Assembly (NCBI GenBank): GCA_018902385.1 | Contig: JABSSW010000034.1 | Location: 458,828 to 522,827, forward strand | Length of the DNA: 64,000 nucleotides | Source: Physcia stellaris | Taxonomy: Eukaryota; Ascomycota; Lecanoromycetes; Caliciales; Physciaceae | Direction of reading: 5' to 3' | In this document: piece after piece, positions 1 through 64,000 of the stretch | Numbering within the stretch: position 1 is the stretch's first letter | Layout of the letters: the number at the start of each line of letters is the position of its first letter | The notes under the pieces: generated by a model | Told to the model about the DNA's origin: nothing | The model's database searches: none | What the model saw: only the letters and a program-made list of their open reading frames with translations | Position numbers and translations under genes: made by a program

Positions 1-231
1 GAGAAATGGGGTCAACTCAATGCCGTTAACAAAGAGCGCGACGAGCTTGAGGCAGAGCGTCGGAAGCTTCAGGCAGAAGCCGATGTCAATCTCAACGTCT
101 CTAGCACTCAGCGAGACAGAGAGGTTGCAGAGGCCTTGAAGGGGCTTTCACTCGTTCAAAAAAAGCTTGACAACGTCGTGTCGGACAATAAGGAATGGCG
201 CAAGCACTTCGCTGGTAGTGAAAAGCCTTAG
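1..231 (+). CDS. C-terminal end of a coiled-coil protein (partial)
   Basis: Frame 1 is open from the first base of the window to a TAG at 229-231 and gives 76 residues; the start lies outside the window. The sequence is charged and heptad-like, rich in Glu, Lys, Arg, Leu and Gln with a run of alternating acidic and basic residues, and ends in GSEKP. This is typical of a coiled-coil tail. Codon use is balanced and there is no sign of the C-to-T mutation that dominates later parts of the window. I do not recognise the family. Minus-strand frames here are shadows. It is probably a real single gene end because the composition is coherent over the full length. Confidence 0.6.
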   Translation, partial: EKWGQLNAVNKERDELEAERRKLQAEADVNLNVSSTQRDREVAEALKGLSLVQKKLDNVVSDNKEWRKHFAGSEKP

Positions 232-440
232 ACCTGTCTGAGCGCATTTTCATTGTGAGCGGATTAGCTTCTGGAGTGTAGTTAAATTCCAATATACTGA
301 TTTGATCCATGAATTATCTCCTCCTACATGCAGTGACTTCAAAACCGTGACAGAGCCTCATAAAGTGACACTATCATCCTCACAAAGTGACGCATCATAT
401 CGCAGAAAACCTCTTACCCTATTTCTCCAGTGCTAAGACG

Positions 441-533
441 AGTACCCACCCTTAGCGCAAAGTGATTGAATATAATATGAAGAAGACATCATCTCCAGAT
501 TCCGTCCCAAGTCGGGTAATCGTACGTTTGTCG
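441..533. repeat. Direct repeat copy A (pairs with 1405-1497)
   Basis: The segment ending in CAAGTCGGGTAATCGTA followed by GTTTGTC recurs at 1405-1497 with a few substitutions, including the preceding GATTCCG(T/C)CCC. A related fragment (AGTCGGGTAAC) occurs near 19377. On the minus strand the repeat reads TYDYPTW, so it may be a duplicated exon rather than non-coding DNA. Confidence 0.6.
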
Positions 534-1404
534 AGGAATATCATAGAAAGATGTGTCACAAATAGTAGCACCACTTAATGCCAGGCCATGGGATGAGTCT
601 TTATCTCGAAACTTTAGCCATTACGGAACTTGGTAAATCGCTGTGTACTTCGGGATATGGGTGACTGCAGGATGTCGAAGGCGGCGCAGTCGCATTAGAT
701 CTTTCATGAGGCTTTCACAGTCAACTCAACAAGCGCCAGCCATTGTGACGGACAGCGACCAGAAGATTCAGGACATCCCAGATGACGTTTACGAGGCTTG
801 ACGATTGTCGAACAGCAGCTCTTCGCTTCCGACAAGCCGGCTATGGATGTCAACTGCGCTACATTTGGTCTTGTAAAGGTGAAGAGCGATTAAGCATGGA
901 GCCGTAGGCAAATGGGCTCTGCGCATCCCCAAACATCAGTCTAGAATATGTACTAACAGTAAAACGTTCGAGCTCACAAGTTTATTCTATTGATTCTGGT
1001 AATAACGTGATGTGCTTGCTCCGAGCTTATGGTTGGGAATGCTCTGGGGGGTGCAGGAAGTGAATCTGCCCACCGAACAGGACGACAACTGAATTAAGCG
1101 CTCCGTGGTCTGCAAAGAGATTTATACTAACCTTGCATGCTGCCTTATTCATTATAACGATTCCAAGAGGAACCACGTTGAGCTTGTGGACACCGGTCGT
1201 TGAATTTCGATTATTAAAAATAAGCTTTCGAAGACGGGACGAGCCGCCGGACCGAGAGACTAATTCCCCACAGACTCACTCGGCTACAGTATACTCAGGA
1301 GGATTGTACAATTCAGACTCCATCAAATACGGTACAAAATATCCTATAGTCTAATGTGTGCAGTTTTGCTCTTCATGAATCGCCATTGAAATATGACAAG
1401 ACGC

Positions 1405-1497
1405 GAACCCATCCCTAGGACAAAGCACATGAATATGATCATGAATGACTTGTATCTCCTGATTCCGCCCCAAGTCGGGTAATCGTAGGTCTGTCAG
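1405..1497. repeat. Direct repeat copy B (pairs with 441-533)
   Basis: Second copy of the repeat described at 441-533. Here the minus-strand frame stays open from the repeat to a TAG near 1350, giving a hydrophobic tail. The preceding sequence at about 1498-1505 ends in CTGACAG on the minus strand, an acceptor-like site. Confidence 0.55.
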
Positions 1498-1555
1498 GTT
1501 ATATACTCAAAGACAGAATCATTTCAAAAAAGAGACAATACCTTAGTTAGACTAC

Positions 1556-1786
1556 TTGACTGACGATCTGCGCTACTTTAGCACGCCAGAAGTTGTGAAG
1601 CGTTTGGCAGACGATCCACTGCGAAGGTATGAAGCCTTTCGCAGACAACATGCACAGTTCCGCAGATTAGATGTCTATTTTTCACAGCATGTTCTCGTCA
1701 GAGGGTGGGAACTAATGTTGATTGAGGACGACATATCTGCTGTGGAAATCCTGTGGGAGGTCCGAAAAAGTGGGACTCAAAGCTGA
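1556..1786 (+). CDS. Hypothetical small protein (76 aa), uncertain
   Basis: An ORF of 76 codons from ATG to TGA with plausible composition: an N-terminal acidic and Arg-rich helix-like part, then a Trp- and acid-containing C-terminus ending KSGTQS. No family is recognised. The opposite strand has an alternative reading: an ATG at 1649-1651 lies about 170 nt downstream, on the minus strand, of the conserved element at 1812-1895 that also precedes two other minus-strand ORFs in this window. The two readings cannot both be coding, and I cannot decide between them. Confidence 0.25.
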   Translation: MTDDLRYFSTPEVVKRLADDPLRRYEAFRRQHAQFRRLDVYFSQHVLVRGWELMLIEDDISAVEILWEVRKSGTQS

Positions 1787-1811
1787 AATAAATATCTGGC
1801 GTTAAGTGCTG

Positions 1812-1895
1812 GATAATCGCAGTGAAAGTGGCATCACGCTAAGGGACTTATGAATAATTTGCTTGATTTCAGCATCATTGATCATACAGTGAATC
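1812..1895 (-). promoter_or_regulatory. Conserved upstream element, copy 1
   Basis: Plus-strand core GTGAAAGTGGCATCACGCTA then AGGGACTT, a variable 12-15 nt, then GATTTCAGCATCA and TGATCATACAGTGAATC. It matches 21053-21135 almost base for base and 5868-5910 over the first half. In each case a minus-strand ATG follows 150-190 nt downstream. A promoter or 5'-UTR role is inferred; a duplicated gene flank is the alternative. Confidence 0.45.
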
Positions 1896-1899
1896 TGAC

Positions 1900-3660
1900 T
1901 TCAATACTCCATTAATTTCCTTCTTCAACCACCTCCCAAGGCACAGAAAAAACCCAGGAAAGACGCCGAACAAGAAGGGAAGATAGTATGTGGTCTCAAA
2001 AACAAGAGATGAAAGATGCAGAAACCAGAAGCTCAGGGGGAAAGTCGCCTATATAGGCGTGCCAAGTCCCAATCACTGCAATTTCGTCTCATCCCAGCCA
2101 AGCGCGTCATCGAAAGCTTCTATTGACAGGGTGGTCGTCGTATATTGCTATTCGGAGAATGCTGCCGTGCCAGGGTTTGAGGCACGATTTGTTTGTACCA
2201 AGGATGGAATCGCTTCTTGTCAGGGTGGACATATTAGCGGCGAGACATCGAAGACACAATCGCGTCAGACCAGACCATGGGATATCTCCTCCAAGCTGAA
2301 CAGCCGGAAAATGCGCAAGGTCAGCGGTGCATGACAGGGGCAAAGTGACTAGAGGCTGCAGTGGAGCAGGTGGTTATTCCTGTGGCAGTTCGGCATTGAG
2401 ATTCGAAGAAGATGGATACGCTCGATTTTTCACTAGGAATTGGTGGCCATTTGTATGGGGTCGAATGGAAATATGGCAGGCTTCTCCTGCTTCTCTTGTT
2501 TCTCGGCTTTTTCTGCTTCACAGGCTTCGGAGGTTGGATTTCTCCCTTCCTCCACTCTCTAAAAATGTCTCCGCCTCCTGTCATACCCGCAACACTTTTT
2601 ATCTTGCAGATTGGGAAGGAATTTCGGTAGAATCTAAGACGCCGCTGGGCTCGTTGAAGAAATTACCATGGAAGGTATTGTCGCTTTCGAGGCCGAGCAA
2701 GACAAGGAGAAGTCGATCGAAAGTTTTGGGATGGGTGAACATCAGATTGCCTAGGTATGCAGCTCTTCACCAGTTATCCCAAATTGCAATGGCATTCTCG
2801 CCTTTGATCAGCGAACCCTTGTTTCAAGCATCTTGGGTCGAATTGTTGAGACCTCAAAATATCCCCGCTTCTGCATTAGGTAGCAAGATCAAATTGTAAG
2901 CGGTTCCTAATCCTGTCCATTTGGCGACAGTTGTTATAGGGCGAATTTTCACCTGGCTTTGCGTATTTAGCATGCTTCCAGTGAGCCTAAGTTGTCCTCT
3001 AAAAGCTGAGATTAAGGGAAGTGTGGATTTGGAATCGATATCGCGACGATTGTCTTGTACTAATGCAAACCGGAGTTAGAGAATTCCACCCATGTCATGA
3101 TGTAGAATTGGTGATCCGATTCAGACTCACCAAGTATCCAGCTCTTTAGAGTCAGGCTATCGCGCGGTGAAGCGAGTCTCGTAGAGGGGCATTCTCTACG
3201 AACGTATTGGTCGTATGTGGCCTGTAGGTGCTCTTATGATATGAAGCGTTAACGATATCCGAAGAAGGGGTACTGTTGGTTCACCGCGATGACATGCTGA
3301 GCGATCTCACCCGCTGCTTACGGTAACAAGGTGTGCAGGTACGGAAATCCAAGTGATCGTTACTGCGAAACCATACTTACTAAGCTACAAGGTCCTCCGA
3401 TGACGAGCAATCTGCTGTCTCCCAGACGTTTTCATTGTGCTTCGAACCAGGATGTGTCCATTCCGCACAGCAAGCGATTTAATACACATCATCGACCCGC
3501 AAAGGGCAATGAAGGCCGTTGAGCCAACGAACTTTGGCACGCCGAGTTTTCACGCAAGTAGATAACAGCGCCCATTGACCCGCAGCAAGAAAGGTAAATA
3601 CTTCTGTTATTGAGCGGGGAAGAGAGATCTGACAATCATTGGATTACAGATGGCCCCACA
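1900..3660. other. No convincing gene; possible decayed minus-strand gene
   Basis: The longest ORF (2327-2899, plus, 190 codons) has the composition of an out-of-frame read and no domain. On the minus strand several short frames look more coding-like, for example a Glu/Lys/Gln-rich end around 2450-2560 reading EKAEKQEKQEKPA before a TAG, but they need frame changes to join. I see a decayed gene at most. From 2900 to 3660 nothing recognisable is present. Confidence 0.3.
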
Positions 3661-3666
3661 AACTTT

Positions 3667-3963
3667 TCACCATCGCTCAGCTAGAACCGGGTCACTGTCG
3701 GTGGGCTCTACCAAAACCCTCCTGCTGAGCCGGGTTTGGCGTCCATCGAGGATTATGGACAGAGCGACGTCAGCCTTCGCGTAGTTCCAGCCACGATACC
3801 CACAGCCAGTCCCAATATCCTTCGAATCGAATTGCCGGTCTGGGGAAGCCTTCCTCAACCGAGCATTTGAGCCAGGGCATTCAGCATTACGAAGGTGGCT
3901 ATGGAGCTTGTTTTTTGAGGCGAAAGACGTTGTACAACGACGACAGGTAAAGAGGACTGGCAA
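3667..3963 (-). pseudogene. Gypsy retrotransposon fragment: zinc finger plus start of protease region
   Basis: The 98-codon frame begins with a zinc finger at residues 7-29 (C7, C10, H23, C29; C-x2-C-x12-H-x5-C) with the signature CRRCTTSFASKNKLHSHLR. This is followed about 35 residues later by RGWNYAKADVALS. In fungal Ty3/gypsy polyproteins the same finger sits between gag and the retropepsin, and an RGW-Y-A strand leads into the protease active site. The finger matches those in the mutated elements at 14046-14816, 37172-37648 and 48023-48298. Here the DNA is GC-balanced, so this scrap escaped mutation. No active-site DTG follows, and the ORF ends in unrelated sequence. It is a truncated relic. 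Confidence 0.6.
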
Positions 3964-3998
3964 GGTGAAGTGGTTAGCTGCCGGCTCATGGTCAGAGT

Positions 3999-4241
3999 CA
4001 GCTTAAGCTAGAAGAACTGGACTGTCTGCCTGGCCAACGTACTTCTGTTCGAGGGGTGGAATATTTCGTGCGATGGAAGAGCTGGGGCCCGGAACATGAC
4101 GACTGGGGAAGCCTTCCGGTACTCGGCAACACCATGGCTCTGATCATAGAGCACGGAGTGGACAGAGCTGCAATACTGCCTACTGCCGCCTGCAAGCAGT
4201 ATCGTTCGAATCAGCGCTTTGCTGTCTTGATTACTCGGTGA
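3999..4241 (+). pseudogene. Gypsy retrotransposon fragment: C-terminal chromodomain
   Basis: The plus frame reads a chromodomain core: VEYFVRWKSWGPEHDDWGSL at about 4050-4110, then LGNTMALI. This is the Y-x-V-R-W-x-x-W/Y-G-P-E-x-D-x-W pattern of chromodomains at the end of fungal gypsy integrases, which steer insertion to marked chromatin. The frame is open upstream to at least 3999, so the ATG at 4056 is not a real start. It lies head to tail against the minus-strand finger fragment at 3667-3963, 36 bp away, so the two pieces derive from different insertions or an inversion. The copy is unmutated but truncated. Confidence 0.6.
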
Positions 4242-4711
4242 CGGGACTACCCTCAAATCGACGGCGTCAGTTTCAACTCGGAAGTCTTTCGCAGACAGGC
4301 CTTTGACAGCTCAGATCGGCACACGGACTCTCTATGTCGCTCGCTCCGCTAAGGCCTATCACGGCGCTCTCACTTTGGCTCAAAAGCCTATCGCAGAACC
4401 CTCAGTGTCGGTTTGCCAATGACGCTTCGGTATGTTGATGTTGAAACCCTGCCGGCGCAGAGTGTAGGCGTGTCTGCTTGAGTGCGTGCCATTGGGGGAG
4501 AGACCTTCTGTCAGCATAGTTTATGAGCATACAAGCCGGAAGTTCTGCGTAAGAATAACAATGCAGCTTCTATCACCCTTCACTCGTTGTCACGGACAAT
4601 TGACAAGGAAAGATCAGGAAGTGTTACGGTGATGGACGGGCGCGGTCGCTGCTGGTCACAACATAGTCTTGTTCAGTCGCGAGCGCATGCAAAAGTACTT
4701 TTGGTCCGCTC

Positions 4712-4950
4712 CAGTGCAATGCGAGTCACTTAGGCTTGTAGTTGCACATCTGTTCCGACCTGCCACGAGATTGATCACATCATGATATTAGAGTAGGCAT
4801 GAATGCAGGCAATCCAGCTTTGATTGCTACCTAGAGTGCGAGAGACTGAGAAAATCTAAAGCGACGGGAAGGTGTCATCGCTACATGGTGTGTTTATTGC
4901 TTTTTACATCCCGAAACGTCCTTTGCGCTTCTCCTCGGCCTGCTTGGCTA
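4712..4950. repeat. Dispersed repeat, copy A (pairs with 7075-7336)
   Basis: Starts CAATGCGAGTCACTTAGGCT and continues through GTTGCACATCTGTTCCGACC, TTTGATTGCTA and a minus-strand coding end to CTTGGC. The copy at 7075-7336 differs by scattered substitutions and short indels. On the minus strand both contain the end of a gene reading EEKRKGRFGM, so the repeat is the duplicated 3' end and downstream flank of a multicopy gene. Confidence 0.75.
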
Positions 4951-5033
4951 CATTTACGCGGATTCAAAGACCCGGAGAGGCTTGCTTCTTCATCCCGAAA
5001 CGTCTCTTGCGCTTCTCCTCGGTCTGCTTGGCT
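4904..5033 (-). pseudogene. Duplicated last-exon-like segments of a multicopy gene
   Basis: Two tandem units of about 80 bp on the minus strand read AKQTEEKRKRRFGMKKQ and AKQAEEKRKGRFGM. Both are related to the gene end at 7280-7478, which reads LAEEKRKGRFGMEKQ. Each unit follows a CCGCGTAG or AAATGTAG acceptor-like site and is separated by a copy of the 24-bp ACGCGGATTCAAAGACCCGG repeat. The upstream gene (5042-5434) reads into the first unit border and stops inside the repeat. These look like duplicated terminal exons, probably no longer used. Confidence 0.45.
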
Positions 5034-5041
5034 ACGCGGAT

Positions 5042-5434
5042 TCAAAGACCCGGAGAGGCTTGCTTCTTTATTGGTACAAGGCCAGTCGTATCGCGCCATG
5101 ACTAGGTAGATTCAGTCAGCCAAGCAGACAGAGATAGAAGACAAGGACAGATTAGACTTACCCATGCATCCAAGGTGTCGGGAAGATTGGCCAGAGAAAC
5201 AACATTGGCCTTGCTGAGTTGTTTCTTGCGTTGAGATCTGTCTTTCTTCTCAACATATGGGTTGGGAAGGGCGATGTGCTCTGCGATGCCAATATTGAAG
5301 TCCTCGAGCAATGTCGCAACTTGGTGACGATCCATGTTCCCGGTGACCTTGCGCATGTCAAGAGACACTCCCGCAATCTGAGTTATTTTGCCGTTGTTCT
5401 CCTTGCTGGACTTCGAAATGCTTTCAATATCCAT
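5042..5434 (-). CDS. Hypothetical protein, two exons (110 aa), possibly broken
   Basis: Exon 1 runs 5434-5162 (91 residues from MDIES), the intron 5161-5102 (60 nt), and exon 2 5101-5042. The intron has a GTAAGT donor, a GCTGACTG branch site and an ACCTAG acceptor, so it is good fungal splicing evidence. Exon 1 is hydrophilic, with SKANVVSLANLPDTLDAW before the donor. Exon 2 adds 19 residues ending KKQASPGL and stops inside a short repeat (5034-5057). The true start may be further upstream: an ATG at 5694 opens a good N-terminal stretch (MSSSEYIPYESDAQLYYGYP) that is cut by the same repeat. No family is recognised. It is likely one member of a multicopy family damaged by mini-repeat insertions. 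Confidence 0.45.
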
Positions 5435-5522
5435 GAAGACGAAACGAGCGGAAGCGCGAGGTTCGACGCGGGGAAACAACCCCGAGGAAGAATGGCGATA
5501 AAGGATGCAAGAATACAGCATC

Positions 5523-5611
5523 CCGCGGATTCAAAGACCCGGAGAGCCCAACCTTACGCGGATCAAAGACCCGGAGAGCCCAACCTTACGCGGATTCAGA
5601 GACCCGGAGAG
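5523..5611. repeat. Tandem mini-repeat, 32-bp unit
   Basis: Three head-to-tail copies of a unit with core ACGCGGATTCAAAGACCCGG plus AGAGCCCAACCTT, at 5523-5546, 5556-5578 (one base shorter) and 5588-5611. Single copies of the core lie at 4956-4979, 5034-5057 and, degenerate, 5722-5745. On the minus strand the unit reads S-P-G-L-stop in the frame of the adjoining coding sequence at 5034-5057, 5588-5611 and 4956-4979, and carries a GTAAGG donor-like site at its end. Confidence 0.8.
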
Positions 5612-5694
5612 ATCCAGCTTGTGAGCCGGTCATCGGGATAACCATAGTAAAGCTGAGCGTCGGACTCGTAAGGAATGTATTCTGAGGAGGACAT
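5596..5694 (-). pseudogene. N-terminal exon cut by the mini-repeat
   Basis: ATG at 5694 begins 27 residues of gene-like sequence (MSSSEYIPYESDAQLYYGYP, then DDRLTSW), after which the frame enters the mini-repeat and stops at 5596 after ISPGL. It lies about 175 nt downstream of the conserved element at 5868-5910 and upstream of the spliced frame at 5042-5434, so it is probably the original first exon of that gene. No usable donor is visible before the stop. Confidence 0.4.
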
Positions 5695-5867
5695 GATGCG
5701 GAAAGAACAGGATGAGATCCTGCACGGATTCAAAGACCCGGAATGACCCATAAGATCAAGTGATCAAGTGATAATGAGATCAAATGATGAAAGTCGAAAG
5801 ATGAAAAAGAAATGAAGAAAAATTTAATTTGAAGATGAATCGATTTCATAAGTATTTCACGGCGAAT

Positions 5868-5910
5868 GCCGGGTAAGTCAACGGTGAAAGTGCTTCACGC
5901 TAAGGGACTT
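5868..5910 (-). promoter_or_regulatory. Conserved upstream element, copy 2
   Basis: Reads GCCGGGTAAGTCAACGGTGA then AAGTGCTTCACGCTAAGGGACTT on the plus strand. It shares the GTGAAAGTG...CACGCTAAGGGACTT core with 1812-1895 and 21053-21135 but lacks the second half (TGATCAT...CAGTGAATC). The nearest minus-strand ATG is at 5694. Function is inferred from recurrence and position only. Confidence 0.4.
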
Positions 5911-6116
5911 CAAATTTTGAACATTGTGCGAGGTTGTATGAAGATTGATGATATACCGATTTCGCAGTTTGCGTTCTCTTCGCATCACGTTTTCTTCTTT
6001 GCATTCTGTCTTTAATTGCATCACGTTTTTCTTTTCTTCGCATCACGTCTTCATCTTCGACGAGTCAAAGTGCTCACTGTTACGAGCGTGCCCGACTGAG
6101 TAGCACGCCAGAAACA

Positions 6117-6353
6117 GTGCTATCGAATCAGTCAATCAGGAGTCAGTATCTGACTCACCAACAGCAGAATCAACTGCTATACCAGTACGAGTACGCTCTA
6201 TTACGACGGCTCGTACACCATTGGCCGCCTTCCCAGCTGAATCGGCTCGTCAACAACCTAACGAGCCAACAACCCCTACCTACTATTTGCTCGGCAACCT
6301 CCCCAGTTACCGCACGAGGATCCCGCCCATTACAGCCCGAGAAAGATCCTTGA
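6117..6353 (+). CDS. Hypothetical 78-aa ORF, perhaps a transposase N-terminal scrap
   Basis: ATG to TGA with Gln-rich, basic sequence containing LLYQYEYALLRRLVHHWPPS and, near the end, RPLQPEKDP. The pattern of a Gln-rich helix followed by LLRRLVHHWPPSQLNRLVNN resembles helix-turn-helix starts of pogo/Tc1-like fungal transposases, but I cannot confirm this. No matching catalytic region follows downstream; the frame closes within the GC-balanced block. No promoter is recognised. Treat as a possible fragment of a DNA transposon or a host ORF. Confidence 0.3.
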   Translation: MLSNQSIRSQYLTHQQQNQLLYQYEYALLRRLVHHWPPSQLNRLVNNLTSQQPLPTICSATSPVTARGSRPLQPEKDP

Positions 6354-6750
6354 ATAGCGTTCGCCAGCCAAATCGACGCGTCCTCTCACCCTCTTGCTTG
6401 AGTTCGGCAGAAGCCCAAGTGACAGTATCAAAGGCTGTGCGAGCGGCCTGAAAGAAGGGTCCGTGAAGGTCGGTGTATGTCTGTGGCCTTCTAGAAGAAT
6501 CCATTGTGAAGCCACGCCAGTACTGAATCTAGGCTGGTCCAGAATGCACGGGAATCCCTTGTCCCAATAGCTGATGGCCGCCGATTGAATGCTAGTCCGA
6601 GTGTTATCTCAGGTTGGGGTCGGGTTTCATGCCGCTCCATCATAAACCAGTCCAACATGACTATCGAGGCCGGCTGTTGTGATGTAAGACCATTGACGAC
6701 TTTGTCCCGAGAGAGCAAGGTGGTACCTGCGCGCCTCGCATTTGTGCAAG
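6354..6750. other. No gene seen
   Basis: Overlapping short ORFs on both strands (for example 6491-6718 minus and 6585-6776 plus) have no domain or coding signature. Nothing further is recognised. Confidence 0.3.
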
Positions 6751-6846
6751 AAGCACCTCTCGTTGGTGGAAGGTAAGCTCACAATATATCTTTGAGCCGA
6801 TTAGCAGGATCTGAGGCTTCTCGGGGCTTCTTATCAACAGAGCTTA
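6751..6846. repeat. Dispersed intron-like repeat, copy A (pairs with 21298-21390)
   Basis: Contains CTCTCGTTGG, GGTAAGCTCACA, TTTGAGCCGATTAGCAGGAT, CTGAGGCTTCTCGGGGCTTC and TCAACAGAGCTTA. The copy at 21298-21390 differs at only a few positions. GTAAGC and CAACAG frame a 68-nt stretch with intron-like ends, so the repeat may be a conserved intron with short exon edges from a duplicated gene on the plus strand. Confidence 0.75.
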
Positions 6847-7074
6847 ACAAACAATATGGTAATTAAGTGTGAAACATCTCTTAGGGTCTTTCTCGCTTGT
6901 AACCTGCCCTTCGTGAAAAGGGCTGTGGATCAGCTTTGCGCAGGCTTGCCTGCCGCAGGAAGACATCGTGTGCATTGGACTGGACTTGTTTGGCTTTGCG
7001 CGGACTTGCACGCCGCAGGAGGCGGTGGTGAAACAACGTTCAGAATGAAGTCTTCGATTGCGAGTCGGAAAAGC
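6847..7074. other. No clear gene; short internal duplication
   Basis: The plus strand carries two related segments: CAGCTTTGCGCAGGCTTGCC then TGCCGCAGGA, and GGCTTTGCGCGGACTTGCAC then GCCGCAGGA, about 56 bp apart. The ORFs at 6856-7155 (plus) and 6844-7083 (minus) have no recognisable domain. Confidence 0.3.
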
Positions 7075-7336
7075 ACAGTGCAATGCGACTCACTTAGGCT
7101 TGTAGTTGCACATCTGTTCCGACCTGCTACGAGACTGATCGCATCATGGAATTAGAGTATGCATGAACGCAGGTAGATCAGATTTGATTGCTGGTAAACC
7201 AGATTTGATTGCTATCTAGAGTGCGAAAATAAATGAGAAAATCTAAAGGGAAGATGCCATCGCCAGGTACAGAGTACATTCATTGCTTTTCCATGCCGAA
7301 TCGTCCTTTTCTCTTTTCCTCGGCCAGCTTGCCCGT
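7075..7336. repeat. Dispersed repeat, copy B (pairs with 4712-4950)
   Basis: Second copy of the repeat described at 4712-4950, with an extra short internal duplication (CAGATTTGATTGCT occurs twice, at about 7175 and 7200). It contains the 3' end of the gene relic 7280-7478 and its downstream flank. Confidence 0.75.
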
Positions 7337-7478
7337 GAAATCATTGAGCTCCTCCATGCCTCCCTTCTCCAGTGACTCTGCCATATCATATATCTCTCTA
7401 GCGAATAGCTTGACAGACCTAGTAAAGTCAAGAAAATCTCGGCTGGAACAGACGAGGAGCTCTCCCGCAATACAATCG
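7280..7478 (-). pseudogene. C-terminal part of a multicopy gene, cut by a DNA transposon
   Basis: Reading from the transposon edge, the minus frame gives about 64 coherent residues: IAGELLVCSSRDFLDFTR, a helical acidic segment with LEKGGMEELNDF, then LAEEKRKGRFGMEKQ and TGA at 7282-7280. The same ending occurs at 4904-5033. Upstream the frame runs into the TTTTAAAA target site and stops. The other side of the interrupted gene is at 19104-19299 on the same strand; its end AARVAVTVVLK reaches the same target site, but removing the transposon with one target copy leaves the two parts offset by one nucleotide. Family unknown. The gene is disrupted. Confidence 0.55.
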
Positions 7479-7573
7479 TTTTAAAAAAGGTTGACGGTCG
7501 CGCGGACCGAGATTGAGAGTTTTCTCATCACACATCAAAATTGAGTGAGAGACGTGAAAAATCTCATCGTCAT
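7479..7573 (+). repeat. Left terminal inverted repeat
   Basis: 95 bp, matching the reverse complement of 19009-19103 with about ten differences, several of them G/A or C/T next to A or T as expected from the local mutation process. The similarity stops abruptly after TCATCGTCAT. Confidence 0.85.
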
Positions 7574-9490
7574 GTAAAGTAGCCATTATATCGTAATAAA
7601 ATTCTGTATAATTTTTCTTGATGTTGCATTTTTTCGATTTGTGATTTTTTTTGCTGTCGATATGACATTTTCATTGAACGACATTGTTCGTGCGAACGTT
7701 CAATATTATTTCGATATCGACAAAAATCATTGATACGTTTTGAATCACATCAGCATTAATTTACGTCAAACGAAACGAATGTATAACAATTAAAAACAAT
7801 GAAAAAAATAATTGATTTTTACACGAAATTTTTTGATCGTTTTGTCGTATTGCAACAAAAACATTTCGACGTTTTTTGAAATACGTTGCGATCAAATTCT
7901 CAATTTATTTCGACGAATTGATTTGATTTCTGTACGATGATTTCGATTTCGTTGTTTGTGAAATCACAATTTGAAACAATCTGAAACGTTTAAAATGAAG
8001 CAAAAAATTTTTTTTCAAAATAATCGCAAAACGTAACGTCGCATTTCGTGCTAAATGAACGTTGAAATTTACTCGTTGAACGATTAAACAATTAATTTTC
8101 ATCGACGAGTTTGCTGTCAACGAACGTACGAACGATAAAAAAACGAATTGATTTTTTGTTGAAACATCGTTTTATGTAATTCAAAAATTTCATCGAAACA
8201 AAAAATAAAATATTTTATCGATTTTCACAATTGACGATTACATATTTCATTTAATACATCATGACAACATCATCGTCGTTATTTTCAACGATTTCATTCG
8301 ATACAATGTTTTTTTTCAATGTTTCATCGACGAAATGAATTTTCGAAACGTGTTCATCATGAATAACGTCAAAATATATCGCAATGACGAATTGCGAACG
8401 ATGTGCGTCGAAATCAACGTTTAATTCGAATATTTATTTTCGTACTTTTTCGATTACAATTTTATCGAAATTTTTTTCTTCATTTTGAAAATTTGAATCA
8501 AAAAAAACATATATTTGACGAAGACGTACACGCAAAAACTCGAAAATTTCGATCAATTTTTGAACGATGCAATGCAAAAAATGCAACGAATATAAACGAT
8601 TAACAAAAATGATAAAAAAAATTTTGATAATTTGTTTCGTTTTGCAAACATTATTTATTCGTAACATGCAAATTATAACAATAAAATTCAAATCGTAATA
8701 TGTTTGCAAAGCGATAAAAATCGTTTTTTCAACATAAAATATGTGTCATTATTGCGTGAAAATGAGTAAATCAATTTTAAACACGTGATTTTTCGACGCG
8801 TTGATTTAAAATTATGCGATATCGAAATCAGATTCGCGTCGATTTTGAAAATACATTGACGAAAAAAATTTAACGTGAAAAATTCTGATATTGATCATGT
8901 TACGTTGCAAAAATTTCGAATTTGAACGTTTTTATTTAAATGTTGATTGTCAAAAAGAATTGTTATTTGTATAATAAAACATGCATTTTTTTGTCAAATT
9001 TCGTTTGATAATTTTTCAAATCGCTTTTCACACGATTTTGAATGAAATAAAAATTTTCGTCAATATTTTTTTTTTCAACATTTTGCGTTTCGTTTTCATC
9101 AATCGACGATTCAAACGATTTTGATTCAAACTGTCGATTAACAAATTGTCGAAAGAATTTTTGCGATTGTTGTTTTCGACGTCATTTTTCGAAAATTTTG
9201 ATTCTACGATTGAATTGCACTTTTATGAAAAATTTCGACATATCGACATTCATTCATGTTTTAATACGAGCGAATGCAAATTGAATTTTGTTGTATTCAT
9301 AAAATTCATCGAAATTCATATCGAACGTATGTTTCAAAAAATCAAAATCATCGACATAATTTTGTTGTTTCGACGATTCACGAATAATCATTCAATTTAC
9401 GTATTCGTTTAACGAAATTTCATTTTTCATCGAATTGTTTCGCATCGAATCTGGAATTTTCGAAACAAAAATTTTTTTGAAAAAGAAAAC
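7574..9490 (-). pseudogene. Mutated coding remnant of the inverted-repeat transposon (left part)
   Basis: Very AT-rich, no Trp, Gly or Pro in the longer frames. On the minus strand around 9412-8960 one frame is continuous if TGA codons are read as former Trp: it contains FARIKTW(TGA)MNVDM and FNRRIKIFEKW(TGA)RRKQQ. This suggests a basic, helical protein. Further frames at 8709-8434 and 8120-7905 are open but show no domain. The family is not identifiable by eye. It joins 16952-18946 across the nested gypsy insertion. Confidence 0.4.
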
Positions 9491-9684
9491 TGTTAAGCGT
9501 GATGTGTGAATTGATTGATTTAAAAATTATGAAAAACAAAATGTCAATTTATGTACAGTAATTGCGAATCAATTGTCTGATCATCACTTATTTAGTATGA
9601 AATAACGACAGAATTCTTGTCAAAAGTCATGTCAAAATATTTGATTTAAATTCATATCATTTAATCTGATTTTGTGTCATAACA
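9491..9684 (-). repeat. 3' LTR of the gypsy element
   Basis: 194 bp, TGTTAAGCGTGATGTGTGAA at the start and GTGTCATAACA at the end. It aligns end to end with 16753-16946. Differences include AAG/AAA, CAG/CAA, AATC/AGTC-type and CT/TT changes, that is mostly C-to-T at CpT on one or other strand. Confidence 0.9.
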
Positions 9685-9903
9685 ATCTGTCAATCAAAAA
9701 AAAAAATCAATATTTTTATTGAGTTTCATGTTTTATTATCATGCGTAATCATATCATGCATCAATTTATTTTTTTCGTTTTTCGTTTGTCGTTGCGATCA
9801 TTAAAATTTTGCGAATGATTGAATTCGTATTGTTGATGAAATTCTGAAAATTTTGTAATTCGAAAATAGATCGTCATTCGTCATATTTCGATTCATAGTC
9901 GAT
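9685..9903. other. Internal 3' region of the gypsy element
   Basis: AT-rich sequence between the 3' LTR and the chromodomain remnant; it holds no readable domain. A weak A/T-rich run at 9699-9711 on the plus strand could be the decayed polypurine tract region. Confidence 0.4.
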
Positions 9904-10095
9904 TCATTTGATTAGATATTGAATTACGAGAATTTTGTTGTATTTTCTGATACGTTTGTCGATTAATTTCTCGATTTTATAAAATTTATACTGATTCGTA
10001 TCGTTTTCAATCTCAATGAAATCAAAATAATGAAAACGAAAACGATTGTAAAAATCAACGTCAACAAATGTTGATTCGAGCTGTGCAATAAACAC
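9904..10095 (-). pseudogene. Chromodomain remnant of the gypsy polyprotein
   Basis: 63-codon frame: FIAQLESTFVDVDFYNRFR, acidic linker, then YKFYKIEKLIDKRIRKYN and QYLIK before TGA. It follows the IAQLEP linker and the E-K-L-x-D-x-R...QYL(V/I)(R/K)W start of fungal gypsy chromodomains; the Trp after QYLIK is exactly where TGA appears. The downstream W-x-G-x-x-x-x-x-W half lies beyond the stop. A related unmutated copy is at 3999-4241. Non-functional. Confidence 0.75.
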
Positions 10096-10131
10096 AACGA
10101 AATGAATTCGTTATGTTGATGACAATTTCAG

Positions 10132-10356
10132 TCAATATGTTAAACGTTCGATACGTTTAAGAATTCGAAATGATTCGCAACGTTGTTGAAATAGTTTCGA
10201 ATTTGACTTGTCAAACAGTTTGTAATTTTTGTTGAATTGTAAATAGATTTTTTCATCTTGTTTTAATCGAATAAAAATATAACGTGAATCATAGTATATT
10301 TTGATTTTGACAGTTGCAAAATTCGTGACATCGACAGTTTTTCGCTGATATTTCAT
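10132..10356 (-). pseudogene. Post-integrase region of the gypsy polyprotein
   Basis: Contains KIKIYYDSRYIFIRLKQDEK, YKLFDKSNSKLFQQRC and RIERLTY. This corresponds to the conserved stretch after the integrase core in fungal chromodomain gypsy elements (K-x-Y-Y-D-x-R-H, then Y-K-L-P-G-K, Q-R-C-G-P-F, R-x-G-R-L-A-Y). Pro and Gly positions are changed to Ser, Phe, Asp or Glu, as expected from the mutation process. Confidence 0.75.
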
Positions 10357-10359
10357 GCG

Positions 10360-11441
10360 TTAAACTGACAAATTCTGTACATTTGCTGTGTTAAATTCGA
10401 TTAGATTTGATATCGCGTTTTTGATTTTGAATTCGTATATGATTTCATTGAATGATAAATCTGTAACGATGTTAAACGTGTTGTTTAGCTGAACTTGAAT
10501 TGCAAAAAGAATTAAAATGTAATCGATGTTCGAAAATTCGATGACGAAATATTTGATAACAATTTCAACAATTTGATTGATTCGTTTTGACGAGTCGTTC
10601 GTTTGCGAATGATATGTCATTGAAATTAACAATTTCGTGCTTAACTTGATGAAAAACATTTGTCAAAGATTCGACATGAATTTTGAATCACGATCGAAAA
10701 TTATAATTTCAAACATTTTTCAATCGACGATTAATAGCTTGTTCAGTAATGCGTTGATTCATTTTTTCGTTTCATAAATATTCTTGTCGAAAATCAATGA
10801 AACTCGACGAAAATGTTTACAAATTGCGAACATAACAGTGTTCATTTCGTCGAACATAGTTAGAATGAAATCAATGACAATGATGTGAAACGAACGCGAA
10901 ACGAATATAATAAACATGAATTTTTCATACGATCGATGACGTTTGATTTGTGTTAATTGACAAATAAAACAATGTTCGATGTATTTTTTAATTTTTCGCG
11001 AAAATCGAAATATGTATAACGTATTGAAAATTTTGTCATAACATCGATGAATTTTTGAATGCTAATTCGTATCGTGAATTAAACGAAATATTTCGCGTTT
11101 CATAACAACAAATATACACGATCGACGCGTGTCAATGTCAACATGATATATAATGTCATTCGTATTCAACGCGAAATTGATTTCTGTTTTGAATTTTCTT
11201 GATATAAATTTCGTATCGTCATTTTTTTGTTCATTGACGTTTCGTTTCGTTACGTTGTTTCTGAACGACGATGAAATTTGAAAATTTCGAATCGACAATT
11301 TTTGTTTTTTTTTGCATTCGAATCGTCAACGATTTTAACATTTCGATCATGTTTCGTCATTTTTTTTTCTGATATTCGTTCTTGATTTTTTTCTTTAAAT
11401 TTTTCGACATTGCGATGAATGTGTTTTGAAAAACGTAACAA
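10360..11441 (-). pseudogene. Integrase remnant
   Basis: At 10659-10360 the frame reads ISMTYHSQTNDSSKRINQIV then NNTFNIVTDLSFNEIIYEFK, matching the end of the Ty3/gypsy integrase core (YHPQTDGQSERINQ, then the N-N-T...SPFE-x-x-Y-G motif). Near 10985-10925 a zinc-binding HCFICQLTQIKRHRSYEKF can be read, matching the integrase C-x-x-C part of the HHCC domain and its RH-x-P-Y-G partner. A REIFRLIHD segment at 11062-11298 fits the start of the HHCC domain. Frame changes separate the parts. Confidence 0.75.
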
Positions 11442-11528
11442 TCGAAATTATTCGAAAAGTCGATTATTTCGTCATGATATGTGTTTAAATCAAATTTATT
11501 TTTTGAATTCTTGTCGATTTGCTCATTT

Positions 11529-12185
11529 TCAAAAATTAATTTTGATAGCGCATTCGAAACAACATGATTTTTTTTTTGATTTATATTTCATTTTCAATTT
11601 AAATTGTGACAGATAAATTGAAACACGAACGAAACGAAAATTGAATTTATCGATGTTGTTCGAATTCATCGTAATTTGTTTAGCGATAAAAATATTGACG
11701 ACATAATTCGTGAACACAACAATGATAATCTTGATTGTTTTTATCATATGTCGAATTTTTTTGACAATTCATATTAAGTCACACATTTCGAATTCGATGA
11801 ATCAATATTTGATTTCGATTTCGTTCAATATTTTGCTTAAAAATAAAATGAATTCGATGTCGTTACGTTTGAATTTGTCTGAATTGCTGTTTGTTTTAAA
11901 ATGATAAATCATCGCGTCGAATTCGCGTCGTTTAAACGCGTCGATATCGATGTACAATTTTCGATCGAAATTGAAATATATCAAAAATGAGATTTTGCTA
12001 AACGTCTTTTGCAATAGTCGATATGATTTTAATTTCTCAATTGAAAAATTGTTCATTACAATTTTTGCGAATAGATTTTGCGAATCGTCTTTTTTGTTGC
12101 TTGAAAATTGACGTAAAAATAAAATTTTGCGACGTTGTAATGCGTTCGTTTTTGAACATAAAACGCGACGAAATTTCGTAATCAT
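11529..12185 (-). pseudogene. RNase H remnant
   Basis: 12185-11802 reads SKISFLIYFNFDRKLYIDID then AFKRREFDAMIYHF and FILFLSKILNEIEIKY, equivalent to the RNase H start (LYIDIDASK-x-GFG-AMIYH) and FLSR-x-L-x-x-AE-x-x-Y. 11747-11529 gives NIDKFNFRFVRVSIYLSQFK then KYKS, the region before the ALSRL motif. The catalytic Asp of the first strand is kept; Gly residues are changed to Glu. Inactive because of stops and frameshifts. Confidence 0.75.
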
Positions 12186-12286
12186 TTTGTAAAATCTAAA
12201 TAAATTTTCAAATTCTTGAAAATATAAAAAAATTCAATTTAATTATTGTTTTCAACTTGTCGATTGCGATAATGAAATCAAAAACA

Positions 12287-12598
12287 TCAATTTTTGATCA
12301 AGAAATGCGATCGTAAAATAGTCGAAAAATGATTTTTCGACGACAAATTAATTTTATAAATATTCAATCGTTCGAATATCGAATGTAAATGAATCATATG
12401 TTTTTCAAAAATATTGAAAAAAACAACAATATCATTTACGTAAACACGAGCAAACTCGCGAAAATTTCGAAAAATAACGTCGATTCGTCGTTGTACGTAT
12501 GATGAAAAATTTTTGAATTTCATCATTGCGACGTTAAATTGTTTTTGTTCTTTATGTAAAACGACGATAAATTTATGTCTGTCTGCAAACTTTATCAA
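12287..12598 (-). pseudogene. Reverse transcriptase remnant
   Basis: 103 codons containing ADRHKFIVVLHKEQKQFNVA, FKNFSSYVQRRIDVI and RVYVNDIVVF at about 12442-12431. These match gypsy RT: DRHKFTVVSHRG-QEQFNVA, GFKNSP-YVQR, and the catalytic Y-V-D-D box, here YVND. The first Asp has become Asn through a G-to-A change; the second, preceded by C, is kept, in line with the mutation rule seen across the window. The fingers part (12994-13263) lies upstream, separated by stops. Confidence 0.85.
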
Positions 12599-12993
12599 TC
12601 ATTGATGAAAAAATTCGTTGCGTCGAAAACAAAAATGAATTTGCATTCGACGACAATTGAAATAATGTTTGATTAAAAAAACATAAAATAAAAATCGATT
12701 AAAATGATTTTGTTTAATTCGCGTATATTCACGACGACTTGATTTTTGCGTTTTGAATCATTCGATTCAAATATTGTTTTTCATACGACGAAAACAAAAT
12801 AATCATGCGAAATGAATTGATTGATATATTTCATGCGATTTTGAACGTGCAATTTGTCGAAAATTTCGTCAATTAATTTTCGATTTGCGAAGTCGAAAGA
12901 ATAGATTTTTGTTGTTTCAATTTTGACGTCGAGTTTGAACTCAATTGACATTCATTTTTCAAACGAAATTCGTACAATGAATTCGTTATCATT

Positions 12994-13263
12994 TCACAAT
13001 TCTGAATAAATTTCGATTACATTTGCAAGTTTAATTCGTGCGTTAATATCATCGTAAATCGTGATATTTGCGAACAAAATTTTCTCAACATTAATGTTTG
13101 AATTTGAAACAAAATTGTTAAAATTTTCGCACGAATTAATTGCAAAATTGATCGTAAAATTGAAATTTGAAGCGACGAAATTAAACGCGATCGCATCGTG
13201 CAAATTTTCATAATTAATCGCGATAATCGCGTCAACGATCAAAATCGAAACATCAAATTTCAT
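12994..13263 (-). pseudogene. Linker between protease and reverse transcriptase
   Basis: 89-codon frame with VEKILFANITIYDDINARIK and IEIYSEL before TGA. It corresponds to the region in fungal gypsy polyproteins where a LSNGITIYG motif and YSELW precede the RT fingers; the TGA sits at the Trp of that YSELW. No enzymatic role. Confidence 0.6.
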
Positions 13264-13430
13264 AACTTGTTTGAATCAATTGCGTGAAACAAATTTATGA
13301 ACATTAACAATTAAATGCGCGTATTTCGAATTAACTAAATAACATTTTTTTTTTTCGTATTTTTGTACGAGTCTCAAACGCGTATTTTTGAAAATGTAAA
13401 CATTTTCAAAATTGATGTTGTTAACTTAAA

Positions 13431-14033
13431 TTATTTCTGTATGTGCATCAATGATATAAAAAGTACGTTTTCATTTGAATTTAATCGTTCAATTCGCGAG
13501 AACGTGAACATAAAATCGCGTTCAATAAATAAACTATTCTTTTCACGTAATTTGAAAAAGATCGTAAAAATTGATTTAATTGAAATTTTAATAATCTCGT
13601 TAACACGAACAACGCGTTTGACTTGTGAATTTGCATTAATGACATTGAATTGTATTTTAATGTTTTTGCAATTTTCAATGATAATTATTTGTTTGTTTAC
13701 ATTTATATTCATTCGTTTTGAATTCAATATATCATTGTCAAGAAAAAATTTTGTTTTTAATTTTTTTATTATGTAAATTTGTCGAATGAACGTGACAATC
13801 GCATTTTCGTCATCAATCGAAATTTCAAAAACACGAAAAATTAATGAAATATGATCAATTGTTGTGACGACGACGTTTTCAATGTCGCGAATTTTGAAAA
13901 ATTTCATAATTTGTCGCGCATGAATTTGATAATCAAATATTTTTTGCATCAGAAATTTACGATCAATTAATGACGTATCGCATTCGATATCGACGCACAT
14001 ATTCGTGAAAAATTGTTTTATGTTTGTTTTCAT
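13431..14033 (-). pseudogene. Retropepsin-like protease remnant
   Basis: 200-codon frame with MCVDIECDTSLIDRKFL near the N-terminus, matching the fungal gypsy protease active site C-(V/L)-D-T-G-C-(D/S)-x-S-L-I-D-R. T has become I and G has become E, the exact outcome of C-to-T at ACC/ACT and G-to-A at GG. Downstream, KTKFFLDNDIL, SQVKRVVRV and FIERDFMFTFSRI match the conserved KAKFLLGNDIL, KRVVR and ERDFMF-P blocks. Long for a mutated frame (200 codons) because the process makes few stop codons. Confidence 0.8.
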
Positions 14034-14045
14034 CGTGACGTAACG

Positions 14046-14816
14046 TCACGAACGAAATTCGAAATTGAATCGTGTATTTGCTTTGACGTTTGATTGTATT
14101 GTAAATGTCTGATAATTATAAACATTTTTCGTCGATGATGTGTCAAATTTAGTCGAAACTGTTTGACACGAGCGCAAATGTCGATAAAACTTGTTATTAA
14201 AATAAAATTCCGATTGACAACGTTTGCATGAATAAATTTTTGTTTGTTTGATTGAAATATTCACAAAATATTCAAATGATTCATGAATCACAAAATTCTC
14301 GTTAAATTTCTGAATTTCGAAATGCTTTTCGTCATGATATTTATCATTTATCGCAAATATTTTCGACGCGTTTTCAATATTCATGTTGTGATCGTTTTGA
14401 TAATTTTTTCGTCGTTCGAATAATTGTTTTTTGTTTTTCATTCGCAAAATACGTTCGTCGATATGATGTTTCATTTTGATTAAACGTTTCATTTTGATTG
14501 AAATAAATATCTTGCTTAGACGAAAACGGAAATGAATTTGAAAAATCAACAAAATATTGATTAAAACGTAAAGATTGCGAATATTGAAATCGCGAATCGA
14601 ACGTGTTTCGATTTTTTTGAATTTCGTCTTGTTGCGTTTGTTGAAATCGATATTGTTGATTTTCGTATGAACGTTTTTGCATATTTTGTGTCGATTGTTG
14701 TCGATTTGAATAGTTTGATTGATATGAACGTTGTTGAAAAATGTAAACGTTATTTTGTTTTTCAAATTGATACGATGTCGAATATTGAATTTGACGAAAT
14801 TGCGAAAAAAATTCAT
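14046..14816 (-). pseudogene. Gag-pol linker with C2HC zinc finger
   Basis: 256-codon frame; near its C-terminus (about 14235-14160) it reads YSCKRCQSEFYFNNKFYRHL then RSC: C-x2-C-x12-H-x3-C. The unmutated fragment at 3667-3963 carries the same finger, so it marks related gypsy families. The N-terminal 150 residues are basic and Asn/Arg-rich without a domain. Together with an overlapping Gln/Tyr-rich frame (14940-14374) it represents the gag C-terminus and spacer. Confidence 0.7.
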
Positions 14817-15211
14817 TGAAATTTTCGTAATTTACACGTTCATTGATAGCAAAAAAAATATTATACGAATCGAATGATGTTGACAAAACTGATAATTGAA
14901 AACGATAAATGAATTGAAAACGACGTTCGTTTTCGAACAAATAATAAAATCGATATCGATTTTCGATGTTTTATCATATTTTTTTTATCATCAAATTGTT
15001 GAAAAAATTCATTCATTGTAATTTTTTTTGTCGATTTAATCAAATCTCGTCGAAATTTCAATTTCAATTCATTGTAAATTAAATACAATTGCGAATAAAT
15101 TGACATCATTGTCGATTTAATTTTTTTGATTATAATTTTAACGAAATCGAATGATTCGCGATGTCGACGAACATTTTTTATCGTGTATTTTTTTTTCGTG
15201 ATGATCGTCAA
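14374..15211 (-). pseudogene. Gag remnant (Gln/Tyr-rich tail)
   Basis: Frames at 15211-14861 and 14940-14374 join by a frame change. The first is helical with the pattern of a retrotransposon capsid region (IYSQLYLIYNELKLKFRRDL). The second is rich in Gln, Tyr, Asn and Ser with repeated RSYQSNYSNRQQ-like segments, typical of a disordered gag tail. Assignment rests on position before the finger and protease. Confidence 0.55.
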
Positions 15212-16752
15212 CGTTGTCGATGACGATTTTTTTCATCGTTTCAACAACAAACGTTTTCATTTTTTTACGTCGTTTTCGAATTTGATCAATCGTTTTTGAT
15301 CATCGTTAATTATTTTTGTGTATCAACGTAACGCGTGATCACGCATGCAATTATAAAAATTTGTTCGAATCATATCAGCATCTTTGAACAATGTCATATT
15401 TTTAATTTTTTCAATGTAAAAATGAATATTTCGAAAATATGTATTTTTGTTCGAATGCTCGATCGAATTGTCGATGATAACGTTTTTTTCGTATCACGAA
15501 TCAAAAATTTTGTTTTTTGAATATTTCATTTGACGTCATCATCATTGTCAGAAAATTCGATTGAATTTGATGATTCGACGAGTTTTGAAAATTTTGTTTG
15601 AATGTTGTTTTTGATATTTTCGAACAAAATTTGAAATGTTTGTCATTGTTGTTGAATGAATTCAATGTTTTGTCAATTGTTATTTTCATTCGTTATGTTT
15701 GTATTAAATGCGAAAATAGATTCGATATTTTCTGTGTTTCGAAAAATAATATTTAACGAAACTATGATATTGTCTCGTCGTTGAAAAGACGACGTCGACG
15801 AAATGATTTGAAATTTACGACGTAAATTTTTCGAAAAATGAATATAAAAAATATCAAAAAAAATATTTGCAATCGTCGATTTTAAATCAAAAATGAATGA
15901 CGTAACACGATCACTAATTCAATCGAAAAATGATTGATTATTTCGATAAATTTCGATAACGATCACGAAAATTTTAAAATCTTTGCGAAAGCGAATTTTG
16001 TCGACGATTCATTTTGTTGAATAAACAATATTCGTCGAAATTGAATAACTAATAATTGACAACGATGTTGATTTAAAACAACTAATTACGATGCTGTTCA
16101 CAGTAATTTTTGTCGATGTATTGACAAAATAAATTGAATCAACGATATCGATGTAATCGAATAATTCAAACGCAATGCGAATGATTTGTGATGTGAAAAC
16201 AATCAAAATGACTTAAATGAAAATAATGTGTCGTATTGAAATCTGAAATAGAATGATGATAAACAAAAAAAAAAAAAAAAAAAAAAAAAAAGCGAATTGA
16301 AGTTTTCAAAACTTGTTGAACAAATTATCTGTTGATGAAAAAACAAATGAAATCGTTAAATTGAATTGTTCGAATCAAACAAAAATTTAAATGTGAATTG
16401 ACATTCAAATGTGTCGTCATTGAACGATGACAATGCGAATTTTCACGAAAAATCGAAATGTTTTGAATATTTGAATGAGAAATCAATCGTTTTTGCTGAA
16501 AATTGTAAAAAATTGAAAAAATTTGATTGAAATTTTCATTTTCAACTAGATGTTTGTTATTGATGATTGATTTCGATCGACACGTCGAATCGAACGAACA
16601 ATAAAGTTTTCGACAACGACAACGAAAAAAATATTGATGAGCAAATGACTTGCGTACAAAATGCAAAACTGTTCGAAAATTGATACGTTAAAAAACAAAA
16701 AATGATGTCGTTTTGTTTACGTACAAATCATCGCTTGAATGATGCTATCAAT
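15212..16752. other. 5' internal region of the gypsy element, with a 27-nt poly-A run
   Basis: Frames at 16666-16325, 16206-16009 and 15689-15501 (minus) show no domain, and may be the gag N-terminus or leader. A run of 27 A lies at 16265-16291 on the plus strand; it is internal to the element and cannot be a tail of a non-LTR element. Confidence 0.45.
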
Positions 16753-16946
16753 TGTTAAACGTGATGTGTGAATTGATTGATTTAAAAATTATGAAAAACC
16801 AAATGTCAATTTATGTACAATAATTGCGAATCAGTTGTCTGATCATCATTCATTTAATATAAAATGACGACAGAATTCTTGTCAAAAATCATGTCAAAAT
16901 ATTTGATTTAAGTTCATATCATTTAATTTGATTTTGTGTCATAACA
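16753..16946 (-). repeat. 5' LTR of the gypsy element
   Basis: 194 bp, aligned end to end with 9491-9684; followed directly by the target duplicate AAAAC. Confidence 0.9.
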
Positions 16947-16951
16947 AAAAC

Positions 16952-18946
16952 ATTTCGTTCGATTCGTTTTCGTCATTCGTGCTCAACAAATCAATCGATA
17001 TTTTTCGATTGAAATGTTTTTTTTTTTTTGAATTTACGACGATTTTTGACACGTTCATTGTGCAAAACACGAGCATTTTTTCTTTGTTGTTGTTTCAGAA
17101 AGTGAATCATCATAATCGACGTCATTTCAATTGCATTCGAAACAAAAACAGAAAATTTTTCTTTTTTTACGATTGTTTTGAACTTTTTATTCTCAATACG
17201 TTTCATTTTATCGTCACGTTTTTTTCATTGAAACAGCATTGATTTAGACGATTTGTTGATATTGACGTCGTTTGAGTTTTCATCAATAATTCGTTGTCAC
17301 GTTTTAAATTTCATCTCGATGACTGACATATGACGTTGAGTATCGAAATCAATATAACAATATCTTGTTTTTGACGAGTTTTTGCAGTTTCGAAATTTGC
17401 AAATATGTTTGTTTTGCAAAATCATTATTTTGTTGTCAAACTCAATTTTATCGAGCGCTTTTTCGATCAATTGTTGAAACATTTGAAAAATTGTTGATTT
17501 TTTCGTTTCAGAAACAAACGCATTTGTTTTATTTTTAATTTTCGATTTTTTTTTGTTGATTTCATTCGTCGCAACGACGATAACGACGACGATTTGCTGT
17601 TAAATTTGAACGTCAAAAAAAACAATATCGTTCACATATTTCGAAAAGCGATAATTTAACAGCAAAACAAAATTTTTTTCTGAATCGTTTCGCGTGCAAC
17701 GAGTTTTCAAACGAAATTCTGTCTTTCAAAAAAAATTTTCGTTTGTGAAATTCGAAGAAATTCGATCAGCAATTTTCATGCGATCAAATATAACGACGAT
17801 GATTATGTTAATTATATAACAAATTAATTCTGTTTTATCTGTTTTTTTCTTTGCGATATTTGTAATTCAACTTTTTTGAAACGTTCAATTCAAATTCACG
17901 ATCAAATCAATGCTTTCAAATTTGATCATAAATGTATCATTAAACATTTCTTTATCGTCGAAAAAAATTTTCGATCGAAACTCAAATTCGAAAAACTGAT
18001 CGAAAATAAAACGAATTGATTGAATTGCAGCGAAAATGATTGATCGAATTGTAACAATTGATTTCGATTCGATTGTTTGTTTGAAAAATGATTTTGAAAA
18101 TGATTTTGAAAATGACGAAACGTGTAATTTCTCGAACGATTTTATGTCAAAAAAATCGTCAAAATGCGTTTTTTTGACGTGCTTTTCGAACATTTTTGAA
18201 TTTTTTGAAAACTCGAATTTATCAAAAAAAATAAACGAAAAATCAAACGAAATATCGAAATTCAGATTATTTTGAAACAAATTTCTCAATATTGACGAAA
18301 ATGAAATATCGAAATTCAAATTATTTTGAATCAAAAGTTTCAATATTGACGAAAACGAAAATACATCGCTTTGTTTGTAATATTCAAGCAATTGAGTCAT
18401 TTGCTGTTGAATCATTGAAAAAAACGAAAAAAAATCGTTCGAAAATTTCAAATTCGTTTCATTTCGATTTAAATTTTTCGAAATATCGTTCATCGTATCG
18501 AACAATTTTTGAAATTGCACGTTTTCAAAATATCGATTTTGAAAATCAGAATTATCGTATTTCATGACGCGAAAATCAAATCTAAAATACAGTTTTTTCT
18601 TAAGCGTTTTCTTGAAAATCTTCGTCTCAATGAAAATTTCATTTCGTTCACGACGAGAAATTTGAACGATATCGACGTTTGCAAATCTCGTCGATTTGTT
18701 GATGAAACATTTCGAAAAAAATTTTTTTTTTTTTTCTTTTTCTTTCGCGAAATTCGCAAAAATCTTTTTCGATACGAAAACAATGAATTTGAATTTTGAT
18801 TGTTTCAATATGAATTCATTCAATTGAATCGACGACTTTTTTTTGCGTAACGATTGAAAAAATTTATCAAACGTCAATTGAATCGAATTCGTGAATTTGA
18901 TTTTGAAAAACATATTGCGAATCACGATTCGAAAATTCAACATCAC
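16952..18946 (-). pseudogene. Mutated coding remnant of the inverted-repeat transposon (right part)
   Basis: The main frame, 18946-17885, is 353 codons long without any Trp, Gly or Pro, which is a signature of the mutation process rather than a normal protein. It has an acidic and Phe-rich middle with an imperfect internal duplication (FSSILKLLIQNNLNFDISFS followed by FSSILRNLFQNNLNFDISFD) and a C-terminal AAIQSIRFIFDQFFEF. A downstream frame (17482-17297) contains HICKFRNCKNSSKTRYCYID, a possible Cys-containing binding site. No transposase superfamily is recognisable. Position inside the inverted repeats implies it belongs to that transposon. Confidence 0.4.
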
Positions 18947-19008
18947 GAAAATTATACAGAATGAAATTACTACGAATTATTTATATATTGTTATGAAAAC
19001 GAAAACGA

Positions 19009-19103
19009 ATGACGATGAAATTTTTCAGGCTTCTCATCCAATTTTGATGTGTGATGAAAAAACTCTCAATTTCGGTCCGTGCGACCGCCAACCTTTTTTA
19101 AAA
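19009..19103 (-). repeat. Right terminal inverted repeat
   Basis: Reverse complement of 7479-7573 over the full 95 bp. The GC-rich outer part (CGGTCCGTGCGACCGCCAACC) contrasts with the AT-rich interior, so the outer ends are less mutated than the rest. Confidence 0.85.
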
Positions 19104-19299
19104 CGACTGTAACGGCAACACGAGCGGCATCGCGACCGTCTTCCAAAGATTTCAGTCCGCGTCGTAGTTCGAAGATGAAGCTTTCGCAAACGCGATCGTT
19201 AACCTGAAAAAGCTTTTCTTGGAACGGTTTCTCCTGGGCGGCTTCAAGTGCGATTCGAATTTTCTTAGAAGGGCGCGAATTTGCTATGCTCTGGCGCAA
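19104..19299 (-). pseudogene. Upstream part of the gene interrupted by the DNA transposon
   Basis: Minus frame from about 19299 to the target site: RPSKKIRIALEAAQEKPFQE, LFQVNDRVCESFIFELRRG, LKSLEDGRDAARVAVTVVLK. It is helical, amphipathic and GC-balanced. The rest of the gene is 7280-7478 beyond the 11.6-kb insertion. MRQS at 19299 is only the first ATG of the open frame and an acceptor could lie nearer. The family is unknown; it is multicopy, since its end is repeated at 4904-5033. Confidence 0.45.
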
Positions 19300-19407
19300 T
19301 GAGTTGAGAAAGATTTACCCAGATCATGAATAGGAACACAGTCCCCGCTGATTGAACATCCTCATCTTCCTGCCAGAGTCGGGTAACCTGTTTTACATGT
19401 CAGTTTC

Positions 19408-19910
19408 TCATTGAGATCTGACAAAGTCTGGAAAGTTCACGTCGAGATACCATTGACCATTATGTTCCCAGAGTCGGACAACCTCAGTTTCATATCGTTT
19501 CTGAGCCGAATATCCCAATAGAACCGGAAATTGTGCCCCCAAAAGCGTCTGAAAGCCATTCTGCTCTGTTTCTCGATCTCGGGTAAATGGCTCTCCAAGT
19601 CTGTTTTCAATTGGAAGTTTGATTGATTCCTGATCACCGGACCTAGTTATTACCAAGTAGAGGGTTAAGGAAATGTTGACGAGTCGCTATTGAAAAGGTG
19701 CATCGACATGGTAGGAGTTTCGTGGCTCCAAAGGGCAACACACCACATCCGATTGTCAATTTGGACATTGGACGAGCTGGCTACGGGCATGACAAGAGTC
19801 TGAGGTTCAGTGGATAGACTGACTTCGGGGTTTGCTATGCTGTTGATGTTGCCTCTGCTCCATTTGCTGGGTGAGTTGTCACTGTTCTGGCCACCGCGCT
19901 TGGTTGACAT
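19408..19910 (-). pseudogene. Hypothetical gene with a frame break, upstream of the interrupted gene
   Basis: Two GC-balanced minus frames. The first starts at MSTKRGG (ATG at 19910) and runs Ser-rich and then MWCVALWSHETPTMSMHLFN, ending at 19665. The second, 19656-19408, reads LVITRSGDQESIKLPIENRL, PVLLGYSAQKRYETEVVRLW and GQWYLDVNFPDFVRSQ. A one-base shift near 19690 would join them into one beta-rich protein, so this is either a frameshifted gene or a sequence error. It may continue into 19104-19299 through an intron ending CTGACATGTAAAACAG near 19375, where VTRLWQEDED follows, but no good donor was found. No family recognised. Confidence 0.4.
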
Positions 19911-20407
19911 TCGGATGCTAGCAACACAAAAAGAGTGATGGGGTGTAACGGTAGCAAGAGAAGTTTGTAGATGTAAGGGAGGAAAGGTTGATGAATGTGG
20001 TTTGTGACGAGAAGCTATTTGAGAAGCAAAAGGTGAGCGCGTCACACCTGAGCATGGCTAAACCGTTGATTTCATGTATCAGAGCTCATGGTAGGGCTGA
20101 TCAGTTCGTCAGCACTATGTTGACCGACCACGACAATGTGCTCCCATCAGAGCGAGCGTAATCCGGCGCAGTGACAAGGAGGTGAAGCGATGCGTCGATG
20201 TATGGCAACGAGATAGTAATAGAGCGATCAAGAGCAGAGTAGAGCAGCTATCAAGACTTCATGAAGAACAGCAAAATATCCAGCAGAAGGTACGAATATA
20301 GCATGAGCATGAAATTCAATGGTGATTGATTTTACGAAACTCCTGCGCTAATGTTTCCATGACTATCATCAAGCAGAAGAAAATCTCATCATTTCACAAA
20401 TTATTCA
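19911..20407. other. No gene seen
   Basis: GC-balanced sequence upstream of the preceding gene and downstream of the next; only short frames. The 20045-19911 part of an open frame has no domain and is probably 5' untranslated. Confidence 0.35.
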
Positions 20408-20916
20408 CTAGCGACGTCCCCTATGATGACTGGAAATTTGATGATAGCAATATAGACAGACTATGATCCCACAGTTTCCACACGCCGTCCGAGTTTTTCC
20501 GCGCTGGATCGTACTATAGATTGATCAGTCGGAAACTGAGTCGTTATCAAGAGAGTAAACGCTTACATGTCACAACCCTCACATTGGATGCCTTTTCCAT
20601 TACTAACATTCCAAACTTTCGGGTATCTAGGATGATGAAGGCATGACGCCTTGAGTGACGGGGAGACACCCCGAGTGAAAGATTCAGGTCGGCGAGAGGG
20701 AGGAACAGGGAGAACAGGATGCGACCGATTGAGTTCGAGAGGAACGGCTGCATCTAATAGATGAGATTCAGAAGAAGAGAGGAAGCGAGCCGAGTATGAG
20801 AGAGGATTAGGCTTGCGTGTATATCCTGCCATATGTATTAGACATGATCTACACTTCTCACAGTGAAGCGACTTACGACATGGATAAAGGTCGATGAGAT
20901 CATAAGGTTGAAACAT
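20408..20916 (-). CDS. Small spliced protein with C-terminal Cys-rich zinc-ribbon
   Basis: Proposed exons 20916-20877, 20825-20567 and 20513-20408 give 134 residues. Intron 1 (20876-20826, 51 nt) has GTAAGT, CTAAT and CAG, but is in frame and could be retained (151 residues). Intron 2 (20566-20514, 53 nt) has GTAAGC, GACTGATC and ATAG and is needed to reach the Cys-rich end. After splicing the C-terminus reads IQCEGCDITIQRGKTRTACG, NCGIIVCLYC: C-x2-C-x12-C-x2-C-x4-C-x2-C. A similar pattern ends piggyBac-type transposases, but no transposase core is present. The middle is Pro/Ser-rich. The conserved element at 21053-21135 lies about 140 nt upstream of the ATG. Start chosen as the first ATG after that element. 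Confidence 0.45.
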
Positions 20917-21052
20917 GATGAAGATATGAGTCGATGCTTGAGATGTGTGATTTGTCTTATAAATGTGAAGATAGAGATGTGTGATATATACGAAAATGAA
21001 AAAATATGAAAAAGTGAGAGGCAAAGCTGAAAGAAGTACTTGACGGCAAGTT

Positions 21053-21135
21053 CCGGGTAATTCGAGTGAAAGTGGCACCACGCTAAGGCACTTTGATTTT
21101 CTCGATTTCAGCATCACTGATCATGCAGTGAATCG
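21053..21135 (-). promoter_or_regulatory. Conserved upstream element, copy 3
   Basis: Matches 1812-1895 through both halves: GAGTGAAAGTGGCACCACGC, TAAGGCACTT, then CGATTTCAGCATCACTGATC and ATGCAGTGAATC. The ATG of the spliced gene 20408-20916 follows about 140 nt away on the minus strand. Confidence 0.45.
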
Positions 21136-21297
21136 TTTATCATGAAATGATTGCTGTCACGACTCATTTTAATCGAATGTTCTTTTATATCATCTTTTCA
21201 AATCTTTCTAGCTTCTCATTTCATCGATGCAAATTCAGTCAAGTCGTGTCCTCAACATAGCAAAAAAACCTCTTGTTTCAGTAAGTCGTGTCTCTTT

Positions 21298-21390
21298 AGC
21301 ATCTCTCGTTGGGAAGGTAAGCTCACAACACATCTTTGAGCCGATTAGCAGGATCTGAGGCTTCTCGGGGCTTCTTGTCAACAGAGCTTA
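21298..21390. repeat. Dispersed intron-like repeat, copy B (pairs with 6751-6846)
   Basis: Near-identical to 6751-6846, with GTAAGC and CAACAG at the ends of a 68-nt intron-like stretch. The flanks diverge immediately, apart from TCTCGTTGG on the left. Confidence 0.75.
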
Positions 21391-21487
21391 CGCTTAAAAA
21401 CATGCATGCAGCGTTGCTTCTAAGTGTTATCCGTCTATCTTTGACTTCTATGCTCCATTGACTCCCCTCTCCCACCTCCACGTTCCA

Positions 21488-22754
21488 TCACTCCTCGAAA
21501 GGATCCCGATAATTCACACGACGATATGCATTAACGGGCTGGGCGACACCAGATAATCCCGACTCCTTCATAACGACCTGAGCAGAGCCCACAGAAGCCA
21601 CTCCACTCTCAGCCTCCTTCACAGCTGCCTCAATAGCGGCCTCTCTAACCTTGCCTTTCCCCTTCTTAGTTTTCTGCTCCGCTTTCTCCACCCCAGCGGC
21701 CATCAGTCTCTTCCGCGGCTGGTAATCCGGCACAAGCCGCTGCCTCGCGTATTTAACCCGCGTGGAAATCATCCCCTTGTTGATCTCCTTTGCCGGACAC
21801 GTCTCCGCAATCTCCCTCGGCGTCCAAGTTTCCAGAAGGTTAAGCAGGGTTTGGCCGTGGAGGTGGTTCGGGTAGCAAGTTATGATTTCTTCGCTTCCAA
21901 TGTCGGCGGGGAGGGGCGCGGTGCTGTGTGGGTAGTTGGGGATTTGGCGCCTACGGATAGGTCTGATGCGCTGGGAAACGTATTTTGGGGGTTGATCGGT
22001 ATCGGAATCGGGGATGACGTTGGGTGGGGAAGGCTGATGGCTGGAGATGGAGTGGGTGTCGTCGGTGAGAAATTGTTTGAAACGAGGAGACGATTGTGTG
22101 AAGCCTTGCTGACGGAGGTTATCCTGATGAGTAGATACTGAAAGGCCTTTGTTCTTAGCTCTTGAATCAGACAATGAGCCATTTGGAAGATGCTCCTGAC
22201 GGCTGGAAACCGCAAGATTCTTGGCTTCGGGCTCGACGGTAACTTGAGGTGATAAGAAGTCTGTGAAGTTTTCCTCACGAGACACCGCAAAGCCATTGTT
22301 AGGCTCCCCTAGATGGGGTAATGAGTAGTCCATATTCTCAGACTTGTCAAAATCGGGCGTGAAGCCTATGACGTCCTGCAAGGGTGACACCGCGTTGACA
22401 CTGTCTTTGGGCTCATCGTTGGAATAGGGCGATAAGAAGTCTGTGAAGTCCTCCTGAGGGGTGGACACGTCAAAGTCCTTGTCTGGCTGCTCTTCAATGA
22501 CTTCCGGTAATGTATCTTCGGGCTTTTGCTTGACTTCCTGTTGCTTCGCCAAGTCAGCTCACTTCCCTGGATAATCAGATTGAAGCACTTACTCGCTTGT
22601 GATGGGCAAGGACCTGAGCCCATCTGCCGGTGTAATCAATTGCCTCCCATGTCGACTCAAAGGTTGGACATCGATAGTAAGGCTGCTGAGTTCTGGATTA
22701 GCTGGCACGCCACAGGATACTGGACACAATATAGCTTACTTGATCTGAGTTCAT
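21488..22754 (-). CDS. Hypothetical protein, three exons (385 aa)
   Basis: Exons 22754-22740, 22685-22593 and 22537-21488. Intron 1 (54 nt) has GTAAGC, GCTAATC and CTCAG; intron 2 (55 nt) has GTAAGT, GCTGAC and AACAG; both are phase 0, so the model is strong. The long frame itself has no ATG at its 5' end, and splicing supplies one (GCCATGAAC). Residues 1-36 include FESTWEAIDYTGRWAQVLAH. Residues about 60-130 are acidic and contain two imperfect repeats (QEDFTDFLSP and EENFTDFLSP). A conserved-looking block near residues 250-310 reads GQTLLNLLETWTPREIAETC and RVKYARQRLVPDY. The C-terminus is Lys/Glu-rich. No transmembrane segment is seen; a nuclear protein is possible. Family unknown. Base composition is normal and no stops interrupt it. 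Confidence 0.75.
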
Positions 22755-23342
22755 GGCTGGTCGTCGTCTTTGGTATCTGTCAATTGGTATGCTTTGGCCT
22801 TGAGTGGAGGCGTGAGAGGGGAAAAACCGGAAAAATAAGAGCACTCCTTGGTTGTGATATGGATACTCCTGCCAAGTAACACAGATGAAAAGCTCAACAC
22901 CAAAAAGGCTTCACCCTACAAGATGAATAGATGAATGATGGATCACACCATGTGCACACCAAGGAGAAGTGAACAACAAGCTGCACCACGTCTAGCACAC
23001 ATGGGATTTGGAGGAGGTTTTCTCCTTGCAGTGTGAACAATAAGTTCAGTCCGTTTATCCACCACTCGCAGTTGTTCCACAATCTGGTACACTGTGTTTT
23101 GCACAGTTGCATTGATAACATATGCCCTGCAGAGGCTTTGGATGTGAAGAGGTGCGTAGGACTGGTCATATAGGAGCCCTACACCACAGCTAGATTAGAG
23201 TTGTGATATATAGTATATTGAGAGGCCCTACTGCAAGAGAATCCTCCAAACCAGCCAGACACCCTTCTTTAAGTATTGTCGATGGTCTTCGCAGCTATCT
23301 AGCGGCATATGTGCTTCCGCGGTGAACACCTATTCCTCTCGT
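22755..23342. other. No clear gene
   Basis: The ORF 23169-22894 (minus, 91 codons, Cys- and Trp-containing) has no domain and no splice context that I can support. The sequence upstream of the three-exon gene may contain its promoter; no motif was recognised. Confidence 0.35.
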
Positions 23343-23815
23343 CCTATCACATCGTCAGTCTGATGAATGAGGACTCACGTCCGATCGAACAGCGAGGTGA
23401 TTCGCCTGAGCTCCAGCATCAGTCACATATCTCAGATTCCCAGTGACCACAGCTCAATGAAGCCTTGCCTTCAATCACTCGCCTCGAAGGAATCCTATCA
23501 CACTGTCAATCTGATGAATGGGGACTCACGTCTGATGAAACAGCAACTTGATTCACCTGAGCTCCAGCATCAGTTACATATCTCAGATCTCCCAGTGATC
23601 ACAGCTCAGTGAAGCCTTGTCCCCAAATATTCGCCCCGGAGGAACCCATCACGCCGTCGTTCTGATGAATAAGAACCCACACGTCGGATCAAATAGCAGG
23701 CCATCCCATCCGTCCGAGCTTCAAGAAATCATAACCCCAGATCTCTCTAACGACCACAGCTCCACAAAGTCTTGTCTCCAAGTGCCACGAAAACTGAGCC
23801 CCAGAAGAAGTTGAA
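23343..23815. repeat. Tandem repeat, three units of about 151 bp
   Basis: Units start at 23343, 23494 and 23645 with CC(T/C)ATCAC...GTC...CTGATGAAT, and share GAGCTCCAGCATCAGT, CATATCTCAGAT and CCACAGCTC...GAAGCCTTG. Units 1 and 2 are close; unit 3 is more divergent. No consistent coding frame crosses the units. A minisatellite or an untranslated repeat. Confidence 0.7.
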
Positions 23816-24016
23816 AACCCAAACCTGATAGTCCATTCAGGGACAAAATGGGGTATGAAAGGATATTTGAAGGCTAGCAGTATACGGACCCTCATCTTGG
23901 TAAGTGGACGCAACGCGTTCGGTTAATGGACTCCCTACGCGGAAGCCAACCCCGGATCGACCCCGGAGGTCTTCCGACATACTCGTATTCACCCGGAAGT
24001 GGGTCAGACCCAGTAG
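23816..24016. other. No gene seen
   Basis: GC-rich sequence up to the first LTR of the gypsy element, with an imperfect palindrome around GGAAGCC and GGTCTTCC near 23941-23977. No tRNA-like fold could be built. Confidence 0.35.
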
Positions 24017-24164
24017 TGATGGAGTGCAAAATGCACCTTTCTCAATTAGCCTAGCCTAGCAGTAGCATAAGTGGCCATCTGGCCATCAGGGATTTTCTCT
24101 CATTATCATACAATGCATCTTGATTCTAGTCATTGATTTCTATTCATCAATGATTAATTTTTCA
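24017..24164 (+). repeat. 5' LTR, barely mutated
   Basis: 148 bp. Retains runs such as CTAGCCTAGCAGTAGCATAA and GTGGCCATCTGGCCATCAGG that are C-to-T/G-to-A mutated in the 3' LTR. This makes the pair a direct record of the mutation process. Confidence 0.85.
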
Positions 24165-24936
24165 ATGAGAATCGAACAAAAATCGTAACAAATTGATGCT
24201 GCAAACTCAAACAAAAGTACGTGTTTGAAAATTTTTCATTCATTTTGCATTTTATTCGTGTTGTTTCGATCAAAAGAATTTGATCGAAAAAAATCTTTTC
24301 ATTTAATTATCGTTACGTGCATTTTGTCATAATCAGAAAAATTTAATTGAACAAAACTAGAAATTATCGAAAAATCGAATAATTTATGACGAATCGAATA
24401 TTTCATTTTTCATTTTTCGAAAAAGACTTGCAAACTACATCAAAATCTAAAAAAAAATCATTTTTTTTTTGTTAAACAAACGATTGCTAACAAAATTAAA
24501 TCATTTTTCAAACGTGATTTTTTTTATTCATTCGATCAAAATCAATTTTACACAATTTTTTTTTTTGAAAATAGTTTCGAAGAAATTTCGTCATCGCTAA
24601 AAGAATTTGCTTTTTCGAAAAAAAATTCATTTAACAAATCAAAATTCGATTTAATTTTTTTTAAATCAATCATTTTCGATTCGTCAAATTCAATTTTATT
24701 TATTATGATTTCAATCAAAATTCGATTCTTTAAGAAATTTCGAAACGAAAAAAAAAAATTCGAAAAAATACATTGAAAACATAAATTGAACATACGAACG
24801 AAATTTCAAAACAATTGACGTCGATGAAATTACGATTAACAAATTCAAACGAATGCTGTTTCGTCAAAATTTGAAAAATGATGTTCATGTTTGATACAAA
24901 AATTTGAAATCAAATTTCAAACAAAATTGATTTAAA
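24165..24936. other. 5' leader of the gypsy element
   Basis: AT-rich, mutated; the minus ORF at 24793-24548 is a shadow. No domain is seen before the gag. Confidence 0.4.
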
Positions 24937-25583
24937 TTGCTGAAATTTTTTTTAAAATACTATGAGATTTTCGTGAAAAATGCTCAGACTAAAAAGTTTG
25001 AATTAAAAATGCAATTGATTCAATTGAAACAAAAAAATCAAGAATTGATTTTCGATTATATCAAACGAGTTTCAGATATTTCGCGAAAACTATTTAACGA
25101 CGAAATTGATGTCGAAATGACTATTTTGCGAAATATGAAAAACGTTTCGAAAAAAAACAGATAAACTTCGAATGTCAAAAAAAACAAAATTACAATTTTA
25201 TCGTTGTGAATAAGTTGATTAAAACAGTTTACAATAAAATAAACAAATTCAATTCATTTGATTCGAAATACAAAAAAATTATGCAAATGATGTTGTTTCA
25301 TACAACAAATTTTGATCAAATCAATGATGAATTGCTTAAACAAATTTTAATTAATAGTAATCAAGTTTTTTCAGCGATGTTTCAGACATTACGTTTATTG
25401 AATTTCAATTTTGATCAGTTTACGAGTTCGAGTCAACGAAAATTTACGAATACGCAACAAAACGACAAAGATTTTGCACATATAATTTGTTACATATGCA
25501 AACAATCAAATCATTACGTTCACATTGTTCAAATCAATCAAAACAAAAATTTAAAATCACGAAAATCATCAATCACGCAATGA
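24937..25583 (+). pseudogene. Gag remnant with zinc knuckle
   Basis: The first frame (24937-25164) contains LIQLKQKNQELIFDYIKRVS and ISRKLFND, typical of a gag capsid (LKQ...S-x-x-DYI-x-R). The second (25206-25583) ends with CYICKQSNHY; the last Cys of the C-x2-C-x4-H-x4-C knuckle is found in the next frame (SHCSNQS at about 25505-25525), so a one-base change has split it. Both frames lack Trp, Gly and Pro. The role would have been particle formation and RNA binding; it is no longer functional. Confidence 0.65.
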
Positions 25584-27868
25584 TATCAATTAATCAAATA
25601 CAATTTCAACGACAAACGAAATATTCATTTGCTTCTAATCAATCATTTTTTTCGAATGAATTGATTCGATTGAATGTTATTTTTAATCAATCATTTCATA
25701 ATCAAATTGTCAATAAATTACAACATGAATTTAAATCAACAATGTCGAATGTCGTAATTTTAGTATCATCATTGTCGATTTTGAAAAAAATTAAAATAAA
25801 AAATTATCACATCGACGACGAAAATAATGATCAAAATTTTTTTTATCAATGATTTGTATTTTATCAACACAAAAATTATATTTGATCACAATCATGATTG
25901 CGCAAAATGTTAAAAACAAACAAAAAGTTAATCAAGCAACGACGATTTCGTTTTCGAAATCAAAAAATCAAAATTTCGATTGAATTCGTCAATTAAAATC
26001 TCGAAAAAAAACGTAAAATATGTGTTCAATGCGAAAAGTCAAAATGATGAAAAAAATAAAAAAAATCAAAAATCAAAAAAATGAATATCTCGAAAGATAA
26101 AATTGACGAAAATGAATTTACGTTCATTTATCAATCGATTTCGCAATCAATTTTTTGAAAAAATAATCGATCATTCATTTCACAATTGTTTCAATCGATA
26201 TCGCAAAATTCAACTCAATATGAATTTCGAAATTCGTCGTCAATCAAATTCAATAAAAAAGAAAATTTAATTCATTTGATTTCGTACAAGTTTTCAAAAA
26301 TTTTCGATTTTATTCGAAATTTATTCGAAATTAGTCGATTCAACGTAAATATTATCATGAATTTGTTTTTGATTTTGTCGTTGAAACAATTTTTCGACAA
26401 ATTCGATGTGATCAAATTAAAATTGACAAAAAACATGCAAAAATTTATTGCGAAATATCGAATTCGAAAAATTAATGAACAAAATCGAAATCAACAAAAA
26501 ACGACGACGTCATTGATTATGACGATCACAAAAGCTAAAACAAAATCATCAATCATTATAATTCATGTTCACGAAAATGATGAACAATCGCAATTTTTAA
26601 TAATTATTTTTGAATAAACAATGTGAAACTGTCAAGAACATTGATAAATGAAAAATCGATGATGAAATTGATTAATCGTCAAAAACTTTTAATCATGAAA
26701 TTTGCATTTTTGTACGAACAAACGATCATTTTCGAATTAATTTAATCACGAATCACGTTGAAACGTTCACAAATTACATCGTATTTTTTGTTAATGTCGA
26801 AAAAATAAAAATTGTGATTAAAACGTATATCGTGAACAATCAGATTTATGATTTGCTATTGAGTATTTCATGAATGAAAAAAATAACTTTTAATTCGCAT
26901 TATGACACAGACGAAATAATCATAACTGAAAAAAATGAAAAAAAACGAAAAATGTCAACGCAGATTTTTTCAATTCATGTTGATTTATTAACGATAAAAA
27001 TGAATAACGACGACGAAATTAACGATTTGATCGACGTTGTTTGTCATTGTTTCTAAATGAACAATTAAATTGAATACGTATTCAGCGAATGATCGCTCGT
27101 TGAAACGTGAATGTCGCAAAATTGATCAAAATAATTTTAATATATTTAGTCAACAATCGTTAACGTTCATGACGACTATCATTATTTTTATTTTCGTGAT
27201 TACGAAAACAGAATTTATCTTATCGAAATATTCGTTAAATACAAAAAATGACTTTTCGACGCAAAAAAAATCAATATAAGAAAACTAAATAATGAAAACA
27301 TGAATGTTATTGAAAAATGATTCGAAAAAAATGAAATTATTATAAAATTAAACGTTGATACAGAAAAGAAAATGATTAAAACGAAACGATTAATTTATAT
27401 TTGAAAAAAAATATTTTGCAATAACAATTAAAAACATACGAATTACAAATTTTATTGAACATTCAATCGATTTTATTTCGAATGCGAAATCAATTCGAAA
27501 TACGTTATTTAAATACATTTTCAAAAAAGAAAATTCGCAAATCGAATTTTTTCAAAATTAAAAAATGCAAACATTATAGTCAAAAAAAACAATTCATGAG
27601 AAACTAAAATCAAATTTTCTTTCAAAAAAAAAAAAAGTCAAAACTATTGCGAATAATTCATAATTTTATATTTATCAACAAGTACATTATCAAATCAATT
27701 TACTCTATGCATCATATGAAAAAAATTATAATTATTTTTTTGAAATTCAAATTTTCGATTTATTTTTGCTCGAACGCAACAAATGATTATTGAGCGATTT
27801 CAATCAAAAAAAATAATGAAAATAAAATTGAATTTATTATTTTCAACGATCAATGAATATATCTAAAA
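25584..27868 (+). pseudogene. Probable protease and early RT region, unreadable
   Basis: Plus-strand frames (26186-26617, 26874-27056, 27070-27279) are coherent in composition but carry no motif I can identify. Their position between gag and the RT/RNase H part implies protease and RT fingers/palm. A YxDD box could not be found by eye. Confidence 0.4.
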
Positions 27869-28990
27869 ATGAATCAAGATTTTAAAGAAAATTCGTTTAT
27901 TTATGCGCAATTTTCGAATTTGATATTTGATTTTTTGTCATTCAACGACGTCGACGTGATTAAAATAATTACAATAATTGATGATCATGACGAGTTAATT
28001 TTCGCAATATTTATGAATGATCACGAAACGTCGATTACAAATTACGAAATTTTATTTAATTTTTTGCACATTCAATATTTTTTCAAATGTGTTTTTGATT
28101 CAATGTATTTATTTGATTTTAAAACGTATTTGTTTTCGAACAAGTTAAATTTTTTAAAATTTGAAAAAAATGCAAAAAATTTGAAATCAATTTTCAAACA
28201 TCGCAACAAAATTTTGAACTGATTTGTTTTAAAAATCGAAAAAAAATTAAATGCGTTTTTATGATTAACGTCTTTTTTACGAATTTTTATATTCGAAAGA
28301 GCGAAACTAATGCTAAAAATGAAAAAATTTATTTCATGTTGATGTCAAACGAACTCAAACTCAAAAAAAATCATGATGCAAAAATGAAATCATGCGACGA
28401 AAATTTGATTAAATCACATAAAACGTTTCGAATAAAACGATCAATCATTCAACGCAAATATGTGAAAAAAGATATTTTCGATTGAAAAACAAGTCAACAA
28501 AAAACATTCGAATCGATTAAAGAAATTATAATTAATAATGTTATGACAAAAACAAATTCAACATTTCAATTTCATTTGATCACGAATGTTAACGAAACGA
28601 AATTGAAAATTTGTTTATTTCAATTGCAAAATATTGAAACAGAAATTGAAATTATTTCGAAATTGTTAATTCATGAAAAAATGTTCATGTTTTTGTTTTA
28701 TCGTCTGAACGACGCAAAAACACGATATTCGAATTTTGAACGTGAATGTTATATCATAATGAAAAATTTAATCGAAATTAAATGATTAATCATGAACAAC
28801 AAATTTTCAATAATGATGTATATTGATTATGAAACGTTGAAATCAATGTTCGTCATAAAACAAACAAAAAAAAATAATAATTTCATGATTAAACATGTTG
28901 AAAAAATTCGATTTCAAATTACATTATCGATTCAATAAAAATCAACACATAAATATTGCTGATGAGTTTAATCGAATGTCAACTAAATTA
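27869..28990 (+). pseudogene. RT connecting region and RNase H remnant
   Basis: 27869-28222 reads NDHETSITNYEILFNFLHIQ, DSMYLFDFKTYLFSNKLNFL and IFKHRNKILN, matching the block before RNase H in a fungal gypsy family (DHETS-NNYE-F, K-T-LF, KHR-KIL-WP). 28543-28785 reads FQFHLITNVNETKLKICLFQ and MFLFYRLNDAKTRYSNFERE, matching the RNase H pattern (F-L-T-D-A-S-x...G-V-LFQL and MF-S-x-R-L-S-x-A-E-T-R-Y-S-x-x-E-R-E). A YIDYETLKSMF block follows after a TGA at a Trp position. The catalytic TDAS Asp is changed to Asn. Confidence 0.8.
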
Positions 28991-30340
28991 CAAAATGTAA
29001 TTTTTATTCGAAAAAGAAACGTTTAATCATGTCGATGCTAAACGTGAATTTACGAAACTTTAACATTTATTTGTCGAATGAACAATTTGATCATTCATTT
29101 GAAATTGATAATGAACGAAAATCAAAATTGAACGAAAAACAAAATCGTTATCTATTTTGTCTTTTGAAAAGCTGAATAAGTATTATAGATTTTCAATGTA
29201 TAGTCAATTGATGAAATATTTCGAAAAAAAAATCAAATGATTTGAAAAAGCAAAAATTGATCGCTAAAAAAATAAAAATTTTCGAAAATAAAATCAATGT
29301 TTATATTTTATTTTCACACGTTATCACAACTCATTTACTTTATCGAGAAGCAAACGAAAAAATAGCATTTGCATAATCGAAAAAGAAATATCACGATTTT
29401 TCAAAATAATTTACGAAAATCATGATTATTTCTCGTCAATTTTAACATTCGATTTCTTGATAAAACGAATTTATTGATTTACAAAAATAAAAAATATTGA
29501 AAAATGATGTAAAAATTGTCATTTTTGTCAATGTCGATTGAAAAAATCAATTCAACGCATTTCGTTTAATATTCAACATTTTCAATTAATGATTATGATC
29601 GATTTAAATTGACTAAAATTTATATCGTTTTTTTGTTCAATTACAAATGTTTAATATGTTTATTTAAAACGAGATGATTGAAACAAATTTAATTGAACAA
29701 AAATTTATCGTACACATATTGTTTTGAAAACGTTAAACTTTTTACGAAAACATATTTGTTCAATTTTCGAATGATCAAAAAAAACGTACATTGACAATGA
29801 TTTTCATTTCGTTAACAACGATGTTAACGCAATGTTTATTGAACATGACATTAATTATTTTACAAATTCAATATCGCATTTTTCATCGATTGATTTTTTG
29901 AAAAAAACAATTCAAAAAATGTTGAATTTTATTGCAAAAAATTGTATAAATCGAAAAACAACAAATTCGTGATTTTTGTTTATTCGAAATTATATTTTTA
30001 CAATGAATATTAAATCAATCAAAACATTAAATTATTTTTCGATTATGTTGATGTTAAAATTTGAATTCAAACAATATCATTTCGATATAAATTCAATAAT
30101 TTTTTCAAATTCAACAAATGTTGAACAGTTTTTGTCAATTCATCAATATCAAATATATATCGCACTAAAAAAAAAAAACAAATTGTTAACTAGTGAAACA
30201 GTCAATTATACTCACGACTATCAAAAAAAAAAAAAAAAACAACGACAGCAAAAAATATTCAATTTTGACGATTTAGTTTTAGTCAGAAATCATCAAATCG
30301 ATAAAAAACATGAAAAAAAATTGAAATCGAAATGATTAAA
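28991..30340 (+). pseudogene. Integrase remnant
   Basis: Only the end is readable: 29976-30335 contains FKQYHFDINS, SIHQYQIYIALKKKNKLLTS and QQKIFNFDDLVLVRNHQIDK then a TGA. The F-x-x-D-D-L-V-L-V-R-x-x-x-x-D-K pattern is the post-core region of gypsy integrases. The HHCC and core segments lie in the preceding, badly broken 1 kb. Confidence 0.6.
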
Positions 30341-30892
30341 ATTTCGTATAATGTTAAATTGAATTTATCATGAACAAAACGTTCACATCAAGTCAATTCA
30401 CGAAAAAAATCAAAAAAATATCATATCGATGATATTATAATTTATCATCAACGATCAATTTTGACAAATTTATTGATTTCGATCAACGAAATTTACGACA
30501 ATATACGAATCATCATCAGATTTGAACAACGAACACTATGTCTAGTCATCAATTAAAAGAAAATTACACATCGTTCGCAATGACGTTAAACTAACAAAAA
30601 GTAAAAACTTCAAACGAATACGAGTCGATTTCGTTTTTCGTTGTCGTCGTTTTTTTCAGCGAATACGAATCGATTTCGTTTTTCGTTACAACATTTTTTT
30701 ATCGAAATTAACGCGTTTGATTAATCGCGATGAAATTATTCAATTTTTATTTTACAATTTATTTCACATTTTCATTTTGCAATTCATCAAACATTCACAT
30801 TTCGTTTTGTTTTACAATTTTATTTTGCAATTGTTTCAAACGATATATATTAACGATTTTACGAAACATTTTTTTAACATCGATCAAATAAA
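30341..30892. other. Spacer between integrase and extra ORF
   Basis: AT-rich; contains a short direct repeat GCGAATACGAATCGATTTCG (with ACGAATACGAGTCGATTTCG just before) around 30612-30680. No frame of note. Confidence 0.45.
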
Positions 30893-32214
30893 ATGATCGA
30901 CAATAAAATCAATGTATTGATCGAAATTGACAACAAAAAAAATCGAAAAAAAATTAAACGTATCGAAACACGAAAACGATTCACAAAACAAAATTTATTT
31001 ATTTTTTCGAAATTACAAATTCAAATTAAAAATCGTAAAAAAATTAATCAAATCATCAAAAGCGAAAAAATTGAAAATAACGAATTATTAATCGACGAAA
31101 ACGACATTTTCAAAAAAAAAATTACATTTAAATCAATTTTTACAAAAAATCATAAACGAATTAACGAATCGAAATTAATTGAATTAAACAAAAAAAAAAC
31201 TAAATTGATTAACAAACAAGAATTAATGACATCACACGAAAAAAATGTGATCAAAATAATCAAAATTGAATTTCAACGAAATTCGAAAATCGATTTGTTC
31301 GTAATTTTTCGCTGTGAATTCAGCACGATGTATCTATCAATTAATTCAAATCGAAAAAAAAATCATTCATTTTTGAAATTTAGTTCATCAACATTTGAAA
31401 AATGTGTTCATCAAAATATTCGACGAAATGTTCGAAATCAAATTTGAATCGTATATTAATTTATTTATCGAATTTGCAAATATCGCATTTTCAAAATTTT
31501 TAAATTTCAATCAAAATTTAAAATTAAATCAATTGTTCGTCGTTGAAAACAAAATTTATTTCATTAATTACAACATTTATTTAATTAATATTAAACAAAA
31601 TTTAAATGCAATAATCAAAAATCAAATTAAAACAAAAAAAAAACACATTGTTGTCGAAAAAATACGATTGACGAAAATAATTCACGATTTTTCAATCGAT
31701 TTCGTTTTTTTGAAAAATAATTTTCAATTAACGAACATCAATTTGATTTACAATGTTAACATGTTGACGAAAATATGCGAATTCATTAAAAAAAATTTTT
31801 TAATTTATGAAAATTATGTTTCGCAATTTAATCAACAAATTATCGATGACAAAACGATGATTTTCGATGTTTGTTATATTATTGACAAATTGTTAAATTT
31901 TTTTTTAAAAAATTATGATCACGAATAGCGACAAAATTAAAAATGTTATGAAAATCGACGACGAAATCACGAATCAAAATAAAAAAAAACACGATCATTT
32001 CAACGAAATTGAATCAAAAATCATTCACATGAAATGCGATCGATGTCATATAAAATTGAAAAATCAATTTAAATCGTCAAAAAAAATATCATTCAATTTT
32101 TTGATTTTAATAAACGCGCATTTATGTCAATGTTCAAAATGCGATTTTGAATTCGAAATTAAAATTATAATCATGATTACGTTTGCGACGAAAATCAAAA
32201 TGAAAAATAAATGA
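30893..32214 (+). pseudogene. Unknown extra ORF between integrase and 3' LTR
   Basis: Three overlapping plus frames (30893-31447, 31395-31928, 31915-32214) form one coding trace of about 430 residues after two frame changes. The N-terminal part is Lys/Glu-rich (IEIDNKKNRKKIKRIETRKR). The middle contains YINLFIEFANIAFSKFLNFN and VVENKIYFINYNIYLINIKQ. The end has Cys pairs, MKCDRCHIKLK and HLCQCSKCDFEF (C-x2-C...C-x2-C), possibly zinc binding. No Trp, Gly or Pro. Third ORFs downstream of integrase are uncommon in fungal gypsy elements. It could instead be the tail of another element inserted here, but no boundary is visible. Confidence 0.45.
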
Positions 32215-32624
32215 TCGAAAAAATATTGAACGAAATATTTGAAAATCAAACAAAATACATGAAAAACAAAAATGAAACAACAATTCAAAAAATAACGTTT
32301 CAAAAAATTGAAAAAAAAAAAACAAATTAAAAAAAAAATTGAATTTATATTAAATCAATCACAAATTGATCGACAAATCAATAAAATTAAACAAAAAATG
32401 AAAATTAATTTAATCACGAATTACAATTTTTTCAAAAAAAATTTCAACAAGTTGATGAACGAAACGATAATAAAACGATAAAAAATTATAAATTATGAAT
32501 GAATCGATGTTACAAATTTTAATCGATTAAATTTAAAAAATTGAATATTAAAATTACACACATTTCGATAATTATTTCGAAATTATTTACGAAATCGTAA
32601 ATTTTTTTTTGATATTATGTGAAC

Positions 32625-32772
32625 TGATGAAATGCAAAATGCATCTTTTTCAATTAATTTAATTTAACAATAACATAAATGATCATTTGATTATCAGAAA
32701 TTTCTTCTCATCATCATACAATGCATTTTGATTCTAGTCATTGATTTTCATTCATCAGTGACTAGTTTTTCA
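32625..32772 (+). repeat. 3' LTR, heavily mutated
   Basis: 148 bp matching 24017-24164 but with G-to-A and C-to-T changes wherever C precedes T or C on either strand; CpA sites are mostly unchanged. Confidence 0.85.
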
Positions 32773-33420
32773 ATAATGAGTCACGAAATAGAATTATTTG
32801 CTTAGAAGTCAAAATTTAATTCTGACGAATATTTATTTTTGTCGATAACTCTAATTCGTGATTCATTACTGAGTTTGACTCACTTTCGAATGAATACGAA
32901 TATTTTCTATCAAAGTTCGATATTGTCATACAAGAAAAATCTTTTTGTGAAAAATATCTCATAGCAATTTATTTACAATCTATCTTTTTATCTATTTATT
33001 TTTCTATCTGTTTATTTATTTACGTCGATATCTCGTTTCGTCGACGCTTATTGATGTATTCTCGAACGAGGAATTCTCAGAAGAGGAGGAGAATCATTGA
33101 ATGTACGATTAATAAAAAATCGAAATTTTCAATTTGAATCGATGTGATTTGCAAATCAAGTTTCCAGATCAAATTCGAAATAAATGAGTAAATGAATAGA
33201 TAAATTGATCGAAAAATCTCCGAAAACGATTTCGAAAGACGAAACGATTTCGAAAAAGATTTTCGAAACGTTCATTTATCAAAATGAAATTCGTATTTCA
33301 TGATCTGATAACAAGTAATGCTATTTGAGAAACATCGATGTTGAAAAGAAATAACAGAAAACTGATTGAAAAGTCAATTGACAAAGTGCACGTGATTAAC
33401 CTTATATGTTTGACATTCGA
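32773..33420. other. AT-rich but weakly mutated spacer
   Basis: This stretch keeps many CpT/ApG dinucleotides (for example GAGGAATTCTCAGAAGAGGA near 33068) that are nearly absent on both sides. It begins with an imperfect inverted repeat: TAATGAGTCACGAA at 32775-32788 against TTCGTGATTCATTA at 32869-32882. No gene is seen. It may be old single-copy DNA between transposon insertions or a solo LTR. Confidence 0.45.
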
Positions 33421-33808
33421 TTTTTTACATAATTTTTTGTAACATTTTTCTGTTTAGTCATAATTGAAGTCATTTTACATTTGTTTCATTGAATTTGATA
33501 ATTGATTTTATTGAATTTCGATTTCGTACGATTTAAATTTGTGTTAATTATTTTTTTTATTGATGTTCATTCTCGAAAAACGATTGACAATAAAAATCGT
33601 CGTTGATCGTTCATTGTTTATTTTTTAAAAACAACAAAATCGAATTTTTTTATTATACGACAATCATTTTATCGATTGTTTATTTTTTCGAACGACGAAA
33701 TTTTTTATATCATTATTATCGAATTTCGAAATTTTAATTGCATACGATTTGAATTGACGACGAAATTCAAATCAACACGTTGCATTTTTCGTTGTTAAAT
33801 TTTTCGAA
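33421..33808. other. Mutated AT-rich DNA, no gene
   Basis: Leader-like sequence before the gag remnant; no open frame of note. Confidence 0.35.
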
Positions 33809-36300
33809 TTGTTTTTTGATTTGATATTTTACATCGTTTGTAAACAAAATATCAAACATATTTTCAAATCGATTGTTGAAATTTTCATTACGAATAATGA
33901 AAAAAAAAACGATTACGAAAAACTGTTATTATTGAACAAAATAATTTCTGAAACGATTCAATTAAAACGCACATTCATAAACGATATCAACAGAAACATT
34001 ACGTATTGTTCAACGATCAAAACATTTTTTTTTTACGTTAATGATCAAAAAATTCAAAAATATCATATTGAAAATTACAACGAATTGTTCGAATTGCGAA
34101 ATTTTTCGATCACACATATATTACGATTTCAAAATTTTTTGCAACGATTGCAAATTTTGAATTACATTTACAAAAAATACAATCAATGAAAATTATTTTC
34201 ATTTCATTTCGAAAACATTTACGCAATTTGCAATCGATATTTTTTTTTTTCAAAATTTCAATCAACAACGTCTGTTCATTTTATTCGCAAATTCTCACGC
34301 AAAATGTTTAGAAATTTCGATGATTTCTTGTAAAAACGTCAATAATTCGTGAATTTCAATCACGAATTCAAGAAAAATTTAACGTTTGAAAAATACATTG
34401 AAAATGTTTGAATTTTGTTCGTTGAAACATTCAAAAAATGAATTGATAACGATAAAATGATTCAAACATTAATCGACAAAAAAAAAATGTCATCGAAAAA
34501 AACAAAAAAAAATTCAAAAAAATGATTTGCGATAAATATTTTGTCAAAAAAAAATTCATTTTTATTGATAACGAACGCATCGATCGAATTTTGAATACAA
34601 TTCAACAAATAAATGAAATTTTTCGAAAATATTACGAACGATTCATTAAAATTTTTATCGAAAACGACGATCAAAATTACATCGTGAACAATATTTTGAT
34701 TGAAAATGAACGTATGTTTTTGATTTTTTTTATCAAACAATTCATCAATGATATTCGAAATCTGAAATTTCGTCAGCGAATATATGTTAAATATATTGAA
34801 AATATGATTGCAAAAATGAAAAATTTGACAAAAATTTGCGTTTTTGCAAAAAAAATTTTTAACGTTATGCAATTCGATGAACGTTTAAAATTTCAAACAC
34901 AAAAAACAATTAAAAACGAACGATTTAAAATTTTCGAATTTTATTTTGAACAATTGAATTCAATCGATTTCAACGTCAAAACGAAAACAATCAAAATCGT
35001 GCAAAATGTATTGATTGAAAAAAAAATTTTTATCGACGTGATATATAACAACAATCGACGTTTTCAACGACAATCAATCATAATTTCGAATAACGAACGC
35101 ATTCAGAACGTGAATTTTGTCGAATATACAAAATTATTCATTTCGAATATTTCAAAGTTACAACAATATTCAGAATATTTTTCACAAAATTCTCGTAATC
35201 AATCACAAATTATTATATCATTTTTTCGTGACGAAATCAAATGAAAAAAACAACGTGAAAAAACAAATCGAAAATTCAACGTTCAAATTCATTTCAATCG
35301 TTTCATCAATAAAAATATGACGTACAACAAAATAAAACACGATATTTGCTGTCATACATGCGACGAATATAATCATATTTTCAAAAAATGCACATGTGAA
35401 AAACATCAGAAATTTATTTCGATTGCACAACGTCGTTTACAACAAATCATTGCATACAAATCACGTGAAAAAATTATTACAATTCGATTTTTATATTATC
35501 AAAACAATTATTTTCAAACATATTATTTGTTTTTACATTATATCAATCAAAATTATACAAATCAGACGAATCAACAATATTATTTTCGCAATCGAATGTA
35601 TTTGATTCTTTGCGAAATCGATCACATATTACATCGAAATATTCGAAAATCATTTTTTTGCAAATTTCGTCGCATCATTTTTTCACATCGATTACATGTA
35701 CGAAAACGACGATGATTTTATCAATTGTTGTGAATTTGCGTTTCGTTTTTTCACAATTGACATTTCAACGAATTACATTGCGAATGCAAATTCAAAAAAT
35801 ATTTTTTTTTTTTTTGCAATTCATTTTGTCACATTTCAATCAAACATTATCGATTCAATCGTTCGAATTCAATATTTTGCAATAAAAACAATCAAAAAAA
35901 AAATCAAAAAAAATAATGATAAAAAATCGAATGAAAATTCAATCAAATTTTTCGCAAAATTTTCAACAACAATTTCAAATCGATCGAAAAAAAAAAAATG
36001 AAATAAAAAAACGTCAAAAAAATTTTGAAATTTATTGCGAATATGATTGACAAACAAAAAATTTGTAAAAAATTCAGAATTCAAAATTTGCAAAAAATGC
36101 GAATCGCATCTCGATTGTTAAAAATTCAAATTTTGCAAATTCGAAATATCAAATCGATTATATCATGAAACAAACAATTTCGTTATATTAATAAAATCAA
36201 CGCAAAAACGATTAACGCATCGATATTTGCGCATATGCGACAATTAATATATACGTTGTATTTAACAGAACGTTTATATAATCAATTTTTTGTAAAATAA
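33809..36300 (+). pseudogene. Gag remnant of another retroelement
   Basis: Plus frames 33809-34189, 34522-35244 and 35317-35715. The middle frame (240 codons) contains FRKYYERFIKIF, NNILIENERMFLIFFIKQFI and RNLKFRQRIYVKYIENMIAK, which fits a retrotransposon capsid. The last frame starts with a zinc knuckle CHTCDEYNHIFKKC (C-x2-C-x4-H-x4-C). No Trp, Gly or Pro. No LTR pair could be assigned. The RT/RNase H remnant at 49693-50760 has the same orientation and could be the continuation, separated by the minus-strand retroelement block, but this is not proven. Confidence 0.55.
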
Positions 36301-36593
36301 TTAGTTTTGCAATTATTAATTTACGAACAATATTATTTTTCATTACATTATACATTTTTGATGCTCATACGTTTTACATTTTAATAATTACAATAATTTA
36401 CGATTAACATCATTCGTGTATAAATTAAATATCATTTATGATTACACGTATTTCGTCATCATTGTTCGACAACGAAAACGTTTTGTCAAAATTTGATCGA
36501 AACGCAAATCAAATCGAATGAAAAATTTATAATCGACAACAAATGAATTTAATCATCAAACGTATTCAAGTCAAATATCAAATTTTTGTTGTT

Positions 36594-36962
36594 TCAGCAA
36601 TTTTTCGTTTTGACAAATTTTATCATATCAAAATCATTGAGCAAACATTTGCTTTTTATATCGAAAAATTTTATGTCGAATGAATGTTTTACATTCGATT
36701 CATGAAAAATCAATTCAAAATCAATCAATGTGATCGTTTTGCAATGAATTCGAATGACGTCAAATTCGTGTATGTCGAAATTTTTTGAAAAAAAAAAATC
36801 ACATTCACACATGTTATGAAAAGCAAAAATCATTTCGAAATCAAACAAAAAACGTATTTGAATCGATTTCAAAAAATTTTTAAAATAAACGTTCAAAAAA
36901 CATCGACGAAAATGAAAAATATTTACGATAAATATTTGAATTATAAACAAACAATTAAACAA
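36594..36962 (-). pseudogene. Unassigned mutated frame in the BIR retroelement
   Basis: 122-codon minus frame rich in Phe, Ile and Cys without motifs; it lies downstream of the finger segment. It may be protease-region sequence, but no active site is readable. Confidence 0.3.
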
Positions 36963-37171
36963 TCAATCATAAATTATGATGTTTATCGAATTGTTTTAAT
37001 AACATAATTCATTTCGAATTTGAAATTTAATAGCAAAAAAAATTACAGAATTTCGTCAAAGAATTATTATCGAAACATAAACGTTTTTTTGCAAAAAAAC
37101 GCGATATGCATACTAAAATAAAATTTTTGAATCGTTTCAAAAAAATCGAAAACGCTGATTATCAAAATAAT

Positions 37172-37648
37172 TTACATAACAAACAAAAATTTATCGAAAA
37201 TTATAAAAATAACGAATGAAATAAATGAATTTCTTGATCGTTTTGAAAATGTTACGAATTTAAATATCGAAATTTTTGTTGTTGTTTTTGATAAAATTGT
37301 TGTTAAAATTGTTGAAATTATTGATAAAATTTTATTTTTTTTTCTATTGAAATTTCGTTTCGAAACGTTTTTAATTATTTTTTTCGTTGTCGTGACATGA
37401 TGTTGACGAATATGTTCGTGCAATTTATTTTTTGAATCGAAAATTTTTTCGCATTGTTTGCAAATCGTTTTCTGACAAATAATTTTTTGAATATATTGCA
37501 AAAATCGAATCAATGACGAAAAAAACGCAAAACAATTGAAACAAAAATAATATTGAGACGAAAAACGAAAAAACGAATTCGATGTGAAAATTTCGAATTT
37601 CGAAAAAGAAAAATTTGCAGAAAATTTCGTAAAAAATGCAATGATCAA
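37172..37648 (-). pseudogene. C2H2 zinc finger segment of the BIR retroelement, copy 2
   Basis: Reads TICKQCEKIFDSKNKLHEHI then RQHH: C-x2-C-x12-H-x3/4-H, the same finger type as 3667-3963 and 14046-14816. It is followed by KRNFNRKKNKILSI, which also follows the finger in the copy at 47655-48298. Position after gag matches the gag-pol linker of fungal gypsy elements. Confidence 0.65.
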
Positions 37649-37714
37649 AACTTTTAATCATTCGTTTAAATTTTTCTTGACGATTTCGATTTCGAATTCG
37701 TTTTGTTGTTTATA

Positions 37715-38095
37715 TCAAATCAATGCAAAATTACGAAAACATTCGAACAACAAAATCAACAAATTTGATTCACGATATTGATGTTGACATTGTCGAAATT
37801 GTTGCACAAAATTCGCGATTTCGCAAAACAAATTGAATTTCTGAATATCGCACAGAAGAATTGCATCGAAATAATCGATATTGGCAACAACGAAAATGAA
37901 TTTCGAAATTTCGATTACAATTTCTGAAATTTCGAATTTCGTCGTTTCGAATTGTATAGCGAACGAACATTCAAATGATTTCTGAAAATGTTTCTTTAAT
38001 GATTCAAAATTTCGATTTCTCGTTATTGTTAACGAACAATGCATACATTTTGTTCTGTATTTATCGTGAATGTTTCTGAATTCAACGATTGTCAC
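37715..38095 (-). pseudogene. Second BIR-like domain and gag core, copy 2
   Basis: The zinc part reads KCMHCSLTITRN then FESLKKHFQKSFECSFA: C-x2-C-x15-H-x6-C, with H-x4-(P-to-F)-x-C-(P-to-S)-F as in BIR domains. Upstream, across two TGA codons at Trp positions, TYEKRLTILTN(TGA) gives the BIR start R-L-x-x-(F/L)-x-x-W, and IVEF stands where BIR has A-G-F (GCT to GTT, GGA to GAA). After a linker the frame continues to FVQQFRQCQHQYRESNLLIL then CFRNFALI, a retrotransposon gag core (LL-x-x-LP-x-C-L-x-x-x-A-L-x-W) ending at TGA for that Trp. Confidence 0.65.
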
Positions 38096-38163
38096 TGTTT
38101 TTTTATTTAACGAATCGAATCAGATTCAATTCGTTAAAATTGTCAATCTCTTTTCGTATGTGT

Positions 38164-38490
38164 TCAGAAATTTGATGAACGAAGCAAAAACAAAAAAAAA
38201 TTCGATTTTCGACTTTTCAACGATTTTTTCGACTCGATTTCTTGTTGAAATTGTATGACGAACGAACAATGTGATGCTTTGTGAAAATGTTTTTTCAACG
38301 ATTCGAATGTGAAATATTCATCGTATATTAACAACGAACAAATGATGCATTGCATGACGTTGAAATTTGAATTGTCATTTTTGAAAAGTCAACGACGATC
38401 ATGATTGTTTTGAAATGACGAAATGTTTCAAGAAATTTCAAACAAAATTTCAGAATCGCTAATCGCTCGTCATACGTGAATAACGATTTC
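38164..38490 (-). pseudogene. First BIR-like domain, copy 2
   Basis: TYDERLAILKF opens the domain at about 38483-38450 (R-L-A-x-L); IVVDF follows where a BIR has A-G-F; then, in a shifted frame, MQCIICSLLIYDEY and FESLKKHFHKASHCSFV give C-x2-C-x16-H-x6-C, exactly BIR spacing. Two frame changes lie in the domain. The sister copy at 48023-49400 lacks this first domain. A role in the element is unknown; BIR domains in eukaryotes bind caspase-like or chromosomal passenger partners. Confidence 0.6.
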
Positions 38491-38639
38491 AAAGAAAGAA
38501 AATTCGAAATTTTACTGTCACAAAAAAACAGAAAAATAAAATTCATGACGAGCGAATTGAAATCGAAAAGATTGAAAAATTTTCTGAACAAAAACGAAAA
38601 AAACGAATCGATTCGACGTGCAAACGCGTATATTTTGAT

Positions 38640-38960
38640 CAGATATTTCAAATTGTATTGAAAATATGTTCATGCAATTGTTGAAAAAGATTGTCGAACA
38701 AATAAAATAATGAATAAATGAAATGCGAACGAACGAATCGAAAAACTTTTTCAAACGAAAACAGAAAAAACGCGTTTATTCGATTTGCAAATGCGTGTAT
38801 TTCAAAATCGTTTTCGAATTGTAATGAGTAAAATACTCGTGCAATCATTGAAAAAGTTGTCGAACAAATAAATAAATAAAAATTGAAATGTTGATGATTC
38901 GTACGAATCGAAAAACTTTTTCGAACGAAAACGAAAAAAACGCGTGAATTTGACTTGCAA
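38640..38960 (-). repeat. Tandem leader repeat, about 166-bp unit
   Basis: TTGTCGAACAAATAAA recurs at 38691 and 38857, with the surrounding GCAATCATTGAAAAAG, CGAATCGAAAAACTTTTTC and CAAACGTGTAT-like parts repeated. Related units lie at 46557-46630 and 48955-49215. They precede the BIR-gag coding part on the minus strand. Confidence 0.65.
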
Positions 38961-38965
38961 ACGTG

Positions 38966-39180
38966 TATGAAATGTCATGCATTGATTGAATTAATACATA
39001 ATTACACGAGAATTTTTAAATAAAAAACAAATACATGAAAATCTGTAAAAACATATGTAAAAAATTAAATCGTTTGAATGCGTCAAGACGATTTTCGACT
39101 TTAACATTCGATGTGATAAAATAACGATGTTAACACGATGTTAATTTGTCAGATGTTGAATTCGATGCACGTTCGTCACA
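38966..39180 (-). repeat. 3' LTR of the nested gypsy element
   Basis: 215 bp, near-identical to 46341-46556; the few differences are mostly G/A and C/T. Confidence 0.9.
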
Positions 39181-41460
39181 TTATTTTTCGTTTTTTTTCA
39201 ATTTCGTTTCGAAACGATTAATTGATTTTTTTGAACGTTTTGCGCGATGTAAATATGTTTTTGAATGACGTCGAATTGATTGATCGTCGAAACAAAAAAA
39301 TAAACGCGAAACGTCGCGAAAAAAATTTCGTCAACGAAATAAATTCGTTTAAATTTCACATTCATATGATTATATTTTGAAATAAACAGTTTGAATTTAT
39401 TTGTAAAATCGTCGTGACAATTTTTAATGCATTGATATTTTCGAATTTGCGAAAATCGATGTGTACATTGCATGTAACAAAACGTGAATGCAATAAATGT
39501 TTTAAAAAATAATCAATTCATGCAATTCGTTAAAAATAATTTCGACGAACATTAATAAACAAATCATTGAAAATTCGATTTCGCGTATCGACAATTTTGA
39601 GAATTTTTGCAACATCAAATTGATATCACGAGACGAGCAATTTGATCAAATTGATGAAATTTTTGTCATCACGATTAACACGTCGACGTTATCGCATATA
39701 AAACAGTTGATTCGTACAATGCATTCAACAAAATATGCATGTATTAGATTTTTTGAAAAGCAAACATTTTGTACGAATTTTATAAATAATTTCGCGTGTC
39801 ATTAATAAACAATTGAAAATTTTGTTGACGAATTTGTAAATATTCGAATTTTTTGACAATTTGTTGTTTATTTATATCATTGCATGACATTTTACATTAT
39901 CATTCATTGTTCAGTAAGATTTGACGACAGTTTTTGAAAATGTTTTTGACACGATTCAACTTTTTATGCGATGTAAGTTTTGATTGTAAATAACGCAAAG
40001 TAACAACGAAGCGAATGACAATGAAAAAAATCATTGACGTCAATTTGAGAATGAGTTGTAACGAATTCGATAACAATCTTTTAATCGATCATAAACAATA
40101 AAGTTCACGATTTAGTCATTTCGCAAAGCAAATTTTGTTGTTTTTGAGTTAATTTCGTGAAAGACATCGACGATATTTTGAACATTTTGAAATTCATCGT
40201 CGTCGACATAGTATCAAATGCGATCGTGAAAATTTCAATTCGATCATTTACAGCGATATTGAAAGCGATGATAATGATATCGAAATTGCAATATGTCGTC
40301 GAATTTTCATTCGAACGTTTCATTTGCGATGACGAGTTTCGAAAAATCGTTGTGTTGTTTTTTCAATGAATCGTTGAAATTTTTTTTTAACAATCAAAAA
40401 TGAAAAATTGAATGAATGTGCATGTCATCGAACAATTCGAATTTGTAAACAATATTTCGTTTCTTGACAACGAAATATGAATTTAATTTTTTGTCATTCA
40501 ATTTATTAAATGAACGAATCGTTTTGATATAACGACGATTTAATCACACATAATTTTTTATTTCAAAATTGATAAAAAAACGAAATTTGTTGATTCGAAC
40601 AATCATTTTTTGTTTGACATCGACAGCGTTGATTTTAATTCATTCGATGATGCGATTCATTTTTTCGACAATGAATTCGTTTTGTTTGATTAATAAACGT
40701 TTTTTAATGATTTCGTAATCATTCAAATTTGAATCAAAAATCATTCGAAAATGATAATCTTTATTGATGAAAAAAAAATGAATTCGATGATTGCGAAAAC
40801 GTCATTGTTGTCAACGAATTTCATGATGTCGATTCAATCAATTCAATCGTTTTGACGATAATTGCAATACAAACGTAAACGAATTTCAATGTTTTGATTA
40901 ATTCGTTCGATTTGATCATCGATTTGAAATTGAAATGTCGTGAACAATTTACATTTGATTTTTAAACGTTTGCAAAAAATTTTTCAAACGCGATTTACAA
41001 ATTGATCATTTCGATTCGAAACGATTGAAAAAAATAAATCATGCGTGCGAAATACGTAATGAAACAATATTTTGACGCAAATTTCGATTGTCAATTCGTC
41101 ATCATCGATCACGCAAAAAACATAATGTCGTTTTTTGATTAATCGATCGATAATAATGCAAATAACGTTGTTTTTTTTGAATTCAAATAATTCGATTATG
41201 AAATTTATCGAAATATTTATTCATCGCTGATTAAATATTGACAATGATGTTAACAATTCATGACGATCATCGTGTGAAAATTTAAATCGTTGACATTTGT
41301 GACAATTACGAATGTAACGTTTGATAAATAATCGCATATTGAATCAATAATAATAGCGTTTAATGAGTTTTTCAATGCGATTCATGTTCGAATGAACACA
41401 AAAAAATTGATCGTGAACATCGCGAATTATTTCAATCATGAAATCTAGACGATTTGATAC
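39181..41460 (-). pseudogene. Integrase and C-terminal region of the nested gypsy element
   Basis: Near 41300-41240 the minus strand reads RYIRNCHKCQRFK, the C-x-x-C half of the integrase HHCC domain. Downstream frames (40323-40105, 39473-39198) are mutated beyond recognition; the core DDE residues could not be placed. The sequence just inside the 3' LTR (TTTCGTTTCGAAACGATTA) is shared with the BIR retroelement at 47096-47140, so both families have related 3' ends. Confidence 0.55.
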
Positions 41461-41971
41461 TCATAAATTCTCGTTTTTGAAGAAAACGTCGTCTCGATTT
41501 GAACATTCTTGTAAATTTATTTTCTCGTTGATAATCTGCTCATCGATCAAAGTCTGACGATGATTAATGCAATTCTCATTTTCTCGATTGATTTTCATTA
41601 TCCGTTCGTACAAATCGTTTTGAGCGTCAATCGAACACAATTGCAATCGAAAAAACGACAACAAAATTTGCTTTTTATAAAGTTTTCGTTCGTCGTCATC
41701 GACAAAACGAAATTCAAACATTCGAATCAAAACGTTCGTTTTAACATTTTTGATTTCGAATTGATATTGAATTTTGATGTTGTAATCGATCAAAATTTTT
41801 GTTCAACGTATTTGACGAGAAATAAATTTTTTGTTTGTCATGAAAATTTTCAAATTTTTGTGATCGATGTAAATTTCGACGAATTCGTCGATATTTTCGA
41901 ATTCGAATTTTCAATGTTTCAAACATCGAATAATGATTAAAAGTTTTTTGTCGTATATTTCGTAATTGCAT
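41461..41971 (-). pseudogene. RNase H C-terminal remnant
   Basis: 41793-41461 reads MIDYNIKIQYQFEIKNVKTN, VLIRM, equivalent to the D-Y-x-I-x-Y-x-P-G-x-x-N-x-x-A-D-x-L-S-R end of gypsy RNase H. ALSR has become VLIR by C-to-T changes at GCT and TCT-like codons. Confidence 0.65.
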
Positions 41972-42373
41972 TCGACAAAAATCATTTTTTTGTTGAAAAA
42001 AGTCATCGAATGAAAAATTTTTTCGTTATCGTATTGCGACAGAATTTCATTCAAACATCAATTCGATAAATCAATTTTTAATGTAATTTTACGATTACGA
42101 TCGTAATGTCGAAATATGAAAATTTCGATAATTTGTTTTTTCAATGTTTCGAACGTTTCATTGACGAAATCGATTCATTCGAAATCAGTTTTTTTTTTGA
42201 TTATTCGAGTCAAAAATTTGACGAATTTGAAAAATATTTTGATGAAACGACGATAAAAATTGCAAAAATTCATAAACGTTTGTATTTTTTTAATGCAAAT
42301 TGAACGAATTCAATTGACGATATTTTGAATTTTTTGAAATTCATACGTAAGTTTTTTGTCGTTAATATGACGT

Positions 42374-42992
42374 TCAAAAATGAGATTTTCGTTTGAAAAA
42401 TTCGCATTTCTTGATATCAATTTGAAATTCGATTTCTTTTAATTTTTGAAATATTTGTGTGAAATGTCGTTCATGTTTTTTTCGAATTTTGCTGTAAATA
42501 AAAATATCGTTCAAATAAATTTGACAAAAATGATTAATGTATTCGAACAACAAATCGTTCATGTAATGTTGTCAATTCGTCGAATCATTTGTTAATTCGA
42601 AAAATAATACAAAATATTTGTAAATGTTTAACGAACATATAAAAATAATCAATTTTTCGCTTTGTGAATTCATTCGAAATTTATTGAAAATCGATATAAT
42701 GTTCAATTTGAACAGAAATTTGCAATTTATAATTCGAACAAGAATTTTCTCAATCAATGATATAAAATAATCATTGCGTTTGATTATGACGTTTAATTTT
42801 CGATAATTTACACATAAACGAAATTGTTCGTTCGATTTGACGACGAATAAAATGAACGATGCGTACGATGTTTTGTTTGAATTGATAAATTTTTTTGAAA
42901 ATTTTCGTGAAAATACTTTTGAAAAATTTCGAATTTTTTGACGATAAAGAATAAACTCGATTTCGAGACAATTGTTTCGATTTTTCGATCAA
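42374..42992 (-). pseudogene. Reverse transcriptase remnant of the nested gypsy element
   Basis: 42757-42572 reads INCKFLFKLNIISIFNKFRM and YKYFVLFFELTN, matching RT fingers/palm (K-x-F-x-K-L-D-I-x-x-A-F-x-x-I-R-M and Y-x-Y-x-V-L-P-F-G-L-T-N). 42562-42374 reads FCQIYLNDIFIYSKIRKKHE, the catalytic Y-L-D-D-I-x-I-Y-S box at about 42517-42506 with the first Asp changed to Asn. Frame changes and TGA codons separate the pieces. Confidence 0.85.
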
Positions 42993-43029
42993 TTCGATTT
43001 TGTGATCGTAAAATTTATGAAAAAATAAT

Positions 43030-43837
43030 TTATCGATTTTTTGAAATTGAACACGCTTTCGAATCGTTTAAAAAAATCAAAAATTTTCGTTTCAATTTTT
43101 CGACGATTGCTTTCATGATTTTAAAAATTTTTTTGAAATCGATATCGAAATCGAATTTTATTTTGATTAAATTTTCTCGAACGTCGTCAATGATTTCGTT
43201 CAATTTTTTCATGATTAATGAAAACGTCTTGATTTTTTTTTTTTTTTTTTCGATTTTGTCAAAATTGATAAATAGCGACGTCGATAAAAACGACATTCAA
43301 AAACGTTTCGAAATCAAAATTTTGTTCGTCGTTTTCATTATCGAAAATCGAAATTTTGAATCGTTTATTAAATCGTCGAGCAAATTTCTTGATTAAATTC
43401 GATTTTCGAATAAAAATTTTCACGAAAATAAATCGTTGAGAATCTCGTATGATTTTAATTCGTTTTTTTTTTTTCGAGAATTTGTCAAAAAAATATTTTT
43501 TATCAATCTTTTCGATGACATATCGATAATTAAAATTCAATATGTTTTTGAAAAAGAATTTTTTTTCGTTTTCGAAATTCTCGACGATAAAAAAAAAAAA
43601 TTTAATTTTGAACGAAAATGAAAATGATCGTTTTTGAATAATTCGATATTTTTGAAAATTTATCGATATCGACTGTTTGATCGATGATGTTGACGATGAA
43701 AAATAAATTTTTTTAAAAAAAATTGATCGTTCGTTTTTAATTTTCAAAATTTTGAACGTTTCGAAATGAAAACAGCGATCGAATTTGAAAATAATTTTAT
43801 CGTTTTTTATATTCAAAATGATTTCGTGAACGTTCAT
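43030..43837 (-). pseudogene. Linker region of the nested gypsy element
   Basis: A 192-codon frame (43837-43259) and an 88-codon frame follow the protease. They are basic and Phe/Lys-rich without motifs; frames on the opposite strand are shadows. Probably the protease-RT spacer. Confidence 0.45.
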
Positions 43838-44206
43838 TCAAAACTTATTCAATATCAACGAATGAATTTCAATTTTGATTATGAACATGAAAATCGTGAT
43901 TTCTAAATGATTTTGCACGATAAATGTAAAATAAATGACATGAATAATAAATTTAATTTTTCGATCATCGAATTCGTTGACGAATTTCGATCGTGATAAA
44001 ATCACACAAATTATTTGAAATGTTTCACAAATTAATTGCGCAATTTTTTCATCAATGAAAACGTATTCAATGACATTTGTATTCATTAATGTTTGCAAAT
44101 TATGTTCGTATTTATCGAAAATTAATGTACATTTAATTATTAAAAAATTGTTTTGAAATTTATTGAACGTGTTGAATGTTTTTGACATTGTTAAAATAAA
44201 CAACAT
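43838..44206 (-). pseudogene. Retropepsin-like protease remnant
   Basis: 122-codon frame: NTNVIEYVFIDEKIAQLICE, ILSRSKFVNEFDDRKIKFII and IIKIEIHSLIL. It matches the protease block of fungal gypsy elements (D-S/T-G-A-T-G-Y-A-F-I-D-x-x-x-A, then P-x-x-V-x-G-F-D-G-R, then L-G-x-H-P-I-I-L-G). DTGATG reads NTNVIE, changes expected from G-to-A and C-to-T at GG, GAC and GCT. Confidence 0.7.
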
Positions 44207-44389
44207 TTTCGTCGCGATTTTGAAAAGATTTAAACGTTTTTCGATTCATGAATAAAAAAATCTCGTTGTTAATATCATTAGAATAATCATCAAAAAAAAT
44301 TGAATCGATTTCGATTTGAAAATTCATCAAAAATTCATTCATTTCGTTGATTGTCAAAATGTTTTTTTTTTGTTTAATTTTTTGAACAA

Positions 44390-45496
44390 TCAAATATCGA
44401 TAATTTTAAAAAGAAAACAATTTCGTATCAAATGATTGAAATTTTCACAACGATAACAATTTTTATCGATGTCATTTTTATCATAAAAAATTTTCATGAT
44501 CATTTGATCGACGACGAACATGATTTTTTTGACGTTAAACATGTTATCACGAATTACGATTTTGACAATTGATGTTTTGAAAATAATTCGTGAAATATTT
44601 TTAAATGTCGAATTTTCGAAACGTGTGATTTCAAAAAAATGTAATTTTTGATTCATTTTTTCAATCAATTTTTTTAAATTTTCGATTGTTTCAAATCGAT
44701 CGTTATTAACAATGACTCGTTGAAATTGAAAAGTAAATTTTTCGCGAAATTCGTCTGTCAGATTTTGTTTCGAATAATGAAACAATTGATTGAACAACAT
44801 CAAAAATTCGAAAAAAAATTTCGAAAAACGTTGATTGATACGCATGATAAAAATTTTGAATTTATTGCGTACGTTTCGTTTTTTGTTTTTTTCAACATAA
44901 ATCAAAATCAAAACATCAAAAATCATTTGAAAAATTTTGAAATAAACAATGTCAATTTTACGTCGAGCGAATAAATGTTCGCGAATTTTGTTTTCGATTC
45001 AATTGATAAATGTCGTTGTTTTGATATATTCGTGAACGAAATGATTAACGTTAACAATGAATTTGTTTTTGATCAATTGTTTTCAAATCTCGTAAAAAAG
45101 ATTTGAAATGTTTTCATTGAATTTGAAAAAATTCGACATTTTGACATTTTTATTCTTTTTATCGATGAACAATGTGAAATTGAAAATTGACGTTGTTGTG
45201 ATTTTTAGAAAATTTATTTCGTTTTGCAATTTTACATTGCGATTGATCAATTTAACATTTTCGATTTTGAATTTGATGTCATTTTGAAAAATGAACGTTG
45301 TTGTAAAATTCATTCGAAAAATATTCATTTCGTCACGCAACGTTTGATTATTTTTTTTGAATTTTTCATTTTCGATGTTGAGTTTGAATTTATCGACATT
45401 GAATTGATTTATATTTTTATTTTCTCGTCGAAATAAACTGACGATTTCTCGATTGTGTTTTTTGTTTTTTTCGATTTTTTCGAAATTTTTGATCAA
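44390..45496 (-). pseudogene. Gag remnant with zinc knuckle
   Basis: Frames 45496-45083 (coiled-coil-like, Asn/Lys-rich) and 44926-44390. The latter contains SKFFFEFLMLFNQLFHYSKQ and ends with CYRCENFNHLIRNC at about 44460-44415, a C-x2-C-x4-H-x4-C nucleic-acid-binding knuckle. This is the capsid-nucleocapsid part of the nested element. Confidence 0.75.
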
Positions 45497-46340
45497 CGAG
45501 TTATAATTTTTTACGTGAACGTTTCAATTTCAAACAGTTTGAATTTTCGCGTCACGATCGATTTTCAATTGATTCAACATTTGCAATATCGTGAAAAAAT
45601 TTTTGCGAATTCATTGTTGAAATTGTTCGACGATACAAATGTTTATCGCATGTTTCGTATCGTTCGAATTGTAATTTGCGTTTTTCGAAAAAACGTAATT
45701 TAAAAAAATGTTTTTTATCAATTTGAATGAATCGACGATAATTTGATTATTTTTCGAAAAAATTGTTAATTGTTGAATTTGATTAAAAATTTTGCGTTTA
45801 AATTTAAAAAAAATGATCACAAAAAAATGTTGATAAAAATAAACATGATTGAAATTTTAATGCAAAAAAAATTTCGTTTCAATGAATTCGACAATAAATA
45901 TTCAAAAATAATCGTGTTTTAAAAATTTGATCGTGAAAAACAACGAAAACAATTTTAAATTAATGTTATTTTCGATGAAATAATTCGTGTTGATTTATGA
46001 TGAATAATTTTTGATAAAACGATGAATGTTGAATTTCGATTTATCGTATAAATGTTTGTTGATTGATAATTTGACGATTATTTTTGCAATTCGTTTTTCG
46101 ATATATTCGATTTGATACATCGATTTTCGCGATAAACATTTTTTTGAAAATTTTGTACAACACTAAAGCGAATTAAGTTTTTTGTTTTTTTTTGTTGATT
46201 CGTTGAATAAAATCGAGTCTTTTTGTTCAATTTGATTTTGAAAATGACGTTTTAAATTTTCGTGATTGATTTGAAATTTTGTTTATTGAATAAATTGTCG
46301 TATTTCGAACAATTTGAAAAAATGAATGATTTAAAAATAA
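45497..46340. other. 5' leader of the nested gypsy element
   Basis: AT-rich, mutated DNA between the 5' LTR and gag. Short frames only. Confidence 0.4.
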
Positions 46341-46556
46341 TGTGAAATGTCATGCATTGATTGAATTAATACATAATTACACGAAAATTTCTAAATAAAA
46401 AAGCAAATACATGAAAATTTGTAAAAACATATGTAAAAAATTAAATCGTTTGAATGCGTCAAAACGATTTTCGACTTTAACATTCGATATGATAAAATAA
46501 CGATGTTAACACGATGTTAATTTGTTAAATGTTGAATTCGATGCACGTTCGTCACA
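46341..46556 (-). repeat. 5' LTR of the nested gypsy element
   Basis: 216 bp, TGTGAAATGTCATGC to TTCGTCACA, followed by the target duplicate ACGTG. Confidence 0.9.
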
Positions 46557-46926
46557 ACGTGTGTATTTTTCGAATTGTAATAAAAATGTGTTCGTGCAAT
46601 CGTTGAAAAAATTGTCGAGCAAATAAATAAATGATTTGATAAATAAATTTTGACTCGTGCAATTATCGAAAAAATATATATGTCGAGCAAATGATAAAAA
46701 AACGATCAATGAAATTGTACGATTTGCTGAATAAAATCGTATTGATGAACAATTGATTTTGCAATTGATAAATCAAATATTTGAATTTTGATTGATTGAT
46801 TCGATAACATCGTTGATTGATAATGTTATTCAATTCGTGTTGTCTTTTTGACGATCATTGATGATTAAACAAACGCATACAACAAATATACGTTTTTTGA
46901 TGAATAGAAATGAAATTTTAAAATAA
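46557..46926 (-). mobile_element. BIR retroelement copy 2, leader part right of the nested insertion
   Basis: Continues 38965 after removal of the nested element: a tandem leader repeat unit (46557-46630), then a segment also present left of the LTR at 49522 (46770-46926 aligns with 49365-49521, for example GATAACATCGTTGATTGATA). It ends at the LTR 46927-47095, which is therefore the 5' LTR of copy 2. Confidence 0.6.
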
Positions 46927-47095
46927 TGTTACAATCGTGCATGATAGTCGATATTCATTAAACGAAAATTCTAAAACTAGAAAAAAAGTATGTACAAATG
47001 AAAATCGAAAAATATGTGTAAAATTTGCGAAAATCAAATTTTAATCACGTGTTTTTTCAGTTTTGCGACAATGTTTTCGAAACACGTTCGTAACA
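46927..47095 (-). repeat. LTR shared by two tandem BIR retroelements
   Basis: 169 bp, TGTTACAATCGTGCATGATA to CACGTTCGTAACA. It matches 49522-49692. It is the 3' LTR of copy 1 (to the right) and the 5' LTR of copy 2 (to the left). Confidence 0.75.
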
Positions 47096-47416
47096 TTATT
47101 TTTTTCTTTTTACAAATTTCGTTTCGAAACGATTATTTTTTTATATTTTTTTTATCGATCGACGATTTCAAAAATATCGTTAATTAAAACGTAAATAATT
47201 GAACGAAATATTGTTAAAATTAAAATAATCGAAACAAATATAACAAACATAATTTAAAAACGAAAATCGAAAAAACGACGAAAACGTAAACGAAAACACA
47301 AATCGAAATTATACAAATGAAAATTTTGATTGCAAAAATGAAAATTTTGTTAAAGATTTTAATTGCAACGAAATATAAAAATATTTGTTATTTTGTGCAA
47401 CGAAAAAATCGATTTT

Positions 47417-48026
47417 TCAAATAAAACAAAACGATATCGATTTCGCGAACGTATATTGCTGAAAATTTTTCGAATTCGAATTTTTCAAATTTTGATTAAT
47501 CGATGTTTTTTGATTGATTGCAAACAAAAAATAAACGATAATTCGTAATTGATAAATAAATGAACGAACGTCAAAATTTTGCGAAAAAAAACGACGTTTT
47601 TGATGTTGCGACAAATCAAATAATTTAAATTTTTCACGAAACATGCGAATCAAATCATCGATTGTAAAATGAAATTTCGAAATCGATTTTCGAAATCTTA
47701 ATGCAAATGTTGCGAACAAAATAAATAACGAACATGTTGTCGATGCAATTTTCACAAATTTTGATATAATTTCGAATGTAAATAATGAAAAACGCGAACG
47801 TTTCGATGAAATTCAAAATATTTGTTTTGATGTTGCAACAAAAATAACAAACGAAATAAATAAATTTTTGATTTGTTTTGAGATTAATGACAAATCTAAA
47901 TATCGAAAAATTTGATATTGTTGTTGATGAAATGATTAATGAAATTGATTGTGAAATTGTTGATAAAATTGATAAAATTTTATTTTTTTTTTTATTGAAA
48001 TTTCGTTTCGAAACGAATTTATTCAT
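47417..48026 (-). pseudogene. Gag-pol linker of BIR retroelement copy 1
   Basis: 48026-47655 starts NKFVSKRNFNKKKNKILSIL, shared with copy 2. 47755-47417 reads KFHFTIDDLIRMFREKFKLF, DLSQHQKRRFFSQNFDVRSF and IIVYFLFAINQK, similar to the L-T-I-x-D-L-x-x-M-F and R-I-T-x-Y-F-L-P-A-x-N-Q-K segment that I associate with fungal gypsy gag-pol linkers. Not catalytic. Confidence 0.5.
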
Positions 48027-48298
48027 TTTTTCGTTGCATGATGTTGACGAATATATTCGTGAAATTTATTTTTCGAATCAAAAATTTTTTCGCAATGTTT
48101 GCAAACGATTTTTTTGCAAACGATTTTTTGAATATGTTGCAATAATCGAATCAATGACGAAAAAAACGCGAAACAATTCAAACACGAATGATATTGCGAC
48201 GAAAAACGAAAAACAAACGAAACAAAAAAAAAATTTCGAATTTCGAAAATTTCGTAAAAAAAATCTTTCGAATTTCGAAAATTTCGCAAAAAATGCAA
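48023..48298 (-). pseudogene. C2H2 zinc finger segment of BIR retroelement copy 1
   Basis: Reads KIVCKHCEKIFDSKNKFHEY then IRQHH. Same finger and spacing as copy 2. Confidence 0.65.
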
Positions 48299-48365
48299 TG
48301 ATCAAGATTTTTAATCATTCGTTTAAATTTTTCTTGACGATTTCGTTTTCGTTTTGTTTCTTGTA

Positions 48366-48775
48366 TCAGATCAATGCAAAATTACGTCGACAATCGAATA
48401 ACAAAATCAGCAAATCTGATTTTCGATATTGATGTTGACATTGTCGAAATTGTTGCAAAAAGTTCGCGATCTCGTTAAACAGATTGAATTTCAGAATATC
48501 GCAAACGAGTGTTGCATCGAAAAAGTCGATATTTGCAACAACAAAAATGAATTTCGTGATTTCGAATTGTAAAACAAACGAACATTCAAATGATTTTTGA
48601 AAATGTTTTTTTAACGATTCGAAATTTCGATTATTCGCTATTTTCAACGAGCAATGTATACATTTTGTTTTGTATTCATTATCAATGCATTTGAATTCAA
48701 CGACGATCATGAATTCTTTAATAAAATCATTGTTTTTTCAAATTCAATATTGAAAATTCGCTAATTTTTTTTCGT
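48366..48775 (-). pseudogene. BIR-like domain and gag core, copy 1
   Basis: With TGA read as former Trp the minus frame at 48775-48711 gives TYEKKLANFQYW-I-W then KNNDFIKEFMIVVEFKCID, followed by KTKCIHCSLKIAN, FESLKKHFQKSFECSFV. This lines up with a BIR: R/K-L-A-x-F-x-x-W, A-x-A-G-F (here I-V-V-E-F), C-x2-C, H-x6-C with a final C-x-F. The gag part reads FLQQFRQCQHQYRKSDLLIL then RRNFALI and TGA. This single frame is the cleanest copy: only two TGA codons interrupt the whole BIR. Confidence 0.65.
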
Positions 48776-48954
48776 ATGTGTTCAAAAATTTGACGAACGA
48801 AACGAAAACAAAAAAAAATTCGATTTTCGATTGAAATTTCGTAAGAAAATTCATGACAATAGAATGTTTCATGACGAACGAATTGAAAATTGTTTTGAAT
48901 GAAAATTTTCGATATAAATTTATGACGTGCATTTTCGATCGAAAATAAAAAAAA

Positions 48955-49215
48955 CGCGTCGATTTGATTTGCAAACGCGTGTGTTTTGATCAAATATTTC
49001 AAATTGTGATGAAAATAAATGTTCGAACGATTTCTGAAAATTGTCGAACAAATAAACAAATAAATGCTGATGCGAACGAACGAATCGATGAATTGTTTCA
49101 AACGAAATTGAAAAAAACACGTTATTTCGATTTGCAAATGCGTATATTTCAGAATTTTTTTCGAACTGTAATGAGTAAAATGTTCGTGCAATCGTTGAAA
49201 AAATTGTCGAGCAAA
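48955..49215 (-). repeat. Tandem leader repeat, copy 1
   Basis: Units with TTGTCGAACAAATAAA (49041) and TTGTCGAGCAAATAAA (49204), spacing 163 bp, related to 38640-38960. Confidence 0.65.
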
Positions 49216-49521
49216 TAAATATTGATGACTCGAACGATTGTCGACAAACGATTCGATTAATTGTTTGTTTCGAAAACGATACGATATTAAATGAAATTGT
49301 AAATCTGAATAAAATCGAAAATTTATTGATGTAACAATTGATTTTGTTGTATGATAAATCAAATTTTGAATTTTAATTGATTGATTCAATAACATCGTTG
49401 ATTGATAATATTATTCAATTCGTGTTGTTTTTTTGACGATCATTGATGATTTGTTAAAAAAACGCATACAAATACATGTATACGTTTTTCATTGAGTAAT
49501 AAAAATGAAATTTTAAAATAA

Positions 49522-49692
49522 TGTTACAATCGTGCATGATAGTCGATATTCATTAAACGAAAATTTTAAAACTAAAAAAAAAATGTACAGATGAAAATCG
49601 AAATGATATATAAAGATTGCGAAAATCAAATTTTAATCACGTGTTCTTTTCAATTTTGCGACAAACAATGTTTTCGAAACACGTTCGTAATA
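49522..49692 (-). repeat. 5' LTR of BIR retroelement copy 1
   Basis: About 171 bp, matching 46927-47095; the last bases read TAATA instead of TAACA. Confidence 0.75.
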
Positions 49693-50760
49693 TTTATTCG
49701 ATTTTATATTTAGTTCGAATGCAAAATCGTTATTATTAAATACGTTGAAAAAAACGACGTTTTTTTACATATTTTTACATTGATGACATATTCGAAACAT
49801 ATCGTATTTTCGAAAAACAATAACATCTTTTTGAATGATTTTTTTTTTTCGAATTTTGTGATTTTAAAGACGAATTTTTCTATTCAAATTGAAAATCGAA
49901 ATTATCGAATTCAAAACACTCGATCAATTACATCGAATCGATGAAATCTTGAACATCAAACAAAAATTCATGAATAAAATACGCAATTGATCAGTTTTTC
50001 AAAATGTCATTACGATACGAAATTTTTTAAAAACGATACAATTTATTAAACGTTGAATGTTCAATTTCGATGAAATCGCGAAATCATTACAACGTATTTG
50101 CGACAATAAAATCGAATGACGATAATTCGAATTCGAAAATTTGTTTTTTCAAATTTTGAAAAGATTATGTTTCAATGTAATAAACATGTTTGATCATAAT
50201 TTCACGTTGTTTTGTGAAATTTATACAGACGTTTCAACATACGATGAAAATATTTACATCAATCAATTGCAAAACGATGAAAACAAATTTATATTATATG
50301 ATTGCGTTTCGTTCAATTCAATTCAACGTAATTACGATATTTACAAACGAAAACTGTTCACAATTGTTCATTTTATTAAAAAATACGAACATATTTTTGA
50401 TTCGAAAAATCGAAACACAATTCATATCGATCACAAATCGTTCGTGAAATTCATGAATGCGCAAAAACACGAAAATATTTATGTTCGTTGAATCAACAAA
50501 TTTCGAAATCACAATATTCAAATCAAATACATTGAAAACAAAAAAAATAAAATGATCGACGATTTTTCACGTGTGATTTTCGTCGAAAAAAAGTTTATTT
50601 TTCATGAAAAATGACGAGCTGATTTCGAGTCGTGAATTCGAAAATTCACAAATTTCGTTTTGTGACATTCGAAATCACGCATATATTAATTTTGAACATA
50701 ATATAAATTATCAAAAATTATGATGAAATGTTCGCAAAATCTTGATAATTTTTTTGATTA
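49693..50760 (+). pseudogene. RT end and RNase H remnant of a gypsy element
   Basis: From about 49970 the plus strand (TGA as former Trp) reads IRN(W)SVFQNVITIRNFL, IE(W)R(W)FEFE, then the frame 50141-50491: FTLFCEIYTDVSTYDENIYI, NSIQRNYDIYKRKLFTIVHF, KKYEHIFD and IHIDHKSFVKFMNAQKHENI. These are the RNase H hallmarks (TDAS, RNYSxYxRELxAIV, TDHKPLxxF). Afterwards KKNKMIDDFSRVIF resembles the A-D-x-L-S-R-x-I/V-F end. It starts directly at the LTR of the BIR retroelement, so it was cut by that insertion; its front part may be 33809-36300. Confidence 0.75.
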
Positions 50761-51534
50761 ATGACGAATTTAATTTATTATGTTTTTCGTTTAATTCGAA
50801 AATTTCGTTCATTTTGTTTTGTTTACGTTTTCTGTTTAATTCAAATATTTGTTTGTTTCAAATTTTTTGAATTTATTTGTTGTATTTATTTGTCATTGTT
50901 GTTTCGAAATCACGAATCATTCGAAATATTCGTGAAATTTAACATTGTTCACGTGATTATGATATCAAAATCAATTCGATTTTTTACATTATAATTATAC
51001 ACAATAATATGAATTGTCGTCGACATTGAATAAATCAAATAATATCGTACATCATAAACGTATAATCAATATTAATTCGTTTGAATCGATTGACGATTGT
51101 TTTTTAATCATTTCAAACATTTTCATTTTTTTCATGTAATTCGACATTATTCTTTTTTTTTTCACGAACGTGTTAATTAATTCATCAAGATTTTTATGAA
51201 AATTGATTACGATTTACATTGATTTTTCAGTTGTTGTTTTCGCACGTCATTGATATTTTGTCAAATATTTTTAAATTGTCGAAAAATTTTTTGATTTCGA
51301 ATGTATTTGTTTTCATTATTATTATTATCAATTTTGTATCACATTATCGACGAATTTTTCAAACAAAACGATTTTCGAAAATCAACATAATTCGCGCAAA
51401 TGAACAACGCGAAAAATTAATCGTTTATTGTGATATCGAACGTTTTTTCGTTTTTATATATCGTTTTATTCGACATTTGCAATTTATCGTTCGACATTTT
51501 CGTTTGTGTTGAAAATTAATCAAAATTTGAATAT
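50761..51534. other. Mutated AT-rich DNA, no assignable domain
   Basis: Hydrophobic plus frames (50761-50994, 51219-51512) and shadows, none recognised. The integrase expected after the RNase H remnant is not readable. Confidence 0.35.
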
Positions 51535-53305
51535 TTACGTTTTCGACAAATTTATCACGTTTTTTATCGTTTTTTTCACAGCAATATCGTCATCGATCGT
51601 TTCGACATTTGATTTAAATGTTGTCGTTTGTGTGTTGTTTTTTCTATCAATCGACGAAAAAAAACAAAAAAACGATGAAATTAAAAAAATTGTTTTTTTC
51701 GATTCAATCGAAACAAAATCGTTAATGACATTATTGCTCAATTTTAAATTTGAAATAAACGAAATGCGATTTTGAAATGACACAAATTTTCGAATCGAAT
51801 CACGAAACAATTGATTCGACATCGATCGAATTGAATTTTTGAAATAAAATTTTGTGATTTGTTTGAATTGATTCAAAATTGTCAAAAATTTTAAAATGTA
51901 TTTATGTTTGTTCGATATTGTTGTCGACGTGTTATTTTCATCATTTTTCAATTTGATTCGATTGTGTATCGTTTTGCGAAAATAAATCGTCAATTCGTTT
52001 TGCATTTTTGATTTCAATTTTTTTCATGTCATCATGTATCGATCAAAATTGTTTATTTCGTGATTAACAAAATTTTTCAAAAATGATATAATCGTATTTT
52101 TTTGTTTGATGTTTTCAAATGACATTTTATTTCGAATATTTTCAAACGAATATTCGAATATTGCACAATAAATCATGATAAAAATGAAACACATTAATTT
52201 TAAACGAAAAAAATTGAATAAATTTTTGTTGATTGATTGATTTGTCAAATTTTTATTCGATTTACGATAATATATATCGAATATCGCGTGAACAATAATA
52301 TTCGTAACAAAAAACGATGATTAAAAATTCAAATCAACGTCAAATTTTGACAATGAAAATATGTGTTTTCACGACAAAATTTTGTCAATTTCAATTTTTG
52401 AAAACGTATTTGTGAAAAAAATCAATTGTCAATTCGTGTGAATTTTTCACAATATTGAAATCATAATGAATCAAAACAAAATTTTTGATTTTTGTCATGA
52501 TATAAAATTTGTGCGATTCAATATTGTCGTAAAATTTGTTGTTCGTTAATAATTGTATTTCGTAACGAAAATTTAAATCGAATTTGACGAATTTCAAATT
52601 CGATTGAAATCGCGTCAATTTTCACGACACGATTTTTGTGTCATTTTATTTTTTTCGAATAATGAATTCAAATTCGATTTATGAATTCGTTAAAAACGTT
52701 CGAATTATATTTTGATCAAAATGTTATTCAAATCGATATATTGTTCGATATCATCATGATACGAAATAATTGATGTTTTGATTAATATCGCGCGATAAAT
52801 TAAAATCGATTTGTGTTTCGTTCAAACACGACGATTTAAATTGTTTCAAAAATATTGTTTTTCATTATGATTTTCGAATTCGTCGACAAATTCGTTGACG
52901 TCGAAATTCGCGCGAACATGTTTATTGATATGTGAAAATCGAAAACGTTTTTCGAAAATTGCAAAAATATTACGTGTTACGTTCACGAACATTTGTTTTT
53001 TTTTTATTTCGCGATGAAAATAATGTTTGAATAATATTATCATTTTCATTTTGTATAACGATATTAATTTGATATTCGTGACATTGTCAATTAATTCATT
53101 CATTACGCGTTTGATTTTGCGAAACGATATCAAATTTTCGTCGATTTCGTGAATTTGATATCGCGTGTTTTGTGCGATTTTTAATGATCGTTTGCGACGA
53201 AAAATAAAAAAAATAACGTTTTGATTCGTGATTAAATGTTTGCGTATCGCGAAATTGAAAATGAAAATTCACGTTTTGATTGTTTTCGTCGACGCGTGTG
53301 TTCAT
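51535..53305 (-). pseudogene. Unclassified mutated coding region
   Basis: Minus frames 53305-53096, 53133-52846, 52618-52391, 52248-52024 and 52017-51535 are collinear and similar in composition, so they probably form one former gene. The fragment FKHYFHREIKKKQMFVNVTR and, in the 160-codon frame, ITKFYFKNSIRSMSNQLFRD look like genuine protein, but I cannot name the family. It could be an accessory gene of the Plavaka-type element to the right or a separate transposon. Confidence 0.35.
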
Positions 53306-54085
53306 TTCGTTTGAAATTTTTTGATTTTGTGCGTAATATCAATAATTATCAATATTGTTTTTTGTCAAATCAATAAAATACAACGTATCAATTGAAATGA
53401 ACGCGTCAAAATTTTAAATTGAAACAACGTTTTTCGTTTTTTTGCAATGAAATTATTAAAAAACATAATTGTGTTTGATCAAACACGACGAAAAAATATG
53501 TAAAATATATCGTAAAATATGTCGCGTGATGTGTGATTTCGATAATTTTTTATTGAATAATTTAAAACAAAAAATGATAAATTGTTCGTGTATAATAAAA
53601 AAATAAAAAAAAAAACGAATTTATTTTTTTTAAAACGAAACGATAAACAAATGTTCAAATTTCGCGTTTTTAATGACAACATCACGATCAAAAATTTTTC
53701 GTTAATCGTTAAAAATCGTTAAAATCGATTGCATCGATTAAATTATTTTAACGCGCAAATGAAAATTTTTGTTTTTTAATCGTTATAACGTGTTTTTCAC
53801 GCGTTGTTATAATTTTGATCGTTGTAAATTTTAATTTTGAATAATATGTCGTTTTTTTTTTACATATGATTCATTTTTTTAATGACATTCGTTGTAATCA
53901 AAATATCGTATCAAAATTGTCATTCGTTATAATAAATGATGAACGTGACGTCAAATTAATTTATTTTAACGAAATCGCAAATTTCAAATTACAACGATTT
54001 TTTTTTTTTCATTATTTTTTACATTATTTTTGTATATCATCGTTTCGATCGAAATAATCATTTTAATGTCAACGAAATTCAAAAT
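53306..54085. other. Mutated AT-rich DNA, no gene
   Basis: No frame of note. Around 53697-53830 there are short repeats of CGTTAAAAATCGTTAAAA type and an imperfect palindrome (AATCGTTATAACGTG...CACGCGTTGTTAT). Confidence 0.35.
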
Positions 54086-54382
54086 TTGTGTCAACAATTC
54101 AAAAAATTAAAAAAATTGAAACGACGAATGCAAATATTGAAAACGCGTATCGAAAATTTCAATGTTGTAAAATCGAAATATCGATCGATGAAAAAATTGC
54201 AAAAACGTGTCGAAACGATGAAAAATCGTTTCGAAAAAATGAAACATTGTTTTCAAACATTGAATGAAATAATGACGATTTTGCAAAAATTGATCATTTT
54301 TTTGATTGAAAATACACAAATTGTCGAAAATTGTGCGAAATATGTTGTGCGTCGAATCGATTTGTTTGATAACAATGTGTAA
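54086..54382 (+). pseudogene. Coiled-coil ORF (98 aa), mutated
   Basis: Lys/Arg/Leu heptad-like sequence (LKKLKRRMQILKTRIENFNV, KKLQKRVETMKNRFEKMKHC) ending VVRRIDLFDNNV. It lacks Trp, Gly and Pro. No partner or family is recognised; part of an unclassified mutated element. Confidence 0.35.
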
Positions 54383-55725
54383 TTTTACGAAATAAATTGA
54401 ATATTGATATCAACATTTTTGACGCATTGATTTGAATTGTTTTAATTCAAATTGAATTTGTATCAATAATTTTAACATATAAATTCGAATCGAATTGATT
54501 TAAATTTGATTTGATCATTGATCGCAATTCAATTCGATTTTCGATTGTAATTAAATTTTCAATCAAAAATCGTTTTGCGTTTTTTTCGATTGTTCGTCGT
54601 CACGATATTTCGCGTCATTTTTTTTGTCACAATTAACGTTGACAAAAATCATTTGAAAATTTTTTTTGAATTCGACGATTCATGAAAATTTTTTTTTAAA
54701 AAATTTTTGTTCGACATTGAATATTCAATGACGATCGTTTTTGCATTTGTTTTTGTTTCGAAAAATTTTTTGATAAATTTTGTGCAAATTACAATGTGAT
54801 TAATAATGATTTCAAATGTCATTCAAAATTTGCATCGTATTTTCGTTAAATAAATCAATCGTAAAAAAAATGCGAATCAAATTCAAACAATACATTTCAA
54901 ACAAAACGATTTTTCAAAATCGAATCGAATTACATCATTGTTTTTTATTGTTTTTCAATTTGTAATAAATAATTTTTGTAACGAAATCGAATTTCAATTT
55001 TTTTTTCAACATTTTCATAAATAATTCAAATTTCAAATCGTTCATCGTTATGTTAACAAATGATATGTCGATGTTAATCAATTTTCGCATTTTGCATTTC
55101 ATGTTTATAATTTTTTTTCGACGTTTACAATTAATAATGATTTGATCGAATTGAAAAAAAAATTTTTGTGATTTTAAAATTGAAAAAAAAATCATCACGT
55201 TTTCTTTTTTTTTTGTTGTTGTTACATTTTTGTGTTCAATGAACAAAACACGTTTCAATTCATGTTTTAGAAACGTCACGAAAAACATTTTCGAATCGTT
55301 CGATAAATCGATCGAAAATCGATTGCAATTTTGTTTTAACGATGACGTTGTTTATTTTGTCGTCAACAAATGTGTAAATTGCAATTTCGATATTCAACAC
55401 AACATTAATTTTTTTGTACATCGTCTCGTTTATATTCAAATTTCGTTGAATGCGTTCATTCGATCAATAATCGACGATTATTTTTTGTCAATTTTTTTCG
55501 CGAAACATGATGATAACAATCATGAAAAATTTAATAAACAATGAATTAATTTGATTTTGTCGAAACAATCGACATTTTATCAAACAAATAAATTTCAATC
55601 GATGATCACGTCAAAAATATGTTACGTTTTTGTTCAAAAACACATCGTTTCGAAAATTGAAAAAAATAACGCGAATTTGAATGACAAATTTTTTCGAACG
55701 CGTGATGACAAAAAATCGTCGTTGA
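54383..55725. other. Mutated AT-rich DNA
   Basis: Frames at 55288-54935 (minus), 55230-55544 and 55551-55766 (plus) overlap on both strands and show no domain. The segment NKCVNCNFDIQHN at about 55369-55408 may be a remnant of a Cys-rich site. Confidence 0.3.
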
Positions 55726-57046
55726 ATGTTTATCGAAACGTGTTTTTCGTTAATGTTGTTTATTGATAATTTTTTCATTTCAAAAACAATCGTTCAATTT
55801 ATATTTTTCACGTTCATCGATTTTCAAATAAACGATTTTATTGATAAAATCGTCATTTCATCAATTTCGCATTTTTTTTTCGATTTTTTTTCATGTTTTC
55901 GCATTTGTCGCGATTTTATTTTCGTTTTTTATGCAATTTTTGACATCGAACTAAATGTTTTTAATTTCAATATTTTGAAAATTTAACGATTTTTGATTCA
56001 TTGATGCGAACAAATGTTCATCATCGTTTTTTTTTTCAATTATTACGTCATGAAAATTGAAACGCATTATAACAACAAAAAATAAATGTATCAATTGAAT
56101 TTAATTGTCGTGATTGTTGTTTTTTCAAAATTTCAAATTTTGTGACGAAAAAAAAAAAAAAAAATTGTGCGATGAAAAATGAATTTCAAAATGATTTTTT
56201 TATTGTTTTCGAATTTTTTTGAATTGTATTTGTTTTTTGATGATTCGCATGAATAAATGAAACAAATTTCAAAACATGAAACATGTCGATCGATTTCATC
56301 GATTTGTATTTAACAATGTTGAATTTTTTATTTTCAATTTATTTTTTTATTCACACAAACAATATCACGATTCAATTCGACGAAAATTTTCAATTATTTC
56401 AACGATGTCGTATGTTTCGTTTTTGTTTATTCATTTATTCATATTGTCAACATCATACGTCAATTTTTTCGTCGAATTTCGAAATGAATATAACGACAAA
56501 TTCGACAAACACGCGTTGTCGTCACAATGAATTTTATTTTCAAAACAATGACGAATATGATTTTGTTGATTTTTTTTTTTTTTTTTTTCACATTGTTGTA
56601 TTCATTTTTCGAAATAAAATTCAATTCATGTTTCGATCGTGATTTTGTTCGATTTTTTTCAACGTAAATGATTTCATTGACGTCATTATTTTTCATCAAT
56701 CGTTCAATTTTTTTTGCAACAATTTTTTAAAATTTCACATTTGTTACGATTTACGCAATTTTTGATTTCGAAATAAACGTTTATATTTCAATATCTTGAA
56801 ATTTTAACGATTTTCGATCAATTGATGCGAACAAATGTTTTTCAACATGTACATCGTCATTATCGTGAACGCAATTTTCTTTCATTGAACATTTTTTCGT
56901 TTGTTCGTCAATCAAATTATTCGTTTCGAAATTATTCGAATCATGAAAAACGCAACGATTCGAAATGAAATTGATTATATTTATACGATCGTTGCGATTT
57001 TGAATATTATTTATTTTTTCATGTCAATTATTCATACGATTTTTTC

Positions 57047-57436
57047 ATGTTTGAATATGCGTTTATCGTTGTTTTATTCGTTGTTTCGTTTTTTTCGATT
57101 CATTTTTTCGAAATTTATTTTGATTTCGAATGTGACACGAAAATGATCATTGAAACGATAAAAAATGTGATTCGTTTTCGAAACATTTTTGTCGAATTGA
57201 TTTTAATGAATGTCGTGACGTTCATGTTGAACATAATTTTCGTTCGTGTCGTTAAATTTTCGTTGTCGTCAAAAATCAAAATTTTCATGATCGAAACGAT
57301 TTGCAATTCGCAAAATTGTCGACAAATCATTCGTTCGCGTTTCATCGAATTTTTATTTTTGTTTGACGTGATTATCGCACAACGAATGTTAATCAATGTT
57401 TTTTTCAAAAATCAAACGCATATTTTGCAAACATGA
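57047..57436 (+). pseudogene. Unknown protein in the tandem array, copy 1
   Basis: 129-codon frame with FEIYFDFECDTKMIIETIKN, VIRFRNIFVELILMN and CNSQNCRQIIRSRF, ending QTHILQT. Its sister at 58752-59243 matches along the whole length, including the Cys residues of ECDT and CNSQNC, so the frame was once a real protein. Family unknown. Confidence 0.45.
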
Positions 57437-58751
57437 ATGAATTTCGTCGTTTCAAACGACAAATTCATGATAAATGTTTTTCATTTTTTTCGCATTTTCG
57501 AAATCGAATGATTATGTTCAATTTCGATTTTTCGTCGTCAAAATTTGAAAAATTTGAATTTGTTCGAAATCGACGTTCACGAATTTCAATTTGCAAAAAA
57601 AAAATATGAAAAAAAACGCGCGAACACGTTCGACGATTGATTCAAACGATCGATTTTTTCATTGAAAACGATATGTCGTTTCAAAAATTTTCAATAAAAA
57701 AATTTTTACGAACAAACGAAAATGAATGAAATCGTGAATAATTGCGCGAAATTTTTTGTATTTCAACAAAAAAATTTTGTTTTTGATCGAACGCAATTTT
57801 TTTTTACAAAATTACGTGTCGAAAACGAAAATTCATTACATGAACGAAAATTATGTGCATCAATTTGATTTGATCGCGATAATTGTGATTTTTTTCAAAA
57901 ATTCAAATTTTGTAACAATGAAAAAACAATGAAAAAATTTGATTTGAAAATTTGAATGAAAAATGATTTTTTTATTTTTTATTGAATTTTTTTGTATGTA
58001 TTTTTTTTGCAATTTTAATAATTCGCATAAATAGTTTTCAAAACATGAAACATGTTGATAAATTTCATTGATTCGTATTCGACAATGTTTTGTTTTTTAT
58101 TTTCAATTTATTTTTTTATTTACATAAACAACATTACGATTCAATTCGACGACAATTTTCAATTATTTCAACGATGTTGTATATTTCGATTTTGATTGTT
58201 CATTTATTCATATCATTCACATCAAAAAAACAATTTTTTCGTTGAATTTCGCAATGAATATGACGACAAATTCGACAAACACGCGTTGTCGTCGCAATGA
58301 ATTTCATTTTCATGACAATGACACGTATGAATTCGTCGATTTTTTTTTCATTTGTTCATTTCAATTTTTTTATTCATTTTTTCACATACATCATAGTTTT
58401 TTTTTTGAATTCAAAAATTTTCAAATAAACGATTTTATTGATGATGTAACATTTCATCAATTTTTGATTTTTTTTACAACATTGTTTTTGAAACATAATT
58501 ATTTCGATTTGATTTTTGTTGTTATTTTTTTCAATTATTATTTTCATTTCAGACTTTTCAACATCGAAATAAATGTTTTTAATTTCAATATTTCGAAATT
58601 TTGAAAATGTTCGATTAATCGATGAAAACAAATGTTCATCAACGACGATATTAACGACGACATTATGAACATCATCAAAACAATTTTCGCAAATTGATTA
58701 TTTTTTAAATTTGCAATCGTCGACGTTTTCGTTTCGATAATTGTCATAAAA

Positions 58752-59243
58752 ATGAAACACGCAATGATTCGCAATGATAAAAAACACATTTTTACGATCG
58801 TCAAATTTTTGAATGTCGTTTATGTTCAACATGTCAATAAATTTTACGACATTTTCATGTTTGATCATGTATTTATTGTCGATTTATTCGTTGTTTCGTT
58901 GTTTTTCATTCATTTCGTCGAAATTTATTTTGACATCGAATGTGACACAAAAAACATCGTTGAAATCGTGAAAAATGTAATTCAATTTCGAAACATTTTT
59001 GTCGAATTGATTTTGATGAATGCAATGCGAATCATGTTAAACATAATTTTCGATCGTTTCGTTAAATTTACGTTGTCGTTTGAAATCAAAATTATTTTGA
59101 TCGAAATTTTTTGCAATTCGCAAAATTGTCGAAAACAAATTCGTTTTCAATTGTTCATTTTTTTTTTGTTCGATTTGATGATCGTTCAACGAATTTTATT
59201 GATCGTTTCGTTTAAAAAACAATCGCATACGTTACGAACGTGA
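58752..59243 (+). pseudogene. Unknown protein in the tandem array, copy 2
   Basis: 163-codon frame homologous to 57047-57436: VEIYFDIECDTKNIVEIVKN, VIQFRNIFVELILMN, CNSQNCRKQIRFQL and QSHTLRT. The extra N-terminal part is also present in copy 1 but in another frame. Confidence 0.45.
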
Positions 59244-60281
59244 ATGAATTTGATCGCGTCGAACGACAAATTGATAATAAACATTTGTCATTTTTGTCGC
59301 GTTTTCGAAATCGAATGAATTTGTTCAAAAACAATTTTGATTTTTTTTGATTTGTTTTTTATGAACGCATTCGAACGCGAAATTCACGATTTTCAAATAA
59401 CAAAAAAAACATTGTGAAATGTCGCGCGAAAACATGTCAATCGTTTGATCAAAACGATTGAATTGCAAATTGAAAACAACATATCAATTTAACGAATTGC
59501 GATGAAAAACGAAATGACGAATAAACACGATTGAATGCAATCGTGAATGATTGCTCGAAATTTTTTATATTTAATCAAAAAATCTTTGTTTTTGAACGAG
59601 CGCGTTTTTTTTTTCAAAATTACGTGATCGAAATCAAAACACATTACGAAAATGAGAATTTTTTGTATCAACACGATATGATCGCAATGATTGTGATTTT
59701 TTTCAGAAAATTCAATTTCGAGACGATGAAAAAAAAAAAAAAAATTTTGATATGAAAAATGAATTTCGAAATGAGTTATTATTTTTCAAATTTTTTTGTT
59801 TGTATTTATTTTTTTCACATGTTTATTATTTTGCATAAATAATTGAAACGAATTTCAATACATGAAACATGTCGATCGATTTCATTGATTCGAATTTGAC
59901 AAAATTTTGATTTCGCAATTTATTCATTTATTTATACAAACATCATCACGAAATCAACAAAACGACAATTTTCGATTTTTTCGATTATTTTTCATTTTTT
60001 GTTTTTTGTCAATTCAATCATTCGTATCGTCAACATCACAAATCAATTCGTTCGTCAAATTTCGATATCGAAATGACGAACAAATTCAAAAACAAATGTT
60101 GTCGTTTCGAATTGTGAATATGTTTGAATGAATTCGAATCGATTAATTTTTTCAAATTGATTTCGAAAATTTGCAATTCGACAATTAACGCAATCGCGTA
60201 AAAATCAACAACAACATTATCGTGATTCGCATGATCATTTGTCGATTCATTCACGCAATAAACATTGAATAAATGATTCAA

Positions 60282-60989
60282 TGAAAATTATTGTTTGCAT
60301 TGATATAACAAAAAATATCAAATCGAACACACACGCAAATTCGTTTATATATTTTATTCGAATTGTCAATGTTATTGTTGATTCGAACACGCGTGTTTTC
60401 AAAAATTCGTGTGTCATTGTTTGTTTGATATTTGATCGTTCGATTTCGATTTTTTTTGTATTGTTTTTTGCGAAACGACGCAAAAATTTAATAATCGAAA
60501 AATTTTGTTGTGTACGATGATTATCAACAAAACATCACGATATTTTCGACAAAAACACAAATACGATTGAAAAAAATGAATGATTGACGATGTAACAATT
60601 GTATTTTTGTCGCGTCGAAATTTAAATCATGATCAAAACACGTCAAATTTTGTCGTGAAATTTATGACGCGATCGCGACGATTCAATCACGCAAAAAAAT
60701 GTTGAAATTTACAAAAAAATCAATTGTATTCGCATCGATGTTAAAACAATTTCAAAAATTGACGCGAAAACAAATTTCGAAAAATACAAATGAAAATCAA
60801 ATTTCGACAAACGTCAACAATGTATCGAAATTGTATGAAAATGATCATGAAACGAAAAATCGTTGAAACAAAACAATAACATACGAACAAATCATTGACA
60901 AAAAAATTGAAACATCGTATGTCAATATCGACATAACTCAAAAATTCAAAAATTTTAATGAACATTACGTCGTCATTCATCATTTTTTT
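60282..60989. other. Mutated DNA between the array and the transposase
   Basis: No confident domain; plus-strand sequence may encode the N-terminal part of the transposase. Minus ORFs are shadows. Confidence 0.3.
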
Positions 60990-63733
60990 CAAATCGAAAT
61001 CGATTTCGTTTTCGCAAAATATTTATTCAATATTCGTGTAACGAAAAAAACTGTGAATAATTTTTTTGACGATTTCAAATTAAAATTTTGTGACAACATA
61101 TATTTTTCAAAAATGACGAAAAATGATTGAATAAATTTGAACGAATGAAAATTGAAATTTTCGACGACGAATGATTCGAAAAAAAATTGAAAACGATTGT
61201 TAACGCACGTGATATTGCGATCAACAAATACAAATTTTATTATAAAAACATCATTAAAATGATCAAATTTTTCATGAAATTCAAGAAATTCGTGAACAAT
61301 TTAACATATGTTTCAAAACGACGATATATTACACACAATTTCAATGAATTCGATGTCACAAACGATGATAAAAAAATTTGAACGAAAATGCACATCGACG
61401 ATTGATGATGACGAATTCAAAAACAATTGAATAAAAAATCGATCGTGATGTTTATTTGTTTATGAATCGACGAAACGACATTGACGACGATTTGCGAAAA
61501 ACAAAAATTATGATCAATATATATAAACATTGACAATTTGAATGAAATCATTCGAAAACAACGAAAACGTTTCAACGTGTTGTTTTTGAATTTGATATCA
61601 ATATTCAAAAAAACAAACAATTCGAAAAATTTTGTGAAAAACGAATTTTATCACGAATCAATGAAAATCATGTTGAAACGTAAATTTTTCGTATTCGAAA
61701 CGTTCGATGTATTTTCGTTAATAACATTTCATAATTTTGAAAAAATATGTCAAAAATGAATTGAAAATATTATGTGTTGACGACAAATTGCGATAATGTC
61801 ATTCGATATTAATTGACATTTTCGTCGATTATTTCGAACAAATATTGATCATTGAAATGAAAAATGAACAACATTGTTTTATTTGCTATGTTTCAAAATC
61901 AGAATTTGAAAATTTACAAAAATTTTGAAACATTCGAATTCACGAAAAAATCAAACGACAAATCAAAAAACAACGCATCGAACGATGAAATAAAAAAAAT
62001 GAAAAAAAAACACGAATACGTCAAATCAATTCGAAATTTTGCATGAAAACATCATTTATTCAATGTACATGAAAAAATGTTTTTGATTTGTTATATCAAA
62101 TGTTAAAAAACATCGCGAATATTTATTTCAATGAATGAATGAAAAAAACAATGATTGCAAATTGCACGACGAAAAACGAAATTTTTGTGCAATTGAACAA
62201 AACATATCGTCGCGTTTCGTTTTATACAAAATTGAATGAATTTAAACATTTCACAAAGATGAATAAATAACAAAAATCACAACATAAACAAATATTGCGT
62301 CAAATGTTATCGACGATAACGTCGTTTTTCAAAAAACGAAATCAAAAATATTGTTTTGTATCAAAATTATGATCAATTTTATCAAATAACGAAATCGTAT
62401 TCGCACACAAAAAAAACGTTGCGACAAATAAATCATTATTTAAAAATTTTTGACACGATCAAAAATGTTTTGCGATCATATTATGCAAATGATCAATTCA
62501 ATCAATTCAAAATGCACAATTTCGTGCATTATATTCATTTCATCAAAGAATTCGAAATTTTAATTTCTTTAAACATCGACATTGACGAACAGAATCACAT
62601 AAATCATTTGAAAAAAATTTTTCAACGTATCAATAAACGACGAAATTTCGAAACGCAAACATTTCGACATGATATTCGAAAACTGAACGTATTCGCAATC
62701 AAAAATATGAAACGATATATCAAAAATCGACAACAAAACGAAAACGAAATTAATAAAACGTTAAAAATCAATCGAATCACAAAAACGAAAAACATTGAAA
62801 ATTTGAAATAATCGCGTTCAGAAACTGAATTGCAACATTTACGACGTCAAAAATGTAATTTCAAAAATTGATGTTGAACGTCAATAACAACGAAAAAAAT
62901 CGACGTGTTTGATATGTTGCAAATATTAATCGTGTTCATAAAACAAAAAAACGAAAAAAAAAATAATCGATTCGATCGAAAATGTTTTCACGAAAATGAT
63001 TCGAAAATTTAATTATACATTGAAAAACAATGTTGATTGAATGATTCGATGTTTTGTACAAATGCATGAAAATTTGAAAATGTAAAACAAATTGAAAAAA
63101 AATTTCAAAAATATGCATCATTTTATCGAAAAAATATTTCGATGTATTTTCGATTGACAAAAAATGAACGAACGTCGATGCGATTTTGTATGAATTCAAA
63201 AACACGAATCAAACAATTTCATGCGAAACGACGAATTTTATTCATTGAATGAAAAAATGATAAATCGTCTGAATTTGATTTTGACTATTAAAAATTCGCG
63301 AAATTTTCGAGACAATTTTGATTCGACGAAATACATTGAAACGTTGATTTCATTGTTACGAATGCGTAATAAAACTCAAATCAATTCAATTCACGACATG
63401 ATGAAAATAGAAAAATGACATCAAACGATTGAAATTGATCGACGATTTTTAGAAAATCGACGATTTTACGTTTTGTCATCATTAGTTCGAAGTGTTCATG
63501 TAATTTCGAAAACAAAAAACATCGACGATATTGATTACATCAACAATATGATCGATTGAAATCAGTTTCAAAAGCTGTACGATAAAAATTACATGAATAA
63601 CGACATGAAGTTCGCGAAACAATATAAAACGAGCAAAAAAAATCAATCGATGTCATCGATTTTGAAAAAGACGAAAATGACGCAAAAAAAACGATTGTAT
63701 CGACAAATGAAAGAGAACAGCGAAATTGTTTAA
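60990..63733 (+). pseudogene. Plavaka-type (CACTA/KDZ) transposase remnant
   Basis: Collinear plus frames. 61187-61381: KYKFYYKNIIKMIKFFMKFK, THNFNEFDVTNDDKKI, then TGA, and MHIDD followed by three consecutive TGA codons (61403-61411) where the family has a run of Trp; next RIQKQLNKKSIVMFICL and KLWSIYINIDNLNEIIRKQR, matching the P-V-Y-L-T-I-G-N-I-x-K-x-x-R-R block. 62356-62811: FKMHNFVHYIHFIKEFEILI, NIDIDEQNHINHLKKIFQRI and NKRRNF, matching K-x-H...T-E-x-x-E-x-x-H-I-x-x-x-K-x-x-x-R-x-S/T-N-K-R. 63221-63733: SLVRSVHVISKTK and YINNMID(W)NQFQKLYDK, then TAA at 63731. Pseudogene with many TGA codons and frame changes. Confidence 0.7.
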
Positions 63734-64000
63734 ACTACTAAATAAATGACATTTTGTTTTTGTATAAGTTTGATGTTGAAAAGAATATTTTTATTTGTAA
63801 ATTTTTCATATCGAGAAACAAATAAATAATCGAGCTTCGCGAACATGCGTTGAAAATATTCGATAAATTCGAATCGACTTTGAACGCTCGAATATCAAAC
63901 AAAACAAATTTTGATTCGCGAATCGATGCGTCGAAAATACTTTTTTTCGACGTATTGAAATTTATTTTAAATCAAATAACAATGCGAACAAATTTTGAAA
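63734..64000. other. Downstream flank, less mutated
   Basis: After the transposase stop the sequence regains ApG/CpT steps (for example ATCGAGCTTCGCGAACATGC near 63830). No gene or terminal repeat is visible before the window ends. Confidence 0.35.

What the first reader, a model, noticed from the sequence alone, without database searches (positions are those of the whole stretch)
36594..49692. LTR retroelement family carrying BIR-like (inhibitor-of-apoptosis repeat) zinc domains in front of gag
Three degenerate domain copies (two at about 38490-37990, one at 48775-48590) share the BIR layout: start (T)Y-x-x-(R/K)-L-(A/T)-x-(F/L)-x-x-W with TGA or mutated codon at the Trp in two of them, a V-(E/D)-F where BIR has A-G-F (exactly what C-to-T at GCT/GCC and G-to-A at GG produce), then C-x2-C-x15/16-H-x6-C with a following S-F where CPF is usual. 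They lead directly into a gag core (QQFRQCQHQYR...LL-x-LL...ALI) and a C2H2 finger, between LTRs. BIR domains are known in IAPs and survivin; I do not know of a fungal retrotransposon gag preceded by tandem BIRs. It could act in particle assembly, chromosome tethering or cell-death control.
Basis: partly seen in the sequence, partly recalled or inferred. Interest (0 to 1): 0.88.

Follow-up and report, generated by a model that had tools for sequence, protein, structure and literature searches.

The report
Retrotransposons carrying apoptosis-inhibitor-type zinc domains
A lichen fungus carries many small jumping elements whose protein joins a zinc domain best known from cell-death inhibitors to a piece of retrovirus-like shell protein; we found no earlier description of this combination, and the damaged copies in this window belong to it.

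Summary
The finding holds, without repairing any sequence. The window comes from the lichen fungus Physcia stellaris. Its two C-to-T mutated copies are relatives of natural, less mutated copies in the same genome. One (contig C48) has a 607-aa open frame with BIR, BIR, a capsid-like gag domain and C2H2 fingers, scoring 56 bits to Pfam BIR (cut-off 23). All 15 loci passing Pfam BIR were fetched. Twelve are 1.96-3.04-kb LTR elements with TGTTA...TAACA ends and exact 5-bp target duplications, too short for a polymerase: non-autonomous (TR-GAG-like) LTR retrotransposons. The three BIR-gag copies have an 11-nt self-primer of the Tf1 kind, with the geometry found in an apparently intact autonomous Gypsy on another contig, its likely helper. 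The other nine use initiator tRNA-Met and show no gag in the frames read. The gag region's predicted fold resembles the Ty3/Arc capsid N-lobe (middling scores). A PCNA-binding-type motif occurs in 12 of 12 elements. Zinc ligands are kept; dN/dS is below 1. Corrections: a 7.6-kb Gypsy is nested inside, unit 1 is truncated, unit 2 has one BIR, and window copies alone fail the Pfam cut-off. What the BIR does is inferred, not shown.

The parts
46926..49692 (-). Unit 2: mutated BIR-gag element with both LTRs, single BIR
   Evidence: LTR-family matches C34:505754-505922 and 508349-508401; ends read; coding homology 48833-47144
49521..49692 (-). 5' LTR of unit 2 (TATTACG...TGTAACA), followed by a mutated form of the self-primer site (by eye)
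48560..48785 (-). BIR domain of unit 2 (degenerate)
   Evidence: tblastn with P0001 and P0009; Pfam alone 13.8 bits, below cut-off
48267..48548 (-). gag (capsid N-lobe-like) region of unit 2; boundaries interpolated from the alignment
   Evidence: P0001 residues 176-364 aligned; fold of relatives
48026..48196 (-). C2H2 finger region of unit 2
   Evidence: zf-C2H2_4 E 1.6e-4, below its cut-off
47528..47551 (-). PIP-box-like motif QLRIIVYF in unit 2
   Evidence: frame 47417-47755; motif statistics
46926..47095 (-). LTR shared by unit 2 (3') and unit 1 (5'); TGTTACG...TGTAACA, followed again by the primer region
46557..46925 (-). Unit 1, 5' part, upstream of the nested Gypsy
   Evidence: 46566-47097 matches 49157-49694, 82%
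38966..46556 (-). Nested autonomous-type Gypsy (mutated), not part of the BIR element; TSD CACGT read by eye
   Evidence: LTRs 46343-46556 / 38968-39180, 96%; gag/pol homology to L054 and end context
38233..38483 (-). First BIR of unit 1 (frame broken near 38380); boundaries interpolated
   Evidence: tblastn
37946..38176 (-). Second BIR of unit 1
   Evidence: tblastn
37650..37925 (-). gag region of unit 1 (stop at 37715); boundaries interpolated
37397..37570 (-). C2H2 fingers of unit 1; homology ends near 37205
   Evidence: zf-C2H2_2 5.4e-6, 27.0 bits (cut-off 26.9)

Best explanation
These are non-autonomous LTR retrotransposons of a Physcia lichen fungus. Their coding region runs: N-terminal BIR zinc domain(s), a Ty3/Gypsy-type capsid N-lobe (in the 3-kb family), C2H2 fingers and a PCNA-interaction-type motif. 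Shown: LTRs, target duplications, primer sites, BIR-BIR-gag-C2H2 in one natural frame in two of three copies, conserved zinc ligands, constraint. Inferred: the RNA is reverse transcribed and integrated by the machinery of an autonomous Gypsy such as the one on contig C12, with the element's own partial Gag joining the helper's particle through the capsid lobe. The BIRs (and PIP motif) most likely serve as an N-terminal protein-binding adaptor to a host nuclear partner (chromatin or replication machinery) rather than as caspase inhibitors. The window holds two mutated units in tandem, one interrupted by another Gypsy. The confidence given is for what the thing is; the host-adaptor step alone I put at 0.3-0.4.
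Confidence: 0.8

Rival explanations
1. The BIR-like part is another zinc domain or chance; no true BIR is present.
For: Window fragments score at most 13.8 bits to BIR and also weakly match T_Ag_DNA_bind (E 0.002) and zf-BED.
Against: Natural copies score up to 66.7 bits, 20 hits all over cut-off; profile A1 finds BIRC1/NAIP in PDB at 1.1e-10, BIRC8 at 4e-8 and XIAP at about 2e-6; P0036 finds BIRC1e at 5e-22; the 50 Foldseek rows shown are all BIR-protein entries (best E 3.3e-3, none under 1e-3).
Confidence: 0.03
2. A host IAP-like gene family amplified by gene duplication, not a mobile element.
For: Three gene models are annotated as host genes (P0007, P0014, P0015), and two of the 15 BIR loci (C23, C2) show no LTR pair.
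Against: 12 of 12 elements tested have LTR pairs plus exact 5-bp TSDs and primer sites; the elements are 49.9-53.7% GC between 1-kb flanks of 22.0-41.8% GC.
Confidence: 0.03
3. The gag part is an unrelated helical domain; the protein is a BIR/zinc-finger protein with no role in particles.
For: No Pfam gag hit; about 85 residues, one lobe only; middling fold scores; elements whose frames show no gag also move.
Against: Models of two different query proteins both have Ty3/Arc capsid N-lobes on top (the second tied with unrelated rows); the FFDPT...L.G.A..WY...W...L...F layout is that of Gypsy gags (recalled).
Confidence: 0.15
4. BIRs act in cell-death control (inhibiting metacaspase-type death) to protect the host cell during transposition.
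For: Bir1 of Botrytis cinerea is reported anti-apoptotic and needs its two BIRs (PMC3158057, passages). The BIRs of L009/L010 and of P0034-P0036 keep the Trp-acidic groove region (for example DGWDKSDDP).
Against: In the gag-type BIRs that region is replaced (YSGYFTPEP); fungi lack caspases (recalled); no RING domain among the Pfam hits listed.
Confidence: 0.1
5. BIRs are a matrix-like oligomerisation or RNA-packaging module only.
For: Position in front of the capsid lobe; zinc ligands and constraint not far from gag; in L055 a C2H2 finger occupies the same N-terminal place.
Against: BIR domains are mainly peptide-binding modules (recalled); a conserved PIP-type motif points to a host partner.
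Confidence: 0.3

Closest known systems
TR-GAG non-autonomous LTR retrotransposons of plants (PMC8704663, passages read)
   Same: Two LTRs, a Gag-type ORF, no pol, an autonomous relative as presumed helper
   Different: Fungal; N-terminal BIR domains, C2H2 fingers; only a capsid N-lobe recognised; nine elements show no gag in the frames read
Tf1/sushi-type self-primed Ty3/Gypsy elements (recalled)
   Same: 11-nt sequence just inside the 5' LTR complementary to the LTR, 5-bp TSD
   Different: No pol; primer site 2 nt from the LTR; RNA start not mapped
Fungal Bir1 / survivin and metazoan IAPs (BIR, PF00653)
   Same: BIR profile and C-x2-C...H-x6-C zinc ligands
   Different: Carried on mobile elements, in frame with gag and C2H2 fingers; groove region divergent in the gag type; no RING found
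Arc / dArc1 and Ty3 capsid N-lobe
   Same: Predicted fold of the gag segment
   Different: No second (C-terminal) lobe recognised next to it; scores middling
LINE-1 ORF2p PIP box (PMC10830420, passages read)
   Same: PCNA-interacting motif in a retroelement protein
   Different: Here only a motif match in an LTR element; binding untested
Shrimp repeat FAM31&207 with an IAP-like, three-BIR segment (PMC3124438, passages read)
   Same: BIR-coding sequence inside a highly repeated element
   Different: A 24-kb white-spot-syndrome-virus-related repeat of Penaeus monodon; no LTR or gag mentioned in the passages seen

Membership tests
BIR domain (PF00653) | Profile score over curated cut-off | tested here: met
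   20 matches in own genome all over 22.9 bits; P0001 56.4 bits. Window fragments alone: not over the cut-off
BIR domain (PF00653) | Zinc ligands C-x2-C, H, C | tested here: met
   12 of 12 elements; 33-row alignment
BIR domain (PF00653) | BIR fold | tested here: met
   Weakly: AF2 pLDDT blocks 62-85 in the BIRs; Foldseek rows shown all BIR proteins, best E 3.3e-3; VIA-align Z for BIR rows only 3.3-4.2
IAP (death inhibitor) | Binding of caspases or IBM peptides | not testable with these tools
   Groove region divergent by sequence in the gag type, kept in L009/L010
LTR retrotransposon | Paired LTRs and target-site duplication | tested here: met
   12 of 12 tested, exact 5 bp
LTR retrotransposon | Primer binding site | tested here: met
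   Self-primer in 3 of 3 BIR-gag copies; complement of tRNA-iMet 3' end plus CCA in 9 others, 12 of 12 nt in eight and 11 of 12 in L017
TR-GAG (non-autonomous, Gag only) | No reverse transcriptase | tested here: met
   Elements 1.96-3.04 kb; frames scanned carry no RT by Pfam; none of the 150 RT matches scored (of 527 candidates) lies inside the 12 elements
TR-GAG (non-autonomous, Gag only) | ORF encodes Gag | tested here: inconclusive
TR-GAG (non-autonomous, Gag only) | Demonstrated transposition with a helper | not testable with these tools
   Only indirect: identical LTRs in L019
Tf1-type self-priming | Primer site complementary to the RNA 5' end | tested here: inconclusive
   11-nt LTR complement found, shuffles 0, 1, 0 of 1000 in three related copies; RNA start unknown
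PIP-box protein | Q-x-x-[ILM]-x-x-[FY]-[FY] (recalled consensus) | tested here: met
   12 of 12 elements in some frame; 32 of 40 proteins; PCNA binding not tested

The most novel reading that the evidence does not exclude
A whole radiation of parasitic LTR elements has taken up a survivin/IAP-type BIR domain, across two priming systems (self-primed and tRNA-iMet-primed), as the host-contact end of a Gag-like protein. Together with a conserved PCNA-type motif it ties particle or cDNA to mitotic chromatin or the replication fork, to time and place integration.
Probability: 0.25. Interest if true: 0.88.

Novelty: new variant of a known kind. Interest (0 to 1): 0.78.

Why it matters
BIR domains are known as parts of cell-death inhibitors and of the chromosomal passenger protein survivin/Bir1. 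Finding them as a conserved, selected part of many mobile-element proteins shows that retroelements capture and maintain regulatory zinc domains, and gives a compact natural system for asking what a Gag gains from a host-binding module. It also shows that Gag-only parasites, described from plants in the papers read here, have counterparts in a fungus with both self-primed and tRNA-primed versions. BIR genes annotated in such genomes could be mistaken for apoptosis regulators.

Tried and rejected
Considered and set aside: host gene amplification (LTRs and TSDs); chance zinc motif; the two window units as one autonomous element (the pol between them belongs to a nested Gypsy with its own LTRs). 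First thought that P0014 had lost its second BIR; the DNA shows it in frame, so the published gene model looks at fault. Pfam gag models: no hit. A 23-residue peptide around the PIP motif found nothing in PDB. The viral fold library gave IAP proteins among its best rows and nothing clear for gag. The BIR tree groups the two gag-type BIRs (99/97), pointing to duplication inside the element, and joins the L013-type BIRs to them (95/91), but the program warned of long branches meeting there; Bir1, P0003, L023 and P0034-P0036 were not resolved, so the source of the BIR is not settled. Standard TpA/ApT RIP indices do not flag the AT-rich DNA because the mutation context is unusual. Literature: searches for BIR with retrotransposon, transposable element, gag, Gypsy or LTR ([15 of 18 listed], 100) and for non-autonomous LTR elements of fungi listed no paper whose title or abstract start names such a fusion. 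Opened by passages: PMC3158057 (Bir1 as host protein), PMC3124438 (shrimp), PMC8905726 (clam IAP expansion); the others in those listings were seen as listings only. The library holds open-licence papers only.
Full report
What the window holds. The window lies at G000:C34:458828-522827 of a 43.97-Mb assembly in 147 contigs. The stretch 36594-49692 is AT-rich (25.6% GC). tblastn with the natural protein P0001 aligns two units on the minus strand: 38567-37250 (E 2e-108) and 48833-48026 (E 7e-68). Unit 1 has two BIRs, unit 2 one. Unit 2 has LTRs at 49692-49521 and 47095-46926; the latter is followed by the same primer region and then by sequence like that after the first LTR, so unit 1 begins at the shared LTR. 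A separate Gypsy with its own 96% LTRs (46556-38966) is nested in the 5' part of unit 1; its pol pieces are 39-56% identical to those of an apparently intact Gypsy on contig C12, and CACGT flanks both ends (read by eye). Homology of unit 1 stops near 37205.

Is the BIR real? Not from the window alone: fragment 48366-48710 scores 13.8 bits and the other three BIR-region fragments gave no BIR hit (cut-off 22.9). But the same genome has 20 Pfam BIR matches, all over the cut-off, at 15 loci (mutated copies such as the window's are not counted there). I fetched all 15. P0001 from contig C48 is a 607-aa open frame with two BIR stretches (4.4e-15) followed by the gag-like region and C2H2 fingers. L022 (C36) has the same order in one 587-aa frame. 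L019 (C26) has both BIRs in one frame and gag in another, so a frameshift lies between. Of 34 database relatives (where 7994 candidates were scored; three named Physcia stellaris, the rest unnamed ENA entries) I scanned 33, all but P0040: 20 of 33 match BIR at E<=0.01. Zinc ligands are nearly invariant. Profile and single-sequence searches of PDB find NAIP, XIAP and other BIRs.

Is it a retroelement? Twelve of the 15 BIR loci contain paired direct repeats that resolve to LTRs of 149-175 bp beginning TGTTA and ending TAACA, flanked by identical 5-bp duplications in 12 of 12. Elements are 1,962-3,039 bp long. Of the other three, C49 (L023) has LTR-family matches on both sides of its BIR (TSD not checked), while C23 (probably the host Bir1; label by analogy) and C2 (P0003) gave no such repeats. 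The LTR searches returned 29 and 41 matches, which are lower bounds. The elements are too short for pol, and none of the 150 RT matches scored (of 527 candidates) falls in the 12 elements. They are therefore non-autonomous.

How they are primed. In L015, L019 and L022, 11 nt (ATTCTAAAACT) two bases inside the 5' LTR are complementary to the LTR at about position 122; shuffles reached this 0, 1 and 0 times of 1000 (the three copies are related, so this is one observation rather than three). The apparently intact Gypsy of C12 (6,712 bp, LTRs identical, TSD GAATC, pol frame 1094 aa, CCHC gag) has a different 11-nt sequence with exactly the same geometry, and a 47-nt polypurine/LTR-start stretch 87-89% identical. 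It is the likely helper type. LTR bodies differ (49.7-51.6%; the tRNA-primed elements 41.7-48.2%). The nine other elements instead carry TGGTAGCATCAT, the complement of the genome's initiator tRNA-Met 3' end plus CCA, with one mismatch in L017.

Variation. BIR-less relatives exist: L055 has an N-terminal C2H2-like finger where the BIR would be, then gag, fingers and PIP motif, between 91% repeats. Many genome matches start only at residue 255-265 (72 of 324 candidates scored). So the N-terminal zinc module is exchangeable and the BIR is one choice. In the four frames of tRNA-primed elements read (P0002, P0004-P0006) I recognised no gag. The gag-type BIR pair probably arose by duplication inside the element (99/97 support, with a long-branch warning); the ultimate source of the BIR is unresolved.

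Mechanism, most likely. The element RNA carries its own primer site and LTRs and is copied and integrated by a helper Gypsy (inferred). The element's protein is a partial Gag: the capsid lobe may join helper particles, fingers bind nucleic acid, and BIR plus PIP motif bind host nuclear proteins (inferred, about 0.3-0.4 for any host-tether reading). Cell-death control is possible but less likely, since the groove region of the gag-type BIRs departs from NAIP/XIAP, though L009/L010 and P0034-P0036 keep it.

Novelty. Non-autonomous Gag-encoding LTR elements are known in plants as TR-GAG (PMC8704663, passages). A shrimp repeat related to a DNA virus carries an IAP-like segment (PMC3124438, passages). 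I found no report of BIR domains in LTR elements in the searches, within an open-licence library. I rate this a new variant of a known kind. On checking, I lowered confidence from 0.82 to 0.80 because the PIP motif is out of frame in the Physcia BIR-gag copies.

Limits. Genome letters were rationed, so most gag-only copies were not read. ENA relatives have no organism names. Age, expression and present mobility are unknown, apart from LTR identity of 100% in L019 and 98.3-99.4% in six others.

Noticed in passing
window 36594-49692 and AT-rich DNA generally: C-to-T mutation context is unusual: relative to three GC-rich relatives, CpC 83-88% and CpT 67-82% changed, CpA 10-17%, CpG 10-19%, reverse changes 5-9%. 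Classical RIP prefers CpA (PMC2621366, passages). A CpC/CpT-directed, CpG-sparing RIP-like process in a lichen fungus deserves its own study.
   Followed up: partly
L012 (G000:C2:1420246-1420686): A 282-aa BIR-BIR-C2H2 frame (P0003) in GC-rich DNA with no LTR pair found: either a domesticated relative or a host gene of the type captured.
   Followed up: partly
window 46556-38966: Nested Gypsy, LTRs 96% identical, TSD CACGT by eye, pol related to the C12 Gypsy.
   Followed up: yes
L054/L056/L057 (G000:C12:55700-65300): Apparently intact autonomous Gypsy with identical LTRs in an otherwise heavily mutated repeat landscape; flanked by tandem AT-rich repeats.
   Followed up: yes
window 3948-3886 (-) and 6049-6412 (+): Short similarities to the C2H2 finger and to N-terminal regions of some family proteins in the GC-rich left part of the window.
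   Followed up: no
G000:C42:162541-163473: A 1043-aa open frame matched twice by the gag region, suggesting a gag duplication; P0038 also seems to have two gag-like segments.
   Followed up: no
L019 (G000:C26): Element with identical LTRs but a frameshift between BIR and gag: recent mobilisation in trans, or an assembly error.
   Followed up: partly
family proteins, e.g. P0009 residues about 527-545: A conserved LTIDDLxxMF motif, partly predicted helical at low confidence, lies before the PIP motif in both element types; function unknown.
   Followed up: no
window 38581-39003: Three diverged (about 62%) tandem copies of an 86-nt unit upstream of the first BIR of unit 1.
   Followed up: no
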